Origin: Streptomyces sp. RKND-216
GTDB taxonomy: Bacteria > Actinomycetota > Actinomycetes > Streptomycetales > Streptomycetaceae
DNA length: 64,000 nucleotides
Direction of reading: 5' to 3'
Assembly: GCF_004795255.1 (NCBI RefSeq)
Contig: NZ_SSBQ01000002.1
Span: 3,057,501-3,121,500, forward strand
The translations under genes were made by a program, and so were the position numbers. The notes under the pieces were generated by a model. It did not search any database. It was not told the DNA's origin and saw only the letters and a program-made list of their open reading frames with translations. Shown here one piece after another: positions 1 through 64,000 of the stretch. Each line of letters begins with the position of its first letter. Position 1 is the first letter of the stretch.

Positions 1-481
1 GTTCCGCCTCTCGTGCGGTGAGCGGGGAGTCGCCGGAGCTGATGGCGTCGGCGGCGAGTTCGGGGTCGATGTAGCGGCTGCCCGCGTGCACAGTGCGGAT
101 GATCTCCGCGAGCCGCTGCGCGGAGACCGTCTTGGGCACGAAGCCGCGCACGCCCGCCTCCAGCGCCCGTTTGAGGTGGCCGGGACGCCCGTGGCCCGTG
201 ACGATCATGGTGCCGCAGCCGGGTGCGTCGGTGCGCAGCGAAGCGGCGACGGCGACTCCGTCGGCGCCGGGCATCTGGAGGTCCAGGACGGCGACGTCAG
301 GGGAGTGGGCCCGCGCCATGGCCAGTGCCTCCGGGCCGGAGGCGGCCTCGGCGACGACGGAGAGGTCGTCCTCGAGGGCGAGCAGTGCGGCGAGGGCGCC
401 GCGGATGAGGTGTTCGTCGTCGGCGAGCAGGACGCGGATGCGCTGTGCGGGCTGCTCCCGGTGAGGTTCGTGTCCGTTCAC
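1..481 (-). CDS. LuxR/NarL-family response regulator, partial (3' end off window)
   Basis: The start is a GTG overlapping the kinase stop by four bases (GTGA), so kinase and regulator form one operon and are translationally coupled. The visible 160 residues hold a receiver domain. It begins IRVLLADDEHLIRG, has the phospho-acceptor Asp in VLDLQMPGADG, and the conserved Lys in FVPKTVSAQRL. The sequence then reaches LTAREAE, the first helix of a LuxR-type HTH, where the window ends. This is the DesR/LiaR-type layout. It should bind DNA after phosphorylation by the adjacent kinase. The regulated genes cannot be seen. The family call is firm; the signal is unknown. Confidence 0.93.
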   Translation of the reverse strand, partial: MNGHEPHREQPAQRIRVLLADDEHLIRGALAALLALEDDLSVVAEAASGPEALAMARAHSPDVAVLDLQMPGADGVAVAASLRTDAPGCGTMIVTGHGRPGHLKRALEAGVRGFVPKTVSAQRLAEIIRTVHAGSRYIDPELAADAISSGDSPLTAREAE

Positions 482-1995
482 CCTCGTCCCTTCTCCTGGG
501 CTCCAAGTCCGCCGTCCCGGACTCCTGCCATGTCTGCTTCGTCCCCGCCGACGGGGTCGCCGGCCGGCTCACGCGGTCCGTCCGGGGCCCTGCCGTTGCG
601 GTCTCCGTCCGGCCGGGCCCGTTCCTCCGGGGCCGGGGCGGGCGGGGCGTGTGCGGCTGCGTCCGCGCCGCGGGGCGGCGCCGTGGCGTCCTGCGGCCGG
701 GCGCCCGGGCGGCCCGGCGCGGCCGCGGACAGCGGGATATCCACCGTGAGACGGAACGTGCCGGGAGACGGCCGCTCGGCGGTGAGTACGCCGTGCAGGG
801 CCGTCAGCCGCTCCCGCAGGCCCGCGAGGCCGGCGCCGCCGGTCTGCTCGCCCGGGGGCGGCGACCCGGGCCGGGGCCGTCCGCCGGGCTCCCGCGCCCC
901 GTCGTTCTCCATGACGAGCACCGCCGCCCCGCGTTCGACCCGCACCGTGACGTCGCAGCGCGAGGCGTCCGCGTGCCGCAGCACGTTCGTGGCGCCCTCG
1001 CGCACCACCCAGCCCAGTGCCGCGCGGACCGGCGGCGGCAGGTGGTCGTCGTCGTCCCGGGAGGTGACCCGGCAGCCAATGCCCGCCGCCCGCAGCACGC
1101 CGCGTGCACCGGCGAGTTCCGTGGTGAGATCGGCCTCCCGGTAGCCGCGGACCACGTCGCGCACCTCGCGCTGGGAGTCGCGGGCGATCCGCTGCACCTC
1201 GACCATCTGGTCCAGCGCCGCCTCCGGGCCGCGGTCGTTCCGGCGCGCCAGTTGCCCGGCGAGCTCGCTCTTGAGCGCGATGACGGACAGGTTGCGGCCC
1301 AGGACGTCGTGCAAGTCGCGGCCGAAGCGCAGGCGTTCCTCGGCGACGGCCAGCCGGGCCTGCGTCTCGCGGGCGTCGTCCAGTTCGCGCATCACGGCGA
1401 TGTACCAGGCGGACGAGCGGGTGCTCACGCCCATCGCGAGGCCGCCGACCGCGGCGACGGCGGCGAGCGCCCCCAGTTCGCCACCCTCGACGCCGACGGC
1501 GGCGAAGACGCCGGTCAGCGTGGCGACCACCCCGGCCAGCGTCCAGGCCGTGACGCGTACGGGCATCAGCAGTGCGTACGGCATAAGGAAGGCGCCGACG
1601 CTGACCATCAGGACCATGCCCTCGGCCGCTTCACCTCCCTGGCGGTCGGCCACCAGGAGCCATGCGGTGAGTCCGGCGGCGAGGGCGGCCAGTACACCGA
1701 GTACGGCGACGCCGAGCCACGGAGGCGGACGTTCCCCCAGGTAGGCGCGGAGCGCTCGGCCCACCACCACGGAGGCGGCGGCGCACAGCACGGCGTGGAC
1801 GGCGAGGACCGCCCATGCCGCCGCGGCCGCCGCAGAGGTGTCGGCGGCCTTCGCGGGAACCTGGGACAGACCGGCCAGCAGCATGATCCAGGGGAGCGCG
1901 AACAGCGACCAGCGGGTGGACGCCTCGACCTGGGCGTGCCGGCTGCGCCCGTGCCAGACGGCGCGTCTGTTCCGTAGCCAGCCGATCATCTCCAC
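478..1995 (-). CDS. DesK-type sensor histidine kinase
   Basis: Five to six hydrophobic segments in the first ~200 residues form a membrane sensor module with little extracellular sequence. A HisKA_3 dimerisation domain follows, with the phospho-acceptor His in RFGRDLHDVLGRNL. A short HATPase_c domain comes next (VREGATNVLRHADA N-box, ENDGA, and GAGLAGLRERL G-box). The last ~90 residues are Pro/Ala/Gly-rich and look disordered, which is longer than usual for the family. GTG at 1995 follows GAGGGA; an ATG six bases downstream (1989) is an alternative. It is paired with the response regulator by a 4-bp overlap. Membrane-strain or cell-envelope sensing is typical of this family, but no ligand is evident here. 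Confidence 0.92.
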   Translation of the reverse strand: MEMIGWLRNRRAVWHGRSRHAQVEASTRWSLFALPWIMLLAGLSQVPAKAADTSAAAAAAWAVLAVHAVLCAAASVVVGRALRAYLGERPPPWLGVAVLGVLAALAAGLTAWLLVADRQGGEAAEGMVLMVSVGAFLMPYALLMPVRVTAWTLAGVVATLTGVFAAVGVEGGELGALAAVAAVGGLAMGVSTRSSAWYIAVMRELDDARETQARLAVAEERLRFGRDLHDVLGRNLSVIALKSELAGQLARRNDRGPEAALDQMVEVQRIARDSQREVRDVVRGYREADLTTELAGARGVLRAAGIGCRVTSRDDDDHLPPPVRAALGWVVREGATNVLRHADASRCDVTVRVERGAAVLVMENDGAREPGGRPRPGSPPPGEQTGGAGLAGLRERLTALHGVLTAERPSPGTFRLTVDIPLSAAAPGRPGARPQDATAPPRGADAAAHAPPAPAPEERARPDGDRNGRAPDGPREPAGDPVGGDEADMAGVRDGGLGAQEKGRG

Positions 1996-2302
1996 GCTTC
2001 CCTCGTCCTCGTCCCGGGATGAACGCCACCAGCATGAGGGGTACCGGCGTCACCGGCACGACCCCTCCGTCGTGCCGGTGACGGACGCGGTGCCCGCGGG
2101 CCGGCGAGGTGACCGTCCCGAGGCGCGCGCCGGGGAGCGGGCCGAGTGCCGCGTGCGCGCGTGGGCCTCGATCGCCTCCCCGCCCTCACTCTTCCGCCAC
2201 CGGTGCGCCGCGGGCAGTGCGGGCTGTCACCGGCCCGAATGACATCCGTCATACGGCCCCGGGGCGTGACGGGTGCGCGGCGGGGACGGAGCCGGAAATG
2301 CG
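1996..2302. other. Intergenic region upstream of the kinase operon
   Basis: About 300 bases with no frame showing Streptomyces codon bias. It should contain the promoter of the leftward kinase/regulator operon. No clear operator palindrome was seen. Confidence 0.5.
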
Positions 2303-2328
2303 AAAAGGCCCCGCAAGCGGGGCCTTTT
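2303..2328 (-). terminator. Rho-independent-type terminator after tRNA-Gly
   Basis: Perfect 12-bp arms, AAAAGGCCCCGC and GCGGGGCCTTTT, are separated by two bases. Read leftwards the stem ends in a T run, and it lies eight bases beyond the 3' end of the tRNA-Gly(GCC) gene. Confidence 0.85.
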
Positions 2329-2335
2329 CCTTCTG

Positions 2336-2408
2336 AGCGGACGACGAGGCTCGAACTCGCGACCTCAACCTTGGCAAGGTTGCGCTCTACCAACTGAGCT
2401 ACGTCCGC
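2336..2408 (-). tRNA. tRNA-Gly(GCC)
   Basis: 73 nt cloverleaf. Acceptor arms GCGGACG/CGTCCGC, D-arm TAGCTCAGTTGGTAGAGC, anticodon loop TTGCCAA (anticodon GCC), T-arm GTTCGAGCC, discriminator U as expected for tRNA-Gly. CCA is not encoded. Confidence 0.97.
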
Positions 2409-2502
2409 AGGCATCCATCCGGCTTGCACCGAATGGCGCGATGGTCACTGTACCCGATCCCGGCGGCCTGACGGCACGGGTCGGGGCTTCAGCGACGATC
2501 GG

Positions 2503-2574
2503 AGCGGGTGACAGGGATTGCACGCTGCGCCTCCCTCTTGGAAAGAGGGCGCTCTACTACTGAGCTACACCCGC
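2503..2574 (-). tRNA. tRNA-Gly(TCC)
   Basis: 72 nt cloverleaf. Acceptor arms GCGGGTG/CACCCGC, anticodon stem CCCTC/GAGGG with loop TTTCCAA (anticodon TCC), discriminator U. It lies about 95 bases upstream of tRNA-Gly(GCC) on the same strand, so two glycine isoacceptors are paired and probably co-transcribed. Confidence 0.96.
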
Positions 2575-2716
2575 ACGCTCCGTGAGGTTTCCCTTGCGGG
2601 CTGTCCTCGCGGCGTGTGCCCGACTGTAGCGGATCACCCCGGGGTGCTGGCAAGTTGACGGCGGGGAGGTCGGACGACCGGCGCGGAGCCGGTGGCCGGC
2701 CTCCCCGACGGGCCGG

Positions 2717-3034
2717 TCAGCGGGAGGCGTTGAACGCCTCGTACACCTTCTTCGGGATGCGTCCGCGGGGAGGCACGTCGAAGCCGTTCGACTCCGCCCA
2801 GGCGCGCACCGCGCGCGGGTCGGGGGCGATGGAGGTGCGGTGGTAGGTCCTGCCCGACTTCGCCCGCTTGCGGCCGGCCTCCACGTAGGGGGCGAGGGTG
2901 CCGCGGAGTTTCTCGGCGTTGGCGTCGTTGAGGTCGATCTCGTAGGACTTCCCGTCGAGGCCGAAGGCGACCGTTTCCGACGCTTCTCCGCCGTCCATGT
3001 CGTCGGAGAGTGTGACCAGTACGCGCTGCGCCAC
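2717..3034 (-). CDS. lsr2: Lsr2 nucleoid-associated protein / xenogeneic silencer
   Basis: 105 residues, full family length. The N-terminal half (RVLVTLSDDMDGGEA, then YEIDLNDANAEKLRGTLAPY) is the Lsr2 dimerisation/oligomerisation domain. The C-terminal half has the DNA-binding fold with the AT-hook-like RGR at 90-92 in DVPPRGRIPKKVYEAF. GTG at 3034 is preceded by GGAAGGA. In actinobacteria Lsr2 coats AT-rich and horizontally acquired DNA and represses it. The upstream intergenic region is itself unusually AT-rich, which fits autoregulation (inference). The family call is certain. Whether it is the main Lsr2 or the second Streptomyces paralogue cannot be decided here. Confidence 0.96.
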   Translation of the reverse strand: MAQRVLVTLSDDMDGGEASETVAFGLDGKSYEIDLNDANAEKLRGTLAPYVEAGRKRAKSGRTYHRTSIAPDPRAVRAWAESNGFDVPPRGRIPKKVYEAFNASR

Positions 3035-3287
3035 GGATATCGGTCCTTCCGCTAAGGGTGGCCGCGACCGCTTGTGCATGCCCGGCCCTCCATCCGTGGG
3101 CTGACATGCGGGAATGTCGTGCGGTCCGGCTGCTCGGAGATCGGTGTCTTTTCTTTTCTACAGGGATCGGCATTGTTTGCGAAGCGTCGCTATTCACGCC
3201 TCGCGTGTCATGCCGCAATGTGGACCATACTTTTTTCGGCCTCGATTTCCCAGTGTTCCGTCTTGGTGATGCTCGAACGTGACCGAT
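3035..3287. other. AT-enriched divergent intergenic region (lsr2 / purS)
   Basis: The stretch around 3140-3290 contains runs such as TCTTTTCTTTTCTACA and CATACTTTTTTCGG, far richer in A/T than the surrounding genes. No frame in it has coding bias. It must hold the leftward lsr2 promoter and part of the rightward purSQL control region, and it is a plausible Lsr2 binding target. Confidence 0.6.
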
Positions 3288-3303
3288 ATCTACTCGCGTA
3301 GAT
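3288..3303. promoter_or_regulatory. Palindrome upstream of purS, candidate operator
   Basis: ATCTAC-TCGC-GTAGAT has perfect 6-bp arms. It sits about 90 bases before the purS GTG and just upstream of a possible -10 (TACGCT, ~3317). Position and symmetry suggest a dimeric repressor site for the purine operon. No regulator is assigned. Confidence 0.45.
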
Positions 3304-3389
3304 TTTCGAGCCGGGTACGCTGGCGTACCGAAGCAGCAAGCTGCTGCGCGGTGGCGAACCGGCAGCACCCCACATCACCGGGAGTACCT

Positions 3390-3653
3390 GTGGCCCGCGT
3401 CGTAGTCGACGTCATGATGAAGCCGGAGATCCTCGACCCGCAGGGGCAGGCGGTCCAGCGCGCACTGCCCCGTCTCGGATTCGAGGGCATCGCCGATGTC
3501 CGCCAGGGCAAGCGCTTCGAGCTCGAACTGGAGGGTCCCGTCGACGACGCGGCCCTCGCCCGTGTGCGGGAAATGGCCGAAACGTTCCTTGCCAACACCG
3601 TGATCGAGGACTTCACCGTCCGCGTCGAGGAGCGGGAAGAGGCCGCCGTATGA
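3390..3653 (+). CDS. purS: Phosphoribosylformylglycinamidine synthase subunit PurS
   Basis: 87 residues, the usual size for the small structural subunit of the three-part FGAM synthase (PurS-PurQ-PurL). It begins [19 protein letters not shown] and continues [17 protein letters not shown], the conserved PurS fold that bridges PurQ and PurL for ammonia transfer. GTG at 3390 is chosen because GGGAG lies five bases upstream and the family starts at this residue; the open frame extends further upstream without coding character. The stop overlaps the purQ ATG (ATGA), so PurS and PurQ are coupled. Confidence 0.97.
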
Positions 3654-4327
3654 CGACGCGCATCGGTGTCGTCACCTTCCCCGGCTCCCTGGACGACCGC
3701 GACGCGCAACGCGCGGTCCGCCTCGCCGGCGCCGAACCCGTCGCCCTCTGGCACCGCGACAAGGACCTGCACCAGGTCGACGCCGTCGTGCTGCCCGGCG
3801 GCTTCTCCTACGGGGACTACCTGCGGGCCGGAGCCATCTCCCGCTTCTCCCCGGTGATGGAGACCCTCATCGAGCAGGCCAGGGCCGGCATGCCCGTCCT
3901 CGGCATCTGCAACGGCTTCCAGGTCCTCACCGAGGCCCACCTCCTGCCCGGCGCCATGCTGCGCAACGACCACCTCCACTTCGTCTGCCGCGACCAGCGG
4001 CTGCGGGTCGAGAACGCGGACACCGCCTGGACCTCCGACTTCACGCAGGGGCAGGAGATCACCGTCCCGCTGAAGAACCAGGACGGCCAGTTCACCGCCG
4101 ACGAGCGCACCCTCGACGCCCTGGAGGCCGAGGGCCGCGTCGTCTTCCGCTACACCGGCTGGAACCCGAACGGCTCCCGCCGCGACATCGCCGGAATCAC
4201 CAACGAGGCCGGGAACGTGGTCGGCCTCATGCCGCACCCCGAGCACGCCGTCGAGGAGCTGACCGGCCCCACCACCGACGGGCTCGGATTCTTCACCTCG
4301 GTTCTGAAGAAGCTGGTCACCGCATGA
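3650..4327 (+). CDS. purQ: Phosphoribosylformylglycinamidine synthase subunit PurQ (glutaminase)
   Basis: 225 residues, class I glutamine amidotransferase. It supplies ammonia to PurL in the fourth step of IMP synthesis. The oxyanion/turn sequence [16 protein letters not shown], the nucleophile Cys in GICNGFQVL, and the His/Glu of the triad in MPHPEHAVE are all present. It overlaps purS by four bases. Its stop overlaps an ATG (ATGA) that opens not purL but the first of two tandem 30-codon frames. Confidence 0.98.
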
Positions 4328-4416
4328 CTTTGGACACCGGAACAGCCGAGGGGGCAACTGAGCGCCCCGGGCCGCGATGCCTGTACCACCCCGCGCGAAG
4401 GAGCGACCGAGCGTGA
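4324..4416 (+). CDS. Tandem mini-ORF 1 between purQ and purL (30 codons)
   Basis: ATG at 4324 overlaps the purQ stop (ATGA). The frame reads [15 protein letters not shown] and ends RRSDRA, with TGA at 4414-4416 overlapping the next GTG (GTGA). The first five residues, MTLDT, are those of PurL itself. The frame carries a copy of the purL ribosome-binding region (GAAGGAG) at its 3' end. It looks like a duplicated purL translation start that has become a coupled upstream ORF. Whether the peptide is made is unknown. The alternative is a meaningless duplication that happens to keep frame. Confidence 0.5.
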
Positions 4417-4501
4417 CCCTCGACACCGGAACAGCCGAGGGAGCAACTGAGCGCCCGGAGCCGCGATGCCTGTACCACCCCGCGCGAAGGAGCGACCGAG
4501 C

Positions 4502-4505
<4 letters not shown>
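4413..4505 (+). CDS. Tandem mini-ORF 2 between purQ and purL (30 codons)
   Basis: Starts GTG at 4413, overlapping the stop of mini-ORF 1, and stops at 4503-4505, overlapping the purL GTG at 4502 (GTGA). It differs from mini-ORF 1 by one amino acid (Gly to Glu at residue 16). Apart from the start-codon change, the other base differences are synonymous (ACT/ACC, TTG/CTC, GGG/GGA, CCC/CCG). It has its own GAAGGAG (about 4397) nine bases before its start. The unbroken chain purQ, ORF1, ORF2, purL implies re-initiation at every junction if all are translated. Confidence 0.5.
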
Positions 4506-6751
<2,246 letters not shown>

Positions 6752-6770
6752 CCGCCACCGGCGTGCGGGC

Positions 6771-6810
6771 GAGGGCCCGGGACACCCGAACTCCGGTGTT
6801 CCGGGCCCTC
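6771..6810 (+). terminator. Terminator of the purSQL operon
   Basis: GAGGGCCCGGGACACC pairs with GGTGTTCCGGGCCCTC (16 bp, one G-T pair) around an eight-base loop, 20 bases after the purL stop. Confidence 0.85.
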
Positions 6811-6826
6811 GTTGTACGTTGCCGAG

Positions 6827-8089
6827 GTGGCAGACAACTGTTACCCCACCCGATGGTCCGAGCGCCTGCGCACCGGAACCGTCTGGGTCGCCGTGGGCGC
6901 GATCCTGCTCAGCCTGTGGGCGCTGTGGGACTTCTGGGACCGCCGCCACACGATCGACGAGGCCTGTGCCGGCCTCGTCCCCGCCGACGAGGTGCTCGAC
7001 CTGTCGCTCTCCGGCGGGGACATTGCCGGCGGTCGGCACGAGGAAGCGCGCATCGACCTTGCCGAGGGCTTTCCCCAGGGCTGCGACGTGTTCAGCGGCG
7101 AGTCGGCCGATTCGGCCGGGTCGGAGGCGGATCACCTGCTCTTCTTCACCGCCGAGGTGACGGTAGAGCCGGTCGGCCCGTCGGCGGAGCAGATCTGGGA
7201 GGTCGACGCCGCCGGCTCGTTCTCGGGAATCGGAGAGGACGCCTACGCCCGCCAGCCAGTGGGCGACGGCATCGACGGCACGATCGGTGAGCACGACGCC
7301 TACGTCCGGCTCGCCTGCACCGGCGGCAGTGGTCGGGGCGAAGGCGTCGAGACGATCACTGCGAAGGCCGTCCTGCGGAACCACTCCTCGTCCGACGCCC
7401 GCGAGCAGCTCCGCCAGATGCCCCAGGGCGACCGCGACACGCTCGTGCGGATCGCCGTCGACACGGCGAACAACCTCGCTGAGAGGCTCGGCTGCCGGGA
7501 ACGGCTGCCCGAACCGCCGGAGCACGTGCCCGGCGTGCGGCTGGAACCGGTGGCCGCCGGGCGGGCCGAGGGCACGTGCGCATGGTTCGCCCGCGCGGAC
7601 CTCCCGGGCCAGGGCCGGGACTGGCTCCCCGACCAGGCGTACGAGAGCCGTATCGCGGGGGAGGTCTGGAACGAGGAGTGCCTGTTGCGCCTCAGCCCGG
7701 AGGCCGCGCGCGAGGCCGTCTCCCGGCACAGCGACGATCCGGACCTGGAGAGCTTCTACGGCTCGGTGGAGGTGGACGACGTCCTCTGGGCGCGCACCGA
7801 GAGCTTCTTCGGCGAGCCGGCACGGCACGTGGAGCTCGACAACTCGGCCGACGGGGTCGTCCGCCCGGAACCCGGAACGGCCGGGCACACCCGTGGCCAC
7901 ATCTGGTGGGCCACGTCGGTGTGCGACGGCGAGCCCGCGATGCACACGCTGACGCTCAGCTGGCCTTACACCCTGGCCGCGCAACGGCACTACGGCGCGG
8001 TCTTCCGCGCCTACGTGGACTCCGTGGCCGAGCGCCGTGGCTGCGAGCAGGTCCGTTTCCCGGCCCCCGACACGTTCACCCGTCCCTGA
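6827..8089 (+). CDS. Single-pass membrane protein of unknown function
   Basis: About 420 residues. One N-terminal hydrophobic helix (TVWVAVGAILLSLWALWDFW) follows a short basic stretch, so the bulk should be extracytoplasmic. The rest is soluble, acidic and has regularly spaced cysteines. Two similar halves may exist: each has a Cys-containing start (CAGLVPADEVLDL and CAWFARADLP) and a late Cys-Arg/Asp segment. No catalytic motif was recognised. GTG at 6827 was chosen, but it lacks a good ribosome site and sits just past the purL terminator; TTG at 6812 is possible. The codon bias is clearly coding. Confidence 0.75.
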   Translation: MADNCYPTRWSERLRTGTVWVAVGAILLSLWALWDFWDRRHTIDEACAGLVPADEVLDLSLSGGDIAGGRHEEARIDLAEGFPQGCDVFSGESADSAGSEADHLLFFTAEVTVEPVGPSAEQIWEVDAAGSFSGIGEDAYARQPVGDGIDGTIGEHDAYVRLACTGGSGRGEGVETITAKAVLRNHSSSDAREQLRQMPQGDRDTLVRIAVDTANNLAERLGCRERLPEPPEHVPGVRLEPVAAGRAEGTCAWFARADLPGQGRDWLPDQAYESRIAGEVWNEECLLRLSPEAAREAVSRHSDDPDLESFYGSVEVDDVLWARTESFFGEPARHVELDNSADGVVRPEPGTAGHTRGHIWWATSVCDGEPAMHTLTLSWPYTLAAQRHYGAVFRAYVDSVAERRGCEQVRFPAPDTFTRP

Positions 8090-8200
8090 GGCCCCCGACT
8101 TCCCCTCGTCCGGCACCCACTACCGGGGAGGGGCACGGCCGGAGGCCGGGGCTCCGTGACCCGCCGCGAAGAGGGCAGCGCGCCGCGTAAGCTCGATCGC

Positions 8201-8998
8201 ATGGCGCCCCCGAAGCTCCGCAGCTACGACCCCCTCCGCGTCCGCAAGGCCCTCACAGCCCAGGTCGAGTCCGTCGCCGCCGCCGCGCACGCCCTCACCA
8301 CGGAGCAGTACGCGCAGCCCTCCGGGCTCCCCGGCTGGGACGTGCACCACCTGGTCGTGCACATCGCCGGGGAGATCGACGCGCTCCCGCGCCTCCTCGC
8401 GGAACCGGAACCGGATGTCGCCGCGCCCCAGGTGGACCTGTCCACCTGGGCGCTGTCCACCGCCACCCGGGCGAAGGACCTGGACGAGGCGACCCGCGCC
8501 GCCGCCGCCGCGTCGCGGGACGCCGCCGCCCGCGTCGACGAAGCTGTCGAGCAGCTCGAACCCGTGCTGGAGTCCGCCGTGCGCCCGGACCTGCTCCTCC
8601 CGCACGGGTTCGGCGCGATGCGCGCGCTGGACTTCACGGTGACCCGCCTCGTCGAGCTGGTGGTGCACACCGACGACCTGGTTCGCGCGACCGGCCACCG
8701 GGTGCCGCTGGACCGGCACGCCCTGGCCGCGACGGTCCGTCTGCTGGCGGACGCGCTCGCCGCGAAGGCGCCGGGCCGGGCGGTGGAGGTACGGGTGCCG
8801 CCGTTCGCGGTGACGCAGTGCGTGGAGGGCCCCCGGCACACCCGGGGCACGCCGTCCAACGTGGTGGAGACCGATCCGCTGACGTTCCTGCGGCTGGCGA
8901 CCGGCCGCACCACGTGGGAGGCGGCGCGGGCCCGCCGCGTGGTGCAGGCGAGCGGCGAGCGCGCCGACCTCTCGCCCCACCTTCCGGTGCTCGGCTAG
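8201..8998 (+). CDS. Maleylpyruvate isomerase / DinB-like family protein with sterol-carrier-type C-terminus
   Basis: 265 residues. The N-terminal half has the four-helix MDMPI/DinB pattern, with LPGWDVHHLVVHIAGEID supplying the first metal-ligand His, and TRLVELVVHTDDL the second region. The C-terminal part (RTTWEAARA near the end) resembles the sterol-carrier-like domain often fused in mycothiol-dependent enzymes. Streptomyces genomes usually carry a sterol-carrier-family gene just before purF, which fits the position. ATG at 8201 is preferred over GTG 8156 because the family starts near MAPPKLRSYDP. The substrate is unknown. Confidence 0.75.
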   Translation: MAPPKLRSYDPLRVRKALTAQVESVAAAAHALTTEQYAQPSGLPGWDVHHLVVHIAGEIDALPRLLAEPEPDVAAPQVDLSTWALSTATRAKDLDEATRAAAAASRDAAARVDEAVEQLEPVLESAVRPDLLLPHGFGAMRALDFTVTRLVELVVHTDDLVRATGHRVPLDRHALAATVRLLADALAAKAPGRAVEVRVPPFAVTQCVEGPRHTRGTPSNVVETDPLTFLRLATGRTTWEAARARRVVQASGERADLSPHLPVLG

Positions 8999-9038
8999 CT
9001 TCGGACGGGACCCGGGCCGGACGGGACCGCGCGCGCCC

Positions 9039-9060
9039 GGGTGTGGGCGGACCCACACCC
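9039..9060 (+). terminator. Hairpin between the MDMPI-like gene and purF
   Basis: GGGTGTGGG and CCCACACCC form perfect 9-bp arms around CGGA, 40 bases after the upstream stop and 30 bases before a possible purF -10 (TAGACT). It could be a terminator or a purF operator. Confidence 0.55.
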
Positions 9061-9103
9061 GCCGGATTCGGCCCGCTCCCCCGCCTGGCCTAGACTCGTG
9101 GAC

Positions 9104-10672
9104 GTGCCACGTGGTGACGGACGACTCAACCACGACCTGCTTCCCGGCGAGAAGGGCCCACAGGACGCATGCGGCGTCTTCGGGGTCTGGGCTCCGGGTG
9201 AGGAGGTCGCGAAGCTGACCTATTACGGGCTGTACGCGCTCCAGCACCGTGGACAGGAGTCCGCGGGCATCGCGGTGAGCAACGGCTCCCAGATCCTCGT
9301 CTTCAAGGACATGGGACTGGTCTCGCAGGTCTTCGACGAGACCTCCCTCGGCTCCCTCAGAGGGCATATCGCCGTGGGCCACGCCCGGTACTCGACGACC
9401 GGCGCGTCCGTGTGGGAGAACGCCCAGCCGACGTTCCGTGCCACCGCGCACGGCTCCATCGCGCTCGGCCACAACGGGAACCTGGTCAACACCGCCGAAC
9501 TGGCGGAGTTGGTCGCGAAGCTGGCCGACGGCCGAACGGGCGGCCGCGCCACCCAGGTCGCCGCCACCAACGACACCGACCTGGTCACCGCGCTGCTCGC
9601 GGGCCAGACCGATGACAACGGCGACCCCCTCACGGTCGAGCAGGCCGCCGGGCTGGTGCTGCCCAAGGTCCAGGGCGCGTTCTCGTTCTGCTTCATGGAC
9701 GAGCACACCCTTTACGCCGCCCGCGACCCGCAGGGCATCCGCCCGCTGGTCCTCGGGCGGCTGGAGCGGGGCTGGGTGGTCGCCTCCGAGACGGCCGCTC
9801 TGGACATCTGCGGCGCCTCGTTCATCCGCGAGGTCGAGCCCGGCGAGATGATCGCCGTGGATGAGGACGGATTGCGCTCCACACGCTTCGCGGATGCGAA
9901 GCCGAAGGGCTGTGTCTTCGAGTACGTGTACCTGGCCCGCCCCGACACCGACATCGCCGGCCGCAACGTTCACCTCTCCCGCGTGGAGATGGGCCGTCGA
10001 CTCGCCAAGGAGGCACCGGCCGACGCCGACCTGGTCATAGCGACCCCGGAGTCCGGCATTCCGGCCGCCATCGGCTACGCCGAGGCGAGCGGCATCCCCT
10101 ACGGCCGCGGCCTGGTCAAGAACTCCTACGTCGGCCGCACGTTCATCCAGCCCTCGCAGACCATCCGGCAGCTGGGCATCCGACTCAAGCTGAACCCGCT
10201 GAAGGAAGTCATCCGCGGCAAGCGCCTGGTCGTCGTGGACGACTCGATCGTCCGCGGGAACACGCAGCGGGCGCTGGTGCGGATGCTGCGCGAGGCGGGC
10301 GCCGCCGAGGTCCACGTACGGATCAGCAGCCCGCCCATCAAGTGGCCGTGCTTCTTCGGCATCGACTTCGCCAACCGCGCGGAGCTGATCGCCAACGGGC
10401 TCACCGTCGATGAGATCGGCACCTCGCTGGGCGCCGACTCGCTCGCGTACATCTCCATCGACGGCATGACCGAGGCGACGACGATCGCCAAGCCGAACCT
10501 GTGCCGGGCCTGCTTCGACGGCGAGTACCCGATGGACCTGCCCGACCCCGAGCTGCTGGGCAAGCACCTGCTGGAGTCCGACAGCGCCGCGGCCCCCGCG
10601 CGTACCGACTCGGACGGCGTGAACTCGATGACCGCCGGGGTCGGCGGCGCCGACGCGCTGCGCCGCCCGTGA
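9104..10672 (+). CDS. purF: Amidophosphoribosyltransferase PurF
   Basis: 522 residues. It catalyses the first committed step of purine synthesis, PRPP plus glutamine to phosphoribosylamine. A 22-residue leader ends ...KGPQDA and is followed by Cys23 (CGVFGVWAP), the N-terminal nucleophile exposed by propeptide cleavage. The class II glutaminase region contains ALQHRGQESAGIA and GHARYST. The PRTase motif VVVDDSIVRGNT is at 376-387. GTG at 9104 is chosen because the conserved sequence begins MPRGDGRLNHDLLPGEK; the open frame extends 21 codons upstream. purM follows after 73 bases. Confidence 0.98.
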   Translation: MPRGDGRLNHDLLPGEKGPQDACGVFGVWAPGEEVAKLTYYGLYALQHRGQESAGIAVSNGSQILVFKDMGLVSQVFDETSLGSLRGHIAVGHARYSTTGASVWENAQPTFRATAHGSIALGHNGNLVNTAELAELVAKLADGRTGGRATQVAATNDTDLVTALLAGQTDDNGDPLTVEQAAGLVLPKVQGAFSFCFMDEHTLYAARDPQGIRPLVLGRLERGWVVASETAALDICGASFIREVEPGEMIAVDEDGLRSTRFADAKPKGCVFEYVYLARPDTDIAGRNVHLSRVEMGRRLAKEAPADADLVIATPESGIPAAIGYAEASGIPYGRGLVKNSYVGRTFIQPSQTIRQLGIRLKLNPLKEVIRGKRLVVVDDSIVRGNTQRALVRMLREAGAAEVHVRISSPPIKWPCFFGIDFANRAELIANGLTVDEIGTSLGADSLAYISIDGMTEATTIAKPNLCRACFDGEYPMDLPDPELLGKHLLESDSAAAPARTDSDGVNSMTAGVGGADALRRP

Positions 10673-10745
10673 ACGCCGCCCCCGTCGGCCCGCGACCCTT
10701 CCAGACTCCGCACCCCTCACCCGAAACGAGCCGGGAGAACCCGTC

Positions 10746-11837
10746 ATGACCGCCGAGTCCACCGGTGCCGCCGGCGCCGAAGGCGCCAGCTACGCCGCCG
10801 CCGGCGTCGACATCGAAGCGGGCGACCGCGCCGTCGACCTGATGAAGGAGTGGGTGAAGAAGGCGCAGCGTCCGGAGTCGCTGGGCGGCCTAGGCGGCTT
10901 CGCCGGGCTCTTCGACGCCTCCGTCCTCAAGCGGTACGAGCGGCCGCTGCTCGCGTCCGCCACCGACGGCGTGGGCACCAAGGTCGACATCGCCCGGCGC
11001 ATGGACATCCACGACTCGATCGGCCACGACCTGGTGGCGATGGTGGTGGACGATCTCGTCGTGTGCGGCGCCGAGCCGCTGTTCATGACCGACTACATCT
11101 GCGTCGGCAAGGTGGACCCGCACCGGGTCTCGCAGATCGTCAAGGGCATCGCGGAGGGCTGTGTGCTGGCCGGCTGCGCGCTGGTCGGCGGGGAGACCGC
11201 AGAGCACCCGGGCCTGCTGGCCGAGGACGCGTACGACGTCGCGGGCGCGGGCACCGGCGTGGTCGAGGCGGACGCCCTACTGGGAGCCGATCGCATCCGT
11301 TCGGGGGACGCCGTCATCGCCATGGCGTCGTCCGGTCTTCACTCGAACGGGTACTCGCTCGTCCGCCATGTGCTTTTCGACCGTGCCGGCTGGTCCCTCG
11401 ACCGGCAGGTCGAGGACTTCGGGCGCACCCTCGGCGAGGAGCTGCTGGAGCCCACCAAGATCTACTCGCTGGACTGCCTGGCGCTGGCCCGCACCACCGA
11501 GGTGCATGCGTTCTCGCACGTCACCGGAGGCGGGCTGGCCGCCAACCTGGCCCGCGTGATCCCGGACGGGCTGCACGCCCGCGTCGACCGCGCGACCTGG
11601 ACGCCGGGCCCGGTGTTCGGCCTGGTCGGCGCACTGGGCGGAGTCGCGCGCGCGGAGCTGGAGAAGACGCTGAACATGGGCGTCGGTATGGTCGCCGTCG
11701 TCCCGCAGTCCGCGGTCGGTGCCACGTTGAGCACGCTGTCCGCGCGGGGTGTCGACGCCTGGGTGGCCGGCGAGGTGACCGAGCGCGGCGACCGCACCGA
11801 GGCCGTCACGCTGACCGGCGACCACCCCGGAGCCTGA
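10746..11837 (+). CDS. purM: Phosphoribosylformylglycinamidine cyclo-ligase PurM (AIR synthetase)
   Basis: 363 residues. It closes the imidazole ring, FGAM plus ATP to AIR. Conserved elements: SYAAAGVDIEAGD at the start, ATP-site SATDGVGTKVDIA, DDLVVCGAEPLFMTDYI, GGETAEHPG, ASSGLHSNGYSLVR and HVTGGGLAANLARV. The start follows GGGAGAACCCGTC. It is probably co-transcribed with purF (73-base gap without a hairpin). With purF, purS, purQ and purL, this window supplies steps 1, 4 and 5 of the pathway. Confidence 0.98.
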   Translation: MTAESTGAAGAEGASYAAAGVDIEAGDRAVDLMKEWVKKAQRPESLGGLGGFAGLFDASVLKRYERPLLASATDGVGTKVDIARRMDIHDSIGHDLVAMVVDDLVVCGAEPLFMTDYICVGKVDPHRVSQIVKGIAEGCVLAGCALVGGETAEHPGLLAEDAYDVAGAGTGVVEADALLGADRIRSGDAVIAMASSGLHSNGYSLVRHVLFDRAGWSLDRQVEDFGRTLGEELLEPTKIYSLDCLALARTTEVHAFSHVTGGGLAANLARVIPDGLHARVDRATWTPGPVFGLVGALGGVARAELEKTLNMGVGMVAVVPQSAVGATLSTLSARGVDAWVAGEVTERGDRTEAVTLTGDHPGA

Positions 11838-11892
11838 CGCCCCGGCGGGCCTGTCGCCAGCGGTGCGCCGCACGACGGCGGGCAGCACAGAA

Positions 11893-11918
11893 CCCGGTCC
11901 GGCGGAGGCCGGACCGGG
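11893..11918. terminator. Bidirectional terminator between purM and the DUF3073 gene
   Basis: CCCGGTCCGGC and GCCGGACCGGG, perfect 11-bp arms with a GGAG loop, lie between two convergent genes. Confidence 0.8.
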
Positions 11919-11982
11919 CGTGTGGCTCAGGGCCGTGACGCTCCGGGAGGACACCGGGCGCCGCTTGCCGCGCGCTTCGTGC

Positions 11983-12243
11983 TCAGGCGCGACGCCGCTG
12001 CGACTCGGAGCGGGAGGACTCGTCGTCCTCGTCGTCCTCGTCGTCGTTGTACAGATCCGCGTACTGTGCGTACGGGTCGTCGTCCAGCTCATCGTCCTCG
12101 AACCGCTCGCCGTTCGGCGGCTCCTGGTTCGACGTCGATGCGCCCAGCTCCTCGGCCAGACGCGTGAGGTCGGTCCCACCGCTGTTGTACTTCAGCTGGC
12201 GGGCGACCTTCGTCTGCTTGGCCTTGGCCCGGCCGCGCCCCAT
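11983..12243 (-). CDS. DUF3073 family protein
   Basis: 86 residues. The basic N-terminus MGRGRAKAKQTKVARQLKYN is the family signature and probably binds nucleic acid. The C-terminal half is very acidic (DDDPYAQYADLYNDDEDDED) with a basic Arg end. Genes of this family sit beside purM and vdh across Streptomyces. The function is not established. ATG at 12243 gives the expected N-terminus exactly. The mixed charge suggests an intrinsically disordered, RNA- or nucleoid-associated role (inference only). Confidence 0.9.
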   Translation of the reverse strand: MGRGRAKAKQTKVARQLKYNSGGTDLTRLAEELGASTSNQEPPNGERFEDDELDDDPYAQYADLYNDDEDDEDDESSRSESQRRRA

Positions 12244-12546
12244 GGCTCGACCCCCTCAACGACGGGGCTCGACGGCCCCAGAGTCTTGACACGCGTTCAT
12301 CATTCGACAGCGGACGTGCGGTCTCTCGAGGGAGAGACCGGTCCGTGTGGCTTCAACGGTACCTGCTTCCGCTGCCGTACGGTACGTCGCCCGCACGGCG
12401 CGGCCGCTCGCCGCCTCGCCTGGTGACCCGTTTCCCACTGGTCAACGGGGATTTTACCTTCTGCACATCGCACGACCCGCCCAGGGGTGCGTGAGAAGGC
12501 TCTCGCCGGGCCGCCGGGCGGCTCCCCGCCGCCCGGCGGGCACCGG
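12244..12546. other. Intergenic region upstream of the DUF3073 gene
   Basis: No gene. Contains a perfect inverted repeat, GGTCTCTC (12320-12327) and GAGAGACC (12332-12339), that could be an operator or a small hairpin upstream of the leftward DUF3073 gene. There is a second GC hairpin near 12510-12540 (GCCGGGCGG/CCGCCCGGC). Confidence 0.5.
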
Positions 12547-12596
12547 CCGCGACCGCCCGGCACCCACCCGCGGGGAGCCGGTGCGGGCGGTCGCGG
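12547..12596 (-). terminator. Terminator of vdh
   Basis: CCGCGACCGCCCG pairs with CGGGCGGTCGCGG (13 bp) around a 24-base loop, directly after the vdh stop at 12601. Confidence 0.7.
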
Positions 12597-12600
12597 AGCG

Positions 12601-13695
12601 TCAGCGCGCCTCCGCCATGCGCTGCTCCGCGATCCGGTCGGCGGCGACGGCCGGGGGCACGTCGTCCCGCGCGGCCCGCTCGAAGATCGCCAGGGTGGTG
12701 TCCAGAATGCCCGTGGCCTTTGCCTTGGCACGTGCGAAGTCGAAGCCGTGCAGCTCGTCCGCGACCTGGATCACGCCACCGGCGTTCACCACGTAGTCGG
12801 GGGCGTAGAGGATGCCGCGCTGGGCGAGGTCCTTCTCCACGCCCGGGTGGGCGAGCTGGTTGTTGGCGGCACCGCAGACGATCTTCGCGGTGAGCGCCGG
12901 GACGGTGGCGTCGTTGAGGGCGCCGCCCAGCGCGCACGGCGCGTACACGTCGAGGCCCTCGGTGTGGATCAGGGTGGCGGTGTCGGCGACCACGGTGATG
13001 CCGGGGTGCGCGGCGCGGATCCGCTCGACCGACTCCTCGCGGACGTCCGTGACGAGGACCTCGGCGCCGTCCTCGACCAGGTGCCCCACCAGGTGGCGGC
13101 CGACCTTGCCGACGCCGGCGATACCGACCCTGCGGCCGCGCAGCGTGGGCTCGCCCCACAGGTGCTGGGCGCTGGCGCGCATGCCCTGGAATACGCCGAA
13201 CGCGGTGAGCACGGAGGAGTCGCCGGCGCCGCCGTTCTCGGGGGAGCGGCCGGTCGTCCACTGGCTGGTGCGGGCGACGACGTCCATGTCCTGCACGTAG
13301 GTGCCGACATCGCAGGCGGTGACGTACCGGCCGCCGAGCGAGGCGACGAAGCGGCCGTAGGCCTCGAGCAGCGCCTCGGACTTCAGCTTCTCCGGGTCGC
13401 CGATGATGACGGCCTTGCCGCCGCCGTGCTCCAGGCCGGCGAGGGCGTTCTTGTACGACATGCCGCGCGACAGGTTCAGCGCGTCGCTGACGGCGTCCGC
13501 GTCGGAGGCGTAGGCGTGGAAGCGGGTGCCGCCGAGGGCGGGGCCCAGGGCGGTCGAGTGCACGGCGATCACGGCGCGGAGGCCGCTGTCCCGGTCCTGG
13601 CACAGCACGACCTGCTCGTGTCCGCCCTGTTCGGAGCGGAAGAGGGTGTGCAGCACTCCGTCGTCGTTGGCGGAGTGAGGACGTACGTCAGTCAC
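12601..13695 (-). CDS. vdh: Valine (branched-chain amino acid) dehydrogenase
   Basis: 364 residues, Glu/Leu/Phe/Val dehydrogenase family. It performs NAD-dependent oxidative deamination of valine and other branched-chain amino acids, feeding acyl-CoA precursors for polyketides and branched fatty acids. The catalytic Lys region is [14 protein letters not shown]. The Rossmann nucleotide motif is [13 protein letters not shown]. The C-terminal sequence [16 protein letters not shown] and [10 protein letters not shown] is typical. GTG at 13695 has AGGAG upstream. It is single-copy and leftward, next to bldC as in other Streptomyces. A palindrome at 13814 lies in its promoter region. Confidence 0.95.
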
Positions 13696-13813
13696 GGTGG
13701 TGACTCCTGTAGTCGCGGAGGGGTCGCCCTCCTGAGGGGTGGGAGGAGGGCGATGCTGTCATCTTTCGGCAGCAGGGTACGACTTGTCGGGGCACGGGGG
13801 ACCGCCGACGGTG

Positions 13814-13825
13814 ACACGATCGTGT
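13814..13825. promoter_or_regulatory. Palindrome ACACGATCGTGT in the vdh divergent promoter region
   Basis: A perfect 12-bp palindrome in a 184-base divergent gap, 119 bases before vdh and 55 bases before the rightward gene. It is a candidate operator for either gene. No regulator is assigned. Confidence 0.4.
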
Positions 13826-13879
13826 GAGGAAGTCGTCCGCCCGGTCCGGCGGTGGAACGAAAGACGTGGAGGAGTGAGC

Positions 13880-14758
13880 GTGCGGCAGAGCCCCGCGGCA
13901 GTGATTCCGTACGCGGCCTACCTGCGGGTGTACGAGCCGCTGGCCGCGTTCCCGGAGGCCGAGCGCGCGCACTGGGCGCGCTACGCGCGCCGGAAGAGGC
14001 TGCCCACGGCCCAGGACGAGCTGCGGCGCGCGCTCGCCGACCTGCTGCCGGTGCCGCCGGTGGTGGTGCCCGTCCGGGAGAGCGCGGAGGCATTCGTCAC
14101 CGACGTCGACGGCGTCACCTGCGTCTGCCCCTGGCGGACGCGGCTGCGGGGCTGGCAGGCCCTGGGCGGCCTCGCCGCCTCGCCGGGTCCGCTGGTGCCG
14201 CAGATGCCCGGCCCGGTGCTGGATGCCGCCGTCCCGCCCGTCGTACGCCGGCAGGCGATGGCCGACTACGACCGGTGGCGGGAGCGGAACCCGGACGCCC
14301 GGCCGTGGATCCGTTCCGCGCTGTGGCACGTGCCCGTGCGGTGGTTCGCACTCTTCACGGACGAAGAAAGGGAGTTTGCGAAGCCGGAAAGCGGTGAGGA
14401 GAGCGGAAGTCAGCAGTCCGTTCTCCGGTACCGGACGCCCATGGTGGAGGCGCGGCGTCGCCTCGCCCGCGGCCTGAAGGTGCTCCGCGAGGAGCTGGAG
14501 GACGGTCCGCTCGTCGAGGGTCTGGTCGAGGTGGGCAGCTGGCTGGAGGAGTTCCATCCGAGGTCACTCGTCGAACTGGATTACGGCGGTCTCGCGCACG
14601 TGATCCCGGAGGAGCAGCTCGCCGAGGATCACTCTGCGGCGGACGTGGCGGCAGGCGTCGCGGCGCTGCGCGAGGGGGACGCGGAGGCGGCCAACGAGGC
14701 GTACGAGCGGCTGACGGAGCGCTGGCGGGCGGTCCGCGACCTCCAGTTCGCGAACTGA
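13880..14758 (+). CDS. Conserved Streptomyces protein of unknown function, upstream of bldC
   Basis: About 292 residues. No signal peptide or membrane helix. It begins VRQSPAAVIPYAAYLRVYEPL and is rich in Arg, Ala, Trp and Leu, with an acidic insert (TDEEREFAKPESGEESGS) and a helical C-terminus (DAEAANEAYERLTERWRAV). No known catalytic motif was found. GTG at 13880 follows GGAGG with seven-base spacing; GTG at 13874 overlaps that site. Proteins of this type precede bldC in Streptomyces, but no function is known. It is separated from bldC by a 450-base leader, so they are probably not co-transcribed. Confidence 0.8.
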   Translation: MRQSPAAVIPYAAYLRVYEPLAAFPEAERAHWARYARRKRLPTAQDELRRALADLLPVPPVVVPVRESAEAFVTDVDGVTCVCPWRTRLRGWQALGGLAASPGPLVPQMPGPVLDAAVPPVVRRQAMADYDRWRERNPDARPWIRSALWHVPVRWFALFTDEEREFAKPESGEESGSQQSVLRYRTPMVEARRRLARGLKVLREELEDGPLVEGLVEVGSWLEEFHPRSLVELDYGGLAHVIPEEQLAEDHSAADVAAGVAALREGDAEAANEAYERLTERWRAVRDLQFAN

Positions 14759-15208
14759 CACTGACCGGGACCAATGTCCTGAACCGGGCTATCGGCACAA
14801 GGTGATGGAAAGCACGTTTTCCGGGTCTTGCTCTCAGGCCCACTCCTCGTGTCAAAATAGGACAACGAGTCCGGAGGGGGTCCTTCTGTCCCGCTAGGGG
14901 TAGAAAGATCAGAGTTGCACTCCTTGGTAGGCCTTATGACACCTGACCGCCTTGTGACCCATCGTCACAGGGGCGTAACTGTCCGCTATGGCACGGTCCA
15001 TCGGCATCCGCCGAGGTTGCACGCCTGAGAGGGCAATTCCATCGGTTTGGCCGACGTGGCTGGACAGATGGTGTAGTTGTAGTGCCGAGGACAAGCCGTT
15101 CGTCCTATAACCGACTCGACCCGCGCGCGCCATTTCGGGCAACGCGGGTCAAGGTGCAGAATTTAGAGGAAAGAACCGTATGGTTCGGTTCTCCCGAGGA
15201 GGCCGCTC
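14759..15208 (+). promoter_or_regulatory. Long leader/promoter region of bldC
   Basis: 450 bases without a coding frame. It is clearly less GC-rich than the genes around it, with several near-consensus hexamers. The bldC start is preceded by GAGGAGGCCGCTC. The length suggests complex developmental control; no single operator stands out. Confidence 0.55.
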
Positions 15209-15415
15209 ATGACCGCTCGCACCCCTGATGCCGAGCCGCTGCTGACCCCGGCTGAGGTCGCCACCATGTTCCGCGTGGACCCGAAGACGGTCACGCGCTG
15301 GGCCAAGGCCGGCAAGCTCACGTCGATCCGCACGCTCGGAGGGCACCGCCGCTACCGCGAGGCGGAGGTCCGCGCTCTGCTCGCGGGCATCCCGCAGCAG
15401 CGCAGCGAGGCCTGA
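15209..15415 (+). CDS. bldC: BldC, MerR-like developmental DNA-binding protein
   Basis: 68 residues. A single winged-helix MerR-type DNA-binding domain with no effector domain: LLTPAEVATMFRVDPKTVTR (HTH), then WAKAGKLTSIRTLGGHRRYR (wing). In Streptomyces BldC binds DNA cooperatively as head-to-tail oligomers and holds back the switch to aerial growth. The length and sequence match that protein over the whole chain. ATG at 15209 with GAGGAGG upstream is unambiguous. Confidence 0.98.
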   Translation: MTARTPDAEPLLTPAEVATMFRVDPKTVTRWAKAGKLTSIRTLGGHRRYREAEVRALLAGIPQQRSEA

Positions 15416-15765
15416 ATCTTCAGGACGGTAAGCGAAATAACCGCATAATCGGGCGTCTTTCGGGTCCCCCACCCGCCGGACGCCATGCAGTGCGACGACA
15501 TCGCGCTGGGCTCCGCCGGGCTCAGCGCGATTGCGTTTGGCCTTCGGGGGAACCCGACTCCGGCCTCTCCAGGGGCAGTTGACGGTACACGCCACCGCCT
15601 TCCCGGTGCAGTGCAATTGCACATATAAAATCGACGACCCGCCAGGGGTGCGTCAGTTGCACCTCGCGGCCAACATTCTCGGTGAGTCCCGTCACACCGC
15701 CGGGGTCTTGTCCCCGTCCGCACTCCACGATAGAGGGAAGGACGCGTCGGGCGGGGGTTCTTCCG
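15416..15765. other. Intergenic region after bldC, with a hairpin at 15501-15530
   Basis: No gene recognised. TCGCGCTG (15501-15508) and CAGCGCGA (15523-15530) form an 8-bp stem that may end bldC transcription. Confidence 0.5.
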
Positions 15766-15951
15766 TCACTTGGTGAAGGGACTTCGGTCCTCTGCACCCT
15801 CCAGCGCGAGGCGCAGCAGCCGGTGGCAGACCGGGCACTGGCGGGTGGAGTGCCGGTAGCGGCTCGCGGCCGCCAGGTGGGCGCGCAGCAGCGCCCGCGT
15901 CTCGTGTCGCGCGCGGCGGGGACCGGAGTCGCCGTCCGGAGCTGTCGTCAT
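15766..15951 (-). CDS. Small conserved protein with a CPVC motif (DUF6274-like)
   Basis: 61 residues. The N-terminal half is basic and helical (RARHETRALLRAHLAAASRY). It is followed by RQCPVCHRLLRLALE, where a single Cys-x-x-Cys plus nearby His could hold half a zinc site or form a dimeric zinc clip. ATG at 15951 follows GGGAGG at eight-base spacing, better than the in-frame ATG at 15960. It resembles a short Streptomyces-only family found beside bldC. The function is unknown. Confidence 0.75.
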   Translation of the reverse strand: MTTAPDGDSGPRRARHETRALLRAHLAAASRYRHSTRQCPVCHRLLRLALEGAEDRSPFTK

Positions 15952-16061
15952 GGCGCACACCTCCCTGCCACGTTACGTACCGCCCCGGTCGCACCCCGTC
16001 AAGCCCTCATCCTCTCGCCGGCCGCAGTGCCGCCCCGCATGCGCCGGACACGCACGACAAA

Positions 16062-16088
16062 GGCCCGCCCCCACAAGGGGAGCGGGCC
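16062..16088 (-). terminator. Terminator of the tRNA-Asp gene
   Basis: Leftward GGCCCGCTCCCC / GGGGGCGGGCC stem with a short loop and one bulged base, ending in TTT, 14 bases beyond the tRNA 3' end. Confidence 0.75.
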
Positions 16089-16101
16089 ACTGCCTACAAC
16101 G

Positions 16102-16176
16102 CGGTCCTGACGGGATTTGAACCCGCGGCCTCCACCTTGACAGGGTGGCGAGCACTCCAAACTGCTCCACAGGACC
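16102..16176 (-). tRNA. tRNA-Asp(GTC), copy 1
   Basis: 75 nt. Acceptor arms GGTCCTG/CAGGACC, anticodon stem CCACC/GGTGG with loop CTGTCAA (anticodon GTC), T-arm GGTTCAAATCC, discriminator G. It is identical along its length to the copy at 23960-24034. Confidence 0.97.
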
Positions 16177-16292
16177 TGGATGTTCGCCGATCCGGACCCG
16201 GGGTCCGTGCGGCGCGAGCCAGACTCTACCCCAGCTCAGCCCCGCCACGCGAATCCGTTCGGACGACACCCACCAGGCCCGCCGCGGGGGGC

Positions 16293-19200
16293 CTAACGCG
16301 CCTGCGGCACCGCCGCGTCCACCGCCTTCATGATCCGCTTGTCGGACACCGGATACGCCGTGCCCAGGGCGTGCGCGAAGTAACTGACGCGCAGTTCCTC
16401 GAGCATCCAGCGGATGTCGCGGGCCTCCTTCGGCACCGGCTTCCCCGCCGGGAACTGCTCCAGCAGCCACAGGTACTCGTCCCGCATCTCCTGGACCTTC
16501 GCCATCCGCGCCCGGTCGCGTTCCGCGTGCTGCGGAAGCTGCTGGAGCCGGCGGTCCGCCGCGACGAGGTACCGCATCAGGTCGGGCAGCCGGCCCGCCC
16601 CGTGCTGCGTGACGAAGCCGTCGCAGACCAGCGCGGCCAACTGCTCCCGCACGTCGGTCAGCGAGGCCACCAGCACCGGGCTCGTGATCGACCGGAGCCG
16701 CTGCTCGCACGAGTGCCACGCGGCCAGCACCTGCTGCACCTGCTGGACGGTCCGCAGCGTCGCCTCGACCAGGTCGGCGCGCACCGCGTCGAACAGCTTG
16801 CGCCACGCGTCCTCGTCCCAGGCCGGACCACCGTGCACGGCGACCAGCCGGTCCGCGGAAGCCCGTACGCAGTCCTCGAAGAGCGCTTGCACGCTGCCGT
16901 GCGGGGACCGGGACAGGGCGAGCTTCTGCCGGTTGTCGAGCTGTGACTGGGCGAACTTCGCCGGGTCGGAGGGCAGGTTGAGCAGGATCAGCCGCCGCGT
17001 CCCGCGCCACATCGCGGCCTGCTGCTCGTACACGGTGTCGAAGAGCTGCACGGACACCGAGTCCCCGTCGTCCACCAGGGCCGGGTACGCCCGGACCGGC
17101 TGGCCGGCGCGTCGGGTCTCGAAGGTGCGGGGCAGCGTGCCCAGCGTCCACGTCGTCAGGCCGCTGCGCCGTCCGAGCCCCGGCTCGGTGGCCGGCCCGG
17201 CGGCCGCAGCCAGGCCCGCCTCGTCACCGTCCCGCCGCCCGGCGCCTCCGCGGCGCCCGTCGCGCCCGTCACCCCGTCCGCGCCCCCGTGCGGAGGAGTC
17301 GAACGCCTTGGACAGCGCCGCCTTCGTCTTCCCCTTCAGTCGCAGCCGCAGCGCCTCCAGGTCCTTGTCCTCGGCCAGCTTGCGGCGGCGCTCGTCGGTC
17401 ACCCGGAAGGTGATCTTCAGGTGGTCGGGGACCTTCGCACGGTCGAAGTCCTCCTGGGCGATCCGCACACCCACCATGCGCTGCAGCTCCTGCGCCAGCA
17501 CCGCCGTCAGCGACCGCTCCAGGGGCGGTCCGCCGTCCGGCCCGTACGCGCCGTCCGGCCCCCACAGGCCGAGGAAGCGCTGCGCGAAGTTCGGCGCCGG
17601 CACGTAGTTGCGGCGGATCGGCTTGGGCAGCGACCGGATCAGCTCGGTGACCAACTGCTCGCGCAGGCCGGGGATCTGCCAGTCGAACCCCTCGGACGTC
17701 ACCTGGTTCAGCACGTGCAGCGGCACGTGCACGGTCACGCCGTCGGCGTCCGTCCCCGGCTCGAACTGGTACGTCACGGGGAAGCGCAGCCGCCCCTGGT
17801 GCCACACGTCCGGGTAGTCGGCCTCGGTGACCTGCTCCGCCTGCTCGTTGATGAGCATGGACTTCTCGAAGTTCAGCAGGTCCGGCTCGTCACGGCGCTT
17901 CGTCTTCCACCAGGAGTCGAAGTGCGCCCCCGACACGACGTGATCGGGCACCCGTTGGTCGTAGAAGTCGTAGAGCGTCTCATCGTCGACCAGGATGTCG
18001 CGGCGTCGCGCCCGGTGCTCGAGCTCCTCGACCTCCTCCAGCAGCTTCCGGTTCTCGCCGAAGAACTGGTGGTGGGTGCGCCAGTCGCCCTCCACCAGCG
18101 CGTTCCGGATGAACAGGTCGCGGCAGGTCTCGGGGTCGATGCGCCCGTAGTTGACCTTGCGCTGCGCGACGAGCGGCACGCCGTACAGCGTGACCCGCTC
18201 GTACGCCATGACCGCGGCCTGCTTCTGCTCCCAGTGCGGCTCGCTGTAGGTGCGCTTGACGAGGTGCTGCGCGAGCGGTTCGACCCACTCCGGCTCGATC
18301 TTCGCGTTGACCCGTGCCCACAGCCGCGAAGTCTCCACCAGCTCCGCCGACATCACCCAGCGCGGCGGCTTCCGGAATAGCGCGGACCCGGGGAATATCG
18401 CGAACTTCGCGCTCCGCGCGCCCAGGTACTCGTTCTTCTCGGTCTCCTTGAGCCCCACATGCGACAGCAGGCCGGCCAGCAGCGACTGGTGCACGGCCGT
18501 CGCGTCCACCTCGTCCTTCGGCTCGCCGATCTGGATGCCGAGCTGCTTCACCACCTGGCGGAGCTGGGCGTAGATGTCCTGCCACTCGCGTATGCGCAGG
18601 TAGTTGAGGTATTCCGACCTGCACATCCGGCGGAACGCGGACGACGACAGCGCCTTCTGCTGTTCGCGCACGTAGCGCCACAGATTGAGGAACGCGAGGA
18701 AGTCGCTGCCCTCGTCCTTGAAGCGCGCGTGTTGCTGGTCGGCCTGCTGCTGCTTGTCCGACGGGCGCTCGCGCGGGTCCTGGAGGGACAGCGCGGCCGC
18801 GATGACCATGACCTCGCGGACACACCCGTTGCGGTCCGCCTCCAGCACCATGCGCGCCAGCCGCGGGTCGACCGGGAGCTGGGCGAGCTGCCGGCCGGTC
18901 CTCGTCAGGCGCTTGCGCGGGTCCTTCTGCCGCGTGTCCAGCGCGTGCAGTTCCTCCAGCAGCTGCACACCGGCCTTGATGCTGCGGTGGTCCGGCGGGT
19001 CGATGAAGGGGAACTTCTCGATATCGCCCAGACCGGCCGCGGTCATCTGGAGGATGACGGAGGCCAGGTTGGTCCGCAGGATCTCGGCGTCGGTGAACTC
19101 GGGGCGGGAGAGGAAGTCGTCCTCCGAGTACAGCCGGATGCAGATGCCGTCCGACGTACGGCCGCAGCGGCCCTTGCGCTGGTTGGCGCTGGCCTGCGAG

Positions 19201-20372
19201 ACGGCTTCGATGGGAAGGCGCTGCACCTTGGTGCGGTGGCTGTAGCGCGAGATGCGGGCGGTGCCCGGGTCGATCACGTACTTGATGCCGGGGACGGTCA
19301 GCGACGTCTCCGCGACGTTGGTGGCGAGGACGATGCGGCGTCCGGAGTGGCGCTGGAAGACGCGGTGCTGCTCGGCGTGCGAGAGGCGCGCGTACAGCGG
19401 CAGCACCTCGGTCTGTCTCAGTTTCCTCTTGTTCAGCGCGTCGGCGGTGTCGCGGATCTCACGTTCGCCGGAGAGGAAGACCAGCACGTCGCCGGGGCCC
19501 TCGGCCTGGAGTTCGTCGACCGCGTCGCAGATCGCGGTGACCTGGTCGCGGTCCTTCTCGTCGGAGTCCTCCTCCAGCAACGGCCGGTACCGCACCTCCA
19601 CCGGGTACGTGCGGCCGCTGACCTCGACGATCGGGGCGTCGCCGAAGTGGCGGGAGAACCGCTCGGGGTCGATCGTCGCGGAGGTGATCACGACCTTGAG
19701 ATCGGGGCGGCGGGGCAGGAGCTGCGCGAGGTAGCCGAGGAGGAAGTCGATGTTGAGGCTGCGTTCGTGCGCCTCGTCGATGATCAGAGTGTCGTACTGG
19801 CGCAGCTCGCCGTCGGTCTGGATCTCGGCCAGCAGGATGCCGTCCGTCATCAGCTTGACCAGCGTGTGGTCCTTCACCTGGTCGGTGAAGCGGACCTTCC
19901 AGCCCACCGTCTCGCCCAGCGGCGAATTCAGCTCCTCCGCCACGCGCTCCGCGACCGTGCGGGCCGCGATGCGGCGGGGCTGGGTGTGGCCGATGGTGCC
20001 GCGCAGGCCGCGGCCCAGCTCCATGCAGATCTTCGGGATCTGCGTGGTCTTGCCGGAACCCGTCTCACCGGCGACGATCACGACCTGGTGGTCGCGGATC
20101 GCCTCCAGGATCGCGTCCTTCTTCTGGCTGACCGGGAGCTGCTCGGGGTAGGTGATCGCCGGAACCGCGTCCCGGCGGGAGGCGACCCGCAGCTCGGAGA
20201 CGTCCATCGCGTCCGCGATCTCGCGGAGCACGGCGTCCCGCGCCTCCGGCTTGCGGATGCGGCGCGCGCCGTCGAGACGGCGCCCCAGCCGCTGCTGGTC
20301 GCGCAGCATCAGCTCGGGCAGGCGCTCCAGCAGGGCGGGGAGCGTCGGGGCGGCGGCAGGAGGTCTGGACAT
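16293..20372 (-). CDS. hrpA: ATP-dependent RNA helicase HrpA (DEAH box)
   Basis: 1359 residues, normal for full-length HrpA. Walker A GETGSGKTTQIPK (102-114), DEAH at 199-202 (LIIDEAHERS), motif III SAT (231-233) and motif VI ANQRKGRCGR are all present. They are followed by the HA2/OB-fold domain and a long C-terminal DUF3418 region. The Arg/Gly-rich insert (GRGRGDGRDGRRGGAGRRDG) may add RNA affinity. ATG at 20372 is chosen because conserved sequence starts MSRPPAAAPTLPALLERL; upstream sequence in this frame lacks coding character. It is expected to act in mRNA processing or ribosome rescue. Confidence 0.96.
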   Translation of the reverse strand: MSRPPAAAPTLPALLERLPELMLRDQQRLGRRLDGARRIRKPEARDAVLREIADAMDVSELRVASRRDAVPAITYPEQLPVSQKKDAILEAIRDHQVVIVAGETGSGKTTQIPKICMELGRGLRGTIGHTQPRRIAARTVAERVAEELNSPLGETVGWKVRFTDQVKDHTLVKLMTDGILLAEIQTDGELRQYDTLIIDEAHERSLNIDFLLGYLAQLLPRRPDLKVVITSATIDPERFSRHFGDAPIVEVSGRTYPVEVRYRPLLEEDSDEKDRDQVTAICDAVDELQAEGPGDVLVFLSGEREIRDTADALNKRKLRQTEVLPLYARLSHAEQHRVFQRHSGRRIVLATNVAETSLTVPGIKYVIDPGTARISRYSHRTKVQRLPIEAVSQASANQRKGRCGRTSDGICIRLYSEDDFLSRPEFTDAEILRTNLASVILQMTAAGLGDIEKFPFIDPPDHRSIKAGVQLLEELHALDTRQKDPRKRLTRTGRQLAQLPVDPRLARMVLEADRNGCVREVMVIAAALSLQDPRERPSDKQQQADQQHARFKDEGSDFLAFLNLWRYVREQQKALSSSAFRRMCRSEYLNYLRIREWQDIYAQLRQVVKQLGIQIGEPKDEVDATAVHQSLLAGLLSHVGLKETEKNEYLGARSAKFAIFPGSALFRKPPRWVMSAELVETSRLWARVNAKIEPEWVEPLAQHLVKRTYSEPHWEQKQAAVMAYERVTLYGVPLVAQRKVNYGRIDPETCRDLFIRNALVEGDWRTHHQFFGENRKLLEEVEELEHRARRRDILVDDETLYDFYDQRVPDHVVSGAHFDSWWKTKRRDEPDLLNFEKSMLINEQAEQVTEADYPDVWHQGRLRFPVTYQFEPGTDADGVTVHVPLHVLNQVTSEGFDWQIPGLREQLVTELIRSLPKPIRRNYVPAPNFAQRFLGLWGPDGAYGPDGGPPLERSLTAVLAQELQRMVGVRIAQEDFDRAKVPDHLKITFRVTDERRRKLAEDKDLEALRLRLKGKTKAALSKAFDSSARGRGRGDGRDGRRGGAGRRDGDEAGLAAAAGPATEPGLGRRSGLTTWTLGTLPRTFETRRAGQPVRAYPALVDDGDSVSVQLFDTVYEQQAAMWRGTRRLILLNLPSDPAKFAQSQLDNRQKLALSRSPHGSVQALFEDCVRASADRLVAVHGGPAWDEDAWRKLFDAVRADLVEATLRTVQQVQQVLAAWHSCEQRLRSITSPVLVASLTDVREQLAALVCDGFVTQHGAGRLPDLMRYLVAADRRLQQLPQHAERDRARMAKVQEMRDEYLWLLEQFPAGKPVPKEARDIRWMLEELRVSYFAHALGTAYPVSDKRIMKAVDAAVPQAR

Positions 20373-20412
20373 ACGGACCCCAGGATCGCACCTCACGGAT
20401 TCGGGTGGCGAA

Positions 20413-20754
20413 TCAATTCCGGGCCACGGCCCCCCTGCCCGGCGCTGCCGAGTCCCCGCCGAACCGCTCCCTGCCGCTGCCGGAACATCCTGTAGATCCC
20501 CTTTGCGGTGATCCGGGTGAGCGACGAGGAGCGGGACGCGGCCGGGACACCGGAGGAGCCGGACGGTGCTGGTGCGCCGGAGGCAGTGGAGGCAGTGGAG
20601 GCAGCGGGAACGCCGGGGGCACGGTCGGGCCCGTGCGGCTGGTGGGCCCGTCGTCGGCGAGGCCGACCCGGGCGTGCGGCGTACCGCCTTCGTCCGTGGT
20701 CCGTTCGTCGGCCCGCGGCGGCGGGACGGCACGTCCGTCCGGCATCGTCGTCAT
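20413..20754 (-). CDS. Candidate small Pro-rich protein upstream of hrpA, possibly frameshifted
   Basis: ATG at 20754 opens MTTMPDGRAVPPPRADERTT, with good G/C-ending codons over the first ~45 codons. From about 20610 the coding bias moves to another minus-strand frame that reads ...RITAKGIYRMFRQRQGA and stops at 20393. A nine-base repeat (CTGCCTCCA, three copies) lies at the transition. Either the gene is broken by an indel, or only one of the frames is real. No function can be assigned. Confidence 0.35.
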   Translation of the reverse strand: MTTMPDGRAVPPPRADERTTDEGGTPHARVGLADDGPTSRTGPTVPPAFPLPPLPPLPPAHQHRPAPPVSRPRPAPRRSPGSPQRGSTGCSGSGRERFGGDSAAPGRGAVARN

Positions 20755-20897
20755 GCCACCACGCTCGCACGGACCACTGACATCGGAGGGGTGCCGCGAG
20801 GTCTCCCTCCCCGGTCTCCGCGGCTCCGTACCCCGGCGGAGTGCGGGTGAGTACGGCGACTCAGGCCCCGGGGCGCCGAACGGCGTTGGACGGGCGC

Positions 20898-21251
20898 ATG
20901 ACCGAGACGACCGCCCGCACACCCCCGCTCCGAGGTCCTGGATCGCCCCGCTGATCAGCGCTCTCGTCACGCTGCCGGTGGGCTTCGTCGTCCTCGGTAT
21001 CGCCGGGTTGTCAGATGGCCTGCGACTCGTGCTTCGGCAGCGAGGCCGACTGTTTCGAGGACAGCTTCGCCACCGCCTTCGCCGTCTTCTGCTGGAACCT
21101 GCTCGTCCCGGCCGGCCTGCTCGTCCTGAGCTGGGCCCTGCCCCGGCAGCGGCGTTTCGCCGCGCTCCGGGCGCTGGTGTCGGTCCTGGCGCCGGTCGCG
21201 GTCGTCGTGCTGTACCTCGTCTTCAGCGCCCTCGTCCAGTGGCCGGCGTGA
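20898..21251 (+). pseudogene. Small two-helix membrane protein gene with two frame breaks
   Basis: Joining three frames gives a plausible ~117-residue protein: MTETTARTP, then PAPRSWIAPLISALVTLPVG with a first membrane helix, then MACDSCFGSEADCFEDSF followed by two more hydrophobic stretches. The first switch lies in a C5 run near 20925 (one base missing). The second lies just before 21015 (one extra base or two missing). Each piece has coding bias only in its own frame. It is either a decayed gene or a gene with sequencing errors. The cysteine-rich loop ACDSC..C is reminiscent of small Streptomyces membrane proteins of unknown role. Confidence 0.6.
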
Positions 21252-22296
21252 CGACCCCCGCCCGCCGCCTGCGCGCGGGCGGCGGCTCCGCGCCGAAGAC
21301 CCAGGGGGCGAGGACGAGTTCGGCCCCGTCGGGGTCCCGGAAGGTGACGGCGTCGTTGAGGGTCCAGTAGCGGTTCTGCCCGACCGGCTCGTGACCGGCG
21401 TCCGTCAGCCGGCCGACGACGGCGTCCCGGGCCGCACGGCCGGGGAGGTACAGCACCAGCTGTTCGTGCGGACGGCCGCCCGGCAACGATCCGTCTTCCG
21501 GGAGCAGTTCGAATGTCGCCGCCGTACCCGGCAGCCCGAAGATCGCCACCCCGTGCCCGTCCGGACCGTCCTCGGCCAGGTGCACCACGGGAAGGCGGAC
21601 GACGTCGCGGTAGAACGCCACCGCCTCCGCGTACCGGCGCGAGCGCCGCGCCGCTCGGGCCGCCGCCACGGTCGCCGTGTCCGCCTCAGGCACCACGCGG
21701 ACGTTGAAGGCGTGCGAGCCCAACGCCCCGGCCACGCCCAGGAAGAGCAGCGCGAAATGCTCCTGGCCACGTGCCGTGCGGATGCCGCCGAGGTCCAGGA
21801 GAGACGTCTCCGGCCAGCCGAGATCGTGCAGCAGCCCGCCCACGACGGCTTTCGCGCCGGCGTCGTCGCCGGACAGGAACACCGTGGACGGTCCGCTCAG
21901 CCCGCCCGGATCGCGCATCACCGAGGCGGTCACCGTGCACAGCGTCTTGACCACCCGAAGCACCGGATGCGCGGCCTGGAGCCGTTCGCCCAGAGACACG
22001 CCGGGATGGGCGAGGGCACCGTCCTGCGTGAAGCCGATGCCGACGTCCAGCAGCACCGTGCCGGCCCGCACCTCCCCGCCGAGCGACGCGAGCACCGCTT
22101 CCGACTCCGTGCCGGGCGTCGCGTTCACCAGCACCTCACCGTGTGCCGCGGCTTCGGCGAGCGACCGTACGTCCGGCCCGGCGTCCCCCCGTTCCGCCGG
22201 GGCCCGCGACCCCAGCACCACCTCGTGCCCGGCCGCCGCCCATCCCTCTCCCAGCGCCCGCGCGACGTTCCCCGTCCCCAGAATCCCGATCCGCAT
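21223..22296 (-). CDS. F420-NADP reductase-like protein fused to a VOC (glyoxalase-like) domain
   Basis: 357 residues. Residues 1-~205 are a Rossmann NADPH/F420 reductase-like domain: MRIGILGTGNVARALGEGW at the N-terminus, VLGSRAP, VNATPGTESEAVLASLG, and ending GSHAFNVRVV, which is where stand-alone members stop. It then runs on through an Arg/Ala linker into a VOC half (AEAVAFYRDVVRLPV, then TFRDPDGAELVLAPW). The usual first strand of the VOC module is missing. ATG at 22296 is the family start. The 3' end overlaps the convergent frame-broken gene by 29 bases. The fusion may be functional or a deletion joint. Confidence 0.75.
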   Translation of the reverse strand: MRIGILGTGNVARALGEGWAAAGHEVVLGSRAPAERGDAGPDVRSLAEAAAHGEVLVNATPGTESEAVLASLGGEVRAGTVLLDVGIGFTQDGALAHPGVSLGERLQAAHPVLRVVKTLCTVTASVMRDPGGLSGPSTVFLSGDDAGAKAVVGGLLHDLGWPETSLLDLGGIRTARGQEHFALLFLGVAGALGSHAFNVRVVPEADTATVAAARAARRSRRYAEAVAFYRDVVRLPVVHLAEDGPDGHGVAIFGLPGTAATFELLPEDGSLPGGRPHEQLVLYLPGRAARDAVVGRLTDAGHEPVGQNRYWTLNDAVTFRDPDGAELVLAPWVFGAEPPPARRRRAGVVTPATGRGR

Positions 22297-22468
22297 GCCC
22301 CCGAACCTACGCAGCCCCCGCCCTCGCCGGATCGACCCGGAGACCGGTTCCGCCGGCACCCGGACGTAGGTCCGCCGACGTAGGGGAGGTCGTCGGCGTG
22401 CGAGGGCGCCGGGCCGTGGCTAGCGTGAAAGGAGGGGAAGCCCCTCGATACGGAAAGAGGGCAGAGTG

Positions 22469-23275
22469 ATGGCCGTACGACCGGAAGGCACCCCCTGCTG
22501 GGCCGACGCGATGTTCGACGACGCCGATGCGGCGAAGCGCTTCTACGGCGACGTGCTGGGTTGGACGTTCGCCGAACCCGACCCGCGGTTCGGCGACTAC
22601 GCGCAGGCGTACGCCGACGGCAAGGCCGTCGCCGCCGTCTCGCCCACCATGCCCGGCATGGAAGGCGGCGCCGGCGCCTGGTGCCTCTACCTCGCCTCGC
22701 CCGACCTCGACGCGACCGCGCAGAAGGTGCGGGATGCGGGTGGCGAGGTGTTGATGGGGCCGATGGACGTCGGCGACTTCGGCGGGATGCTCCTCGTCCG
22801 CGACCCGGGCGGCGTCGTCTTCGGCGTCTGGCGGGCCGGCACGCATCAGGGCTTCGACGCCGAGGCCGTCCCCGGCGCGTACTGCTGGGCGGAGGTCTAC
22901 ACCCGGGAGGCGCCGGCGGCCGACACCTTCTTCTCCCGCGTCTTCCCGTACCGCGTGCGGCACGTGGAGGACACCGGAGGCATGGACTTCAACGTCTACG
23001 CACTCGGTGAGGACGCCGTCCTCGGCCGGATGAAGATGAACGCGGCGGACTTCCCGCCCGAGGTCCCGTCCTACCTCAACGTCTACTTCACCGTGCCGGA
23101 CTGCGACGACGCCGTCGCGAGGGTGACCGAGAGCGGCGGCAGGCTCCACTTCGGCCCCGTGGACACGCCGTTCGGCCGCTTCGCCTCCCTCGGCGACCCG
23201 CAGGGCGCGGCGTTCTCCGTCATCGACATCACCACGACGGAAGGCGAGATGCCGAAGATCACCGATGTGTCCTGA
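22469..23275 (+). CDS. Two-domain VOC (glyoxalase/bleomycin-resistance) family protein
   Basis: 268 residues with two tandem VOC modules. The first begins CWADAMFDDADAAKRFYGDV and ends VRDPGGVVFGVW; the second begins YCWAEVYTREAPAADTFFSR and ends SLGDPQGAAFSVID. Such tandem proteins in Streptomyces are often annotated as hydroxylases or antibiotic-binding proteins, but the substrate is unknown. ATG at 22469 has GAGGG seven bases upstream. A strong hairpin follows 68 bases after the stop. It is divergently transcribed from the F420/VOC fusion gene, 170 bases away, so a shared control region is possible. Confidence 0.88.
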   Translation: MAVRPEGTPCWADAMFDDADAAKRFYGDVLGWTFAEPDPRFGDYAQAYADGKAVAAVSPTMPGMEGGAGAWCLYLASPDLDATAQKVRDAGGEVLMGPMDVGDFGGMLLVRDPGGVVFGVWRAGTHQGFDAEAVPGAYCWAEVYTREAPAADTFFSRVFPYRVRHVEDTGGMDFNVYALGEDAVLGRMKMNAADFPPEVPSYLNVYFTVPDCDDAVARVTESGGRLHFGPVDTPFGRFASLGDPQGAAFSVIDITTTEGEMPKITDVS

Positions 23276-23342
23276 CACGGTCCGCGTGAGCGCGGCAGCG
23301 ACCCCCTGCCCCCTCCACGCAGGGAGCGGCCGAAACCGCAAC

Positions 23343-23380
23343 GGTGATCCCCTGCCGGACACGTCCGGCAGGGGATCACC
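23343..23380 (+). terminator. Strong terminator after the VOC gene
   Basis: GGTGATCCCCTGCCGGAC and its exact complement form an 18-bp stem with a two-base loop. The inner part (CCCCTGCCGGA) is shared with the hairpin at 23831-23864. Confidence 0.85.
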
Positions 23381-23782
23381 GTTGTCCGCGACCCGATCAA
23401 CGTCTACCCGCCCATCCAGGGACCGTCCATCTGAAACCGGTTCGGCCAGACCCCGCCGTCCTCGCACCACCGGGTCTTCTCCAACTGGGGCTACCTGAAC
23501 GACTGGTCGGTGAACACCTACCAGAGTCCGGGAGCCACGGTCGTCTCGCCGTTCGGCAGCAAGACGGCGTCGGGCAGCCCGGTGTCTGTCCGCGTGGTCA
23601 CTGTCACCCCAGGCTGGGCCACCGGGAACCTCGCCGACGGCGGCTGGCGCATCGGTCTGGAGGTCATCAACAAGACCCGCTATGCCTGCTACATCCCCCG
23701 CGCTGCGGGCACGGGGCTGGGCGACGAGACGGCCGTGGGCCGCGTCGGCACGGAGAACAGCGGGCCGCAGCAGGCCTGCTGA
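23381..23782 (+). pseudogene. Remnant of a secreted protein gene, 5'-truncated with an in-frame TGA
   Basis: One frame reads VRDPINVYPPIQGPSI, then TGA (23432-23434), then NRFGQTPPSSHHRVFSNWGY...VNTYQSPGATVVSPFGSKT and on to VINKTRYACYIPRAAGT. The TGA sits where TGG (Trp) would keep the protein going. There is no start codon or ribosome site, and the 5' end abuts the terminator hairpin. Codon bias stays coding on both sides of the stop. The text resembles a secreted peptidase-associated or Ig-like Streptomyces protein with an internal shortening before VINKTRY. It is most likely non-functional. Confidence 0.6.
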
Positions 23783-23830
23783 GCGGTCACCCCTGCCGTC
23801 GTCGTCGGCCGATGCCGTCACCTCACGAGA

Positions 23831-23864
23831 AAAGCCCCTGCCGGACGTATCCGGCAGGGGCTTT
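23831..23864 (-). terminator. Terminator of the tRNA Glu-Asp-Phe cluster
   Basis: AAAGCCCCTGCCGGA and TCCGGCAGGGGCTTT, perfect 15-bp arms with a CGTA loop. It lies 18 bases past the tRNA-Phe 3' end and closes with a T run when read leftwards. Confidence 0.85.
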
Positions 23865-23881
23865 CCCCTGTTCACGCGGTG

Positions 23882-23955
23882 TGGCTGGGGCCGGGGTCGA
23901 ACCGGCGACCTTCCGCTTTTCAGGCGGACGCTCGTACCAACTGAGCTACCCAGCC
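23882..23955 (-). tRNA. tRNA-Phe(GAA)
   Basis: 74 nt. Acceptor arms GGCTGGG/CCCAGCC, anticodon stem TCCGC/GCGGA with loop CTGAAAA (anticodon GAA), T-arm GGTTCGACCCC, discriminator A. Confidence 0.96.
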
Positions 23956-23959
23956 ACAG

Positions 23960-24034
23960 CGGTCCTGACGGGATTTGAACCCGCGGCCTCCACCTTGACA
24001 GGGTGGCGAGCACTCCAAACTGCTCCACAGGACC
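23960..24034 (-). tRNA. tRNA-Asp(GTC), copy 2
   Basis: Same 75-nt sequence as 16102-16176. Only four bases separate it from tRNA-Phe, so the two are processed from one transcript. Confidence 0.97.
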
Positions 24035-24077
24035 AAGCTCGTGCTGTGCGCGAACCAGTCTCGCACAGGGTGGTGCG

Positions 24078-24150
24078 TGCCCCCAACGGGATTCGAACCC
24101 GTGCTACCGCCTTGAAAGGGCGGCGTCCTGGGCCACTAGACGATGAGGGC
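24078..24150 (-). tRNA. tRNA-Glu(TTC)
   Basis: 73 nt. Acceptor arms GCCCTCA/TGGGGGC (one G-T pair), D-arm TCGTCTAGTGG, anticodon stem CCGCC/GGCGG with loop CTTTCAA (anticodon TTC), T-arm GGTTCGAATCC. It is first in the leftward Glu-Asp-Phe cluster. Confidence 0.96.
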
Positions 24151-24265
24151 TGATGACCCACCTGGGCGCTTCGCAGCGCGTCGGGGACGTGAGAAGCATA
24201 TGGGATGGCGGGACGGAACGCCAAAACGGATTCCCGTACGACCGTGGTCGGTGGAACGCCGCAGG

Positions 24266-26017
24266 TCACGGCGCCGCCTCCCGGGTGGGGGCGCCGGTGG
24301 TGGGCGGGATGCCGGGTGCGGGGCTGCCCGGGCTGGGCGTGCCGGGCGGCTCGCCCGGCACCGAAGGTGACGGCGAGGGGGAGGAGGGGGATGGCGTGGG
24401 CTCCGGCGGGTTCACGTCGCCGGGCAGATGCCGGCTGACCTCGGCCTTGGACAGCCCCAGCCCGCCGAGCGTGATCGAGTCCCAGGCCTGGAGCTGGTCG
24501 GTCTCCTCGTCCAGGTAGAGCACGGTGGCCTGCACCTGCTGCGGGTCGTCGTCCTCGACGGCGCGGAGGCCGCCGCCGCCTGTGGTGCCCTCGACCATCA
24601 GGCGGGTGCCGTCCTCGAGGATCTCGTTGCTGCGCTTGTGGGTGTGGCCCGCGAGGGCGAGCGGCACCTCGCCGTCGGTCTCGGCGGCGGCGACCGGGTT
24701 GTGCATCACGGCGATGTCCACGGGGGTGTCCTGTGCCGCCTGCTTGCGGAGCGCGAACGCCAGCTCACGCCCGGCGGCGCGTTCCGCCGGGTCACCCTCG
24801 GGGACGACGGAACGGTCGGGGGTGAACTGCGGGTCGCCCATGCCGGCGATGCGGACGCCCGCGACGGTCACGGCGACGCCGTTGTCCAGCACGTACACGC
24901 CGTCGCCCAGCTCGGCCATGGCCGCCTGCGTCTCGATGGAGTCGTGGTTGCCGCGCACCCACACGTAGGGGGCGCCGAGGTCCGGGATGGGGTCGAGGAA
25001 GTAGTTCTCGGCGGCGGTGCCGTGGTCCATGGTGTCGCCGGCGTCGACGATGACGTCGATGTCGTACTGCTCGACCAGGGAGCGCACGACGCTCCACGCG
25101 ATCGGGTTGAGATGGATGTCGGAGACGTGCAGCACGCGCGTGGTGTTCGGCGACGGCTGGTAGGCGGGCAGGGTGGAGGTCGCCTCGTAGAGCTTGGTGA
25201 CGTTGGTGACCAGCCGGGCCAGTTCCTCCTGGTAGACGCCGAAGTCCGTGACGATGCTGCGGGCGCTGCCCACCACGGACGGCGCGCTGGCGAGCAGGCC
25301 GGAGAACTTCGGCTCCAGCACCGACTTCGGGTTCCACGTCGCGAACGCCGTGACGCCGGACGTGGCGAGCAGCGCGAGAGCGAGTCCGCCCGCGGCCAGG
25401 GCGCGACGCGGGCGCCGGTAGACGGCCAGGCCCAGCACCGTGGAGCCGAGCACCACGGCGACGACCGTGCGTACCGCGACGTCGAGCACGCCGTCCTGCA
25501 CGTCGGTGGTGATCTCGTTCTCGAGGCCGTTGATCCGTTCCGGGTGGCTGACGAGGGCGGTGGACCGTACGGGGTCGAGCTGGTCGACGTTCACGTCGAG
25601 GCGGAGCGGCGCGTGATGGCTGTCCAACTCCAGGGAGCCGAGCGGCGACACGTTGATCTTCGTGCCGCCGGAGAGCGAGGGGCGCAGGGTCATCGTGGTG
25701 TCCATCGGCCCGATGCCGGTGCGCACGTTTCCCACGATCAGCAGGCCCAGCCAGGCTCCCAGGAGGGTGACGGCGACCAGGCCGCCCGCACGCTTCCACC
25801 GCTGCGCGGGGCGCCCCTCCCGGGGCAGCTCCGCACCTTGCGGGGGCTGCGCCGCCCCGTCGGCGGCCCCGGCGGTGGGGCCGTTGCGCGGACGTCTCAC
25901 CCACCGCCGTACGCGCGCTGCGGTGGCGCGTCCCGCGCGCCCGGCACGTGAGAGGGCGGCTCCCGGCGATCGGAACGGACGGAGGGTCGGACGGTGCCGT
26001 TCTTCACGGGCGGCCAT
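24266..26017 (-). CDS. Membrane-anchored calcineurin-type metallophosphoesterase
   Basis: 583 residues. A basic disordered N-terminus is followed by a membrane helix (GGLVAVTLLGAWLGLLIVG), an extracellular stretch, and two more helices near 180-235. The metallophosphatase core carries all metal-binding blocks: VSDIHLNP, DAGDTMDHG, WVRGNHDS, VMHNPV and LAGHTHKRS. The C-terminal 60 residues are Pro/Ser-rich. Topology puts the catalytic domain outside the membrane or in its periphery. Substrate unknown; a nucleotide, lipid or cell-wall phosphoester is possible. It starts just upstream of a divergent zincin gene. Confidence 0.9.
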   Translation of the reverse strand: MAAREERHRPTLRPFRSPGAALSRAGRAGRATAARVRRWVRRPRNGPTAGAADGAAQPPQGAELPREGRPAQRWKRAGGLVAVTLLGAWLGLLIVGNVRTGIGPMDTTMTLRPSLSGGTKINVSPLGSLELDSHHAPLRLDVNVDQLDPVRSTALVSHPERINGLENEITTDVQDGVLDVAVRTVVAVVLGSTVLGLAVYRRPRRALAAGGLALALLATSGVTAFATWNPKSVLEPKFSGLLASAPSVVGSARSIVTDFGVYQEELARLVTNVTKLYEATSTLPAYQPSPNTTRVLHVSDIHLNPIAWSVVRSLVEQYDIDVIVDAGDTMDHGTAAENYFLDPIPDLGAPYVWVRGNHDSIETQAAMAELGDGVYVLDNGVAVTVAGVRIAGMGDPQFTPDRSVVPEGDPAERAAGRELAFALRKQAAQDTPVDIAVMHNPVAAAETDGEVPLALAGHTHKRSNEILEDGTRLMVEGTTGGGGLRAVEDDDPQQVQATVLYLDEETDQLQAWDSITLGGLGLSKAEVSRHLPGDVNPPEPTPSPSSPSPSPSVPGEPPGTPSPGSPAPGIPPTTGAPTREAAP

Positions 26018-26225
26018 GGAGCCCCCTATGCCCTGGACGCAGGAGATTCATGCAGAACAGGGGCATTGAACACCACCCGGTGCGGCATGGGCGATACATG
26101 CGCCGCCTCGCGTCGCGCCGGAACGAGGCCCTCGCGGGCGTTCCGGGACGGGTGGGGACCGGGAGACGGGACGCGGTGGGGCGGGGCACCTCGTGCGCCG
26201 GGGCGGGTGCGGCGACAATGGCGGC

Positions 26226-26588
26226 GTGCTGGAGATGACGCGCGAGGACTTCGAGGAACTGGTCGCCCAGGCCCTGGACCGCATCCCGCCCGAGCTGACC
26301 AGGCTCATGGACAACGTGGCGGTGTTCGTCGAGGACGAGCCCCCGGCCCACGACCCCGACCTGCTGGGTCTGTACGAGGGCACGCCGCTGACCGAACGCG
26401 GCGAGTGGTACGCGGGCGTGCTGCCGGACCGCATCACGATCTATCTCGGACCCACGTTGCGGCTCGTCGAGTCCGAGGGCGGCGACCGCGACCTGGTGGT
26501 CGAGGAGGTAGAGATCACGGTCGTCCACGAGATCGCGCACCACTTCGGCATCGACGACGAACGCCTGCACGCCCTGGGCTACGGGTGA
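26226..26588 (+). CDS. Zincin-type metallopeptidase family protein
   Basis: 120 residues. It carries HEIAHHFGIDD near the C-terminus, the HExxH...D zinc motif of the minimal zincin (possible acid metallopeptidase) family. EMTREDFEELVAQALDRIPP and MDNVAVFVEDEP are the family's conserved N-terminal parts. GTG at 26226 is chosen by the conserved MLEMTRE start; ATG at 26235 is the alternative. The stop overlaps the fluC GTG by four bases (GTGA), so expression is coupled to the fluoride channels. Substrate not known. Confidence 0.88.
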   Translation: MLEMTREDFEELVAQALDRIPPELTRLMDNVAVFVEDEPPAHDPDLLGLYEGTPLTERGEWYAGVLPDRITIYLGPTLRLVESEGGDRDLVVEEVEITVVHEIAHHFGIDDERLHALGYG

Positions 26589-27103
26589 CCCGCTCCGGCG
26601 CCCGGCGACCGTCCTCCGATCCCGTCGACTCGGACGTCGACCTGCGCCTCGCGCGGCACCGGGCGGAGACCGTGGGCCGGCGACGGTGGCCGCTGCTCGC
26701 CGCGATCGCCTGCGGGGGCGCGTCGGGCGCGCTCGCGCGCCACGCGCTGACGCTCGCGCTCCCCGCACGCCCCCACGGCTTCCCGTGGGGGACGTTCGCC
26801 GTGAACGGGCTCGGCTGTGCGCTGATCGGCGTGCTGATGGTGCTGATCGGCGACGCGCGGCCCGGTCCGGGACGGTGGCGCGCGGCGTGGTCCCACCCGC
26901 TCGCCCGGCCGTTTCTCGGCGTGGGCGTGCTGGGCGGGTTCACCACCTTCTCCACGTACGCCGTCGAGGCGGTCGCGCGGGCGGCGGACGGCCGTCCCGG
27001 CCTGGCGCTCGTCTCCGTGACCGCCACGCCGCTGGTGGCCGTCGCCGCGGTGGCCGTGGGGGCGCTGGGGACCCGCAGGGTCGTGGGGAGGCGACGGCCG
27101 TGA
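26585..27103 (+). CDS. crcB: Fluoride efflux channel FluC/CrcB, subunit 1
   Basis: 172 residues, longer than a bare CrcB because of a ~35-residue basic N-terminal extension. Four membrane helices. Signature GGASGALARHAL, FPWGTFAVNGLGCALIG (pore Asn) and GVLGGFTTFSTYAVE (the FTTFST phenylalanine/Na-site motif). It exports fluoride down its gradient as an antiparallel dimer. It overlaps the zincin gene by GTGA and the second fluC gene by GTGA. Confidence 0.95.
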   Translation: MTRSGARRPSSDPVDSDVDLRLARHRAETVGRRRWPLLAAIACGGASGALARHALTLALPARPHGFPWGTFAVNGLGCALIGVLMVLIGDARPGPGRWRAAWSHPLARPFLGVGVLGGFTTFSTYAVEAVARAADGRPGLALVSVTATPLVAVAAVAVGALGTRRVVGRRRP

Positions 27104-27471
27104 CGTGGCTGTGGGTCGCACTGGGCGGGGCGCTCGGGGCCCCGCTGAGGTACCTGGCGGACCGTGCGGTGCAGAGTCGCCACGCCGCCGACTTCCCCTG
27201 GGGGACCTTCGCCGTCAACGTCACCGGCTGCCTGGCACTGGGCCTGCTCACGGGAGCGGTTCTCGGCGGGGGCGGAGCGTGGGACGACATGCAGGTGCTC
27301 CTCGGAACCGGGCTGTGCGGGGCGCTGACCACGTATTCGACGTTCTCCTGGGAGACGCTGCGGCTCGCGGAAAGCGGCCGTGGGGTGCTCGCCGGGGCGA
27401 ACGTGGCCGCGTCGGTGTGTGCGGGCACGGGCGCGGCGGCCGCGGGCCTGGCACTGACCGGCGCGTTCTGA
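27100..27471 (+). CDS. crcB: Fluoride efflux channel FluC/CrcB, subunit 2
   Basis: 123 residues, minimal CrcB. ALGGALGAPLRYLADR, FPWGTFAVNVTGCLALG, and LCGALTTYSTFSWETL, in which the usual FTTFST reads LTTYSTFS. Paired fluC genes in actinobacteria often make obligate heterodimers; the 4-bp overlap and divergent motif support that here. No fluoride riboswitch was seen upstream of the operon. Confidence 0.95.
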   Translation: MTWLWVALGGALGAPLRYLADRAVQSRHAADFPWGTFAVNVTGCLALGLLTGAVLGGGGAWDDMQVLLGTGLCGALTTYSTFSWETLRLAESGRGVLAGANVAASVCAGTGAAAAGLALTGAF

Positions 27472-27719
27472 GACCCCCGGCGACGAGCGGCACTGCCGCG
27501 CCGGCTCACCGCCCGGCGTGGCGAACCACGGGACGGAGAGGACGTGCTGACGGGCCGGCAGGTCACCGGCGGCGAACGGCGGTGCTCGCCTGCGCCGACG
27601 GAGGGAACGTCGGCCCCGCAGCGGCCCCCGGCGCCGTGTCCTGCGGGAGGTCGGGGAAGTTGAGCAGGACGCTGGGTTCCCCGCCCGCCGCGCCCGCATC
27701 TCCTATCCCCGGAGGCACC

Positions 27720-28481
27720 GTGTCCAGAACGTCCCTCGCCCGCAGCTTCCCCGCCCGCCTCCCCACCCGTGCCGCCGCCCGCAGGGTCGGCCGCGCGACC
27801 GCCCGTACGGTCGCCTGTGCGCTGCTGCTGGCCGCCGCGACCGGCTGCATGGCCGCCGGGTCGTCCGATGACGCGAAGGACGGCCGCGACGGCGACCGGA
27901 AGTCGGCCGGTGCGGACGAGAAGGCCGGAGGCCGGGACGGGGAGAAGGCGGACGGCCGGCACGGTGACGGAGGGGCCCGCCCGGGCCGCGCGGGCGCGGA
28001 GGGGGGAGACGGCAAGGAGGCCGGCGACCGGCCCGGGGGCGGCTCTGACAACTCCCACGGCGACGACGGCGGCAAGGACGGGAAGGACGGGAAGGGCGGC
28101 AAGGACGGGAACGACGAGCGCGACGGCGACGACCGGGCGAAGGGCGGCCGCGGCGACGGGAGGGACGGCGACGGTGACGACGGGGGCACCCCCGGCGGCG
28201 GCCCGCAGCCGCCGGCCACCGGCGGCACCCCGGGCGACGCGACGGGTGGCGGCGACCCCGGTCCGTCGCCGTCCAGAGGCACGGGCGGATCCGGGGGTGG
28301 CGGTACGCCCGGCGGCACGGGCGGCGGAGACGAGAACGGCGGAGGCGACGCGTCCGGCGGCACGTCCGGTGCCTCGGGGGCGTCCGGTGGCGCCAGCCCG
28401 CCCGCGGGGAGCAGCGGCGGCGGCTCGGAGGGTGGCGGTGCGGGCGGAGCGGGAGCCCCGGCCTGGGCGCACGACCGGTGA
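27720..28481 (+). CDS. Low-complexity secreted lipoprotein
   Basis: 253 residues. GTG at 27720 follows GGAGG. A basic N-terminus and hydrophobic core (TVACALLLAAATGCMA) end in a lipobox-like ATGC, so Cys ~43 should be lipidated. The remainder is almost entirely Gly, Asp, Lys, Ser and Arg: charged KDGKDGKGGKDG repeats first, then Gly/Ser/Pro-rich sequence. No folded domain is visible. A flexible surface or wall-spanning tether is likely. Simple composition makes homology calls unsafe; both strands are open here, but only this frame has a start site and export signal. Confidence 0.6.
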   Translation: MSRTSLARSFPARLPTRAAARRVGRATARTVACALLLAAATGCMAAGSSDDAKDGRDGDRKSAGADEKAGGRDGEKADGRHGDGGARPGRAGAEGGDGKEAGDRPGGGSDNSHGDDGGKDGKDGKGGKDGNDERDGDDRAKGGRGDGRDGDGDDGGTPGGGPQPPATGGTPGDATGGGDPGPSPSRGTGGSGGGGTPGGTGGGDENGGGDASGGTSGASGASGGASPPAGSSGGGSEGGGAGGAGAPAWAHDR

Positions 28482-28738
28482 CACCCGGACATCCCGAACC
28501 GCCCGCCGAGAACGCGTGTGTGACGGCCCTCACCGCCGGCTGCACCGGTTTGCGTGCCACCCCACCGGGTGCGTATGGTGGTAGATCGCTTGATCCCATT
28601 CACCCTCGCCCGGCGCCACGACTGAAGCGCGCCGTGTGGCGCGTTCCTTCCCTGCCGTGGCAGACCGCATCGAGGCGGTCCAGTGTGCTTCACGGAGTTA
28701 TGGGCACGTGCCGATGACTCCGGAAGGTTTGTTCACGC
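28482..28738 (+). promoter_or_regulatory. Leader region of the DEAD-box helicase gene
   Basis: 257 bases without a gene. It includes TATGGT (~28574) as a possible -10, and GACCGCATCGAGGCGGTC, a small hairpin near 28663. Long leaders are common for cold-shock RNA helicases; specific control is not shown. Confidence 0.45.
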
Positions 28739-30757
28739 ATGTCTGCGCCCGTTTCCGCCCTTGACGCCGTCCTCACCGAGGACGCCGACGCGGAACAGTC
28801 CCTCACCTTCGGCGACCTCGGTCTTCCCGAGCAGGTCGTCCGCAAGCTCGCACAGAACGGCGTCACCACGCCGTTCCCCATCCAGGCCGCCACCATCCCC
28901 GACGCCCTGGCCGGCAAGGACATCCTCGGCCGCGGCCGTACCGGCTCCGGCAAGACGCTGTCGTTCGGCCTGCCGCTGCTCAGCCGCCTCACCGGTGGCC
29001 GCACGGAGAAGAAGCGCCCGCGCGGCGTCATCCTCACCCCGACCCGCGAACTGGCGATGCAGGTCTCCGACGCGCTCCAGCCGTACGGCGACGTGCTCGG
29101 CCTCAAGTTCAAGGTCGTCTGCGGCGGCACCTCGATGGGCAACCAGATCTACGCCCTGGAGCGCGGAGTCGACATCCTCGTCGCCACCCCGGGCCGCCTG
29201 CGCGACCTGATCAACCGCGGCGCCTGCTCGCTGCAGGACGTTGAGATCACCGTCCTGGACGAGGCCGACCAGATGTCGGACCTGGGCTTCCTGCCCGAGG
29301 TCACCGAACTCCTCGACCTCATCCCGGAGGGCGGCCAGCGCATGCTGTTCTCCGCCACCATGGAGAAGGAGATCGGCACCCTCGTCGACCGCTACCTCGT
29401 CGACCCGGTCAGCCACCAGGTCGACGCCGCGCAGGGCGCCGTCACGACCATGACGCACCACGTGCTGGTGGTGAAGCCGCGTGACAAGCAGCCCGTCACC
29501 GCGGCGATCGCCGCCCGCAAGGGCCGCACCATCATCTTCGTCCGCACCCAGCTCGGCGCCGACCGCGTCGCCGAGCAGCTGCGCGACGCCGGCGTCCGAG
29601 CCGACGCCCTGCACGGCGGCATGACCCAGGGCGCCCGCACCCGCACCCTCGCCGACTTCAAGGACGGCAAGGTCAACACGCTCGTCGCCACGGACGTCGC
29701 CGCCCGCGGCATCCACGTCGACGGCATCGACCTGGTCCTCAACGTGGACCCGGCCGGCGACCACAAGGACTACCTGCACCGCTCCGGCCGCACCGCCCGC
29801 GCGGGCGAGTCCGGCACCGTCGTCTCCCTCGCCCTCCCGCACCAGCGGCGGCAGATCTTCCGGCTGATGGAGGACGCGGGCGTCGACGCCTCCCGCCACA
29901 TCATCGGCCGCGGCGACGTCTTCGACGACGAGGTCGCCCGCATCACCGGCGCCCGCTCACTGACCGAGGTGCAGGCCGAGTCCACGGCGAACGCCGCCAA
30001 GCAGGCGGAGCGCGAGGCCAAGGACCTGGCCCGGCGCCTGGAAGGCGCGCAGCGCCGCGCCGCCGAGCTGCGCGAGGAGGCCGACCGCCTCACCGCGCGC
30101 GCCGCGCGCGAGCGGGGCGACGACCCGGACGAGGCCGTCGCCGCGGCCGCCGAGGCGCTCGCCGCCGAGGCGGCGGCGGAGGCCGAGGCCGAGGCGAAGG
30201 CCCGCGCCGCGGAGGAGCGCCGCCGCGAGGAGCGCCGCGAACGCAAGCGCGACGAGCGGTCGTTCGACCGCCGCGACGACCGCCGCGAGGGCGGCGGCCG
30301 TGACGACCGGCGGGAGGACCGTCCGTTCAACCGTGACCGTCGTGACGGCGGCCGTCCGTTCAAGCGCGACGACCGGCGCCCCTACAACCGTGACCGGCGG
30401 GAGGACCGTCCGTTCAACCGTGACCGGCGGGAGGACCGTCCGTTCAACCGTGAGCGGCGGGAGGACCGTCCGTTCAACCGTGACCGGCGGGAGGACCGTC
30501 CGTTCAACCGTGAGCGGCGGGAGGACCGTCCGTTCAACCGTGAGCGGCGTGACGGCGGCCGCCCCTTCAACCGCGACGACCGGCGGGAGGACCGGCGCCC
30601 CTACAACCGCGACCGGCGTGACGAGCGCCGTCCGTACGGCCGCCGCGACGACCACCGCGGCAGCGGCGCCGGCTCCTTCCACCGGGGCGGCGGCAACGCG
30701 GGCGGGCGCCACTCCGACCGCCGCACCGACAAGCCGCGCTGGAAGCGCAACGGCTGA
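28739..30757 (+). CDS. DEAD-box ATP-dependent RNA helicase with repetitive basic tail
   Basis: 672 residues. Q motif LTFGDLGLPEQVVRKLAQNG...FPIQ (23-49), Walker A GRTGSGKT (66-73), DEAD in VLDEADQMSDLGF (~175), SAT in LFSATMEKE, and motif VI HRSGRTARAG. This is a complete RhlE/CsdA-like two-lobe core to ~residue 385. It is followed by a long Ala/Glu/Arg coiled-coil stretch and a ~170-residue tail of RREDRPFNR-type decapeptide repeats ending HSDRRTDKPRWKRNG. Such tails bind RNA non-specifically and can drive condensation. ATG at 28739 fits the family start. Probable role: cold-induced mRNA or ribosome remodelling. Confidence 0.95.
   Translation: MSAPVSALDAVLTEDADAEQSLTFGDLGLPEQVVRKLAQNGVTTPFPIQAATIPDALAGKDILGRGRTGSGKTLSFGLPLLSRLTGGRTEKKRPRGVILTPTRELAMQVSDALQPYGDVLGLKFKVVCGGTSMGNQIYALERGVDILVATPGRLRDLINRGACSLQDVEITVLDEADQMSDLGFLPEVTELLDLIPEGGQRMLFSATMEKEIGTLVDRYLVDPVSHQVDAAQGAVTTMTHHVLVVKPRDKQPVTAAIAARKGRTIIFVRTQLGADRVAEQLRDAGVRADALHGGMTQGARTRTLADFKDGKVNTLVATDVAARGIHVDGIDLVLNVDPAGDHKDYLHRSGRTARAGESGTVVSLALPHQRRQIFRLMEDAGVDASRHIIGRGDVFDDEVARITGARSLTEVQAESTANAAKQAEREAKDLARRLEGAQRRAAELREEADRLTARAARERGDDPDEAVAAAAEALAAEAAAEAEAEAKARAAEERRREERRERKRDERSFDRRDDRREGGGRDDRREDRPFNRDRRDGGRPFKRDDRRPYNRDRREDRPFNRDRREDRPFNRERREDRPFNRDRREDRPFNRERREDRPFNRERRDGGRPFNRDDRREDRRPYNRDRRDERRPYGRRDDHRGSGAGSFHRGGGNAGGRHSDRRTDKPRWKRNG
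30387..30546 (+). repeat. In-frame 30-bp tandem repeats in the helicase tail
   Basis: About five near-identical 30-base units encoding (D/E)RREDRPFNR. They differ mainly at a GAC/GAG codon (Asp/Glu). Flanking degenerate units extend the array on both sides (about 30300-30640). Copy number probably varies between strains by slippage. Confidence 0.85.
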
Positions 30758-30788
30758 GGCGATGGGCTGGCGCCCGGCAGCGCTCCCC

Positions 30789-30823
30789 AGCCCGGGACCC
30801 GAACTCCGTTCGGGTCCCGGGCT
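30789..30823 (+). terminator. Terminator of the DEAD-box helicase gene
   Basis: AGCCCGGGACCCGAAC and its exact complement, 16-bp stem with TCC loop, followed by GTTGT. Confidence 0.85.
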
Positions 30824-30984
30824 GTTGTCGTCGCGGTGGCGCGGACCGGTGCCGCTGACGACGCGGCCGGCGTGCTGCCCACGGACGGGATCGCCGTGCT
30901 CTCCGGGGGAAGGCCCGAGGTGTAGGCGCTTCACGGGGGAATGGCTTCGATGATCGACCCGCCTCCGGGCTATGCTGCGGGGGC

Positions 30985-31057
30985 GGGTCGTTAGCTCAAT
31001 TGGCAGAGCAGTGGACTTTTAATCCATTGGTTGTGGGTTCGAGTCCCACACGACCTA
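30985..31057 (+). tRNA. tRNA-Lys(TTT)
   Basis: 73 nt. Acceptor GGGTCGT/ACGACCT (first pair G-T), D-arm TAGCTCAATTGGCAGAGC, anticodon loop CTTTTAA (anticodon TTT), T-arm GGTTCGAGTCC, discriminator A followed by CC. Confidence 0.95.
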
Positions 31058-31062
31058 CCGAA

Positions 31063-31098
31063 GGAGCCCGGGCCGGGCGATGTCCCGGCCCGGGCTCC
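31063..31098. terminator. Bidirectional terminator between tRNA-Lys and ppk2
   Basis: GGAGCCCGGGCCGGG and CCCGGCCCGGGCTCC, perfect 15-bp arms with a CGATGT loop, between convergent genes. Confidence 0.85.
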
Positions 31099-31116
31099 GC
31101 GGCGTCCGGCGGCGTC

Positions 31117-32121
31117 TCACCGCGTCTCGGCCGTGTCACAGGTGGGCTGCCCGGGGTGGCGGCCCGGGCCCGCGTCGTGGTCGGCGAGGGGCGTGGGGGA
31201 GAGGTCGGTCGGTTCCTCGCCCGCCTCCAGGAGGGTGTCCGCAGGGCCGACGATCAGCGGGTCGCAGTCCCCGACGATGTCCGGGTCCTTGGTGGGGTAG
31301 TCGCAGCGGCTCAGCAGGTGGCGCATGGCCTCCAGCCGCGCCCGCTTCTTGTCGTTGCTCTTGACCACGGTCCACGGCGCGTGCGGGGTGTCGGTGGCGC
31401 GGAACATGTCGACCTTCGCCGTCGTGTAGGCGTCCCACAGGTCGAGCGACGCCAGGTCGGTGGGTGAGAGCTTCCACCGGCGTACCGGGTCGACCTGGCG
31501 TATCGCGAAGCGGGTGCGTTGCTCGCCCCGGGAGAGGGAGAACCAGAACTTCACGAGCAGGATGCCGTCGTCCGTCAGCATCTGCTCGAACAGCGGAGCC
31601 TGCTGGAGGAAGAGGCGGTGCTCCTCCGGGGTGCAGAAGCCCATAACGCGCTCGACGCCGGCCCGGTTGTACCAGGAGCGGTCGAAGAAGACGATCTCCC
31701 CGGCGGACGGGAGGTGGGCGGCGTACCGCTGGAAGTACCACTGGCCGCGTTCCCGCTCGGTCGGCTTCTCCAGCGCGACGACGCGTGCGCCGCGGGGGTT
31801 GAGGCGTTCGGTGAAGCGCTGGATCGTGCCGCCTTTGCCCGCCGCGTCCCGGCCCTCGCAGACCACGACGATGCGCTGCCCGGTCTCCCGGGCCCACCGC
31901 TGCACCTTCAGCAGTTCGATCTGGAGCAGGCGCTTGGTGCGCTCGTACGGCTTTCTGCGCAGCTTCTCGTCGTAGGGGTGATTCTCGCGCCACGTCGAGA
32001 GCGGTCGGCCCTCCGCGTCCAGCACGACGGGTTGCTCGGGGCGCCGGTCGTCGATGGTCAGCCCTTGCAGGAGCTTCTTCTCCGCCGCCCGGAGGTCGTC
32101 CTCGACGGGTGACCCGCTCAT
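31117..32121 (-). CDS. ppk2: Polyphosphate kinase 2
   Basis: 334 residues, one-domain PPK2. P-loop VVVCEGRDAAGKGGTIQRFT, then the conserved ARVVALEKPTERERGQWYFQ region, lid/Walker B FFDRSWYNRAGVERVMGFC and LLVKFWFSLSRGEQRTRF. It transfers phosphate between polyphosphate and nucleoside diphosphates (class I type by length). ATG at 32121 is natural. The C-terminal ~30 residues are an added acidic/His tail. Whether it favours ADP or GDP cannot be told from sequence. Confidence 0.95.
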   Translation of the reverse strand: MSGSPVEDDLRAAEKKLLQGLTIDDRRPEQPVVLDAEGRPLSTWRENHPYDEKLRRKPYERTKRLLQIELLKVQRWARETGQRIVVVCEGRDAAGKGGTIQRFTERLNPRGARVVALEKPTERERGQWYFQRYAAHLPSAGEIVFFDRSWYNRAGVERVMGFCTPEEHRLFLQQAPLFEQMLTDDGILLVKFWFSLSRGEQRTRFAIRQVDPVRRWKLSPTDLASLDLWDAYTTAKVDMFRATDTPHAPWTVVKSNDKKRARLEAMRHLLSRCDYPTKDPDIVGDCDPLIVGPADTLLEAGEEPTDLSPTPLADHDAGPGRHPGQPTCDTAETR

Positions 32122-32441
32122 GGTGTCCCCTTCCCCGGCCGGGACGCAGACCGGCGTCCGCCTCCCCCCGGCCGTCCCCTTCCCTCTACCCCGGTCGCGG
32201 GGACGCAGACGGGGGAGGCGGACGGGCCGGGTGGTGCGGCGTTGTGGGAGGGAGGCGCGGGGGCTTGGGGTGGTGAGGGGAGGCGGGGGAAGTCGGGCAC
32301 CGCTCTCCCCTCACCGGTATGGGGCCTCACCGGTATGAGGGGTGGGCGGGGGCCGGAGTGTGGGGCCTCCGGCCCCCGCCTGGTCGGTGCGGCGCCGATG
32401 CCGTGGGCGGTGGGGAGCGTCCGCGGTGTCGGCGCCGCGGG
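32122..32441. other. Intergenic region between ppk2 and the TAP-type hydrolase
   Basis: 320 bases with no gene. It contains the ppk2 promoter (leftward), a 17-bp-period tandem CTCACCGGTATG pair (~32320-32338), and at 32345-32380 a perfect 14-bp hairpin (GGCGGGGGCCGGAG / CTCCGGCCCCCGCC) that probably terminates the hydrolase transcript. Confidence 0.6.
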
Positions 32442-34196
32442 TCAGGGCGCGGAGACGGTCGCCGTGTCCGGAGCCTGCGCCGGTGCCTGTGACTCGGGCT
32501 GCGGTTCGGCGTGCGGGGCGCAGGTGACGTCCCGCTTGCCGAGGGTGCCGTCCAGCAGGTAGGCGTCGACGCGCTTGTTGACGCACGGGTTGGTGAGCCC
32601 GGAGACGCCGTGCGAACCGGCGTCCCGTTCGGTGACGAGCCGGGAGCCCTTGAGCCGCTCGTGCAGCTCGACGGCGCCCTCGTACGGGGTGGCTGCGTCG
32701 CGTTCGGCCTGGAGGATCAGCGTGGGAGGCAGCTTCCGGCCCGGACGGACCTCGACGGGTTCGCGCTGCTCCAGCGGCCAGTCGGCGCAGGGCAGATTCA
32801 TCCAGGTGTTGGACCAGGTCAGGAACGGGTGGTCGCGGTGCAGGCGGGTGCTGTCCCGGTCCCAGCGCTTCCAGTTCGACGGCCAGCGCGCGTCGTTGCA
32901 CTCGACGGCGGTGTAGACGGCGTTGCCGTTCTCCGAGGAGACGTTGCCCGCGGTGTCGGAGGGGTCCGGGCCGGCGGCGTCGACGAGGGCCTGCTCGTCG
33001 CCCTCGGCGTAGGCGGACCAGACGGCGGCGACGGGCGCCCAGGCACGGTCGGAGTAGGTGGCGCCCTGGAAGAAGCCGAGCAGTTCGGCGGGGCCGACGA
33101 CGCCGCCGACGGGCTCTTTCTTAACGGCAGCGCGCAGCGCGGTGAACCGCTCCTGGACCTGCTCGGCGGTGGTACCGATGCCGTACACGTCGTCGTGCTC
33201 GGCGACCCATGCCGTCCAGTCGTTCCAGCGCGTCTGGAAGGCGACGTTCTGGTCGAGGTTGGCCCGGTACCAGATCTTCTCGCGGGACGGGTTGACCACG
33301 CTGTCGAACACCATCCGGCGGACGTGGCCGGGGAACAGCTCGGCGTAGACGGCGCCGAGGTAGGTGCCGTAGGAGACGCCGAGGTAGTTGAGCTTCTTCT
33401 CGCCCAGCGCGGCCCGGATCACGTCCAGGTCGCGGGCGGTGTTCGGGGTGTTCATGTGGCGGAGGAGGTCGCCGCTGCGCTCGACGCAGCCGTCCGCGTA
33501 CGCGCGGGCGAGCTTGCGGTGGGCGCGCTTGTCGGCCTCGTCGTCGGGGACGGGCGCGGGCTTGGGGGCCTTGGCGAACTCCTGCGGGTCCATGCAGGAG
33601 AGGGGGGCGGAACGGCCGACGCCGCGCGGGTCGAACCCGACGAAGTCGTACGCCTCGGCGAGGCCCTTCCACACCTCGCTGCCCGTGGTGGAGCGCAGCG
33701 GGAAGGGCATGCCGGAACCGCCGGGCCCGCCGGGGTTGTAGAGGAGCGAGCCCTGGTGGGCGCCCTTCCCGCCGGTCGCGGGGGCGCGGTCGACGGCGAG
33801 CTCCACGGTGTCGCCGTTCGGCTCGGCGTAGTCGACGGGCACGGTGACCCAGCCGCACTGGACAGGGTCGGGCAGTTCCCAGTCGCCGGGGCAGGCCGCC
33901 CAGTCGATGCCCTCGGCGGCGGCACGGGCGGCGGCGACGCGCACGCCGCGGGCCTCGGCCCGGTGGTCCCGCTGGGCCCGGTCGGCCGCGGCCGTGGGGG
34001 CATCGGCCGCGGCCGCCGGGGCGGCGCCGGCCGACGGTACGGCCACGACGCCGGCTATGAGGGCGGTGGTCGCCAGGGTGCTCGCGGCGGCGAGGACCCT
34101 GGCGCGCCGGGTGCGGGCGCCGCCCGGGCCGGTGCCGGCGGTGCCGCCTGTGGTTCCGCGTCTGATGCGGCCGTTCGGTGTGGTGAAGGCGGTCAA
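32442..34196 (-). CDS. Secreted alpha/beta hydrolase, TAP-like (tripeptidyl aminopeptidase family)
   Basis: About 584 residues. An Arg-rich N-terminus and hydrophobic stretch (TLATTALIAGVVAVPSAGAA) form an export signal. The mature part has the SlpD/SlpE/TAP layout: WAACPGDW, CGWVTVPVDYAEPNGDTVEL, LLYNPGGPGGSG (oxyanion), nucleophile Ser in LGVSYGTYLG, and C-terminal TLILQAERDAATPYE and HGVSG (Asp/His). These enzymes remove N-terminal tripeptides from secreted proteins. TTG at 34196 is proposed (AAGGGGG upstream); the frame stays open to 34379, so the start is uncertain. Conserved Cys pairs fit extracellular location. Confidence 0.92.
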   Translation of the reverse strand: MTAFTTPNGRIRRGTTGGTAGTGPGGARTRRARVLAAASTLATTALIAGVVAVPSAGAAPAAAADAPTAAADRAQRDHRAEARGVRVAAARAAAEGIDWAACPGDWELPDPVQCGWVTVPVDYAEPNGDTVELAVDRAPATGGKGAHQGSLLYNPGGPGGSGMPFPLRSTTGSEVWKGLAEAYDFVGFDPRGVGRSAPLSCMDPQEFAKAPKPAPVPDDEADKRAHRKLARAYADGCVERSGDLLRHMNTPNTARDLDVIRAALGEKKLNYLGVSYGTYLGAVYAELFPGHVRRMVFDSVVNPSREKIWYRANLDQNVAFQTRWNDWTAWVAEHDDVYGIGTTAEQVQERFTALRAAVKKEPVGGVVGPAELLGFFQGATYSDRAWAPVAAVWSAYAEGDEQALVDAAGPDPSDTAGNVSSENGNAVYTAVECNDARWPSNWKRWDRDSTRLHRDHPFLTWSNTWMNLPCADWPLEQREPVEVRPGRKLPPTLILQAERDAATPYEGAVELHERLKGSRLVTERDAGSHGVSGLTNPCVNKRVDAYLLDGTLGKRDVTCAPHAEPQPESQAPAQAPDTATVSAP

Positions 34197-34722
34197 GGCG
34201 TTCCCCCTTGCGTTTCCGCCGCGGTGGCGGCGATGGTGCCGCTGCCGGCAGGTGGGGTCTGCGGGCAGGTGCTGCTGGTGGGTGTCGCTGGTAGGTGGGG
34301 CTGATCCTTCAACCCCACCGAGGGGTGTGCACAAGCCTCGGACGTGCTTCTTTACTTGTGCATGGCGAAGTGTGGCCATCAGGGGGGCGACGGACCGCCA
34401 ACTGGCTGGCGGGCGCCCGCCGACCGGCTGGAGACGGCAGCCGTCCGGTGGTTACGCCGTACGGGTGTGGGCGTCAGACTGGGCGGCGGCCGAAGCACCC
34501 GGGGGGGGCGCCGGGCGGGGCGACCCGCTCGGCGTTCGGCCCTCGTCCCCGTGTACTGCCTCGCCGCGGCGACGGCCCGCTCCGGCGTACGGGTCAGACT
34601 GCCTCCCCGCGGCGGCCCGTACGCGATGTGAGACCGGACACATCGGCTGGTCCTCCGGAGCGCCCTCCCGCAGTGTGTTCGGGACATCCCTGACGGTCCG
34701 GTACGAGTTCCCGAGGTACGCC
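34197..34722. other. Divergent intergenic region, 526 bases
   Basis: Separates the leftward hydrolase from the rightward two-component operon. No frame has convincing start, ribosome site and coding bias together. It presumably holds both promoters; no clear palindrome or hairpin stands out. Confidence 0.45.
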
Positions 34723-35400
34723 GTGTCCTCCACCGCGGAAACCGCCGCCACGCTGCGGCTTCTCATCGTCGACGACGAGGTGCTCATCCGGTCGGGCCTG
34801 ACCGTGATCCTCGGCAGCGCCCCGGACATAGAGGTCGTCGGCTCCTGCGCGGGCGCGGACGCGCTGACCGCCGTACGGGAGCACCGGCCCGACGTCGTCC
34901 TGCTCGACATCCGGATGCCGGACGTCGACGGGATCACCCTGCTGCGGCACATCCGCCGCCTGCCGGAACCGCCGCACGTGGCGATGCTGACGACCTTCGA
35001 CACCGACGAGTACCTCGGCGAGGCGCTGGCGCTGGGCGCGGGCGGGTTCCTGCTGAAGGACACCGACCCGGAGGTGCTGGTGCGGTCGGTGCGGGCCCTG
35101 GGCACGGGCGCGGGTTGCATGTCGTCCTCGGTGGTGCGGCGCCTGCGGGACGGCGGCCGGGGCGGCGAGGCGGTGTCCGCCGACCGTGCCGTCGCGGAGC
35201 TGTCCGGGCGGGAGAAACAGGTGCTCACCTTCATCGGGGAGGGGCTGTCGAACGGCGAGATCGGCGCCCGGATGTGCTTCTCCACCGCGACCGCGAAGGA
35301 CGACGTGAGCGCGGTGCTCACCAAGCTCGGGGTGGCCAACCGGGTGCAGGCGGCCGTGATCGCGGAACGCGCGGGCCTGCTCGGCGCCGACGGCGCGTGA
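34723..35400 (+). CDS. LuxR/NarL-family response regulator
   Basis: 225 residues. Receiver domain LRLLIVDDEVLIRSGLTVIL with phospho-Asp in VVLLDIRMPDVDG and Lys in GGFLLKDTDPE. LuxR HTH LSGREKQVLTFIGEGLSNGEIG and KLGVANRVQAAVIAE. One unusual stretch is FSTATAKDDVSAVLTKLG, where the usual recognition sequence reads TVKTHVSHLLAKL: KDDVS replaces KTHVS, which may change DNA contacts. GTG at 34723 has GAGG upstream. The stop overlaps the kinase start (TGATG). Confidence 0.94.
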   Translation: MSSTAETAATLRLLIVDDEVLIRSGLTVILGSAPDIEVVGSCAGADALTAVREHRPDVVLLDIRMPDVDGITLLRHIRRLPEPPHVAMLTTFDTDEYLGEALALGAGGFLLKDTDPEVLVRSVRALGTGAGCMSSSVVRRLRDGGRGGEAVSADRAVAELSGREKQVLTFIGEGLSNGEIGARMCFSTATAKDDVSAVLTKLGVANRVQAAVIAERAGLLGADGA

Positions 35401-36701
35401 TGAACTCCCACGGCGCCGCCGGTTTCCACGGCACCCGCGAGGCTCCCGGCACCCGCGAGAACTCCGACGCACGCGACGGGACCGCCGCCGACGAGAGGCG
35501 GGCCGGCGACGCGCCCGCGCAGGGCCGGGGCCGGCTGCGGCGGGCGGTGCGCGCGCCGCTGACCGCCCTGCGGTGGATGCGCCGCGGCTGGCTGACCGAC
35601 GCCGTGGTCGCCGTGCTGGCCTCGCTCGACGTGTACTTCTCGCTGCCCACCCCGCACCTGTGGCAGACGGTGCTGTCCTGGGTCGCCGCGGGGGCGCTGC
35701 TGCTGCGCCGCCGCTGGCCCCGGCTGACGCTCGCTCTGGCGTTGCCCGGCCTGTACGCGGGAGTCGCGCTGCTGGCGTCCATCGTGGCGCTGGGCACGCT
35801 GGCCAGCCGGTGCCGGGTCGCCTGGCAGGTGCGGCTCGCGGTGGTGGCCGTGGTGACGGGCAGCTTCATCCCGTGGCCGCTGAGCCGGTTCGCGGAGGCG
35901 GAGCCCGGACTGCTCGTGCAGAACCTGATCTACGCGCTGGTGCTCGGCGTCGGTCCCGCCGTCATAGGGCTCCTCGTGCAGACCCGGCAGGACCTGTCGG
36001 CCCGCGTCGCGGAGCTGGCGACCGTACGCGACCACGAGCGGGAGCTGCACGCCCGTACGGTGCTGGCGCGCGAACACGCCCGGCTGGCACGGGAGATGCA
36101 CGACGTGGTGTCCCACAAGGCCAGCCTGATGGCCGTGCAGGCGGGGGCGCTGGAGGTGACCGCCGCCGACCCGGAGGTCAAGGAGGCCGCCGGCACGCTG
36201 CGCCGGCTGGCGACGGGCACCCTGGAGGAGCTGCGCGGCATGATCGTGGTGCTGCGCGCGGCCGGTGCCGGGCCGACGGAACTGCTTCCGCAGCCGCGGC
36301 TGGGCAACTTGCCGGAACTGGTCGAGGGGTCCGGGCTGGACGCCGAACTGCGCATGGACGGCGCCGACGGCCGCCGGCTTCCGGAGGCGGTCGAACGGAC
36401 CGCGTATCGCACCGTGCAGGAGGCGCTGACCAACGTCCGCAAGCACGCGCCCGGCGCCCGCACCCTGGTCACCGTCGACGTCGACGACGAGGCGCTGCGG
36501 GTGAGCATCCGCAACGGGCCGCCGGACGGGGCGGCGCCGCGTCCGGACATCCCCGGCGGCGGCCACGGCATCGTGGGCCTCCAGGAGCGCGCCGTGCTGC
36601 TCGGTGGCCGGCTCACCGTCGGGCCGACACCGGAAGGGGGCTACGCCGTGCGCGCCGAGGTGCCGCTGGAGCGCCCCGCGAAGCCCGCGTCCGCGCACTG
36701 A
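35400..36701 (+). CDS. Sensor histidine kinase, NarX/DesK-like
   Basis: 433 residues. A ~60-residue disordered N-terminus, four to five membrane helices (WLTDAVVAVLASLDVYFSLP onward), then HisKA_3 with phospho-His in LAREMHDVVSHKASLMAVQA, and HATPase_c with YRTVQEALTNVRKHAPGA and GGGHGIVGLQERAVLLGG. ATG at 35400 shares one base with the regulator stop (TGATG), so regulator precedes kinase in one operon. This is reversed relative to the pair at the left edge of the window. Signal unknown. Confidence 0.94.
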   Translation: MNSHGAAGFHGTREAPGTRENSDARDGTAADERRAGDAPAQGRGRLRRAVRAPLTALRWMRRGWLTDAVVAVLASLDVYFSLPTPHLWQTVLSWVAAGALLLRRRWPRLTLALALPGLYAGVALLASIVALGTLASRCRVAWQVRLAVVAVVTGSFIPWPLSRFAEAEPGLLVQNLIYALVLGVGPAVIGLLVQTRQDLSARVAELATVRDHERELHARTVLAREHARLAREMHDVVSHKASLMAVQAGALEVTAADPEVKEAAGTLRRLATGTLEELRGMIVVLRAAGAGPTELLPQPRLGNLPELVEGSGLDAELRMDGADGRRLPEAVERTAYRTVQEALTNVRKHAPGARTLVTVDVDDEALRVSIRNGPPDGAAPRPDIPGGGHGIVGLQERAVLLGGRLTVGPTPEGGYAVRAEVPLERPAKPASAH

Positions 36702-36828
36702 GCCGGCGCCGGAGACCCTGCTCTCCGTCCTTCCGTTCGTCCGCCCTCCGTCCGCGAGCATCCGTCCGAGGCCAGCCGAATGGGCGAAAGGAGATGCGGC
36801 GGGCGGCGCGGAGAGCGAGCGTGGAGGC

Positions 36829-37041
36829 ATGGCCCGTGCACCCGTCGTCGTGTATCCGCCCGCGGAGGGCGGCGGTGGCGGCCGCCGTGTGCGTGCCGAC
36901 GGAACGATTCTCGGCATCGCGTACAGCGAGGCCGACCTGCTGGAGTTCCTGCGCCGTGCGGGCCTGGACCCGGACGGCATCCGGCTGGACGACCCGGACC
37001 TGATCGAGTGGCGCGGCGGCGGGCCCGACGTGTGGCTGTGA
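36829..37041 (+). CDS. Small conserved actinobacterial protein of unknown function
   Basis: 70 residues. MARAPVVVYPPAEGGGGGRR, then VRADGTILGIAYSEADLLEF and GIRLDDPDLIEWRGGGPDVW. The tail LDDPxLIEWRGGGPxVW and the central LLEFLRRAGLD are patterns I associate with a short, widely kept Streptomyces family. ATG at 36829 follows GTGGAGG. Predicted mixed beta/alpha, cytoplasmic. No function known. Confidence 0.75.
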   Translation: MARAPVVVYPPAEGGGGGRRVRADGTILGIAYSEADLLEFLRRAGLDPDGIRLDDPDLIEWRGGGPDVWL

Positions 37042-37158
37042 GGCGTCCGGGCGGCCGAGGGGGGTCGGGCGTCAGAGGTCGGACCAACGGCACCCGCTCC
37101 GCGTTATCCACCGGTTGGGGATGATTCGCCCACCCGTGGTCTTCTGCTTCCCGGGCCC

Positions 37159-37359
37159 GTCACTTTCGCACTGCTGCGCGGCCGTGCCGAGCTGAGCGAG
37201 GACCTGCCCGAGGTCCGCGCCTGGGCGCCGCGCATCGCCGCCCGCTACATGGGTGAGGACCGCGCCGAGGAGTACGGCGCGCGCAACGGCGTCCCCGGCG
37301 AACTCCTGGTCCGCATGCGTGTCGAACACGCCCTCGGCCTCGACGCCATCGCGGACTGA
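37159..37359 (+). pseudogene. C-terminal remnant of a PPOX-class (F420/FMN) enzyme
   Basis: The frame reads VTFALLRGRAELSEDLPEVR, then AWAPRIAARYMGEDRAEEYG and RNGVPGELLVRMRVEHALGL, ending at TGA 37359. This is the C-terminal third of a pyridoxamine-oxidase-fold (PPOX class) protein. No start codon, ribosome site or N-terminal barrel lies upstream; the preceding ~90 bases in frame have no family similarity. Codon bias is intact, so decay seems recent. It is not a copy of the complete PPOX gene at 50286-50723. Confidence 0.6.
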
Positions 37360-37500
37360 CCACCGCGCCGGGCTGCCGCCGTCGCGGCTGCAGTGCACTG
37401 GCGATGCGACGTCTCGTCTGCGCGGGCTCTCCGTCCCACGCGATGCATGGAGTGTGCGCGACACATGTATGCAGCCGATGCCGCCACTATGGGGAAACGG

Positions 37501-37728
37501 GTGATCAGCTTGAGCGCGACGCAGATCGACATCGATGACGATGCCCTCGCGGACGCGATGCGTCTGTCTCAGGCCAAGACCAGGAAGGACACCGTCAACC
37601 TCGCGCTGCGCGAAGATGCGGAGAGGCGCCGCCGCACCGAGGCGCGCCTGCGACACTTCCGTGCTGCCCGGGGCTGGGACGAAGAAGGCTTCGAGCGTCA
37701 GCACAGGGCGGAGAAGGGTGCGGCCTGA
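37501..37728 (+). CDS. VapB-type antitoxin, no toxin gene adjacent
   Basis: 75 residues. SATQIDIDDDALADAMRLSQ followed by AKTRKDTVNLALREDAERRR is the ribbon-helix-helix VapB signature (type II antitoxin for PIN-domain VapC). GTG at 37501 is used; TTG at 37510 and ATG at 37489 are in frame. VapC normally starts within a few bases of the vapB stop, but the next gene (37774) encodes an acetyltransferase and no PIN motif occurs nearby. It may act as an orphan antitoxin or a DNA-binding relic. Confidence 0.8.
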   Translation: MISLSATQIDIDDDALADAMRLSQAKTRKDTVNLALREDAERRRRTEARLRHFRAARGWDEEGFERQHRAEKGAA

Positions 37729-37773
37729 GGGAAATCCGGGTGCGGGACGGCTGGAGGAGCGAGAGCCTGGGTC

Positions 37774-38622
37774 ATGGCCTGGACACTCTCGGACGACCTC
37801 GACGCCTTCCGTGCGCACGCCGGGGGCTTTCTGCGCGCCCGCCCGGACGTGAACACCACGACGCTCTCGGTCAGCAGCACGCTGGCCGCGCTCGGCATCG
37901 ACGTGTTCGGCGACCGGCCGCCGGTGTTCGGCTGGTGGCACGCGGCGGACGGGGAGGTGGCCGGGGCGTTCCTGCGTACTCCGCCCTACCCGGTGGCGCT
38001 GTCCGCGATGCCCGAGGAAGCCGCCGCCGCACTGCCCGCCGCGCTCGCCGGACGCGACCCGGCGCCCCCGGGCGTGAACGGCCCGGCAGCCGTGGCCGAG
38101 GTGTTCGCCGCCGCGTACCGCCGGGTCAACGGCGGCGACGTGCGCGTGCTGCGCCGCGAACGGCTGTTCCGGCTGGGGACGCTGCGCCCGCCGCAGCCCG
38201 CGCCGGCCGGCCGCGCCCGCACGGCCACCGCCGCCGACCGCGACCTGCTCGTCGCCTGGTGGGCCGCGTTCCGGCGCGACGCCGGGCTTCCGTCGTCGGG
38301 CGACGGGCGCATGATCGACGACCGGATCGGCGGCGGCCGGTTGATGCTGTGGGAGACCGGGCCGGACCCGGTCGCCATGGCCGCCATGGGCGCACCGGCC
38401 GCGGGCGCGGCACGCGTCGGACCGGTGTACACGCCGAAGGCGCAGCGCGGCCGGGGCTACGGCGGTGCCGTCACTGCGGCCCTCTCGCAGGCCGCGCTCG
38501 ACGCGGGCGCGCGAGAGGTCCTGCTCTTCACCGACCTCGCCAACCCCACCAGCAACGCCCTCTACCAGCGCCTCGGCTACCGCCCCCGCGGCGACTACAC
38601 CTCGTACGCGTTCGCACGGTGA
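37774..38622 (+). CDS. GNAT family N-acetyltransferase
   Basis: 282 residues. The C-terminal half holds the acetyl-CoA-binding motif A (VGPVYTPKAQRGRGYGGAVT) followed by ALSQAALDAGAREVLLFTDL and NPTSNALYQRLGYRP. The N-terminal half is a divergent GNAT-like or linker domain often seen in Streptomyces two-domain GNATs. Substrate unknown. ATG at 37774 is preceded by GGAGGAGCGAGAGCCTGGGTC, whose spacing is long. Confidence 0.88.
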   Translation: MAWTLSDDLDAFRAHAGGFLRARPDVNTTTLSVSSTLAALGIDVFGDRPPVFGWWHAADGEVAGAFLRTPPYPVALSAMPEEAAAALPAALAGRDPAPPGVNGPAAVAEVFAAAYRRVNGGDVRVLRRERLFRLGTLRPPQPAPAGRARTATAADRDLLVAWWAAFRRDAGLPSSGDGRMIDDRIGGGRLMLWETGPDPVAMAAMGAPAAGAARVGPVYTPKAQRGRGYGGAVTAALSQAALDAGAREVLLFTDLANPTSNALYQRLGYRPRGDYTSYAFAR

Positions 38623-38673
38623 CCGGCCACGGGATCGCCGCCGGGGGGATACCGGTGCGCGCCCGTCCGGGGG

Positions 38674-38760
38674 CTACAGGCGTTCCCGGAGGTGCACGGT
38701 GACGGTGCCGCCCTCGTGCTTGCCGAGTGTGCGGCGGAGGTCGGTCTTCACAGGCGGTCC
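38674..38760 (-). pseudogene. Possible C-terminal scrap of a DUF1905-like gene
   Basis: 28 codons read GPPVKTDLRRTLGKHEGGTV and then TVHLRERL before TAG. This is the pattern of the last strand and helix of DUF1905 proteins (LPVKxxVRxxxGxxxGDTV). No start or N-terminal part lies upstream. It is short, so chance similarity cannot be excluded. Confidence 0.35.
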
Positions 38761-38893
38761 GTGGCGGCCGTCCCGGGGAGCGCGCCGCTCCCCTCTGCGG
38801 TGACGGCCCCCGCTGCGAAAGTCATAGCCGACGACCCGTGGGCAGGGCACCCGCCCGGAGGTTACCGTCGGGTAGGACTGGGGAGGGCGACGC

Positions 38894-40474
38894 ATGACAG
38901 ACGTGCGGGAGCGTTCGTGGTGGGGTTGGGGACGGGCCGACCGTGCCCTGAGCGACGAGGAGTGCACCGCCCTGGGCGCGCAGTTGCCGGGGCTGCCGGA
39001 CGCGCCCCTGCCGGTGCCGCGCGTGGCCGGCCTCGACCTCCCGGCGCCCCGCGTCGCGCCGCCGCCCGCACTCGCCCACGCGGTGACCGACGCACCGCCC
39101 GACCGCGCCGGGCACACCTATGGCAAGGCGTACCGCGACGTCGTGCGCGCCCTGCACGGCGACCTCGCCGCCGCGCCCGACCTCGTGGCCTACCCGCGCA
39201 CCGAGCAGGAGATCGCCGACCTGCTGGACTGGGCGGGGCAGCACCGCGTCGCCGTCGTCCCGTACGGCGCGGGCAGCTCGGTGGTCGGCGGCACGGAGTA
39301 CCGGCCGGGAGACGGCGACCATGCGGGCGTGCTGTCGCTGGACCTGTCCGCGCTGGGCCGGGTGCTGGAGATCGACCGCGCCTCCCGCGCCGCCCGCGTC
39401 CAGGCCGGCGTGTACGGACCGGCGCTGGAGGAACAACTGCGCCCCGCGGGGCTGACGTTGCGGCACTTCCCGCAGAGCTTCGAGTTCTCCACCCTCGGCG
39501 GCTGGCTCGCCACCCGCGCCGGTGGCCACTACGCCACGCTGCACACGCGCATCGACGACTTCGTCGAGTCGATGCGCGTGCTCACCCCCGTCGGGGTGAA
39601 CGAGTCGTGGCGGCTGCCGGGTTCGGGAGCCGGGCCGTCCCCCGACCGCCTGTTCCTCGGCTCCGAGGGCACCCTCGGCGTCATCACCGAGGCGTGGCTG
39701 CGGCTCCAGGCCCGTCCCGTCCACAAGGCGTCGACCGCCGTACGGTTCGCCGGGTTCACCGCCGCGTGCGAGGCGGTGCGCGCCGTCGCGCAGTCCGGAC
39801 TGCACCCGGCCAACTGCCGCCTGCTCGACCCCGGCGAGGCGGCCCTCTCCGGTGCCGGGAAGGGCGGGGAGTGCGTGCTGGTGCTCGGTGTGGAGTCCGC
39901 GCACCACCCGGTGGACGGCCGGCTCGCCGAACTCGTCGCCCTGGCCCGCGATCACGGCGGCGCTCCCGCCGCCGACGAGGCGCAGGCGGAGGACGACGCC
40001 GTCGGCTCCTGGCGCAGTGCCTTCCTGCGCATGCCGTACCTGCGTGACGGACTCGCCCGGATGAGCGCGCTGACGGAGACCTTCGAGACCTCCTGCACCT
40101 GGGACCGCGCTGCCGGGCTGTACGAGGCGGTGCGCACGGAGGTGGGCGCGGCGGTGGAGAAGGTCACCGGCGCGCCCGGCACGGTCAACTGTCGCTTCAC
40201 GCACGTCTATCCGGACGGCCCGGCGATGTACTTCACGGTGATCGCCGCGGGCCGGCGCGGCTCGGAGGTCGCCATGTGGGACGAGGTGAAGACGGCCTCC
40301 CTGGAGGTTCTGGCCCGCCACCGGGCGACCGTGACCCACCACCACGCGGTCGGCCGCGACCACCGCCCGGCCTACGACCGCCAGCGCCCGGACCCCTTCG
40401 CGCTGGCGCTGCGCGCCGCGAAGTCCGCGCTCGACCCGCACGGCGTCCTCAACCCCGGCGTCCTGGTGCACTGA
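38894..40474 (+). CDS. FAD-binding oxidase, alkyl-DHAP synthase-like
   Basis: 526 residues. The FAD-binding type 4 (PCMH) domain has VAVVPYGAGSSVVGGTEYRP, TLRHFPQSFEFSTLGGWLAT and LFLGSEGTLGVITEAWLRL. The C-terminal FAD-oxidase domain ends RAAKSALDPHGVLNPGVLVH. HHHAVGRDH is the conserved His block of alkyldihydroxyacetone-phosphate synthases. ETFETSCTW fits this group. It could make ether-lipid-like bonds or oxidise a hydroxy acid; the assay is undefined. ATG 38894 has GGAG upstream. Confidence 0.9.
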   Translation: MTDVRERSWWGWGRADRALSDEECTALGAQLPGLPDAPLPVPRVAGLDLPAPRVAPPPALAHAVTDAPPDRAGHTYGKAYRDVVRALHGDLAAAPDLVAYPRTEQEIADLLDWAGQHRVAVVPYGAGSSVVGGTEYRPGDGDHAGVLSLDLSALGRVLEIDRASRAARVQAGVYGPALEEQLRPAGLTLRHFPQSFEFSTLGGWLATRAGGHYATLHTRIDDFVESMRVLTPVGVNESWRLPGSGAGPSPDRLFLGSEGTLGVITEAWLRLQARPVHKASTAVRFAGFTAACEAVRAVAQSGLHPANCRLLDPGEAALSGAGKGGECVLVLGVESAHHPVDGRLAELVALARDHGGAPAADEAQAEDDAVGSWRSAFLRMPYLRDGLARMSALTETFETSCTWDRAAGLYEAVRTEVGAAVEKVTGAPGTVNCRFTHVYPDGPAMYFTVIAAGRRGSEVAMWDEVKTASLEVLARHRATVTHHHAVGRDHRPAYDRQRPDPFALALRAAKSALDPHGVLNPGVLVH

Positions 40475-40487
40475 TCCCTGTCGGGGG

Positions 40488-40718
40488 TCAGTCGCCGACA
40501 GGAGGAAGCGGGTCGGAGACGTAGGTACCGAGTGCGGGCAACGTTTCGACCAAGCCCTGCTCGCGCAGCTCGCGGACGGCTCGACGTACCGTTCCGGCTG
40601 ACACGCCGTACTCGTCCGCGAGGTCGCGCTCGTTGGGCAGGCGCCCGCCGGGTGGAATCCTGCCGCTCCGGATCTGCGCGGTGAGTTCGGTGGCAATGCG
40701 GCGGTAGGCATACTCCAT
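40488..40718 (-). CDS. GntR-family HTH regulator without effector domain
   Basis: 76 residues, only the winged helix: YRRIATELTAQIRSGRIPPG, LPNERDLADEYGVSAGTVRR and AVRELREQGLVETLPALGTY. It lacks any UTRA/FCD ligand domain. It is the small Streptomyces type that acts as a minimal repressor. ATG at 40718 lies 57 bases from a near-perfect palindromic cluster (40735-40796), so self-regulation and control of the divergent small genes is likely (inference from position). Confidence 0.9.
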   Translation of the reverse strand: MEYAYRRIATELTAQIRSGRIPPGGRLPNERDLADEYGVSAGTVRRAVRELREQGLVETLPALGTYVSDPLPPVGD

Positions 40719-40734
40719 CGTTCGAATCTACGTG

Positions 40735-40796
40735 CGCAGTGTGCACCCCATGCACTGACGAGCACAGTGTGCGGACTGTGCACAGTGTGCACAGTC
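40735..40796. promoter_or_regulatory. GntR operator cluster
   Basis: A perfect palindrome at 40776-40796: arms ACTGTGCACA and TGTGCACAGT around a central G. Two further partial copies of GCACAGTGTGC-type sequence lie at about 40763-40773 and 40735-40747. The cluster is in the divergent gap between the GntR gene and the small rightward genes. Confidence 0.75.
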
Positions 40797-40882
40797 AGTA
40801 CCGTGAGGATCAGCAAGGACCCCGGCGACCGATGGAAGCGGTCCCGGGGCGTGGCCCTTCGTTGCTGAGGAGCGAACGACGT

Positions 40883-41093
40883 ATGAAGACTATCCCGGCA
40901 CGCGTTGGCGCGTGTGTATCCGCCCACGGGACGGCACCGGCTGAGGATCGCGGAACCGCGGCCCGGGGGTCGCCACGCCCGGCGTGGTGTACGGGTCGGC
41001 GCCTGGCAGCGCCGCATCGTGCTGCTGCTCGCCGTGCACTACGGTCTCGACCTCGACACCCGCGACATCCACGCGCGGGGAGTGGCGTGGTGA
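40883..41093 (+). pseudogene. Small Streptomyces protein gene, apparent frame break near the start
   Basis: ATG at 40883 has a fine ribosome site (GAGGAG, ten bases upstream), but its frame soon loses coding bias. The frame offset by one base reads RVYPPTGRHRLRI and then WQRRIVLLLAVHYGLDLDTR and DIHARGVAW, with strong bias, to TGA 41093. That tail (GLDLDTRDIHARGV) is conserved in small Streptomyces proteins. If TTG at 40905 is the real start the gene is intact (62 codons). Its stop overlaps the next GTG by four bases. The function is unknown. Confidence 0.5.
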
Positions 41094-41414
41094 CCGGCGA
41101 ACCCCGGCGGGCGGTATGCCGGCTGCTGCCTTGGGACTCCCCGGAGGCCAAGCCCGCCTACCTGGTGACCGACGACCCCCGAGGGGATGCTCTCGCTGCT
41201 TGCCGACGGCATCGAGGACTCCCAGATCGACACGGCGCGGCGCGTGCTGTCCCATGCCCGGGAGATGCTCGCGGACGAACGGGTCCGCATGACCGGTGGC
41301 GAGTACGCGTTCGTGGCCCGGCGGTTGGCGGAGTGCGTGCACGACCTGCTGCGGATCGTCGCCTCGCGCGGGGCGCGGCTGGGGATCGAGGAGTTGCCGG
41401 TGCGCGGCTCCTGA
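41090..41414 (+). pseudogene. Small CRLLPW-type protein gene with a one-base frame break
   Basis: GTG at 41090 (GTGA overlap) opens MTGEPRRAVCRLLPWDSPEA and runs to TDDPRG. Coding bias then moves to the frame starting MLSLLADGIEDSQIDTARRV (41187), ending LRIVASRGARLGIEEL at 41414. Removing one C from the C5 run at about 41176-41181 restores TDDPEGMLSLLADGIE, exactly the expected junction. It could be a sequencing error or a real mutation. It is a small cytoplasmic Streptomyces family with CRLLPW near the N-terminus; function unknown. It is probably in an operon with the preceding small gene under the GntR operator. Confidence 0.6.
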
Positions 41415-41461
41415 ACTCCCCTGCACTCCCCTGGACTCCTCGCCTGCCCGGTGGGGGGCGG

Positions 41462-42439
41462 TCAGGTGCAGAAGATGAACCAGCAGTCGTCGTAGTCGTC
41501 GTCCGGGGGTTCCGGGTTCTCGTCCTGCGGCGGGGTCGGCTGCGGCTGGGTGGGCTCGGGTTCCGGCTCCGCGGGCGTCGTGGGGGCGGGGTCGGTCGGC
41601 TCCGGCTGGACGCTGCCGACCACCTCGGTCGGCTCCTCCTCCGGCTCCTTCGACTCCTTCTCGTCCTTCGGCTCGTCGCTCTCCTCCGCGCTCGCGGAGG
41701 CTGAGGGGTCCGAGTCGGGGCTGCGGGAGGCGTCCGCCGAGGAGGAGTCGGGGGACGCCTCGTCGTCGGGCTCCTGCGTCTCGGTGCCGTTCGCGCCGAC
41801 GGCCTGCGGGTCCGGGCTGGAGGCGGTGGGTGCGCTCCAGGGGAGCGACGGGTTGCCGACCTCGGTGACGGCCAGGCCCAGCAGCACCGTGCCCAGGCAG
41901 GCGGCGAGGACCACCAGGCGCTTGCCGTGGCCCTTGCGGGCGCGCCGACCGCGGGAGCGGCGTGCGCTGCGGCCGCCCGGGGCGGGGGTTTCCGCGTCGC
42001 GCGCCTCGGGTTCGGCGCGTTCTTCGGCGGGGGCGGCGGAGGGGACGGGCTCTGCCCGTTCCGGGCGGCGCCGGGAAGGGGCGTTGAGGTCCTGCGGCGG
42101 CTCCTGGTGGAACGCCTGTGCGCGATAGGCCGATTGACCGGGCCCGCCCGGCGCCGGTCCGCCCGGCCGGGGGTGCCCCTGTACGTGGTGACCTGGCCCG
42201 GGGTGCCCGTGTCCGGGTTGGCCCGTGGGTGCCGGGCCGCCGCGCTGCGGGGGGCCGTACTGCTGCGACGGGCCTGCGTGGCCTCGGGGAGCAGCATGGC
42301 CGGGGTGCGGCGTGTGGGGTGCGGGATGGCCGACGTAGGGGGTTCCGGGTGCAGGGGTGAGGTACCCGGCCGGGACTCCGCATCCCGGACAGGCCAGGGC
42401 GCCGTTGAGGTGCCTGCGGCACGTGGGGCAGTAGTCCAT
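41462..42439 (-). CDS. Zinc-ribbon, single-pass membrane protein with long acidic tail (SCO2400-like)
   Basis: 325 residues. MDYCPTCRRHLNGALACPGC supplies four cysteines (CxxC...CxxC) of a zinc ribbon. A Pro/Gly/His-rich stretch follows, then a basic patch (RSARRSRGRRARKGHGKR), one membrane helix (LVVLAACLGTVLLGLAVTEV) and ~130 residues rich in Glu, Pro, Asp and Ser that would lie outside. It ends DDDYDDCWFIFCT. ATG at 42439 gives the conserved MDYC start. The family is Streptomyces-specific and of unknown role. The zinc ribbon would be cytoplasmic. Confidence 0.8.
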   Translation of the reverse strand: MDYCPTCRRHLNGALACPGCGVPAGYLTPAPGTPYVGHPAPHTPHPGHAAPRGHAGPSQQYGPPQRGGPAPTGQPGHGHPGPGHHVQGHPRPGGPAPGGPGQSAYRAQAFHQEPPQDLNAPSRRRPERAEPVPSAAPAEERAEPEARDAETPAPGGRSARRSRGRRARKGHGKRLVVLAACLGTVLLGLAVTEVGNPSLPWSAPTASSPDPQAVGANGTETQEPDDEASPDSSSADASRSPDSDPSASASAEESDEPKDEKESKEPEEEPTEVVGSVQPEPTDPAPTTPAEPEPEPTQPQPTPPQDENPEPPDDDYDDCWFIFCT

Positions 42440-42549
42440 GGCGTGCGGAAGGCTATGCGGAGGCACCGCGAGGTGTAACCGGGGTTCTGTGAGGGTCCTG
42501 TGCCGATACGTTGACGTGTTCACGGCGACGGGCGGTCGGTCCCGGTTGT

Positions 42550-42579
42550 GCCCCCTCTGTGCGGGTGCGCAGAGGGGGC
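42550..42579 (-). terminator. Terminator downstream of the GH16 glucanase gene
   Basis: GCCCCCTCTG and CAGAGGGGGC, 10-bp arms that can extend inward, about 90 bases after the stop. Confidence 0.65.
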
Positions 42580-42668
42580 GGGTCGCGCCCCGGGGCCCGG
42601 GGAGGTCACTGTCGGGGCGCGCCCCGGATCGGCGGCCGGCGGTCGGTCCGACGGCCGGGGCGGGTGGG

Positions 42669-44000
42669 TCAGACGGGTGCGTTCCATTTCTGGTTCGCCG
42701 TGCCTGTGCACGTCCAGATCTGGAGCCGGGTGCCGTTGGCGGAGTTGTTGTCGGTGACGTCCAGGCACTTGTCCGCCTGCGGGTTGACGATGTCCCGCGC
42801 GCCGGTCACCACCCATTGCTGCGCGGCGCTGCCGTTGCACGTCCACAGCTGGACCCTCGTGCCGTCGGCGGTGCTGCCGGAGTCCACGTCCAGGCACTTG
42901 CCGAGCGCACGAATCGTGCCGTCGGAGGCGACGGTCCAGTGCTGCGCGGCGTTGCCGTTGCAGTCGTGGAGCTGCACGGGTGTGCCGTCGGCGGTGCCGG
43001 CGTTGGCGACGTCCACGCACTTCCCGGCGAGCCCGGTGATCTGTCCGCTAGGGCCCGTACCACCGCCCTCGCCGGAGGTCACCCGGACGTAGTCGACGAC
43101 GAGCTGCTGCGGGAAGACGGTGCTGCCGTCGGGGTCGCCGGGCCAGTAGCCGCCCACGGCGAGGTTGAGGATGAGGAAGAACGGCTTGTCGAACACCCAG
43201 TCCCGGCCGCCGAGGTCGGCGGGCGTACGGGTCTGGTAGACGTTGCCGTCCACGGACCAGGTGATGCGGTTCGGCGACCAGTCCACGGCGAAGGTGTGGA
43301 AGGCGTCGGCGAACTGCTGCCCGCCGGGCAGGGTGTACGCGGCGCCGATGCCGCCAGAACCGGAGTAGCCGGGGCCGTGGAGTGTGCCGTGCACGGTGCT
43401 GGGCTCGAAACCGACGTTCTCCATGACGTCGATCTCGCCGCTGGCCGGCCAGCCGATGTCGCCGATGTCGTTGCCGAGCATCCAGAACGCCGGCCACATG
43501 CCCTGGCCGCGCGGCACCTTCAGCCGGGCCTCGACGTGGCCGTAGGTGGTGGTGAACTTGCCCGAGGTGTTGAGGCGGGACGAGGTGTACTCGCAACGCC
43601 CGTACCAGCACTGGTAGTTGCCCGGGTTCTCCTTGCGGGCGGTGATGACCAGGTTGCCGTTGCCGTCCAGGGCGGCGTTGTCGTTGCCGGGCGTGTACCA
43701 CTGGCGTTCGTGGTTGTTGACGTTGTCGCCGGTCTCGATGTGCCACCGGGACCCGTCGACGGCCGCACCGGCGGGTCCGTCGAAGTTGTCCTCGAACAGC
43801 ACCGCGCGGGGGGCGTCGGCCTGCGCGGCCTGTCCCTGCGGGGCGGTGGCGGTGTGGTCCGGGTGGTCGGGGGCGGGTGCGGCGGCGCCGGGCACGGCGG
43901 CCGTCCAGCCCAGCGTGGCGGCCAGGCCGACCGCCAGCAGGGCGCTGCGGCGGCGTCGCCGGGTGGTGGAGTGCGGGTGGTGGGGGTGTCTGTGCGGCAT
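42669..44000 (-). CDS. Secreted GH16 endo-beta-1,3-glucanase with ricin-type (CBM13) domain
   Basis: 443 residues. A signal peptide (TTRRRRRSALLAVGLAATLG...AAA) suggests export, with the Arg-rich start possibly Tat. The GH16 domain covers roughly 65-310, with the catalytic motif SGEIDVMENVG (Glu189 nucleophile, Glu194 acid/base) and FHTFAVDWSPNRITW. The C-terminal ~125 residues form a beta-trefoil with repeated CLDV and QxW elements (GKCVDVANAGTADG, GKCLDVDSG, DKCLDVTDN). It hydrolyses laminarin or fungal beta-1,3-glucan. ATG at 44000 follows GACGAGG; GTG at 44009 is alternative. A LacI-type palindrome lies 105 bases upstream. Confidence 0.95.
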   Translation of the reverse strand: MPHRHPHHPHSTTRRRRRSALLAVGLAATLGWTAAVPGAAAPAPDHPDHTATAPQGQAAQADAPRAVLFEDNFDGPAGAAVDGSRWHIETGDNVNNHERQWYTPGNDNAALDGNGNLVITARKENPGNYQCWYGRCEYTSSRLNTSGKFTTTYGHVEARLKVPRGQGMWPAFWMLGNDIGDIGWPASGEIDVMENVGFEPSTVHGTLHGPGYSGSGGIGAAYTLPGGQQFADAFHTFAVDWSPNRITWSVDGNVYQTRTPADLGGRDWVFDKPFFLILNLAVGGYWPGDPDGSTVFPQQLVVDYVRVTSGEGGGTGPSGQITGLAGKCVDVANAGTADGTPVQLHDCNGNAAQHWTVASDGTIRALGKCLDVDSGSTADGTRVQLWTCNGSAAQQWVVTGARDIVNPQADKCLDVTDNNSANGTRLQIWTCTGTANQKWNAPV

Positions 44001-44104
44001 CGCGGTCACCTCGTCGCTTGGGGGAGCGAACTCGGCCCTGTACGGGCGGGATTGGTCCGTACCTCTGACGCCACGAGTGAAGCGGTCGAGAATGTCCGCG
44101 TCAA

Positions 44105-44116
44105 GAGAGCGCTCTC
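44105..44116. promoter_or_regulatory. LacI-type operator GAGAGCGCTCTC upstream of the glucanase gene
   Basis: A perfect 12-bp palindrome with central CG, like the GAGCGCTC core of LacI-family (CebR-type) sugar repressor sites in actinobacteria. It sits 105 bases before the glucanase ATG and overlaps the sortase stop codon by two bases. Confidence 0.65.
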
Positions 44117-44900
44117 ACTCGCTCTGGTGGACCGTCCTTCGGACGTCGGTGAGGTGCGCGAAGACCACGACGTTGCCGCTGTACTCCCCGGCCTCCTCGT
44201 CGAACCTCCCGCCGCAGGTGATCAGCCGCAACTCCGGCCGTGCGGACGAGCCGTAGACCTCGGCGTCGGGGAAGTGCGCCCCGTCGTAGACCTCCACGGC
44301 GTCGATGGTGAAGACGGCGGTGAAGCCGTCCCGCCGCTCGACCTCCACCTCCGCGCCCTTGCGCAGCGCGCCCAAGCCGTAGAAGACGGCCGGGCCGTCG
44401 GCGGTGTCGACGTGCCCCGCGACGATTGCGGTGCCCACGGCGCCCGGCGGCGTGCCGTCCGCATACCACCCGGCGAGGTTCGCGTCCCGCGGAGGCGGCG
44501 CCTCCAGACTCCCGCCGTCGTGCAGGCCCAGGCGGGTGAACGGGGCGGAGACGCCGATCGACGGGATGCGGACGCGCAGCGGGTCGGAGGCGCGCGGGCC
44601 GGATCGGGAGCGCTCGGGGCGGAGGCTCTCCCGTCCGCCGGTCTCCCGTCCGTTCGTGTCCCGTCCGTTCGTGTCCGCTTCGGACAGCGTCGGGGCAGGC
44701 GTCTCGGGGCCGGGGAGGGCGCGGGGGGCGTCGCGGGCGAATCCCGCCTCGGCGGGCGGCTGCGGTGGGGCCTGCCCGCCGGTGCCGTGGTCGAAGAGCC
44801 AGACGGCGGCACAGGCGGAGGCGGCGACGAGTGTCGAGACGCACGTCTCCACGCCGCGACCGCGGCGACGTGGGCGTGATGCCGCAGTCGGACCCGCCAT
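44115..44900 (-). CDS. Class E/F sortase (transpeptidase)
   Basis: 261 residues. One N-terminal membrane helix, a Pro/Gly/Arg-rich linker, then the sortase barrel: LRVRIPSIGVSAPFTRLG, catalytic His in GTAIVAGHVDTADGPAVFYG, catalytic Cys in LRLITCGGRFD, and a C-terminal Arg-containing strand NVVVFAHLTDVRR. ATG at 44900 has GAGGAGG at good spacing; ATG 44915 lies within that region. It cuts a sorting signal and joins the protein to peptidoglycan or another amine. The gene immediately upstream on the same strand (45032-45904) encodes a surface protein with a C-terminal helix and Arg tail, its likely substrate. Confidence 0.92.
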   Translation of the reverse strand: MAGPTAASRPRRRGRGVETCVSTLVAASACAAVWLFDHGTGGQAPPQPPAEAGFARDAPRALPGPETPAPTLSEADTNGRDTNGRETGGRESLRPERSRSGPRASDPLRVRIPSIGVSAPFTRLGLHDGGSLEAPPPRDANLAGWYADGTPPGAVGTAIVAGHVDTADGPAVFYGLGALRKGAEVEVERRDGFTAVFTIDAVEVYDGAHFPDAEVYGSSARPELRLITCGGRFDEEAGEYSGNVVVFAHLTDVRRTVHQSE

Positions 44901-45031
44901 CGGACCTCCTCGCATGCGGGTACCCGTACGAGTACGGGGGCGGGGCGAGCGTCACGGCGGTGCGGGTGCGGACATCGCCGGGCGACGTCCGCACCCGCAC
45001 GCCGGAACGGCATGCCGTGGGTCTGCCCGGG

Positions 45032-45904
45032 TCAGCCGTCCAGCCTGCGGTGGCGACGGCGCAGGTAGAGCGCACCGCCGGCCGCGGCCACCAGGGCGAG
45101 GGAGCCGCCGGTCAGCATGGCGGAGTCCACGCCCGCTCCTGCGCCGCCGACTCCGGTGTGGACGCGGCCGTGCGGCATCTTCCCCTGCTGGTCGTGTCGC
45201 CAGTCCTGCCGGTCGTGGTGGCCGTCCTTGTCGTGCTTGTCCCAGCCGTCCCCGTGGTGGCCCCCCTCGCCGCGGTGGTCGCCGTTCTTGTCGGACGGGT
45301 CGCCGCCGTCCCCAGGCCACTCCTTCCAGCCCTCGCCCTCGGGCCAGGAGTCCGCGGCACCGGAGCCCTCCGGCGCGCCGTCCTTCGGAGCGCCCTCGTC
45401 GGACCACTCCTTCCAGTCCTCGCCCTCCGGCCACTCGTCGCCGGCCTTCGCCTCGGCGCTGCCCGTTGCGGGCTGCCGCTCACCGGCACGGTGGTGCTTC
45501 GCGTCCCCGGCCGTGTGCTTCGCGGGCCCGACCACGACCGTGCCGGCGAGTTTTCTCCCGTCCGTGCAGGAGCCGCCGATCGCGTACCGGCCCGGCTTGG
45601 TGTCGCGCGTGACGCGCAGCTCGCCCTTCGCCGTCCGGGCCTCCGCGTCCCTCGGCTCCAGCCCGAGGATTCCGGCGCCCAGTGCACTGGCGTCCACCCC
45701 GGCGCTCCCGCCGGGCCCGCAGGCGTCCGTCGACAACGTGACCGTGCCGCCCGGGCGTGCCGTGCCCGGGTCGACCCTGATGTCGCCGTCGTCGCCGGCG
45801 GCGAAGGCGGTCGTGGCGGTTATGCCGACGACGGCCACGGACAGCGCCGCGCCGGAGAGCCGCCGAGCGGCTCTCGGCCGGCGCGGCGTGGAAAACGCAC
45901 GCAT
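45032..45904 (-). CDS. Secreted surface protein, probable sortase substrate
   Basis: 290 residues. Signal peptide (MRAFSTPRRPRAARRLSGAA, core ALSVAVVGITATTAFA). An Ig-like/beta domain follows (VDPGTARPGGTVTLSTDACG...YAIGGSCTDGRKLAGTVVV), then a charged low-complexity region containing two WPEGE(D/G)WKEW repeats and His/Asp-rich sequence. The end is a sorting-signal shape: VHTGVGGAGAGVDSAM, hydrophobic LTGGSLALVAAAGGALYL, then RRRHRRLDG. No LPxTG or LAxTG is present; HTG is the nearest match. ATG at 45904 follows GGAGG. It lies 131 bases upstream of the sortase gene. Confidence 0.85.
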   Translation of the reverse strand: MRAFSTPRRPRAARRLSGAALSVAVVGITATTAFAAGDDGDIRVDPGTARPGGTVTLSTDACGPGGSAGVDASALGAGILGLEPRDAEARTAKGELRVTRDTKPGRYAIGGSCTDGRKLAGTVVVGPAKHTAGDAKHHRAGERQPATGSAEAKAGDEWPEGEDWKEWSDEGAPKDGAPEGSGAADSWPEGEGWKEWPGDGGDPSDKNGDHRGEGGHHGDGWDKHDKDGHHDRQDWRHDQQGKMPHGRVHTGVGGAGAGVDSAMLTGGSLALVAAAGGALYLRRRHRRLDG

Positions 45905-46230
45905 GAACGAACCTCCGACGATGGCGGGGTGTGCGGCGCGCGGCTGCGCCGCCGTACTCCCGGGACGCCCCGCGTCCGCATCCGAGCCAAGTCGCATCCC
46001 CCCGGCTCCGCGCTCCGGGCGGTTCACCGCGTCGTCGGCGCAGGTGGGCGGTGCGGCTCGTGGACGTTGCTCCATGCGGCGGACGGTGGGCGCAACGGTG
46101 CCCCGGCGGCGGGGCCGGGCGGGCAGGGCCAGGGGGGCGTACGGGTGAACTCCGGGCCCGTACCCCCTTGTGGGTGACACGGCTGATCCGGGCGGGTGAC
46201 TTCGGGACGGTGGGCCTCGTTGTCTCTGGC

Positions 46231-46833
46231 ATGGCTGTGATGCTCACGCAGTGGTCGCCGGTGCCCTGGTCGGGGGAAACGGTTCCCCGTCCTGTTCTTC
46301 CGCCCCCGGCGGGTGCCTCCGCACCCACGCCCATCTACGAGACGCTCGTACGCGAGTGGTCCCTGGCCGGTCGCACCGTGCCGGGTCAGGGAGGCCGTCA
46401 CGGCCGCACCGAGCCCGTGGAGACCGGCGGGCGGTGGTGGCGCACGGAGGAGGCGCAGCCGTCCTACGGGGGCCCTTCGCCGGTGGCGCCCGGTCCTGCC
46501 GCGTACGGCGGCGGGGTGTACGGCGGCAATGGGGGCGACCTGCACGGCGGCAACGGCGGTGACGTGTACGGCACTTCGGTCGAGCGGTACAGCTCCTCCG
46601 CGGAGCGGCACGCCACCGGTACGAAGGGATACGGCACCTCCGCCGCCCCCTACCGAAGCATCGCGCCCTATGTGGGCGTCTCCGGCTACGGGGACGGGGG
46701 CGACGACGCGGGCGGCCGTGCAGCGGAGGCGCGACCGGCGGAGGGTGCGGCCGGCGAGACCGAGGCGGCGGCCGCCGATCGGGCGGAGGCGGAGGAGCGT
46801 CCGCCCGCGTGGGAGCGCGTGGCGATTCTCTGA
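46231..46833 (+). CDS. Gly/Tyr-rich hypothetical protein
   Basis: 200 residues. No signal peptide. An N-terminal MAVMLTQWSPVPW and the segment TPIYETLVREWSLAGRTVPG resemble small Streptomyces proteins with a YxxLVxEWxxxGR motif. The middle is Gly/Tyr/Ser repeat-like (YGGNGGDLHGGNGGDVYG); the end is Ala/Glu-rich. G/C-ending codons are consistent through the frame. The start is uncertain (ATG 46231 or 46240, neither with a strong ribosome site). Function unknown. Confidence 0.5.
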   Translation: MAVMLTQWSPVPWSGETVPRPVLPPPAGASAPTPIYETLVREWSLAGRTVPGQGGRHGRTEPVETGGRWWRTEEAQPSYGGPSPVAPGPAAYGGGVYGGNGGDLHGGNGGDVYGTSVERYSSSAERHATGTKGYGTSAAPYRSIAPYVGVSGYGDGGDDAGGRAAEARPAEGAAGETEAAAADRAEAEERPPAWERVAIL

Positions 46834-47380
46834 TGCGTCCGGGCCGGTTCGGTGCCGTGGGGCGGTGGCTGGCATGGAGGCCCGGGTCGTGGACGGCAGG
46901 ATCGTGCGCCGCCCGCCCGGCGTCGGCCCGCGTGCTCAGGCGAGGGCGGCGGTCAGCAGGGTGAAGGTTCCATGATCTGACACGCCGTCCCGGCAGGCAC
47001 GCAGTCGGGGTCCTCGGACCCCGTCGCCTGCCCTGCGGCATCGCTGGTGGCGTGATCACCGGCAGGTGATGGATGCGCTCGGATGGAAGTCCCAGGCGCA
47101 CCGAAAGGCCGGTTCGCCGAGAGAGGTTGGGGTGGATGCGCCGACGGTCCGTTGGTGGAGGTTCGGTGCCGGTCGTCGTGATCGACTCGTGATCACCCAC
47201 GGAACCGGCGTGCTGACGGGGCGTGTTGGCGCGTCCGTATTGCTCATCGATGGGCGGGAAGTCCCTGCCAAAGCGTAGGCAAAATCAGCGACCCGGCTTG
47301 GTTTCCCCGCTGTGGGTCTATTAACGTTCGATAACGCAGCGCGGTCGTCACTGCCGTCACTCCAGGCGGCACCGTGCGCC
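46834..47380. other. Intergenic region before the c-di-AMP riboswitch
   Basis: About 550 bases with no convincing gene. A compound hairpin at 46992-47032 (outer GGCAGGC/GCCTGCC, inner GGGGTCC/GGACCCC) probably ends the upstream gene. The right end must hold the promoter of the riboswitch-peptidase transcript; TATTAACG and GATAACG around 47319-47334 are the most AT-rich part. Confidence 0.6.
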
Positions 47381-47541
47381 GTCGCCTAATCCCGCACGTG
47401 GGTCACGCGAGTCTCACCACTCGCGCCGGCACACCGAGGGAGCCGGGGAACCACCTTTCAGGGGTGAATCGGCGGTCCCGCCCAAGGACCGCTGTAGGAG
47501 ACCTTCCTGCTCCGAACCCGTCAGCTAACCCGGTAGGCGAG
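47381..47541 (+). promoter_or_regulatory. c-di-AMP (ydaO/yuaA) riboswitch
   Basis: The conserved order of ydaO elements is present: CGCCTAATCC at the 5' side, GGGAGCCGGGGAACC, TTCAGGGGTGAATC, GTAGGAGACCTTC, then CCGTCAGCTAACCCGGTAGG closing with CG. It lies immediately upstream of an M23 endopeptidase gene, the usual actinobacterial setting in which c-di-AMP binding lowers expression of cell-wall hydrolases. No hairpin that would sequester the ribosome site was mapped in detail. Confidence 0.93.
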
Positions 47542-47566
47542 AAGGAAGGAAAGGAGAGCGCCCCCA

Positions 47567-48694
47567 GTGGCGTCCACCAGGCATGCCCCCGAGGCCCGCG
47601 ACTTCTACGGAAGCGGACACCTCGGCGACACCGACCTCACCACCGAGTTCCCCCAGTTCGAGGAGTCCTTCGACGCCACCGGCGCCTACGCCGTGCCGAC
47701 CGTCTACGGGCCGGAGCAGGACGGGGCGTACGACGGGTGGAACCCGACCGCCGAATCGGTGCGCCCGGTGCGCGGCCGTCATCGCGTGGCGAAGCAGCGC
47801 GGCGGGATGGCTCGCAGCGGGGCGGTGCTCGGGGTCGGCATGATCGCGGCCGTCGGCGCGGGCGGAATGGCCACGGCCAAGGACAAGCCGGCCTCCGTCA
47901 CGATGGCCGACATGTCCTCCCTCGCCGGCACGGTGGCGGACGAACTGCCCAGCGAGATAGGTGACCTGGTCCCCGTCGTCGACGGCTCGGCGGACACCAC
48001 GACGGTCGCCGCTCAAGCGCCGCTCACCCAGGCCGGATTCAGCACCGAGACCGCTGCTCCGGAGGGGGACGCCGGGGAGTCCCTGCGGACCCGCATCCTG
48101 GCGCAGGCCGCCCAGCAGCAGTCGGCCGCCGACGCCACCGTCCGCGAGGACGCCGCCGACACCGCGCGCGCGGAGGCCGCCGAGGCCGCCGCGAAGAAGG
48201 CGGAGGCCGAGCGTGAGGCCGAGGCCGAGCGCAAGCGCGAAGCCGCCGAGGAGGCCCGCCGCAAGGCCGAGGCCGCACGGCTCGCCGAACTCGCCCGCAG
48301 CTACAGCGTGCCTCTCTCCTCGTACACGCTCAGTTCAAGCTACGGCGCCGGCGGCAGCATGTGGGAGAACGACCACACCGGCCAGGACTTCGCCGCGCAG
48401 ACCGGCACCCCGGTGATGGCCGTGCACAGCGGCACCGTGAAGGAGGCCGGCTGGGCCGGCTCGTACGGCTACCGCGTCGTACTCGAACTCGACGACGGCA
48501 CCGAGGTCTGGTACTGCCACCTGTCCTCGATGAACGTCTCCGCCGGGTCCGAGGTCAACACCAAGGACGTCATCGGCAACGTCGGCTCCACCGGCAACTC
48601 CACCGGACCGCACCTCCACCTGGAGGTCCGGCCGGGCGGCGGTTCGCCCGTCGACCCGCTGTCCTGGCTGCGTGGGAAGGGCCTGAACGTCTGA
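47567..48694 (+). CDS. M23 family peptidoglycan endopeptidase
   Basis: 375 residues. An ~80-residue cytoplasmic N-terminus ends KQRGG. A membrane helix (MARSGAVLGVGMIAAVGAGG) follows, then a coiled-coil (residues ~165-245, long Glu/Ala/Arg heptads such as KKAEAEREAEAERKREAAEE), then the LytM/M23 domain with zinc ligands in MWENDHTGQDFAAQTG and STGPHLHLEV and the WYCHLSS motif. It cuts peptide cross-links in peptidoglycan. GTG at 47567 follows GGAAAGGAG. Control by the c-di-AMP riboswitch upstream ties hydrolysis to osmotic and growth state. Confidence 0.94.
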   Translation: MASTRHAPEARDFYGSGHLGDTDLTTEFPQFEESFDATGAYAVPTVYGPEQDGAYDGWNPTAESVRPVRGRHRVAKQRGGMARSGAVLGVGMIAAVGAGGMATAKDKPASVTMADMSSLAGTVADELPSEIGDLVPVVDGSADTTTVAAQAPLTQAGFSTETAAPEGDAGESLRTRILAQAAQQQSAADATVREDAADTARAEAAEAAAKKAEAEREAEAERKREAAEEARRKAEAARLAELARSYSVPLSSYTLSSSYGAGGSMWENDHTGQDFAAQTGTPVMAVHSGTVKEAGWAGSYGYRVVLELDDGTEVWYCHLSSMNVSAGSEVNTKDVIGNVGSTGNSTGPHLHLEVRPGGGSPVDPLSWLRGKGLNV

Positions 48695-48911
48695 CACCTT
48701 CCGCCCCGGGATTCCCTTCCACGTCCCTGAAGCAGGGACGGTGCCGCCGCCTCGTGCCCGTCGAGGCCTGTGACACCTCCTCCCCCCCACCGCAGTACTC
48801 GGCGACAAGGAGGGGCGAGGCGGCGGCGACCGGGAACCGGGGCGGGCGGCCACCGAGACTCCGGCGGTCCTGGCGGACCACCCCCCGACGCCAGGGCCGC
48901 CGGACCCTTTT

Positions 48912-50105
48912 CTAGCGCCGGCTCAGCAGGGCTTCCAGGAGGTCGGCGGCCCGTGTGGTGCCGCCCTCCGCGCGGGCGTCCTCGCGCAGCCGGGCGGACC
49001 GCCGGGCCACCTCGGGGTCGGAGGTGAGGGCGGTCAGCGCCGCGCGCAGCGACGCGGCGTTCGCGTCCGCGGTGTCGAGGCGGCGGGCCACGCCCAGTTC
49101 GACGAGGCGGTCCGCGTTCTGGAACTGCTCCGCGCCCTGCGGCACCGCGATCATCGGCACGCCCGTGAAGAGCCCTTCGCTGCTGCCGCCCATCCCGGCG
49201 TGCGTGACGAACGCGTCCGCCTGCCCCAGAATCGCCAACTGCGGTACCCAGGAGTGCACTTCGACGTTCGCCGGGATCTCGCCCAACTCGGACGGGTCGA
49301 CGTAGCGGCCGATCTGCAGCACCACGTGCCAGCCGGGAAGGCCGCCGAAGGCGGCCAGGCACTGCCGGTAGAACTCCGGCTGCCGGGTGTACGCCGAACC
49401 GAGCGACACGAGCAGCACGTTCTCGGCCCCGGCCGGACGGGTCCACGCACCCTGGTCGGCGCGGTCCCCGAAGCAGGGCCCGACGAAACTCACCACATCG
49501 GGGTCCACGAGGTCGGCGTGCGGCTGCATCGCCCGGGGGATCATGGCCAGCGCGCGGTCGGGCAGCCCGACGAAGGACGGGCCGTCCGTCGTGGTCGCGC
49601 CGGATGCCTCGGCCCAGGCGGAGACGCGGTCGAAGTACTCCTGCGCGCCGGGCAGTTGCAGCATCTGCTTCAGGATGGCCTGTTCCTCGTCGTGCCAGGC
49701 CACATACGTCGGCGAGAGCTGCACCGCGGGGCGGCCCTGCCGCTCGGCGAGGGCGCGGACGGCGTAGCCGCCGATGTCGTAGAGGTAGAGGTCGGCGGGA
49801 TCGTCCTCGTACACCGCCTCGATCTGCGGGAGCACGTGCATCGCGTCGTCCAGGAAGACGCTCATCGCGCCGACCGGGTCCTCCGGCCAGTCGTTGTCCG
49901 TCACCGGGAGCGTCGAGTCGAACGGCACGAACGTGGCACCGGTGCCGGTGACGAGGTCCGCGACGGCGTGCCCGTTGGCGTAGGTCACGCGGTGGCCGCG
50001 CGCCACCAGTTCGCGGATGATCTCCAGGCTCGGCAGCACGTGGCTGACGGCGGGCACACCGACCATGGCGATGTGGGCGCGCGGATGGGAGCGGGGCAGG
50101 TTCAT
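48912..50105 (-). CDS. Macrolide-type glycosyltransferase (OleD/OleI/Mgt family, GT1)
   Basis: 397 residues. The N-terminal acceptor domain opens AHIAMVGVPAVSHVLPSLEI, with the catalytic His22 (HxxP) and partner Asp110 (DLYLYDIGGY) in the positions of OleD. The C-terminal donor site has VEVHSWVPQLAILGQADAFV and THAGMGGSSEGLFTGVPM. In OleD the N-terminal signature reads AAHGHVNPS; here it is PAVSHVLPS, so an acceptor-loop change is present while the base is kept. Enzymes of this family glucosylate macrolide 2'-OH with UDP-glucose and inactivate the drug. The gene is preceded by a short leader ORF and a ~90-base gap. ATG at 50105 has GAGGAGAC upstream. Confidence 0.93.
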   Translation of the reverse strand: MNLPRSHPRAHIAMVGVPAVSHVLPSLEIIRELVARGHRVTYANGHAVADLVTGTGATFVPFDSTLPVTDNDWPEDPVGAMSVFLDDAMHVLPQIEAVYEDDPADLYLYDIGGYAVRALAERQGRPAVQLSPTYVAWHDEEQAILKQMLQLPGAQEYFDRVSAWAEASGATTTDGPSFVGLPDRALAMIPRAMQPHADLVDPDVVSFVGPCFGDRADQGAWTRPAGAENVLLVSLGSAYTRQPEFYRQCLAAFGGLPGWHVVLQIGRYVDPSELGEIPANVEVHSWVPQLAILGQADAFVTHAGMGGSSEGLFTGVPMIAVPQGAEQFQNADRLVELGVARRLDTADANAASLRAALTALTSDPEVARRSARLREDARAEGGTTRAADLLEALLSRR

Positions 50106-50198
50106 GAGTCTCCTCGATGATCTACGGGCGTGACGGCATCGGCCCGTGGCAAAGGCCCGGGCACGGGTGACGCTGGCGGCGCGCTGCGCCGCGCTGAC

Positions 50199-50228
50199 TC
50201 ACTCGTAGATCTGCTGGAAGGAGTACAT
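50199..50228 (-). CDS. Candidate leader peptide (9 aa) of the macrolide glycosyltransferase gene
   Basis: ATG at 50228 reads MYSFQQIYE then TGA. It sits 93 bases upstream of the glycosyltransferase ATG on the same strand. A GC hairpin follows the stop (GCGGCGC-AGC-GCGCCGC). Its codons 2-4 contain ACTCCTT, which is complementary to the GAGGAG ribosome site of the glycosyltransferase. A -10-like TAACCT lies 10 bases before the ATG, so translation may be leaderless or near-leaderless. The layout is like drug-induced stalling leaders of macrolide-resistance genes; nothing here shows that stalling occurs. Confidence 0.4.
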   Translation of the reverse strand: MYSFQQIYE

Positions 50229-50285
50229 GCCGGCGAGGTTAGCCCGTGGCGCTCCGTGCTTCCACCGGGTTTCCGCCGGGCGGGG

Positions 50286-50723
50286 TCAGCGGCGGGGCTG
50301 ACCGTAGGCGTGGCGGACGTGGAGGCGGACGACGAGGCGGCGGTCCGTGACCATCGAGCGGCGGTACTGGTTCCAGTCGCCGTGTTCGCCGGAGATCGCG
50401 CGGTAGACGTCGACCAGTTCCTCCACCGTCGCGTCGTACGGGTCCGCCGCGACGGCGGTCAGCTCCGCGTCGCCCTCGGCGACCGTCCAGGACCAGCCGT
50501 CGGCCGTCGTGACGTGGTAGCTCGCGCGCGGATCGCGAGCGAGGTTGCGGGTCTTGGCACGGTCCGCGGTGACCGACACCCGGACGATCCGCTGCTCCGG
50601 GTCGTACGCGTGCAGCACGTTGGACAGTTGCGGTCGGCCGTCCCGCTTCAGCGTCACCAGAACGCCCCGGTTCTGGTCCGTCAGCAGCGACAGCAGCGCC
50701 TCCTGCGGCACCTTCTCGTCCAT
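50286..50723 (-). CDS. PPOX class F420-dependent oxidoreductase
   Basis: 145 residues. VPQEALLSLLTDQNRGVLVT is followed by GRPQLSNVLHAYDPEQRIV, RNLARDPRASYHVTTADGWS and a C-terminal MVTDRRLVVRLHVRHAYGQP, the split-barrel TIGR03618-type fold. It is an F420H2-dependent reductase, or an FMN enzyme if F420 is not used. ATG at 50723 has GGAGG upstream and is the natural family start; the frame stays open upstream without family sequence. Confidence 0.88.
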   Translation of the reverse strand: MDEKVPQEALLSLLTDQNRGVLVTLKRDGRPQLSNVLHAYDPEQRIVRVSVTADRAKTRNLARDPRASYHVTTADGWSWTVAEGDAELTAVAADPYDATVEELVDVYRAISGEHGDWNQYRRSMVTDRRLVVRLHVRHAYGQPRR

Positions 50724-50818
50724 GTCTCGCTCCTCCGCGCGTCGGGGAAGGGGCGGCGGCGCCCCCGGCACGCCCCTTCCCCCGGTCCTCGCAGGCCAAG
50801 CCCGCTGCGGGAGACGGA

Positions 50819-51766
50819 TCAGCGCCGGGCGTCCCAGCGGCCGGGGTCGTCCTCCAGCGAGGCTCGCGCCCACCGCCCGTGCTCGGCGGCCGCCGCGTAG
50901 GTGTCCTGAAGGAAGGCCATGAGCGCGCCGTCCGGGTCCGGGGACGTCCGCACCGCCTCGTAGGGGAGCAGGAACTGCCCGTTCTGCGCGCTGTAGTACG
51001 CCTCGTCCGGCCGTACCGGGTGGTCCGCGAAGCCGTCCGGTTCGGGGTAGGCGTACGCGTAGAACGCGCCCTCCTCGCCGCCGCCCGGCCAGAAGCCGCA
51101 GCTGCTCAGTTCGCGGGAGTAGCCCTCGACCATCACCCAGTCACCGCAGTTGGGCGCGCCGCCGGGGTGCGGTGGTGCGGGGCGTCCGGAGAAGCGGGTG
51201 CAGGCCAGGTCCATCGCGCCCCAGAAGAAGTGCACGGGGCTGACCTTGCCGACGAAGTGCGAGCGGAACTCGCCCATCACCCGCTGCGCCTGGAGGAGTT
51301 GGCGCCAGAACAGCTGCGCGGCGCCGGGGTCGTAGGAGGCGTGCCGGTCGTCCTCGGCGAACGGGATGGCCGGCTCGACCTCGTTCGGGTGGCCCTGGAT
51401 GGGGGCCTCGACGCCCAGTTCGTCCAGTGCGCGCATCGTCTCGGTGTGGAAGCGGGCCACCGACATGGGCTCCAGCGGTACGTGGCGCGTGCCGCTGGAG
51501 TCGCGGCGCAGCACCAGCCGGTGGTCGACGAAGTCGAACTCCACGTCGAAGGCCCCGTCGCGGTACGGCACGGCGGAGGTGGTCAGTCCGCGCGCGCTGA
51601 CGTACAGGGTGACCTGCCACCAGTGGTTGACCAGCGGCGCGTGGGCCAGGCGCACCTTGCCCACGATCTGCGTCCACATGTGCAGGGTGTCGCGGGTGTC
51701 GGCCCAGTCGTCCACCCGCAGCCGCGGCCATGCCGCGGTCGCCCGTGCTGCTGTCCGGTCCGTCAC
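50819..51766 (-). CDS. DUF5996 family protein
   Basis: 315 residues. TAAWPRLRVDDWADTRDTLH, MWTQIVGKVRLAHAPLVNHW, and HFFWGAMDLACTRFSGRPAP are patterns of this family, which is common in actinobacteria. Several His, Trp and Tyr residues lie on predicted strands; no catalytic role is known. No signal peptide. GTG at 51766 follows GGGAGG; the frame upstream is non-coding. Confidence 0.82.
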   Translation of the reverse strand: MTDRTAARATAAWPRLRVDDWADTRDTLHMWTQIVGKVRLAHAPLVNHWWQVTLYVSARGLTTSAVPYRDGAFDVEFDFVDHRLVLRRDSSGTRHVPLEPMSVARFHTETMRALDELGVEAPIQGHPNEVEPAIPFAEDDRHASYDPGAAQLFWRQLLQAQRVMGEFRSHFVGKVSPVHFFWGAMDLACTRFSGRPAPPHPGGAPNCGDWVMVEGYSRELSSCGFWPGGGEEGAFYAYAYPEPDGFADHPVRPDEAYYSAQNGQFLLPYEAVRTSPDPDGALMAFLQDTYAAAAEHGRWARASLEDDPGRWDARR

Positions 51767-51946
51767 GGCCGTGCCTCCCGGGTCGGCGTCGCCGGTCTCC
51801 CCTCGCAGGGTCGCCTGCGGTGCCCGGCCCGGCAAGTCAGGAGTTCCCGGCCTGCTGCGGCTCCTCCGCCTCCTCGGGCTGCGGCGCGGCGAGGTCCGTG
51901 CGGTGGAGTCGTGTCCGGCACCGGCCGGTGGCCGGTGCCGGACGGA

Positions 51947-52348
51947 TCACTCGCGGGCGCCGCCGCCGGTCATGGCTTCGGCGAGGCGCAGGTGCCGGAT
52001 GGCCTCGACCGGGCGGTTCTGGCGTTCGAGGGTGCGGCCGAGCACCAGGTGCGCGTACGCCTCCGCCGGGTCCTGTTCCAGCACGGCGCGGAGTTCGGCC
52101 TCGGCGCGTCCGAGCTGCGCGGAGTGGTAGTACGCGCGGGCCAGGAGGAGCCGAGTGCCGAGCTTCCGCGGTTCCGCGTCGACGAGCGGCCGCAGGATGC
52201 GGGCCGCACCGGCGTAGTCGCGGGCCTCGTAGAACAGCACGGCGCGCTCGTACTCCTGCATCGGCGTCGGCGTCGGCGTCCCGCCCGGGGGCGCGGGCGT
52301 GCTCCGGCTCGTCGGGCTGTCGGGGGTTGCGGGCGTCTCGGGTGTCAT
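51947..52348 (-). CDS. Small TPR protein coupled to pirin
   Basis: 133 residues. A Pro/Thr-rich N-terminus of ~30 residues is followed by two to three tetratricopeptide repeats: ERAVLFYEARDYAGAARILR, GTRLLLARAYYHSAQLGRAE and AEAYAHLVLGRTLERQNRPV. ATG at 52348 overlaps the pirin stop (ATGA), so both are translated together. TPR proteins act as scaffolds; the pirin is the obvious candidate partner. Confidence 0.9.
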   Translation of the reverse strand: MTPETPATPDSPTSRSTPAPPGGTPTPTPMQEYERAVLFYEARDYAGAARILRPLVDAEPRKLGTRLLLARAYYHSAQLGRAEAELRAVLEQDPAEAYAHLVLGRTLERQNRPVEAIRHLRLAEAMTGGGARE

Positions 52349-53388
52349 CGGCGGTCGCCCTCCGTCCTGGGGTCGGGGGAGCCGCCCCGAAGCTCCGCCG
52401 TGCCGGTGTCGGCGGTGGTGCGGTGCGGCAGCTCCTGTGGAGAGGTGGTGCCCAGCCGTCCGGTCTGGAAGTCCTCGAAGGCCTGGACGATCTCGGCCCG
52501 GGTGTTCATGACGAACGGTCCGTAGCGGGCCACCGGCTCGCGGATCGGCAGGCCGCCGAGCAGCAGGATCTCCCAGCCGGTGCGGCTGCCGTTGTAGTCC
52601 TGGCCGGGCGCCGCCTCGAGGGTGAGTGCGGAGCCGGGCCCGAAGACCGCGAGCTGCCCCTCCTCCAGCGGGCGCCGTTCCGAACCGACCGTGCCGCGCC
52701 CGGCCAGGACGTACGCCATGGCGTTGAAGTCGTCGGGCCAGGGCAGCGCGAGCTGCGCGCCGGGGCTGACGGTGGCGTGCACGTAGGTGATGGGTGTCCG
52801 GGTCACGCCCGGTCCGCGGTGTCCGCCCAGGTCGCCGGCGATGACGCGGAGCAGCGCCCCGCCGTCGTCGCTGGAGAGCAGCACGGTCTCGGCGGCCTTG
52901 ATGTCCTGGTAGCTGGGGTCCGTCCACTTCAGCGACTTGGGCAGGTTGACCCAGAGCTGGACGCCGTGGAAGAGGCCGCCGGTGGCGACGAAGTCCTGCG
53001 GCGGCAGCTCGGAGTGCAGCACTCCGGCGCCGGCGGTCATCCACTGGGTGGCGCCCTCGGTGATGAGGCCGCCTCCGCCGGTGGAGTCCTGGTGCTCGAA
53101 GGCGCCGTCCATCATGTAGGTGACGGTCTCGAAGCCGCGATGCGGATGCCAGGGTGCGCCCTTGGCCTCGCCGGGGCCGTATTCGACGGCGCCGAGGTGG
53201 TCCAGGAGCAGGAACGGGTCGGCGAGCGAGAGGTCGATCCCGGGGAAGGGGCGGCGGACCTCGAAGCCCTCGCCCTCCTTGTGCCGTCGCGCGGTGACGG
53301 TCTTCGCCACCGGACGCCAGGCGGTGCCGGCCCCGGAGGGGCGGGCGACGCGGGGCAGGGCCAGGGTGTCGGCGGTCACGGCGGGCAT
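52345..53388 (-). CDS. Pirin family bicupin
   Basis: 347 residues. The metal site of the N-terminal cupin is clear: WHPHRGFETVTYMMDG (two His), then GVLHSE. The second cupin carries YVLAGRGTVGSERRPLEEGQ and GPFVMNTRAEIVQAFEDFQ. Pirins bind Fe or Ni and can act as quercetinases or as transcription or metabolic modulators. ATG at 53388 has GGGAGC upstream. Confidence 0.95.
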   Translation of the reverse strand: MPAVTADTLALPRVARPSGAGTAWRPVAKTVTARRHKEGEGFEVRRPFPGIDLSLADPFLLLDHLGAVEYGPGEAKGAPWHPHRGFETVTYMMDGAFEHQDSTGGGGLITEGATQWMTAGAGVLHSELPPQDFVATGGLFHGVQLWVNLPKSLKWTDPSYQDIKAAETVLLSSDDGGALLRVIAGDLGGHRGPGVTRTPITYVHATVSPGAQLALPWPDDFNAMAYVLAGRGTVGSERRPLEEGQLAVFGPGSALTLEAAPGQDYNGSRTGWEILLLGGLPIREPVARYGPFVMNTRAEIVQAFEDFQTGRLGTTSPQELPHRTTADTGTAELRGGSPDPRTEGDRR

Positions 53389-53603
53389 GGTTGCTCCCTT
53401 CCACGGACTCCGGGTGCCCCCGGAGCGACGTCCCTCCCGGCAACCTGGTTGAAAGTCGAACTATTCCTGGGGTCGAATCCCGCAACCATCCGTGTGCACC
53501 TTGTCGCAGACCGCAACCACGGCCGGGGTCGGCGCGTTGAGCATGGGGACCGGCGTCGCCGCCGGTCCGCGAACCGTACGCACGTACGCGCCTGGAGCAC
53601 CGC

Positions 53604-54062
53604 ATGCACGTCCACCGCGCCCGCCGTCCCCGCCGCAGGGCAGCCGCCGCCCACGTCCTCGCCGCTCTCGCCGTCGTCACGGCGGCGCCGATCCTCGCCC
53701 CGGCGCCAGCCGGGGCCGTACTGCCGCCGGTCAGCGACCACCTCTTGCTCACCGTCTCCGACTCCGGCCACCCGGCGCGCGACGGCCGGTTCGAGCTGTT
53801 CTGCCACCCCGCGGGCGGTGACCACCCGCGCGCGGAGGCGGCCTGCGCGCGGCTGGACGAGCTGACGGTGTGGGGCAGCGACCCGTTCGCCCCCGCTCCG
53901 GAGGGGACCCTGTGCACCAGCCTCTACGGCGGCCCGGCGACCGCGCACGTCGAGGGCATGTGGGCCGGGCGCCCGGTGAACGCGGACTTCGGTCGCGCCA
54001 CCGGCTGCGAGACCGCCCGCTGGGACGACCTCGTGCCTTTCCTCCCCCGCACCCGCCTCTGA
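53604..54062 (+). CDS. Subtilisin inhibitor-like (SSI family) secreted protein
   Basis: 152 residues. Signal peptide to about PAPAGA. The mature part has the SSI pattern with four cysteines in place: ELFCHPAGGDHPRAEAACAR, CTSLYGGPATAHVEGMWAGR and ATGCETARWDDL. SSI family members inhibit extracellular subtilisin-like proteases through a reactive loop after the third Cys. There SSI reads CPMVY and this protein reads CTSLY, giving Ser at the P1 place instead of the common Met or Lys. That may change or abolish target preference. ATG at 53604 has GGAG six bases upstream. Confidence 0.88.
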   Translation: MHVHRARRPRRRAAAAHVLAALAVVTAAPILAPAPAGAVLPPVSDHLLLTVSDSGHPARDGRFELFCHPAGGDHPRAEAACARLDELTVWGSDPFAPAPEGTLCTSLYGGPATAHVEGMWAGRPVNADFGRATGCETARWDDLVPFLPRTRL

Positions 54063-54737
54063 GGCGTCGCCGGGCCCGGCGCCCGAAAACCCCTCGCGGA
54101 CCGTGCCGCCCGCGCGGCACCCTCCGTACGTATGGGGAGCCGAAGTACCGCATCCGCGGCGCGCGACGACACGACCGTCACCGCCTACCAGGCGTGCGCG
54201 CCACAGCTGGGCCTGCCCGCGGCGCGGGACGGGCGCTTCCGGCTGCCTGGCGCGAGGCGCCGAAGGTCGCTCCGACGCGGGTGACGGGGGCACCTCCCAT
54301 GGCCGGAGGCCTATGGGGGAGGGTTCCCGGACGCGGCCTGCACCCGCGGCCGTTGGCGCACCGTTCGCTGCGGCTCGGCCCGTCCGGGGAGGCCGTCCGC
54401 CGCTACGCCGACGCGTGGATCACCGGCATCTGTGACGTCAGGCACGAGACGTGTGGGGTGGGTGGGGCTGGCAGGGCGCCGGGGACGCGAGGGACGTTCG
54501 ACGTTCGACCAAACCGGTCCGCCGAGGCAGCCTCTTTGGCGAACGCCTAACCGGAGGACCGCACTTGTGTGCGTCGATCACTCTCCGATGTGATGTGGTA
54601 GCTCACGGTTCTGTGCACGCTCCGGTCGCGGACGCGCCCCGGGCTCCGCCGCCGACCACGGCGGGCCCCCGCGACCGGCAGCCGTGCCGACCTCCGGGCC
54701 GGACAGGCCCAGCCCCCGCCATCGACCGAGGAGAGTC
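54063..54737. other. Intergenic region with possible gene debris, 675 bases
   Basis: Several short frames show brief coding bias (for example AVRRYADAWITGICDVRHET near 54390-54450), but none has a start and continuity, and no family is recognisable. There is a hairpin CTCCCAT...ATGGGGGAG near 54293-54320. The right end should hold the promoter of the ATP-grasp operon. Confidence 0.4.
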
Positions 54738-56195
54738 GTGACCCCCATCCTGTTCGTCTACGCCAAGGGCGGCCCGCCGCTGGAGTACGCGATACCGAGG
54801 ATCGCCGCCCACGCCGAGGTGCACGTGCTGGCGCTCGCGCCGCTGCCCGAGGTCACCGCCCCGACGTGGCGGCCGAGTTGCGCCTCGATCACCGAGGAGG
54901 CGCCGCGCGAGGGGGACGGACTGGTCGAGCTGATCTGCGAGCACGCGGAGCTGGTGGGGGCCGGCGCCGTGACGACGCTCTCCGAGTACGCCGTGGTGGC
55001 CGTCGCGCACGCCTGCCGCCGCCTCGGCCTGGCCGGTGCGGGCGGGAACGTCGAAGCCGCCCGCGACAAGCGACTGATGCGCCACCGCTGGCACCAGGCC
55101 GGCGTCCCGGTGCCCGGCTTCCAGCCGGTCCGCGAAGCCGCCGACATCGACGCGGCCTTCGACCGGCTGCGCCCGCCGCTGCTGCTCAAAGCCGCCTGGA
55201 GCGCGGGCTCCACCGCCCACGTGCGGGTCGAGGACCGCACGCAGGCCGAACGCGCCTGGCAGCTCGGCCGCGATGTCATGGCCGCGTCCGCGACCGAGGG
55301 GTACGCCGAACTCCACTCCGCCCGCGACGGCGTGAGCGACTTCCTCCTGGAGGAGATCGTCACCGGCCGCGCCGACGCCTGGTTCGGCACCGACAGCAAG
55401 CACGCCTGGGGCGACTACGTGTCCGTCGAGGGCATCGTCGCCGACGGCGTCTACCACCCGCTGTGCCTCACCGGCCGGATGCCGACCATCCCGCCGTTCA
55501 CCGAACGCGCCGGGATCGCCCCGGTGGCGCTGCCACCGGCGGCTCAGCGCCGCATCGAGGAGGTGTCGCGGGCCGCCGTCGACGCCCTCAACCTCGACAC
55601 CTGCGCCACCCACACCGAGATCAAGCTCGGCGCCGACGGTGAGATGTGGGTCATCGAGACCGCCGCCCGCTTCGGCGGCGTGATGACCACCCGCCAGGTC
55701 GAGGCGGTACACGGACTGGACATGCTGGGCATGCTGGTCCGCCAACTCCTCGGCGAGCCCGTGAACTACCCGGAGCGGATGCTGACCGGGGGCACCGGCG
55801 AAGGGCCGGGCGCCGCCGGCTCCCTGGTGGTGCTGGCCGCCGACCCGGAGGGCCGGCCGTGGCAGGACCTCCCGCCGTGGAACTTCGCCGCCGTCGACTG
55901 GCACGAACTGCTCAGCGAAGGCACCCGCATCGAACTGGTGCGGGAGGCCGCCCTGCCCGACGGCACACCGATGCCCGCGTACACCGAGGCCGGCGGCGCC
56001 AACGCGATGGCCGCTCTGTGCTTCCTGACCGCAGATTCCGAGCAGGCGCTGCTCGCCGACTGCGAGCACGTGATCGCCGCCCTGCCCCGCGCCCTGGCCG
56101 ACGCCGCCGCCCGCACGGGTGAGGACGAGGCGCTCCCGGGGCAGGGCACGACGGACCGCACGGACCGTACCGACGACGCGGAGGCCGACGTATGA
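54738..56195 (+). CDS. ATP-grasp carboxylate-amine ligase
   Basis: 485 residues. N-terminal Rossmann-like half (TPILFVYAKGGPPLEYAIPR...VTTLSEYAVVAVAHA), then the ATP-grasp module: PPLLLKAAWSAGSTAHVRVE, DFLLEEIVTGRADAWF, LDTCATHTEIKLGADGEMW, VIETAARFGGVMTTRQVEAV. It belongs with amino-acid/dipeptide ligases of natural-product pathways, which couple a carboxylate to an amine via acyl-phosphate. GTG at 54738 follows GAGGAG. The TGA overlaps the next ATG (ATGA), so it is coupled to the phosphotransferase-like protein. Substrates unknown. Confidence 0.9.
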   Translation: MTPILFVYAKGGPPLEYAIPRIAAHAEVHVLALAPLPEVTAPTWRPSCASITEEAPREGDGLVELICEHAELVGAGAVTTLSEYAVVAVAHACRRLGLAGAGGNVEAARDKRLMRHRWHQAGVPVPGFQPVREAADIDAAFDRLRPPLLLKAAWSAGSTAHVRVEDRTQAERAWQLGRDVMAASATEGYAELHSARDGVSDFLLEEIVTGRADAWFGTDSKHAWGDYVSVEGIVADGVYHPLCLTGRMPTIPPFTERAGIAPVALPPAAQRRIEEVSRAAVDALNLDTCATHTEIKLGADGEMWVIETAARFGGVMTTRQVEAVHGLDMLGMLVRQLLGEPVNYPERMLTGGTGEGPGAAGSLVVLAADPEGRPWQDLPPWNFAAVDWHELLSEGTRIELVREAALPDGTPMPAYTEAGGANAMAALCFLTADSEQALLADCEHVIAALPRALADAAARTGEDEALPGQGTTDRTDRTDDAEADV

Positions 56196-58276
56196 GCACC
56201 CCGAGCACCCGGACCAGCACCGGCACGGCGGCGACCCCCGACAACGCAGGCCCGGCGGCCGTCCCCGCCCAGGGCGGCGGTCCGTCCGGCGAGCACCGGC
56301 ACGGCGCCGTCCTCGGCGGCCTGCTCACGCTCCCGCTGTTCGAGCAGCTGTGCGGCGTACTCGGTGGCCACCCGTACGTGAAGGTCGTCGTGGACCGGCA
56401 CGAGGGCGTCTGGCACGTCCTCGACAGCTCCGTCCACTCCTTCCACGTCAACTACATCGCCACCGAAGTCCTGGGCATGACCCTGGACGAACTCGACGCC
56501 GACCTCGACGGGTTCAACCACTCCGTCTACCACGACCCCGAACGGCGCTTCCTGCTCGGCGTGCTGTCCCTGCACACCGGCGGCGACGCCGTCCCGCAAG
56601 ACCGGGCCGCGCAGCCGTTCATGGTCCTGGAGACCACCGAGGCCGACACCATGGGAGCCGCCCTGCTCACCGAGTTCTACACCGAGGTCCGCGCGCACCT
56701 CGACGAAGCGCTCGCCCTGGCCGTTAAACCCGCCAACCACGGCCAGGAGAACGCCGTCGCCGCCGTCCCCGAGACGGACCTGCCGCGTGCGCAGGGCCAC
56801 GAGCTGTTCTCCGCCGCGCCCTTCGTGCCGCTCACCCTCGGCACCGCGACCGGGCGGCTGCGCCGCTTCGCCGACGAGGACGACTACCGGGCCGCCCGCG
56901 CCGGCCTCGCCTGGTACGACATCGTGGCCATGCCCGTCGTCCCCGACGACATCCCGCGCATCGCCGGCCTCCTCAACGCGCAGCCCACCACGCCGCTCTC
57001 GCACACCAACATGCTCGCCGCGGGCTGGGGCGTGCCCAACGCCATCGTGCGCGACGCCCTGGACCGCATCGACGACGAGAAGCTCGACGGCGCCTGGGTC
57101 TCCTACGAGGTCACCACCGAGGGCGCCCGCCTGGAACGCACCGAGGAGCCCGCCGACCTCACCGAACCCGCCTGGCACACCCAGCGCATCCGCATCGACG
57201 CGCCCAGCCGCGACGACCTGCCGATCGTGCCGCTGGCCGCGCTGCGGACCGGCGACCGGCACGCGTACGGCACCAAGGCCGCCAACCTCGGCGAACTGCA
57301 CCACGTACTGCGGAACGGCTCCGCACGCCTCACCGGCTACTACGCGGTGCCGCGCCCGCCCCGCGCCGACCTCCTCGGCCACCTCGCCACCCGGCTCGGC
57401 GCGAGCGGCCAGGGCGAGGAACTCGCCGAAGCCGCGGACGGCTTCCTCGCCCGCCACGTCAAGGCGCCCGAGGGCGTCGCGGTGCCGTTCTCGCTGCAGC
57501 AGCGCTTCCTGGACTCCTCGCCCGCCATCCAGCAGAGCATCGGCAAGCTGAAGATGGCCCTCGAACTGGGTGCCATGGACGCCGTGGACGCCGTCTGCGT
57601 GCAGCTGCAGCACCTGGTGCGCACCACGCCCGTCCCCGACGACATGGCCCGCACGCTCGACGCCCACCTCGTACGCCACCTGGCCGGAGCCCAGCGCTTC
57701 GCGGTGCGGTCCTCGTCCAACGCCGAAGACCTGCCCGGCTTCTCCGCCGCCGGTATCTACGAGTCGCACACCCAGGTCACCGACCTGCCGGGCGCCCTGG
57801 ACGCGATCCGCCAGGTGTGGGCCTCACTGCTCTCCCCGCGCAGCGTGCGCCTGCGGCACGAGGCCGGCATCTCGCTGGACGACACCTACATGGGCGTCAT
57901 CGTGCAGCGCTACGAGCCGTCGCCGCTCGGCGGCGTGATGGTCACCTGCAACCCGACCAACCGCGCCGACTTCCGCAACGTCTACCTCAACTGCGCCCAC
58001 GGCTCCACGGCCGCGGTGGTGGACGGGTCGACGCTGCCCATGCAGTACCTCTACAACACGGTCGAGGGCGGCGGCCGCACGCTGTCGCTGGGCGCGGCGG
58101 ACACCGACCTGGACGTGGAGACCCGCGAACGGCTGGCCCGGCTCGCGCTCGCGGGACGCCTGCTCCAGTCCCACTTCGCGACGGACTACACCTTCGCGGC
58201 ACCGCTGGACGTCGAGTGGCTCCTCACGGCGGAGGGACGGCTGCACGTCCTGCAACTCCGTCCCTACAACGCGTAG
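56192..58276 (+). CDS. Phosphotransferase-like protein with N-terminal domain, His swivel and C-terminal PPDK-type ATP domain
   Basis: 694 residues. Residues ~40-200 form an unassigned N-terminal domain (PYVKVVVDRHEGVWHVLDSS, FHVNYIATEVLGMTLDELDA). Residues ~235-300 resemble the phosphohistidine domain of PEP-utilising enzymes, with candidate His271 in TPLSHTNMLAAGWGVPNAIV. Residues ~355-694 are a PPDK_N ATP-grasp-like domain: YGTKAANLGEL (Lys362), RFAVRSSSNAEDLPGFSAAG, GVIVQRYEPSPLGGVMVTCN and DVEWLL...LHVLQLRPYNA. No PEP-binding barrel. The order substrate-His-ATP is that of glucan water dikinases, opposite to PPDK and rifampin phosphotransferase. It likely phosphorylates a small molecule or sugar using ATP beta-phosphate. 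Confidence 0.8.
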   Translation: MSTPSTRTSTGTAATPDNAGPAAVPAQGGGPSGEHRHGAVLGGLLTLPLFEQLCGVLGGHPYVKVVVDRHEGVWHVLDSSVHSFHVNYIATEVLGMTLDELDADLDGFNHSVYHDPERRFLLGVLSLHTGGDAVPQDRAAQPFMVLETTEADTMGAALLTEFYTEVRAHLDEALALAVKPANHGQENAVAAVPETDLPRAQGHELFSAAPFVPLTLGTATGRLRRFADEDDYRAARAGLAWYDIVAMPVVPDDIPRIAGLLNAQPTTPLSHTNMLAAGWGVPNAIVRDALDRIDDEKLDGAWVSYEVTTEGARLERTEEPADLTEPAWHTQRIRIDAPSRDDLPIVPLAALRTGDRHAYGTKAANLGELHHVLRNGSARLTGYYAVPRPPRADLLGHLATRLGASGQGEELAEAADGFLARHVKAPEGVAVPFSLQQRFLDSSPAIQQSIGKLKMALELGAMDAVDAVCVQLQHLVRTTPVPDDMARTLDAHLVRHLAGAQRFAVRSSSNAEDLPGFSAAGIYESHTQVTDLPGALDAIRQVWASLLSPRSVRLRHEAGISLDDTYMGVIVQRYEPSPLGGVMVTCNPTNRADFRNVYLNCAHGSTAAVVDGSTLPMQYLYNTVEGGGRTLSLGAADTDLDVETRERLARLALAGRLLQSHFATDYTFAAPLDVEWLLTAEGRLHVLQLRPYNA

Positions 58277-58488
58277 TCCGGCCCGCCGGGGCGACGGTCC
58301 CCCGGGACGGAGCGCGTCGCCCGGTTCGGCGGGGGGGACGCCTGACGGCGTGCACCGCCGGGCCGGGCCGCGCCCGGCCGGTCCCGTGCGGGAGCGGCGG
58401 GGTGGCGCCGGTCTCCCGACGCCCGACGCCCGACGCCCCCGCGCACGCACCACCACACCACCGAACCCGAGGCCAGGTCCGTACCCCC

Positions 58489-59910
58489 ATGCCCCGCACC
58501 AGCAAGCCCCGCTTCACCTGGAAGTCCGCGCCGCCGGCGCAGGCGAAGCGCCTGATCCGGCTCAACAACGGCTTCCAGCTGCTCTTCAACCTCCTGTGGT
58601 GGATGCCGGTCTTCTACCAGTACCAGCGCGACGCCGGCCTTTCCGACGCCCAGATCTTCGCCATCCAGGGCGCGTACTACGTGTCCTTCTGCGTCCTGGA
58701 GATACCCACCGGCTTCCTCGCCGACCGGATCGGGCACCGGCGTGCCCTCCAGCTCGGCGCGGCCGTGATGGTGGCCGCGAACCTGATCCCCGTCGCGTCC
58801 CCGTCCGTGACCGGCTTCCTGCTGCACTTCCTCACCATCGCCACCGCGCGATCCCTCGTCTCGGGCGCCGCGAGCGCCTACCTGTACGAGTCGCTGCACG
58901 CCCGCGGCGCCGGCGAGCACTACGTGCAGGCCGAGGGCACCGCCCGTTCCATCGGCCTGTGGGCGAAGATCGGCTGCTGGCCGCTGGTCGGCGTGCTGAT
59001 GCAGATGCGCCAGGAACTGCCGTACGTGCTCACGGCCGTGTGCGCGCTCGGCGCGCTGGCGTGCGCGGTCGCCCTGCCACGCCTCGCCGCGCCCACATCT
59101 CCGCGCACGGCTCCCGCCTCTGCCGTGGCGACCGGACCCGCCGACGGCGACGGCGACGGGAAGGGCACCGGACTGCTGACCTCACTGTTCGGCGCCCTCG
59201 CCGTCTTCCGCCGCTCCTCCGCACTCGGCCCGCTCATGCTCCAGGGCGTCGCCCTCTTCACCCTCGCCCGCATCTGCCAGGTCAACCTGTTCCAGCCGCT
59301 GCTGATCGACAAGGACGTCCCGCTCACCCAGCACGGCGCGATCCTGTCCGCCATGACCATCGCCGAAGCGGTCGCCTCCGCCCGCCCCGAGTGGCTCCGG
59401 CGCCGACTCGCCGACACCACCTCCGTCACCGTCCTGAGCCTGGTCCTGGCCTTCACCCTCGCCGCGACCACCACGGCAGGGGGAGCCGGAACCGTCGTCT
59501 GGCTCTGCCTGTTCGCCGCCGTGACCGGCCTCGCCTTCCCCATCCAGCGCAACCTGGTCAACTCCGCGATCCCCGACTCCCGGCACCGCGCGACGCTGCT
59601 GTCCCTGGAGTCGATGCTGGACCGAGGCGTGTGCGCGCTGGCCGCCGTCGCGGTGGGCGCCTACCTCGCCGCCGACCGCCTCGACGCGCTGCTGGTGCAC
59701 TCCGCTCTGGGCACGTGCGTGCTGCTGGCCGCCGTCGCCCTGGTCCTGCGCCGCCTCCGCCGCCGTGGAGCCCCCGGCCTCGCCGGAAGGGCTTCTCTCC
59801 CCGCCCCGCGCGACGCCGCTCTGCGCGACGCCGCTCCGCGCGACGCCGCCCCGCGCGCCCCCGACGCAGGCGACTCCACTCCGCATGCTCCGGCCGACCG
59901 CCGGAAGTAG
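58489..59910 (+). CDS. MFS transporter
   Basis: 473 residues, about twelve hydrophobic helices. Motif A is GFLADRIGHRRALQLG in the second-third helix region; RLIRLNNGFQLLFNLLWWMP opens helix 1. A Pro/Gly/Asp loop (SAVATGPADGDGDGKGTG) separates the halves, and the last ~50 residues are a Pro/Ala/Asp low-complexity tail. The nearest type is drug or metabolite efflux. It follows the phosphotransferase-like gene after 212 bases, so it is in the same cassette. ATG at 58489 is supported by the sequence MPRTSKPRF and the following helix. Confidence 0.9.
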   Translation: MPRTSKPRFTWKSAPPAQAKRLIRLNNGFQLLFNLLWWMPVFYQYQRDAGLSDAQIFAIQGAYYVSFCVLEIPTGFLADRIGHRRALQLGAAVMVAANLIPVASPSVTGFLLHFLTIATARSLVSGAASAYLYESLHARGAGEHYVQAEGTARSIGLWAKIGCWPLVGVLMQMRQELPYVLTAVCALGALACAVALPRLAAPTSPRTAPASAVATGPADGDGDGKGTGLLTSLFGALAVFRRSSALGPLMLQGVALFTLARICQVNLFQPLLIDKDVPLTQHGAILSAMTIAEAVASARPEWLRRRLADTTSVTVLSLVLAFTLAATTTAGGAGTVVWLCLFAAVTGLAFPIQRNLVNSAIPDSRHRATLLSLESMLDRGVCALAAVAVGAYLAADRLDALLVHSALGTCVLLAAVALVLRRLRRRGAPGLAGRASLPAPRDAALRDAAPRDAAPRAPDAGDSTPHAPADRRK

Positions 59911-59951
59911 AACGTCCCGTCCGCGCCCGGCCCGCGAAACGGCCGCCGCCG

Positions 59952-60977
59952 TCAGGCGTACCGGACGACGCTGGGACGTGGCGGCCAGGCCGTCGCGTCC
60001 AGCAGGCCCGCGCAGTAGGCGCGGGCCACCAGCGCGGGCCGCGACGGCGCGTCCAGCAGGCTGCGCAGCCGCCGCAAGTGGTAGTCCAGCGCCTGCCGGG
60101 ACAGCCCGAGTGCCGCCGCGATCGCCGTGTTCGGTTCCCCGGCGGCCAGCATCACCAGCACCCGCAGCTGCACCGGGCTCACCCGTGGCCGCCCGGCGAA
60201 CTCCGCCCCCACCGGCGCCAGTACGGCCACCACCGCGGCCGGCTCCCCGGCCCGCCGGACCAGCGACAGGTCCGCCCGTACGGGCCGCCCGCCCCCGGCC
60301 GTACGCAGCACCAGGACGCCGCCGCACCGTGCGAGCCGCCCCTCCGTCAACGCCCGCCACGCGCCGCCCGGCAACGCGCCGGACGCGTCCTCGACGTGCT
60401 CGGCCACGCGGTCGCCCTCCACGACGCCACGCGGCAGCCCCAGCAGCGCCGCCGCTGCCGCGTTCACCCGCCGCACCCGCCCGTCGAGCCCCAGCGTCAC
60501 CACCGCCAGCCCGGAACGCTCCCGCAGCGCGTGCAGTTCCTCCCCGGCCGCCGCCATCTCCTCCAGGGCCCGGTGGTGGTCGGTCACGTCCACGTAGATG
60601 CCGCCGACGCGGCAGGCCTGGCCGCGCAGCCCGTTCAGCGCGAACCGGTGCCCGACCGCCTGGCCGGGGGCGCCGCCCGCGTGCAGGAAGTGGATCACGT
60701 GCCGCACCGGCCGTCCCGACGTCAGCACCTCGCGGTCGAGTTCGCGTGCGGTTGCCGCGTCCTCGGGCGGGTCGACGTCCTCGACCGTCCGCCCGACCAC
60801 GGCCTCGGGCGCCCGCCCGTACAGGTGCGCGTAGGCGGCGTTCACCCACAGGTAGCGGCCGCGGTCGTCCCGCACGAAGGCAGCGGCCGGGGAGTACGCG
60901 GCCAGCGCCTCGAACCACTCCGCTGCCTCTTCCCCCACCGCCACACCCGTACCCCCATCACCACGTCGAGCCCTCAT
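59952..60977 (-). CDS. PAS-domain LuxR-type transcriptional regulator
   Basis: 341 residues. Two PAS domains (PAAAFVRDDRGRYLWVNAAY; LAVVTLGLDGRVRRVNAAAA, ~155 onward) and a C-terminal LuxR HTH (VSPVQLRVLVMLAAGEPNTA, IAAALGLSRQALDYHLRRLR). There is no receiver domain, so sensing is by the PAS domains. It is convergent with the MFS gene and divergent from the P-loop gene (95-base gap), a natural local regulator of the cassette. ATG at 60977 is used; an in-frame ATG lies upstream at 61040. Confidence 0.9.
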   Translation of the reverse strand: MRARRGDGGTGVAVGEEAAEWFEALAAYSPAAAFVRDDRGRYLWVNAAYAHLYGRAPEAVVGRTVEDVDPPEDAATARELDREVLTSGRPVRHVIHFLHAGGAPGQAVGHRFALNGLRGQACRVGGIYVDVTDHHRALEEMAAAGEELHALRERSGLAVVTLGLDGRVRRVNAAAAALLGLPRGVVEGDRVAEHVEDASGALPGGAWRALTEGRLARCGGVLVLRTAGGGRPVRADLSLVRRAGEPAAVVAVLAPVGAEFAGRPRVSPVQLRVLVMLAAGEPNTAIAAALGLSRQALDYHLRRLRSLLDAPSRPALVARAYCAGLLDATAWPPRPSVVRYA

Positions 60978-61072
60978 GCTGGACCACTCGGCCCCCGCGG
61001 TCACCACCCCCGCCGCGCCCGTATCGTGAGCCGCTCGCACCGGAACAGCCCGCAGCCCCTGAGGAGGCGCCC

Positions 61073-61888
61073 GTGAGCTCGCCCCCGCTGTGGATCGGCG
61101 GGCCGCCCGGGGCCGGGAAGAGCACCGTCGCCCGGCTGATCACCCGGCGCCGCGGACTGCGCTGGTACCAGGCGGACACGCGTACCTGGGAGCACCGCGA
61201 CCGGGCGCTCGCCGCCCGGCACCCCGAGGCCGTCCGCTTCGAGCAACTCTCCCCGGAGCAGCGCTGGTCGGCACCCGACGACGCGCTCCTCGCCATGTCG
61301 CTCCACCGCGAACGCGGCCCGATGATCGCTGACGACGTCCGCGCCCTGCCCGACCGCCCTGCCACCGTCGTCGAGGGCACCCCCGTCGTCCCGGCGGTCG
61401 TCGGGCGGGACGAACCCTCCGTGTGGCTGCTGCCCGCACCCGGCCTGCAGCGCCGGCGCCTCTCCCGGCGCGGGCCGCACCCGGCCGGGACCCTCCGCCT
61501 GTACGAGCTGCTCGCGGACAAGATCGAGGCCGACGCGAACGCCCACGGAGCCACAGTCCTCCGCATCCACGAGAAGACCACGGTGGCGCAGGCCGTGGCG
61601 GCGGTCGAGGAGATCTTCGCCGACGCCCTCGCCGCCTGCCCCGCTGCCACCACCGCGGCCGAACGGCGCGCGCTCCTCCGCGACGCCAACCGCGCCGTCG
61701 TCGACCAGCACCTGGCGTTCTTCGCCCGCCCCTGGTCCACGGGCGACCCGGCGGCCGCCGTCGTGGACTTCGCCTGCGAGTGCGGTGCACCCGACTGCCT
61801 CGCCGATGTGCCCCTCGCGGTCACCGCCCACCCGTCAGGGCCGGGCGGGCCGCCCCTCCTCGCCGCCGGGCACCGGGCCCCCGCTTGA
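61073..61888 (+). CDS. P-loop NTPase of unknown function
   Basis: 271 residues. Walker A is in LWIGGPPGAGKSTVARLITR near the N-terminus. TVVEGTPVVPAVV and RLYELLADKIEADANAHGAT follow. The C-terminal region has a Cys cluster (VDFACECGAPDCLADVPLAV) like the CxC...C tails of small Streptomyces proteins and possibly metal-binding. It resembles a small-molecule kinase or adenylate-kinase-like fold (inference). GTG at 61073 has GAGGAGG six bases upstream. Confidence 0.85.
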   Translation: MSSPPLWIGGPPGAGKSTVARLITRRRGLRWYQADTRTWEHRDRALAARHPEAVRFEQLSPEQRWSAPDDALLAMSLHRERGPMIADDVRALPDRPATVVEGTPVVPAVVGRDEPSVWLLPAPGLQRRRLSRRGPHPAGTLRLYELLADKIEADANAHGATVLRIHEKTTVAQAVAAVEEIFADALAACPAATTAAERRALLRDANRAVVDQHLAFFARPWSTGDPAAAVVDFACECGAPDCLADVPLAVTAHPSGPGGPPLLAAGHRAPA

Positions 61889-61930
61889 CGCCTGCCGCGT
61901 GACGCCTGTCGCCGGCCCGGTCCGCAGGGC

Positions 61931-62098
61931 TCAGCGCTGGCACAGGCTCCTGCTGTACGCGTCGATGTCCGCCCCGCCACCGCGCAGCGTGACCGTCGCG
62001 TTCACCCGCTCCCCGGACCGGTACGCGTCCCGGTCGAGCACGGTCCTGACCTCCGGCGCGTTCACACCGAGCGCGCTCAGGAACTTGCGGAATGCTAT
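61931..62098 (-). pseudogene. Truncated spo0M-like (SpoOM family) remnant with altered start codon
   Basis: The frame reads IAFRKFLSALGVNAPEVRTV, then LDRDAYRSGERVNATVTLRG and GGADIDAYSRSLCQR before TGA at 61931. This matches the N-terminal ~50 residues of SpoOM proteins (which start M-F-K-K-x-L). The codon where Met is expected is ATA (62096-62098), and the family continues another ~200 residues that are absent. So it has lost both its start and most of its length. Confidence 0.6.
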
Positions 62099-62212
62099 GC
62101 GGGGCGCCTCCCCCTCGTATGGGTCCCTACCCCCGGCACCTTGCGCACGCCCGGTGCCCCCGCCGGGCGGAACCAGGTCTTCCGGCGCCGGCGAACTCCC
62201 GTCCCGCCGGGC

Positions 62213-62638
62213 TCACATCGCCGCGACGACCGCGGACGTCAGCAGCAGCAACGCGACCGCCAGCACGATTCCGCCGAACACCATCAGCGTCACGGCCGTG
62301 CCCTTCGGCGTCGGCGCACCGTCCACCAGGGCCCGCGACGGGTGCCGCGGGTCGTACCGCACCGTCACCGGCGAACCGACGTGCAGCCAGCGCAGCGCCG
62401 CCGTGGGGAACCGTACGGCCCGGTGCCGCGGCTGCCCCTCCGCCGTGTGCCACAGCACGATGTGGGTGATGCGGTGGCCGTCGTCGGTCCGGCGGTACCG
62501 CACGTCGACCACCTGCCCCTGCACGGGCACGCCCGACCGCTCCAGCCGTCCGAGCCGGTCGTACATCACCCACCCCCAGACGAAGAGCGGCAGCCCCACC
62601 AGCAGGGCGGGCACGAACAGTACGAACAGCGCGGCCAT
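62213..62638 (-). CDS. DUF3592 family membrane protein
   Basis: 141 residues. Two membrane helices (ALFVLFVPALLVGLPLFVWG and TLMVFGGIVLAVALLLLTSA) flank a ~75-residue domain with VQGQVVDVRYRRTDD, RFPTAALRWLHVGSPVTVRY and DPRHPSRALVDG, the DUF3592 fold. Function unknown; probably exposed outside the cell. ATG at 62638. Confidence 0.88.
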   Translation of the reverse strand: MAALFVLFVPALLVGLPLFVWGWVMYDRLGRLERSGVPVQGQVVDVRYRRTDDGHRITHIVLWHTAEGQPRHRAVRFPTAALRWLHVGSPVTVRYDPRHPSRALVDGAPTPKGTAVTLMVFGGIVLAVALLLLTSAVVAAM

Positions 62639-62759
62639 CGGCCCTCAGACCCCCGTCCGGGCCCTCGGGCCCACTCGGCCGCCAACCGCCCCGGTGCACA
62701 GCGAGGCCGGGACGGCCGACAGATCTCTCAGCAGCTCAGTGGATCACTTGATCAGTGGA

Positions 62760-63209
62760 TCAGCACATCTTGTAGTCGACGCGCGTCGAGTTGTACGCGC
62801 AGGAGTCGCGGAACGAACCGCCCGGCTTGCGGAGCGTGGCCGTGTCCTTGTCGTTGTTCCACACGTACCAACCGCGTCCCATGTACAGATGCCCCGGCGA
62901 CTTCGTGCCCTTCCCCGTGTGCACCTTGACCGTCTTCCCGGGGCTGATGCGGTAGGAGGGGAAGGTGTACGTGTGCCCGGCCGTGTCCCGGACCGTGTAG
63001 CCCTGCATCTGGAACTTCGCACCGGTGGTGTTCTTGATCTGCACGTACTCCGCGTTGAGGCTCGAATTGCCGCCCCGGTCGCTGCCGGGGCTGTCGTAGT
63101 GGATCTTGTAGATGTACACGTTCCCGGCCGCGTGGGCCTGGGAGGGGGCGAGTGTCGCGGCGGCCGCCAGAGCGGCCACACCGGCTGCGACGGTACGGAA
63201 TCGGCGCAT
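62760..63209 (-). CDS. Secreted lamin-tail-domain (LTD) protein
   Basis: 149 residues. Signal peptide MRRFRTVAAGVAALAAAATL to ...AHA. The mature part is one lamin tail domain: VYIYKIHYDSPGSDRGGNSS, LNAEYVQIKNTTGAKFQMQG, YTVRDTAGHTYTFPSYRISP, WNNDKDTATLRKPGGSFRDS, ending DYKMC with a Cys pair. LTDs bind nucleic acid or serve as adhesive modules in secreted bacterial nucleases; here it stands alone. ATG at 63209 is chosen since the signal peptide starts there. Confidence 0.9.
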   Translation of the reverse strand: MRRFRTVAAGVAALAAAATLAPSQAHAAGNVYIYKIHYDSPGSDRGGNSSLNAEYVQIKNTTGAKFQMQGYTVRDTAGHTYTFPSYRISPGKTVKVHTGKGTKSPGHLYMGRGWYVWNNDKDTATLRKPGGSFRDSCAYNSTRVDYKMC

Positions 63210-63530
63210 GAGCGTCCTCGGTGATTCTCGGGCCGGGCACCCCACAGGGCTCGGCAGAGTCACAGAATATGGTCAACTCATCCGATTGGAGGCCCTGTTA
63301 CCGAACAGCGACAGAACCGTCGTAACGCCGCAGAGGGCCGAGCCCGCGGCGCACTCGGGCAGGAAGACGCCCGCGGACCCGGCCCCTCGCCCGACTCCCG
63401 GAGTGCAGGCGGGCACTCCCGGAGCCGGACACCCCTCAGGTCGCGCGCACCCCCCGCCCCGGTTCCCCGGGGCCCGGTGTTTCACCCGCCCGGCCGCACG
63501 TCCCCCGCTCGCCCCCGGGACACTGGGCGT
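63210..63530. other. Divergent intergenic region, 320 bases
   Basis: No gene. It is relatively AT-rich near 63260-63320 (GTCACAGAATATGGTCAACTC), consistent with the promoter of the leftward LTD gene. Confidence 0.45.
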
Positions 63531-64000
63531 ATGGCCACCGTCCTCCTCTTCCACTCCGTCCTCGGGTTGCGCCCCGTCGAACTCCAGGCCGCAGAACGCC
63601 TCCGCGCCGACGGTCACGACGTCACCACGCCCGACCTGTACGACGGCCGGACCGCCGAAACCCTCGACGACGGCTTCGCCCTCAACCGTGCCGCTGGCCG
63701 CGACACCCTGGTCGAACGCGCCCTGTCCGCCGCGGCGACGCAGCCCGACGACGCGGTCCTCGCCGGGGTCTCCATGGGCGCGTCCGTCGTCCGCACCCTT
63801 CTGCCGCACCGCCCCCACACAGCCGGCGTGCTCGCCCTCCACGCCCTGCCCGGCCGCCCGGAGACCGTCCGCGACGACCTGCCGGTGCAGATCCACGTGG
63901 CCGACCCCGACCCGTTCGTGCCACCCGCCGACCTCGCCGCCTGGCAGCACGCCGCCTCCACCGCCGCCCCTGAACCGTCCGCCACCGACGTCCACACGCA
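63531..64000 (+). CDS. Dienelactone hydrolase family protein, partial (3' end off window)
   Basis: 156 residues visible. It begins MATVLLFHSVLGLRPVELQA and continues AERLRADGHDVTTPDLYDGR, an alpha/beta hydrolase start. VLAGVSMGASVVRTLLP contains G-V-S-M-G with Ser where dienelactone hydrolases usually have Cys or Ser. LPVQIHVADPDPFVPPADLA precedes the catalytic Asp. The catalytic His would lie beyond the edge. ATG at 63531 is preceded by GGGACACTGGGCGT. Substrate not determinable. Confidence 0.85.
   Translation, partial: MATVLLFHSVLGLRPVELQAAERLRADGHDVTTPDLYDGRTAETLDDGFALNRAAGRDTLVERALSAAATQPDDAVLAGVSMGASVVRTLLPHRPHTAGVLALHALPGRPETVRDDLPVQIHVADPDPFVPPADLAAWQHAASTAAPEPSATDVHT

Follow-up and report, generated by a model that had tools for sequence, protein, structure and literature searches.

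Our analysis of the window, a stretch of 64,000 nucleotides from Streptomyces sp. RKND-216, points to a self-contained pathway in which a ligase makes a dipeptide, a kinase N-phosphorylates it and an exporter releases the resulting phosphoramidate metalloprotease inhibitor; we put the probability of this reading at roughly 0.55. By forming an acyl phosphate, the BacD-like ligase would activate one amino acid for coupling to a second. In the kinase, the C-terminal domain would bind ATP and His271 would take the phosphoryl group, with ATP going to AMP and Pi in a chemistry modelled on rifampin phosphotransferase (RPH) and PEP synthase. The swivel would then turn to the N-terminal acceptor domain, where the dipeptide would receive the phosphate, most likely on its free alpha-amino group. 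The MFS protein would export this N-phosphodipeptide, which would inhibit metalloproteases as FMPI does, those of the thermolysin type (M4) or others; a PAS-LuxR protein would control expression. A preliminary description of this DNA had proposed phosphorylation joined to amide-bond formation and export; it stands in part, as the gene set and the predicted folds agree with it, while the chemistry is what we infer. The pathway probably is a relative of phosphoramidon biosynthesis, and the cassette may account for the origin of protease inhibitors that contain phosphate and have been known since the 1980s.

The three genes of the trio described before are all present. The ligase gene (54738..56195, + strand) starts with a GTG at 54738 that is preceded by GAGGAGAGTC, with GAGGAG before the GTG. 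Its TGA overlaps the ATG of a phosphohistidine-swivel kinase gene of the dikinase type (56192..58276, +; 694 aa) in an ATGA at 56192, the same coupling as had been described. The domain of the MFS exporter (58489..59910, +; PF07690, E 2.5e-10) falls within the ORF 57817-59910, and the exporter start probably is the ATG at 58489, 212 bp past the kinase stop. Strong GC3 coding bias marks the ligase and kinase ORFs; the filter for this bias was not passed by the long MFS ORF, part of which is a non-coding lead-in. The trio is real, but the unit is larger than first described: a PAS-LuxR family regulator (59952..61040, − strand; PAS_4 and GerE domains) that had been overlooked belongs to it. A regulator homologue is adjacent in 77/80 named loci, which are the best 80 of 111 confirmed stretches; it lies upstream and divergent in 68 loci and downstream, as in the window, in 9. 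None of the four cassette genes contains a TTA codon.

Within the PPDK superfamily, the kinase is a variant with permuted domains. Its N-terminal acceptor domain (residues 38-206; 56303..56809, +), said before to be of unknown type, indeed gave no clear solved relative in the fold search. It is followed by a swivel (phosphohistidine) domain (about residues 210-318; 56819..57145, +) and by a C-terminal PPDK-type ATP domain (residues 341-694; 57212..58276, +), of which residues 411-692 match PF01326 (E 2.6e-35). AlphaFold2 models and fold searches back the assignment of both domains, with RPH as the closest solved relative of each by predicted fold. A swivel domain with a catalytic His is a feature of the PPDK/PEPS/RPH superfamily, and here the putative phosphohistidine is His271 (codon 57002..57004, +), at which a phosphohistidine-like domain had been placed before. 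None of the homologues compared lacks this residue: it is invariant in 93/93 streptomycete loci, a set that contains some genomes twice, and in 61/61 aligned homologues (the window protein and 60 of 240 listed proteins, taken from the best 120 of 883 and the best 120 of 594). The ATP-site residues are likewise invariant in the kinase homologues, the PPDK_N-type ATP-grasp domain keeping its conserved Lys/Arg/Glu/Gln/Arg.

The order of acceptor, swivel and ATP domain is, as the preliminary description had it, unlike that of PPDK, PEP synthase and RPH, in that the ATP domain is C-terminal here. PEP synthase or PPDK proper, with its N-terminal ATP domain and a pyruvate-binding domain at the C-terminus, was rejected on this arrangement, on model scores far below cut-off and on PF01326 being the sole Pfam match; RPH proper was rejected on an NCBIfam equivalog score of 100.9 bits versus a cut-off of 999, matched at residues 421-691 only. 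In RPH, according to the extracts of PMC4844700, the ATP domain comes first and the catalytic His lies near the C-terminus.

A large, mostly metagenomic family (L050:8724-10898, P0126-P0245), whose named members include Actinomycetota, Thermoanaerobaculia and Microbacterium, is about 24% identical to the kinase of the window. In alignment it shares the N-terminal, swivel-His and ATP-domain columns, and Pfam recognises only its PPDK_N part. Another distant relative (L028 / L049, from actinobacterium G260) starts with a lipoprotein-like signal sequence, so the PPDK-type ATP domain of this protein may be located on the outer side of the membrane.

The ligase (PF13535) shares its core with the alanine-anticapsin ligase BacD (3wo1, E 6.9e-43), and the active-site motifs THTEIKL and AARF are aligned between the two. 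Its NF053745 score, 158 bits where the cut-off is 850, stays below the alanine-anticapsin equivalog level, and the flanking ORFs scanned held no bacilysin-type genes. Ligase and kinase are fused in proteins of 1105-1118 aa that contain both Pfam domains (P0019, P0021, P0023) and in a single open frame, 8519-11947, of Wenjunlia tyrosinilytica (L070). The genes run ligase-kinase-exporter in 80/80 named loci (best 80 of 111), kinase-exporter-ligase in one further locus (L048) and kinase-ligase-glycosyltransferase in a sister genus. Natural fusion and three gene orders argue for direct cooperation of ligase and kinase. In two Streptomyces loci (L141, L142), a paralogous ligase is part of another small conserved cluster together with an asparagine-synthase-like protein, an MFS protein and a methyltransferase-like gene, which probably represents a different dipeptide pathway.

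The preliminary description had suggested looking for co-occurrence of the ligase and kinase genes in other actinobacteria. All 80 named loci fetched by kinase (best 80 of 111) hold ligase, kinase and exporter together, an association far beyond chance. The surroundings of the cassette are otherwise variable. The kinase gene is also present in two plasmid records (about 0.55 Mb each); in the one that was read, regulator, ligase and MFS genes accompany it. Plasmid copies and varied surroundings suggest that the unit can move. The kinase occurs in 46/392 sampled Streptomyces genomes (~12%, about 1 in 8), in 19/150 genomes and 4/17 genera of a family sample, and in 6/296 genomes of a phylum sample, three of these from the same genus and three being distant relatives. 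The 19-locus set, the 80 named loci and L143-L155 share some members (L031 = L060, L032 = L064, L041 = L089, L045 = L136, L047 = L130, L153 = L135 and L155 = L071, for example), so the locus sets are not independent.

In the sister genus (g211), 7/8 carriers have a divergent kinase of 48-51% identity, and in 7/7 of these loci the arrangement is kinase, ligase and an EryCIII-type glycosyltransferase. The exporter query had no match within the fetched DNA of the seven, and the glycosyltransferase query had none in the other loci searched or in the window at E <= 1e-8; the eighth carrier (L150) has the exporter form. As a point against the phosphoramidate reading, inspection by eye of the first 110 residues of called genes in 4/7 loci revealed no dTDP-sugar genes next to the glycosyltransferase form. 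Ligase, kinase and glycosyltransferase are the parts needed for a P-N-linked dipeptide-deoxysugar such as phosphoramidon or talopeptin. As in phosphoramidon, the phosphate would receive a deoxysugar, here from the g211 glycosyltransferase that replaces the exporter.

The phosphoramidon/talopeptin (tal) pathway of Baulig et al. 2019 (Chem Sci 10:4486, cited in PMC9961378 and PMC12305651) reportedly employs an N-P-bond-forming kinase, TalE; an ATP-dependent kinase is said to phosphorylate the dipeptide before a glycosyltransferase acts. The g211 cassette has the same parts, whereas the window form has an exporter and is without a cassette glycosyltransferase. TalE could belong to another kinase family, which would count against our reading; the paper may also already report the present kinase family, which would lower the novelty of our findings.

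Known P-N dipeptides of Streptomyces are, in the extracts of PMC6429109, phosphoramidon, talopeptin and FMPI; the first two are inhibitors of thermolysin and other metalloproteinases, and FMPI too acts against metalloproteases. FMPI is phosphophenylalanylarginine from S. rishiriensis NK-122 (PMC6429109, extracts), and as an unglycosylated P-N dipeptide it would fall in the product class predicted for ligase, kinase and exporter. The sequenced strain S. rishiriensis NBRC 13407 (L086), which differs from the FMPI strain, carries the complete cassette of regulator, ligase, kinase and exporter. This match alone is weak because about 1/8 of genomes carry the kinase, giving chance odds near 1 in 8. 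A further precedent, the L-glutamine kinase of Campylobacter jejuni, is a member of the PPDK superfamily. It N-phosphorylates an amino acid directly with ATP in capsule biosynthesis (PMC6429109, extracts); unlike the proposed dipeptide target, its substrate is the glutamine amide, for the capsule phosphoramidate.

The cassette is linked to genes for the presumptive target. An M4 (thermolysin-family) gene lies within 6 kb in 11/80 named loci (best 80 of 111) versus 0.76 expected, a figure based on the 209 M4 genes counted in 30 of the 80 genomes; these 30 include all 12 loci with an M4 match in the fetched DNA, the twelfth (L125) having its gene 10.8 kb away. The window and 69/80 named loci, some of them on short contigs, had no M4 match within 6 kb. 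Near the loci a single M4 query at E <= 1e-8 was used and in the background a Pfam profile, so the near count may be low. The arrangements of the M4 genes, four in all, correspond to four kinase clades, and while the Poisson estimate ignores relatedness, counting four events in 30 independent contexts gives 2e-4.

The preliminary description also overlooked a secreted HAD-like partner encoded elsewhere in the same genome (G000:C2:1908638-1909222), 1.2 Mb from the cassette. With unlinked copies included, the HAD-like gene is found in 16/19 genomes with a full-length kinase versus 1/131 without (Fisher p 1.2e-17, relatedness ignored). It lies within 10 kb in 28/80 named loci (best 80 of 111), convergent with the exporter and within 0.4 kb of it in 27 of the 28 and 5.3 kb away in one. 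A genome search covering 50 of the 52 loci without a nearby copy (L137 and L138 left out) found it elsewhere in 14/50. The resulting total of 42/78 named carriers (28 near and 14 elsewhere) is lower than in the first sample and makes the HAD-like protein a frequent, not required companion; S. rishiriensis NBRC 13407 has no such gene at E <= 1e-10. The companion (P0311) also occurs in Streptomyces kanamyceticus, the species of the reported phosphoramidate JU-2 according to the extracts of PMC6429109.

Of the 120 HAD-like homologues listed among 276, 119 have a hydrophobic, signal-like N-terminus by a simple hydropathy rule, and in all 120 motif I reads DLGET, with the second catalytic Asp replaced by Gly. 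Motif IV looks degraded as well, so phosphatase activity of the protein is not assured. Pfam finds no domain in it at E <= 0.01, NCBIfam gives weak HAD-type matches only (best E 0.0059), and a few homologues are annotated "HAD family hydrolase" in the source records.

This companion is central to the foremost rival explanation, in which the phosphate is a temporary mask. With the ligase product toxic or bioactive, the kinase would protect the cell by phosphorylating this dipeptide, the MFS protein would export the masked compound and the secreted HAD-like protein would unmask it outside, a logic known from streptomycin 6-phosphate. The co-occurrence of the HAD-like gene with the cassette, its place beside the exporter and the signal-like N-termini all fit this scheme. 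However, only 42/78 of the named carriers examined have the gene, the altered motifs and the missing Pfam domain sit poorly with an unmasking phosphatase, and the M4 and glycosyltransferase links are left unexplained. We consider a mask unlikely, and rank it ahead of O-phosphorylation, a PigC/RedH-like condensation and glucan phosphorylation, in this order. The phosphoramidate reading in turn has no role for the HAD-like partner, which could hydrolyse the product.

RPH transfers its phosphate to a hydroxyl (PMC4844700, extracts), and with this enzyme as the closest solved fold relative of both domains, the cassette kinase might target the hydroxyl of a Ser/Thr/Tyr-like residue in the ligase product. 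The phosphate would then be kept and no P-N inhibitor formed; neither the glycosyltransferase replacement nor the M4 linkage is predicted by this scheme, which we rate somewhat below the mask. PigC and RedH are prodigiosin ligases with the same ATP-domain type and a domain order that differs from the cassette kinase. Weak ATP-domain matches to the RedH and PigC models (54.3 and 49.7 bits) suggest a second condensing enzyme, which would activate a carbonyl or carboxylate by phosphorylation and add a third building block; the scores are far under the cut-offs of 1350 and 1300 and cover part of the ATP domain only, making this option improbable. Polysaccharide phosphorylation, the preliminary analogy to glucan water dikinase (GWD) taken literally, is hardly credible: GWD has a swivel domain and then a C-terminal ATP domain, an order that the cassette kinase shares, but the latter lacks the CBM45 starch-binding domains (Pfam found PF01326 only, and no CBM45 or other domain at E <= 10), and its partner is an amino-acid ligase, fused to it in some genomes.

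More tentatively, and with the odds against it, the phosphoramidate reading may be widened to a widespread GWD-ordered kinase family, its acceptor domain lacking any known solved relative, that forms P-N bonds on ligase-made dipeptides. Its inhibitor repertoire would be sugar-free in Streptomyces and glycosylated in the sister genus, the secreted HAD-like protein would process or switch off the inhibitor outside, and the target M4 proteases would have been captured repeatedly beside the cassette. If the phosphoramidate reading is right, a candidate gene cluster would be at hand for FMPI, on which PMC6429109 cites papers of 1982-83, and the permuted dikinase would offer a means of forming P-N bonds on peptides. 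About 1/8 of the sampled Streptomyces genomes could then be mined for metalloprotease inhibitors made by a two-enzyme pathway, and the co-occurrence of the HAD-like gene would suggest that extracellular proteolysis is controlled in a way not recognised so far. A literature search, with many journals outside its scope, found no paper on this cassette or on an FMPI gene cluster.

Outside the cassette, the window contains a macrolide-type (Mgt-like) glycosyltransferase gene at 48912-50105 (− strand), which has no match to the sister-genus cassette glycosyltransferase at E <= 1e-8. An SSI (subtilisin-inhibitor-like) gene at 53604-54062 (+) precedes the ligase, which has the same orientation, by about 0.7 kb, so that a protein protease inhibitor adjoins a suspected small-molecule one. 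Among the loci searched, an SSI gene near the cassette recurs only in the closest relative of the window's genome, Streptomycetaceae bacterium MP113-05.
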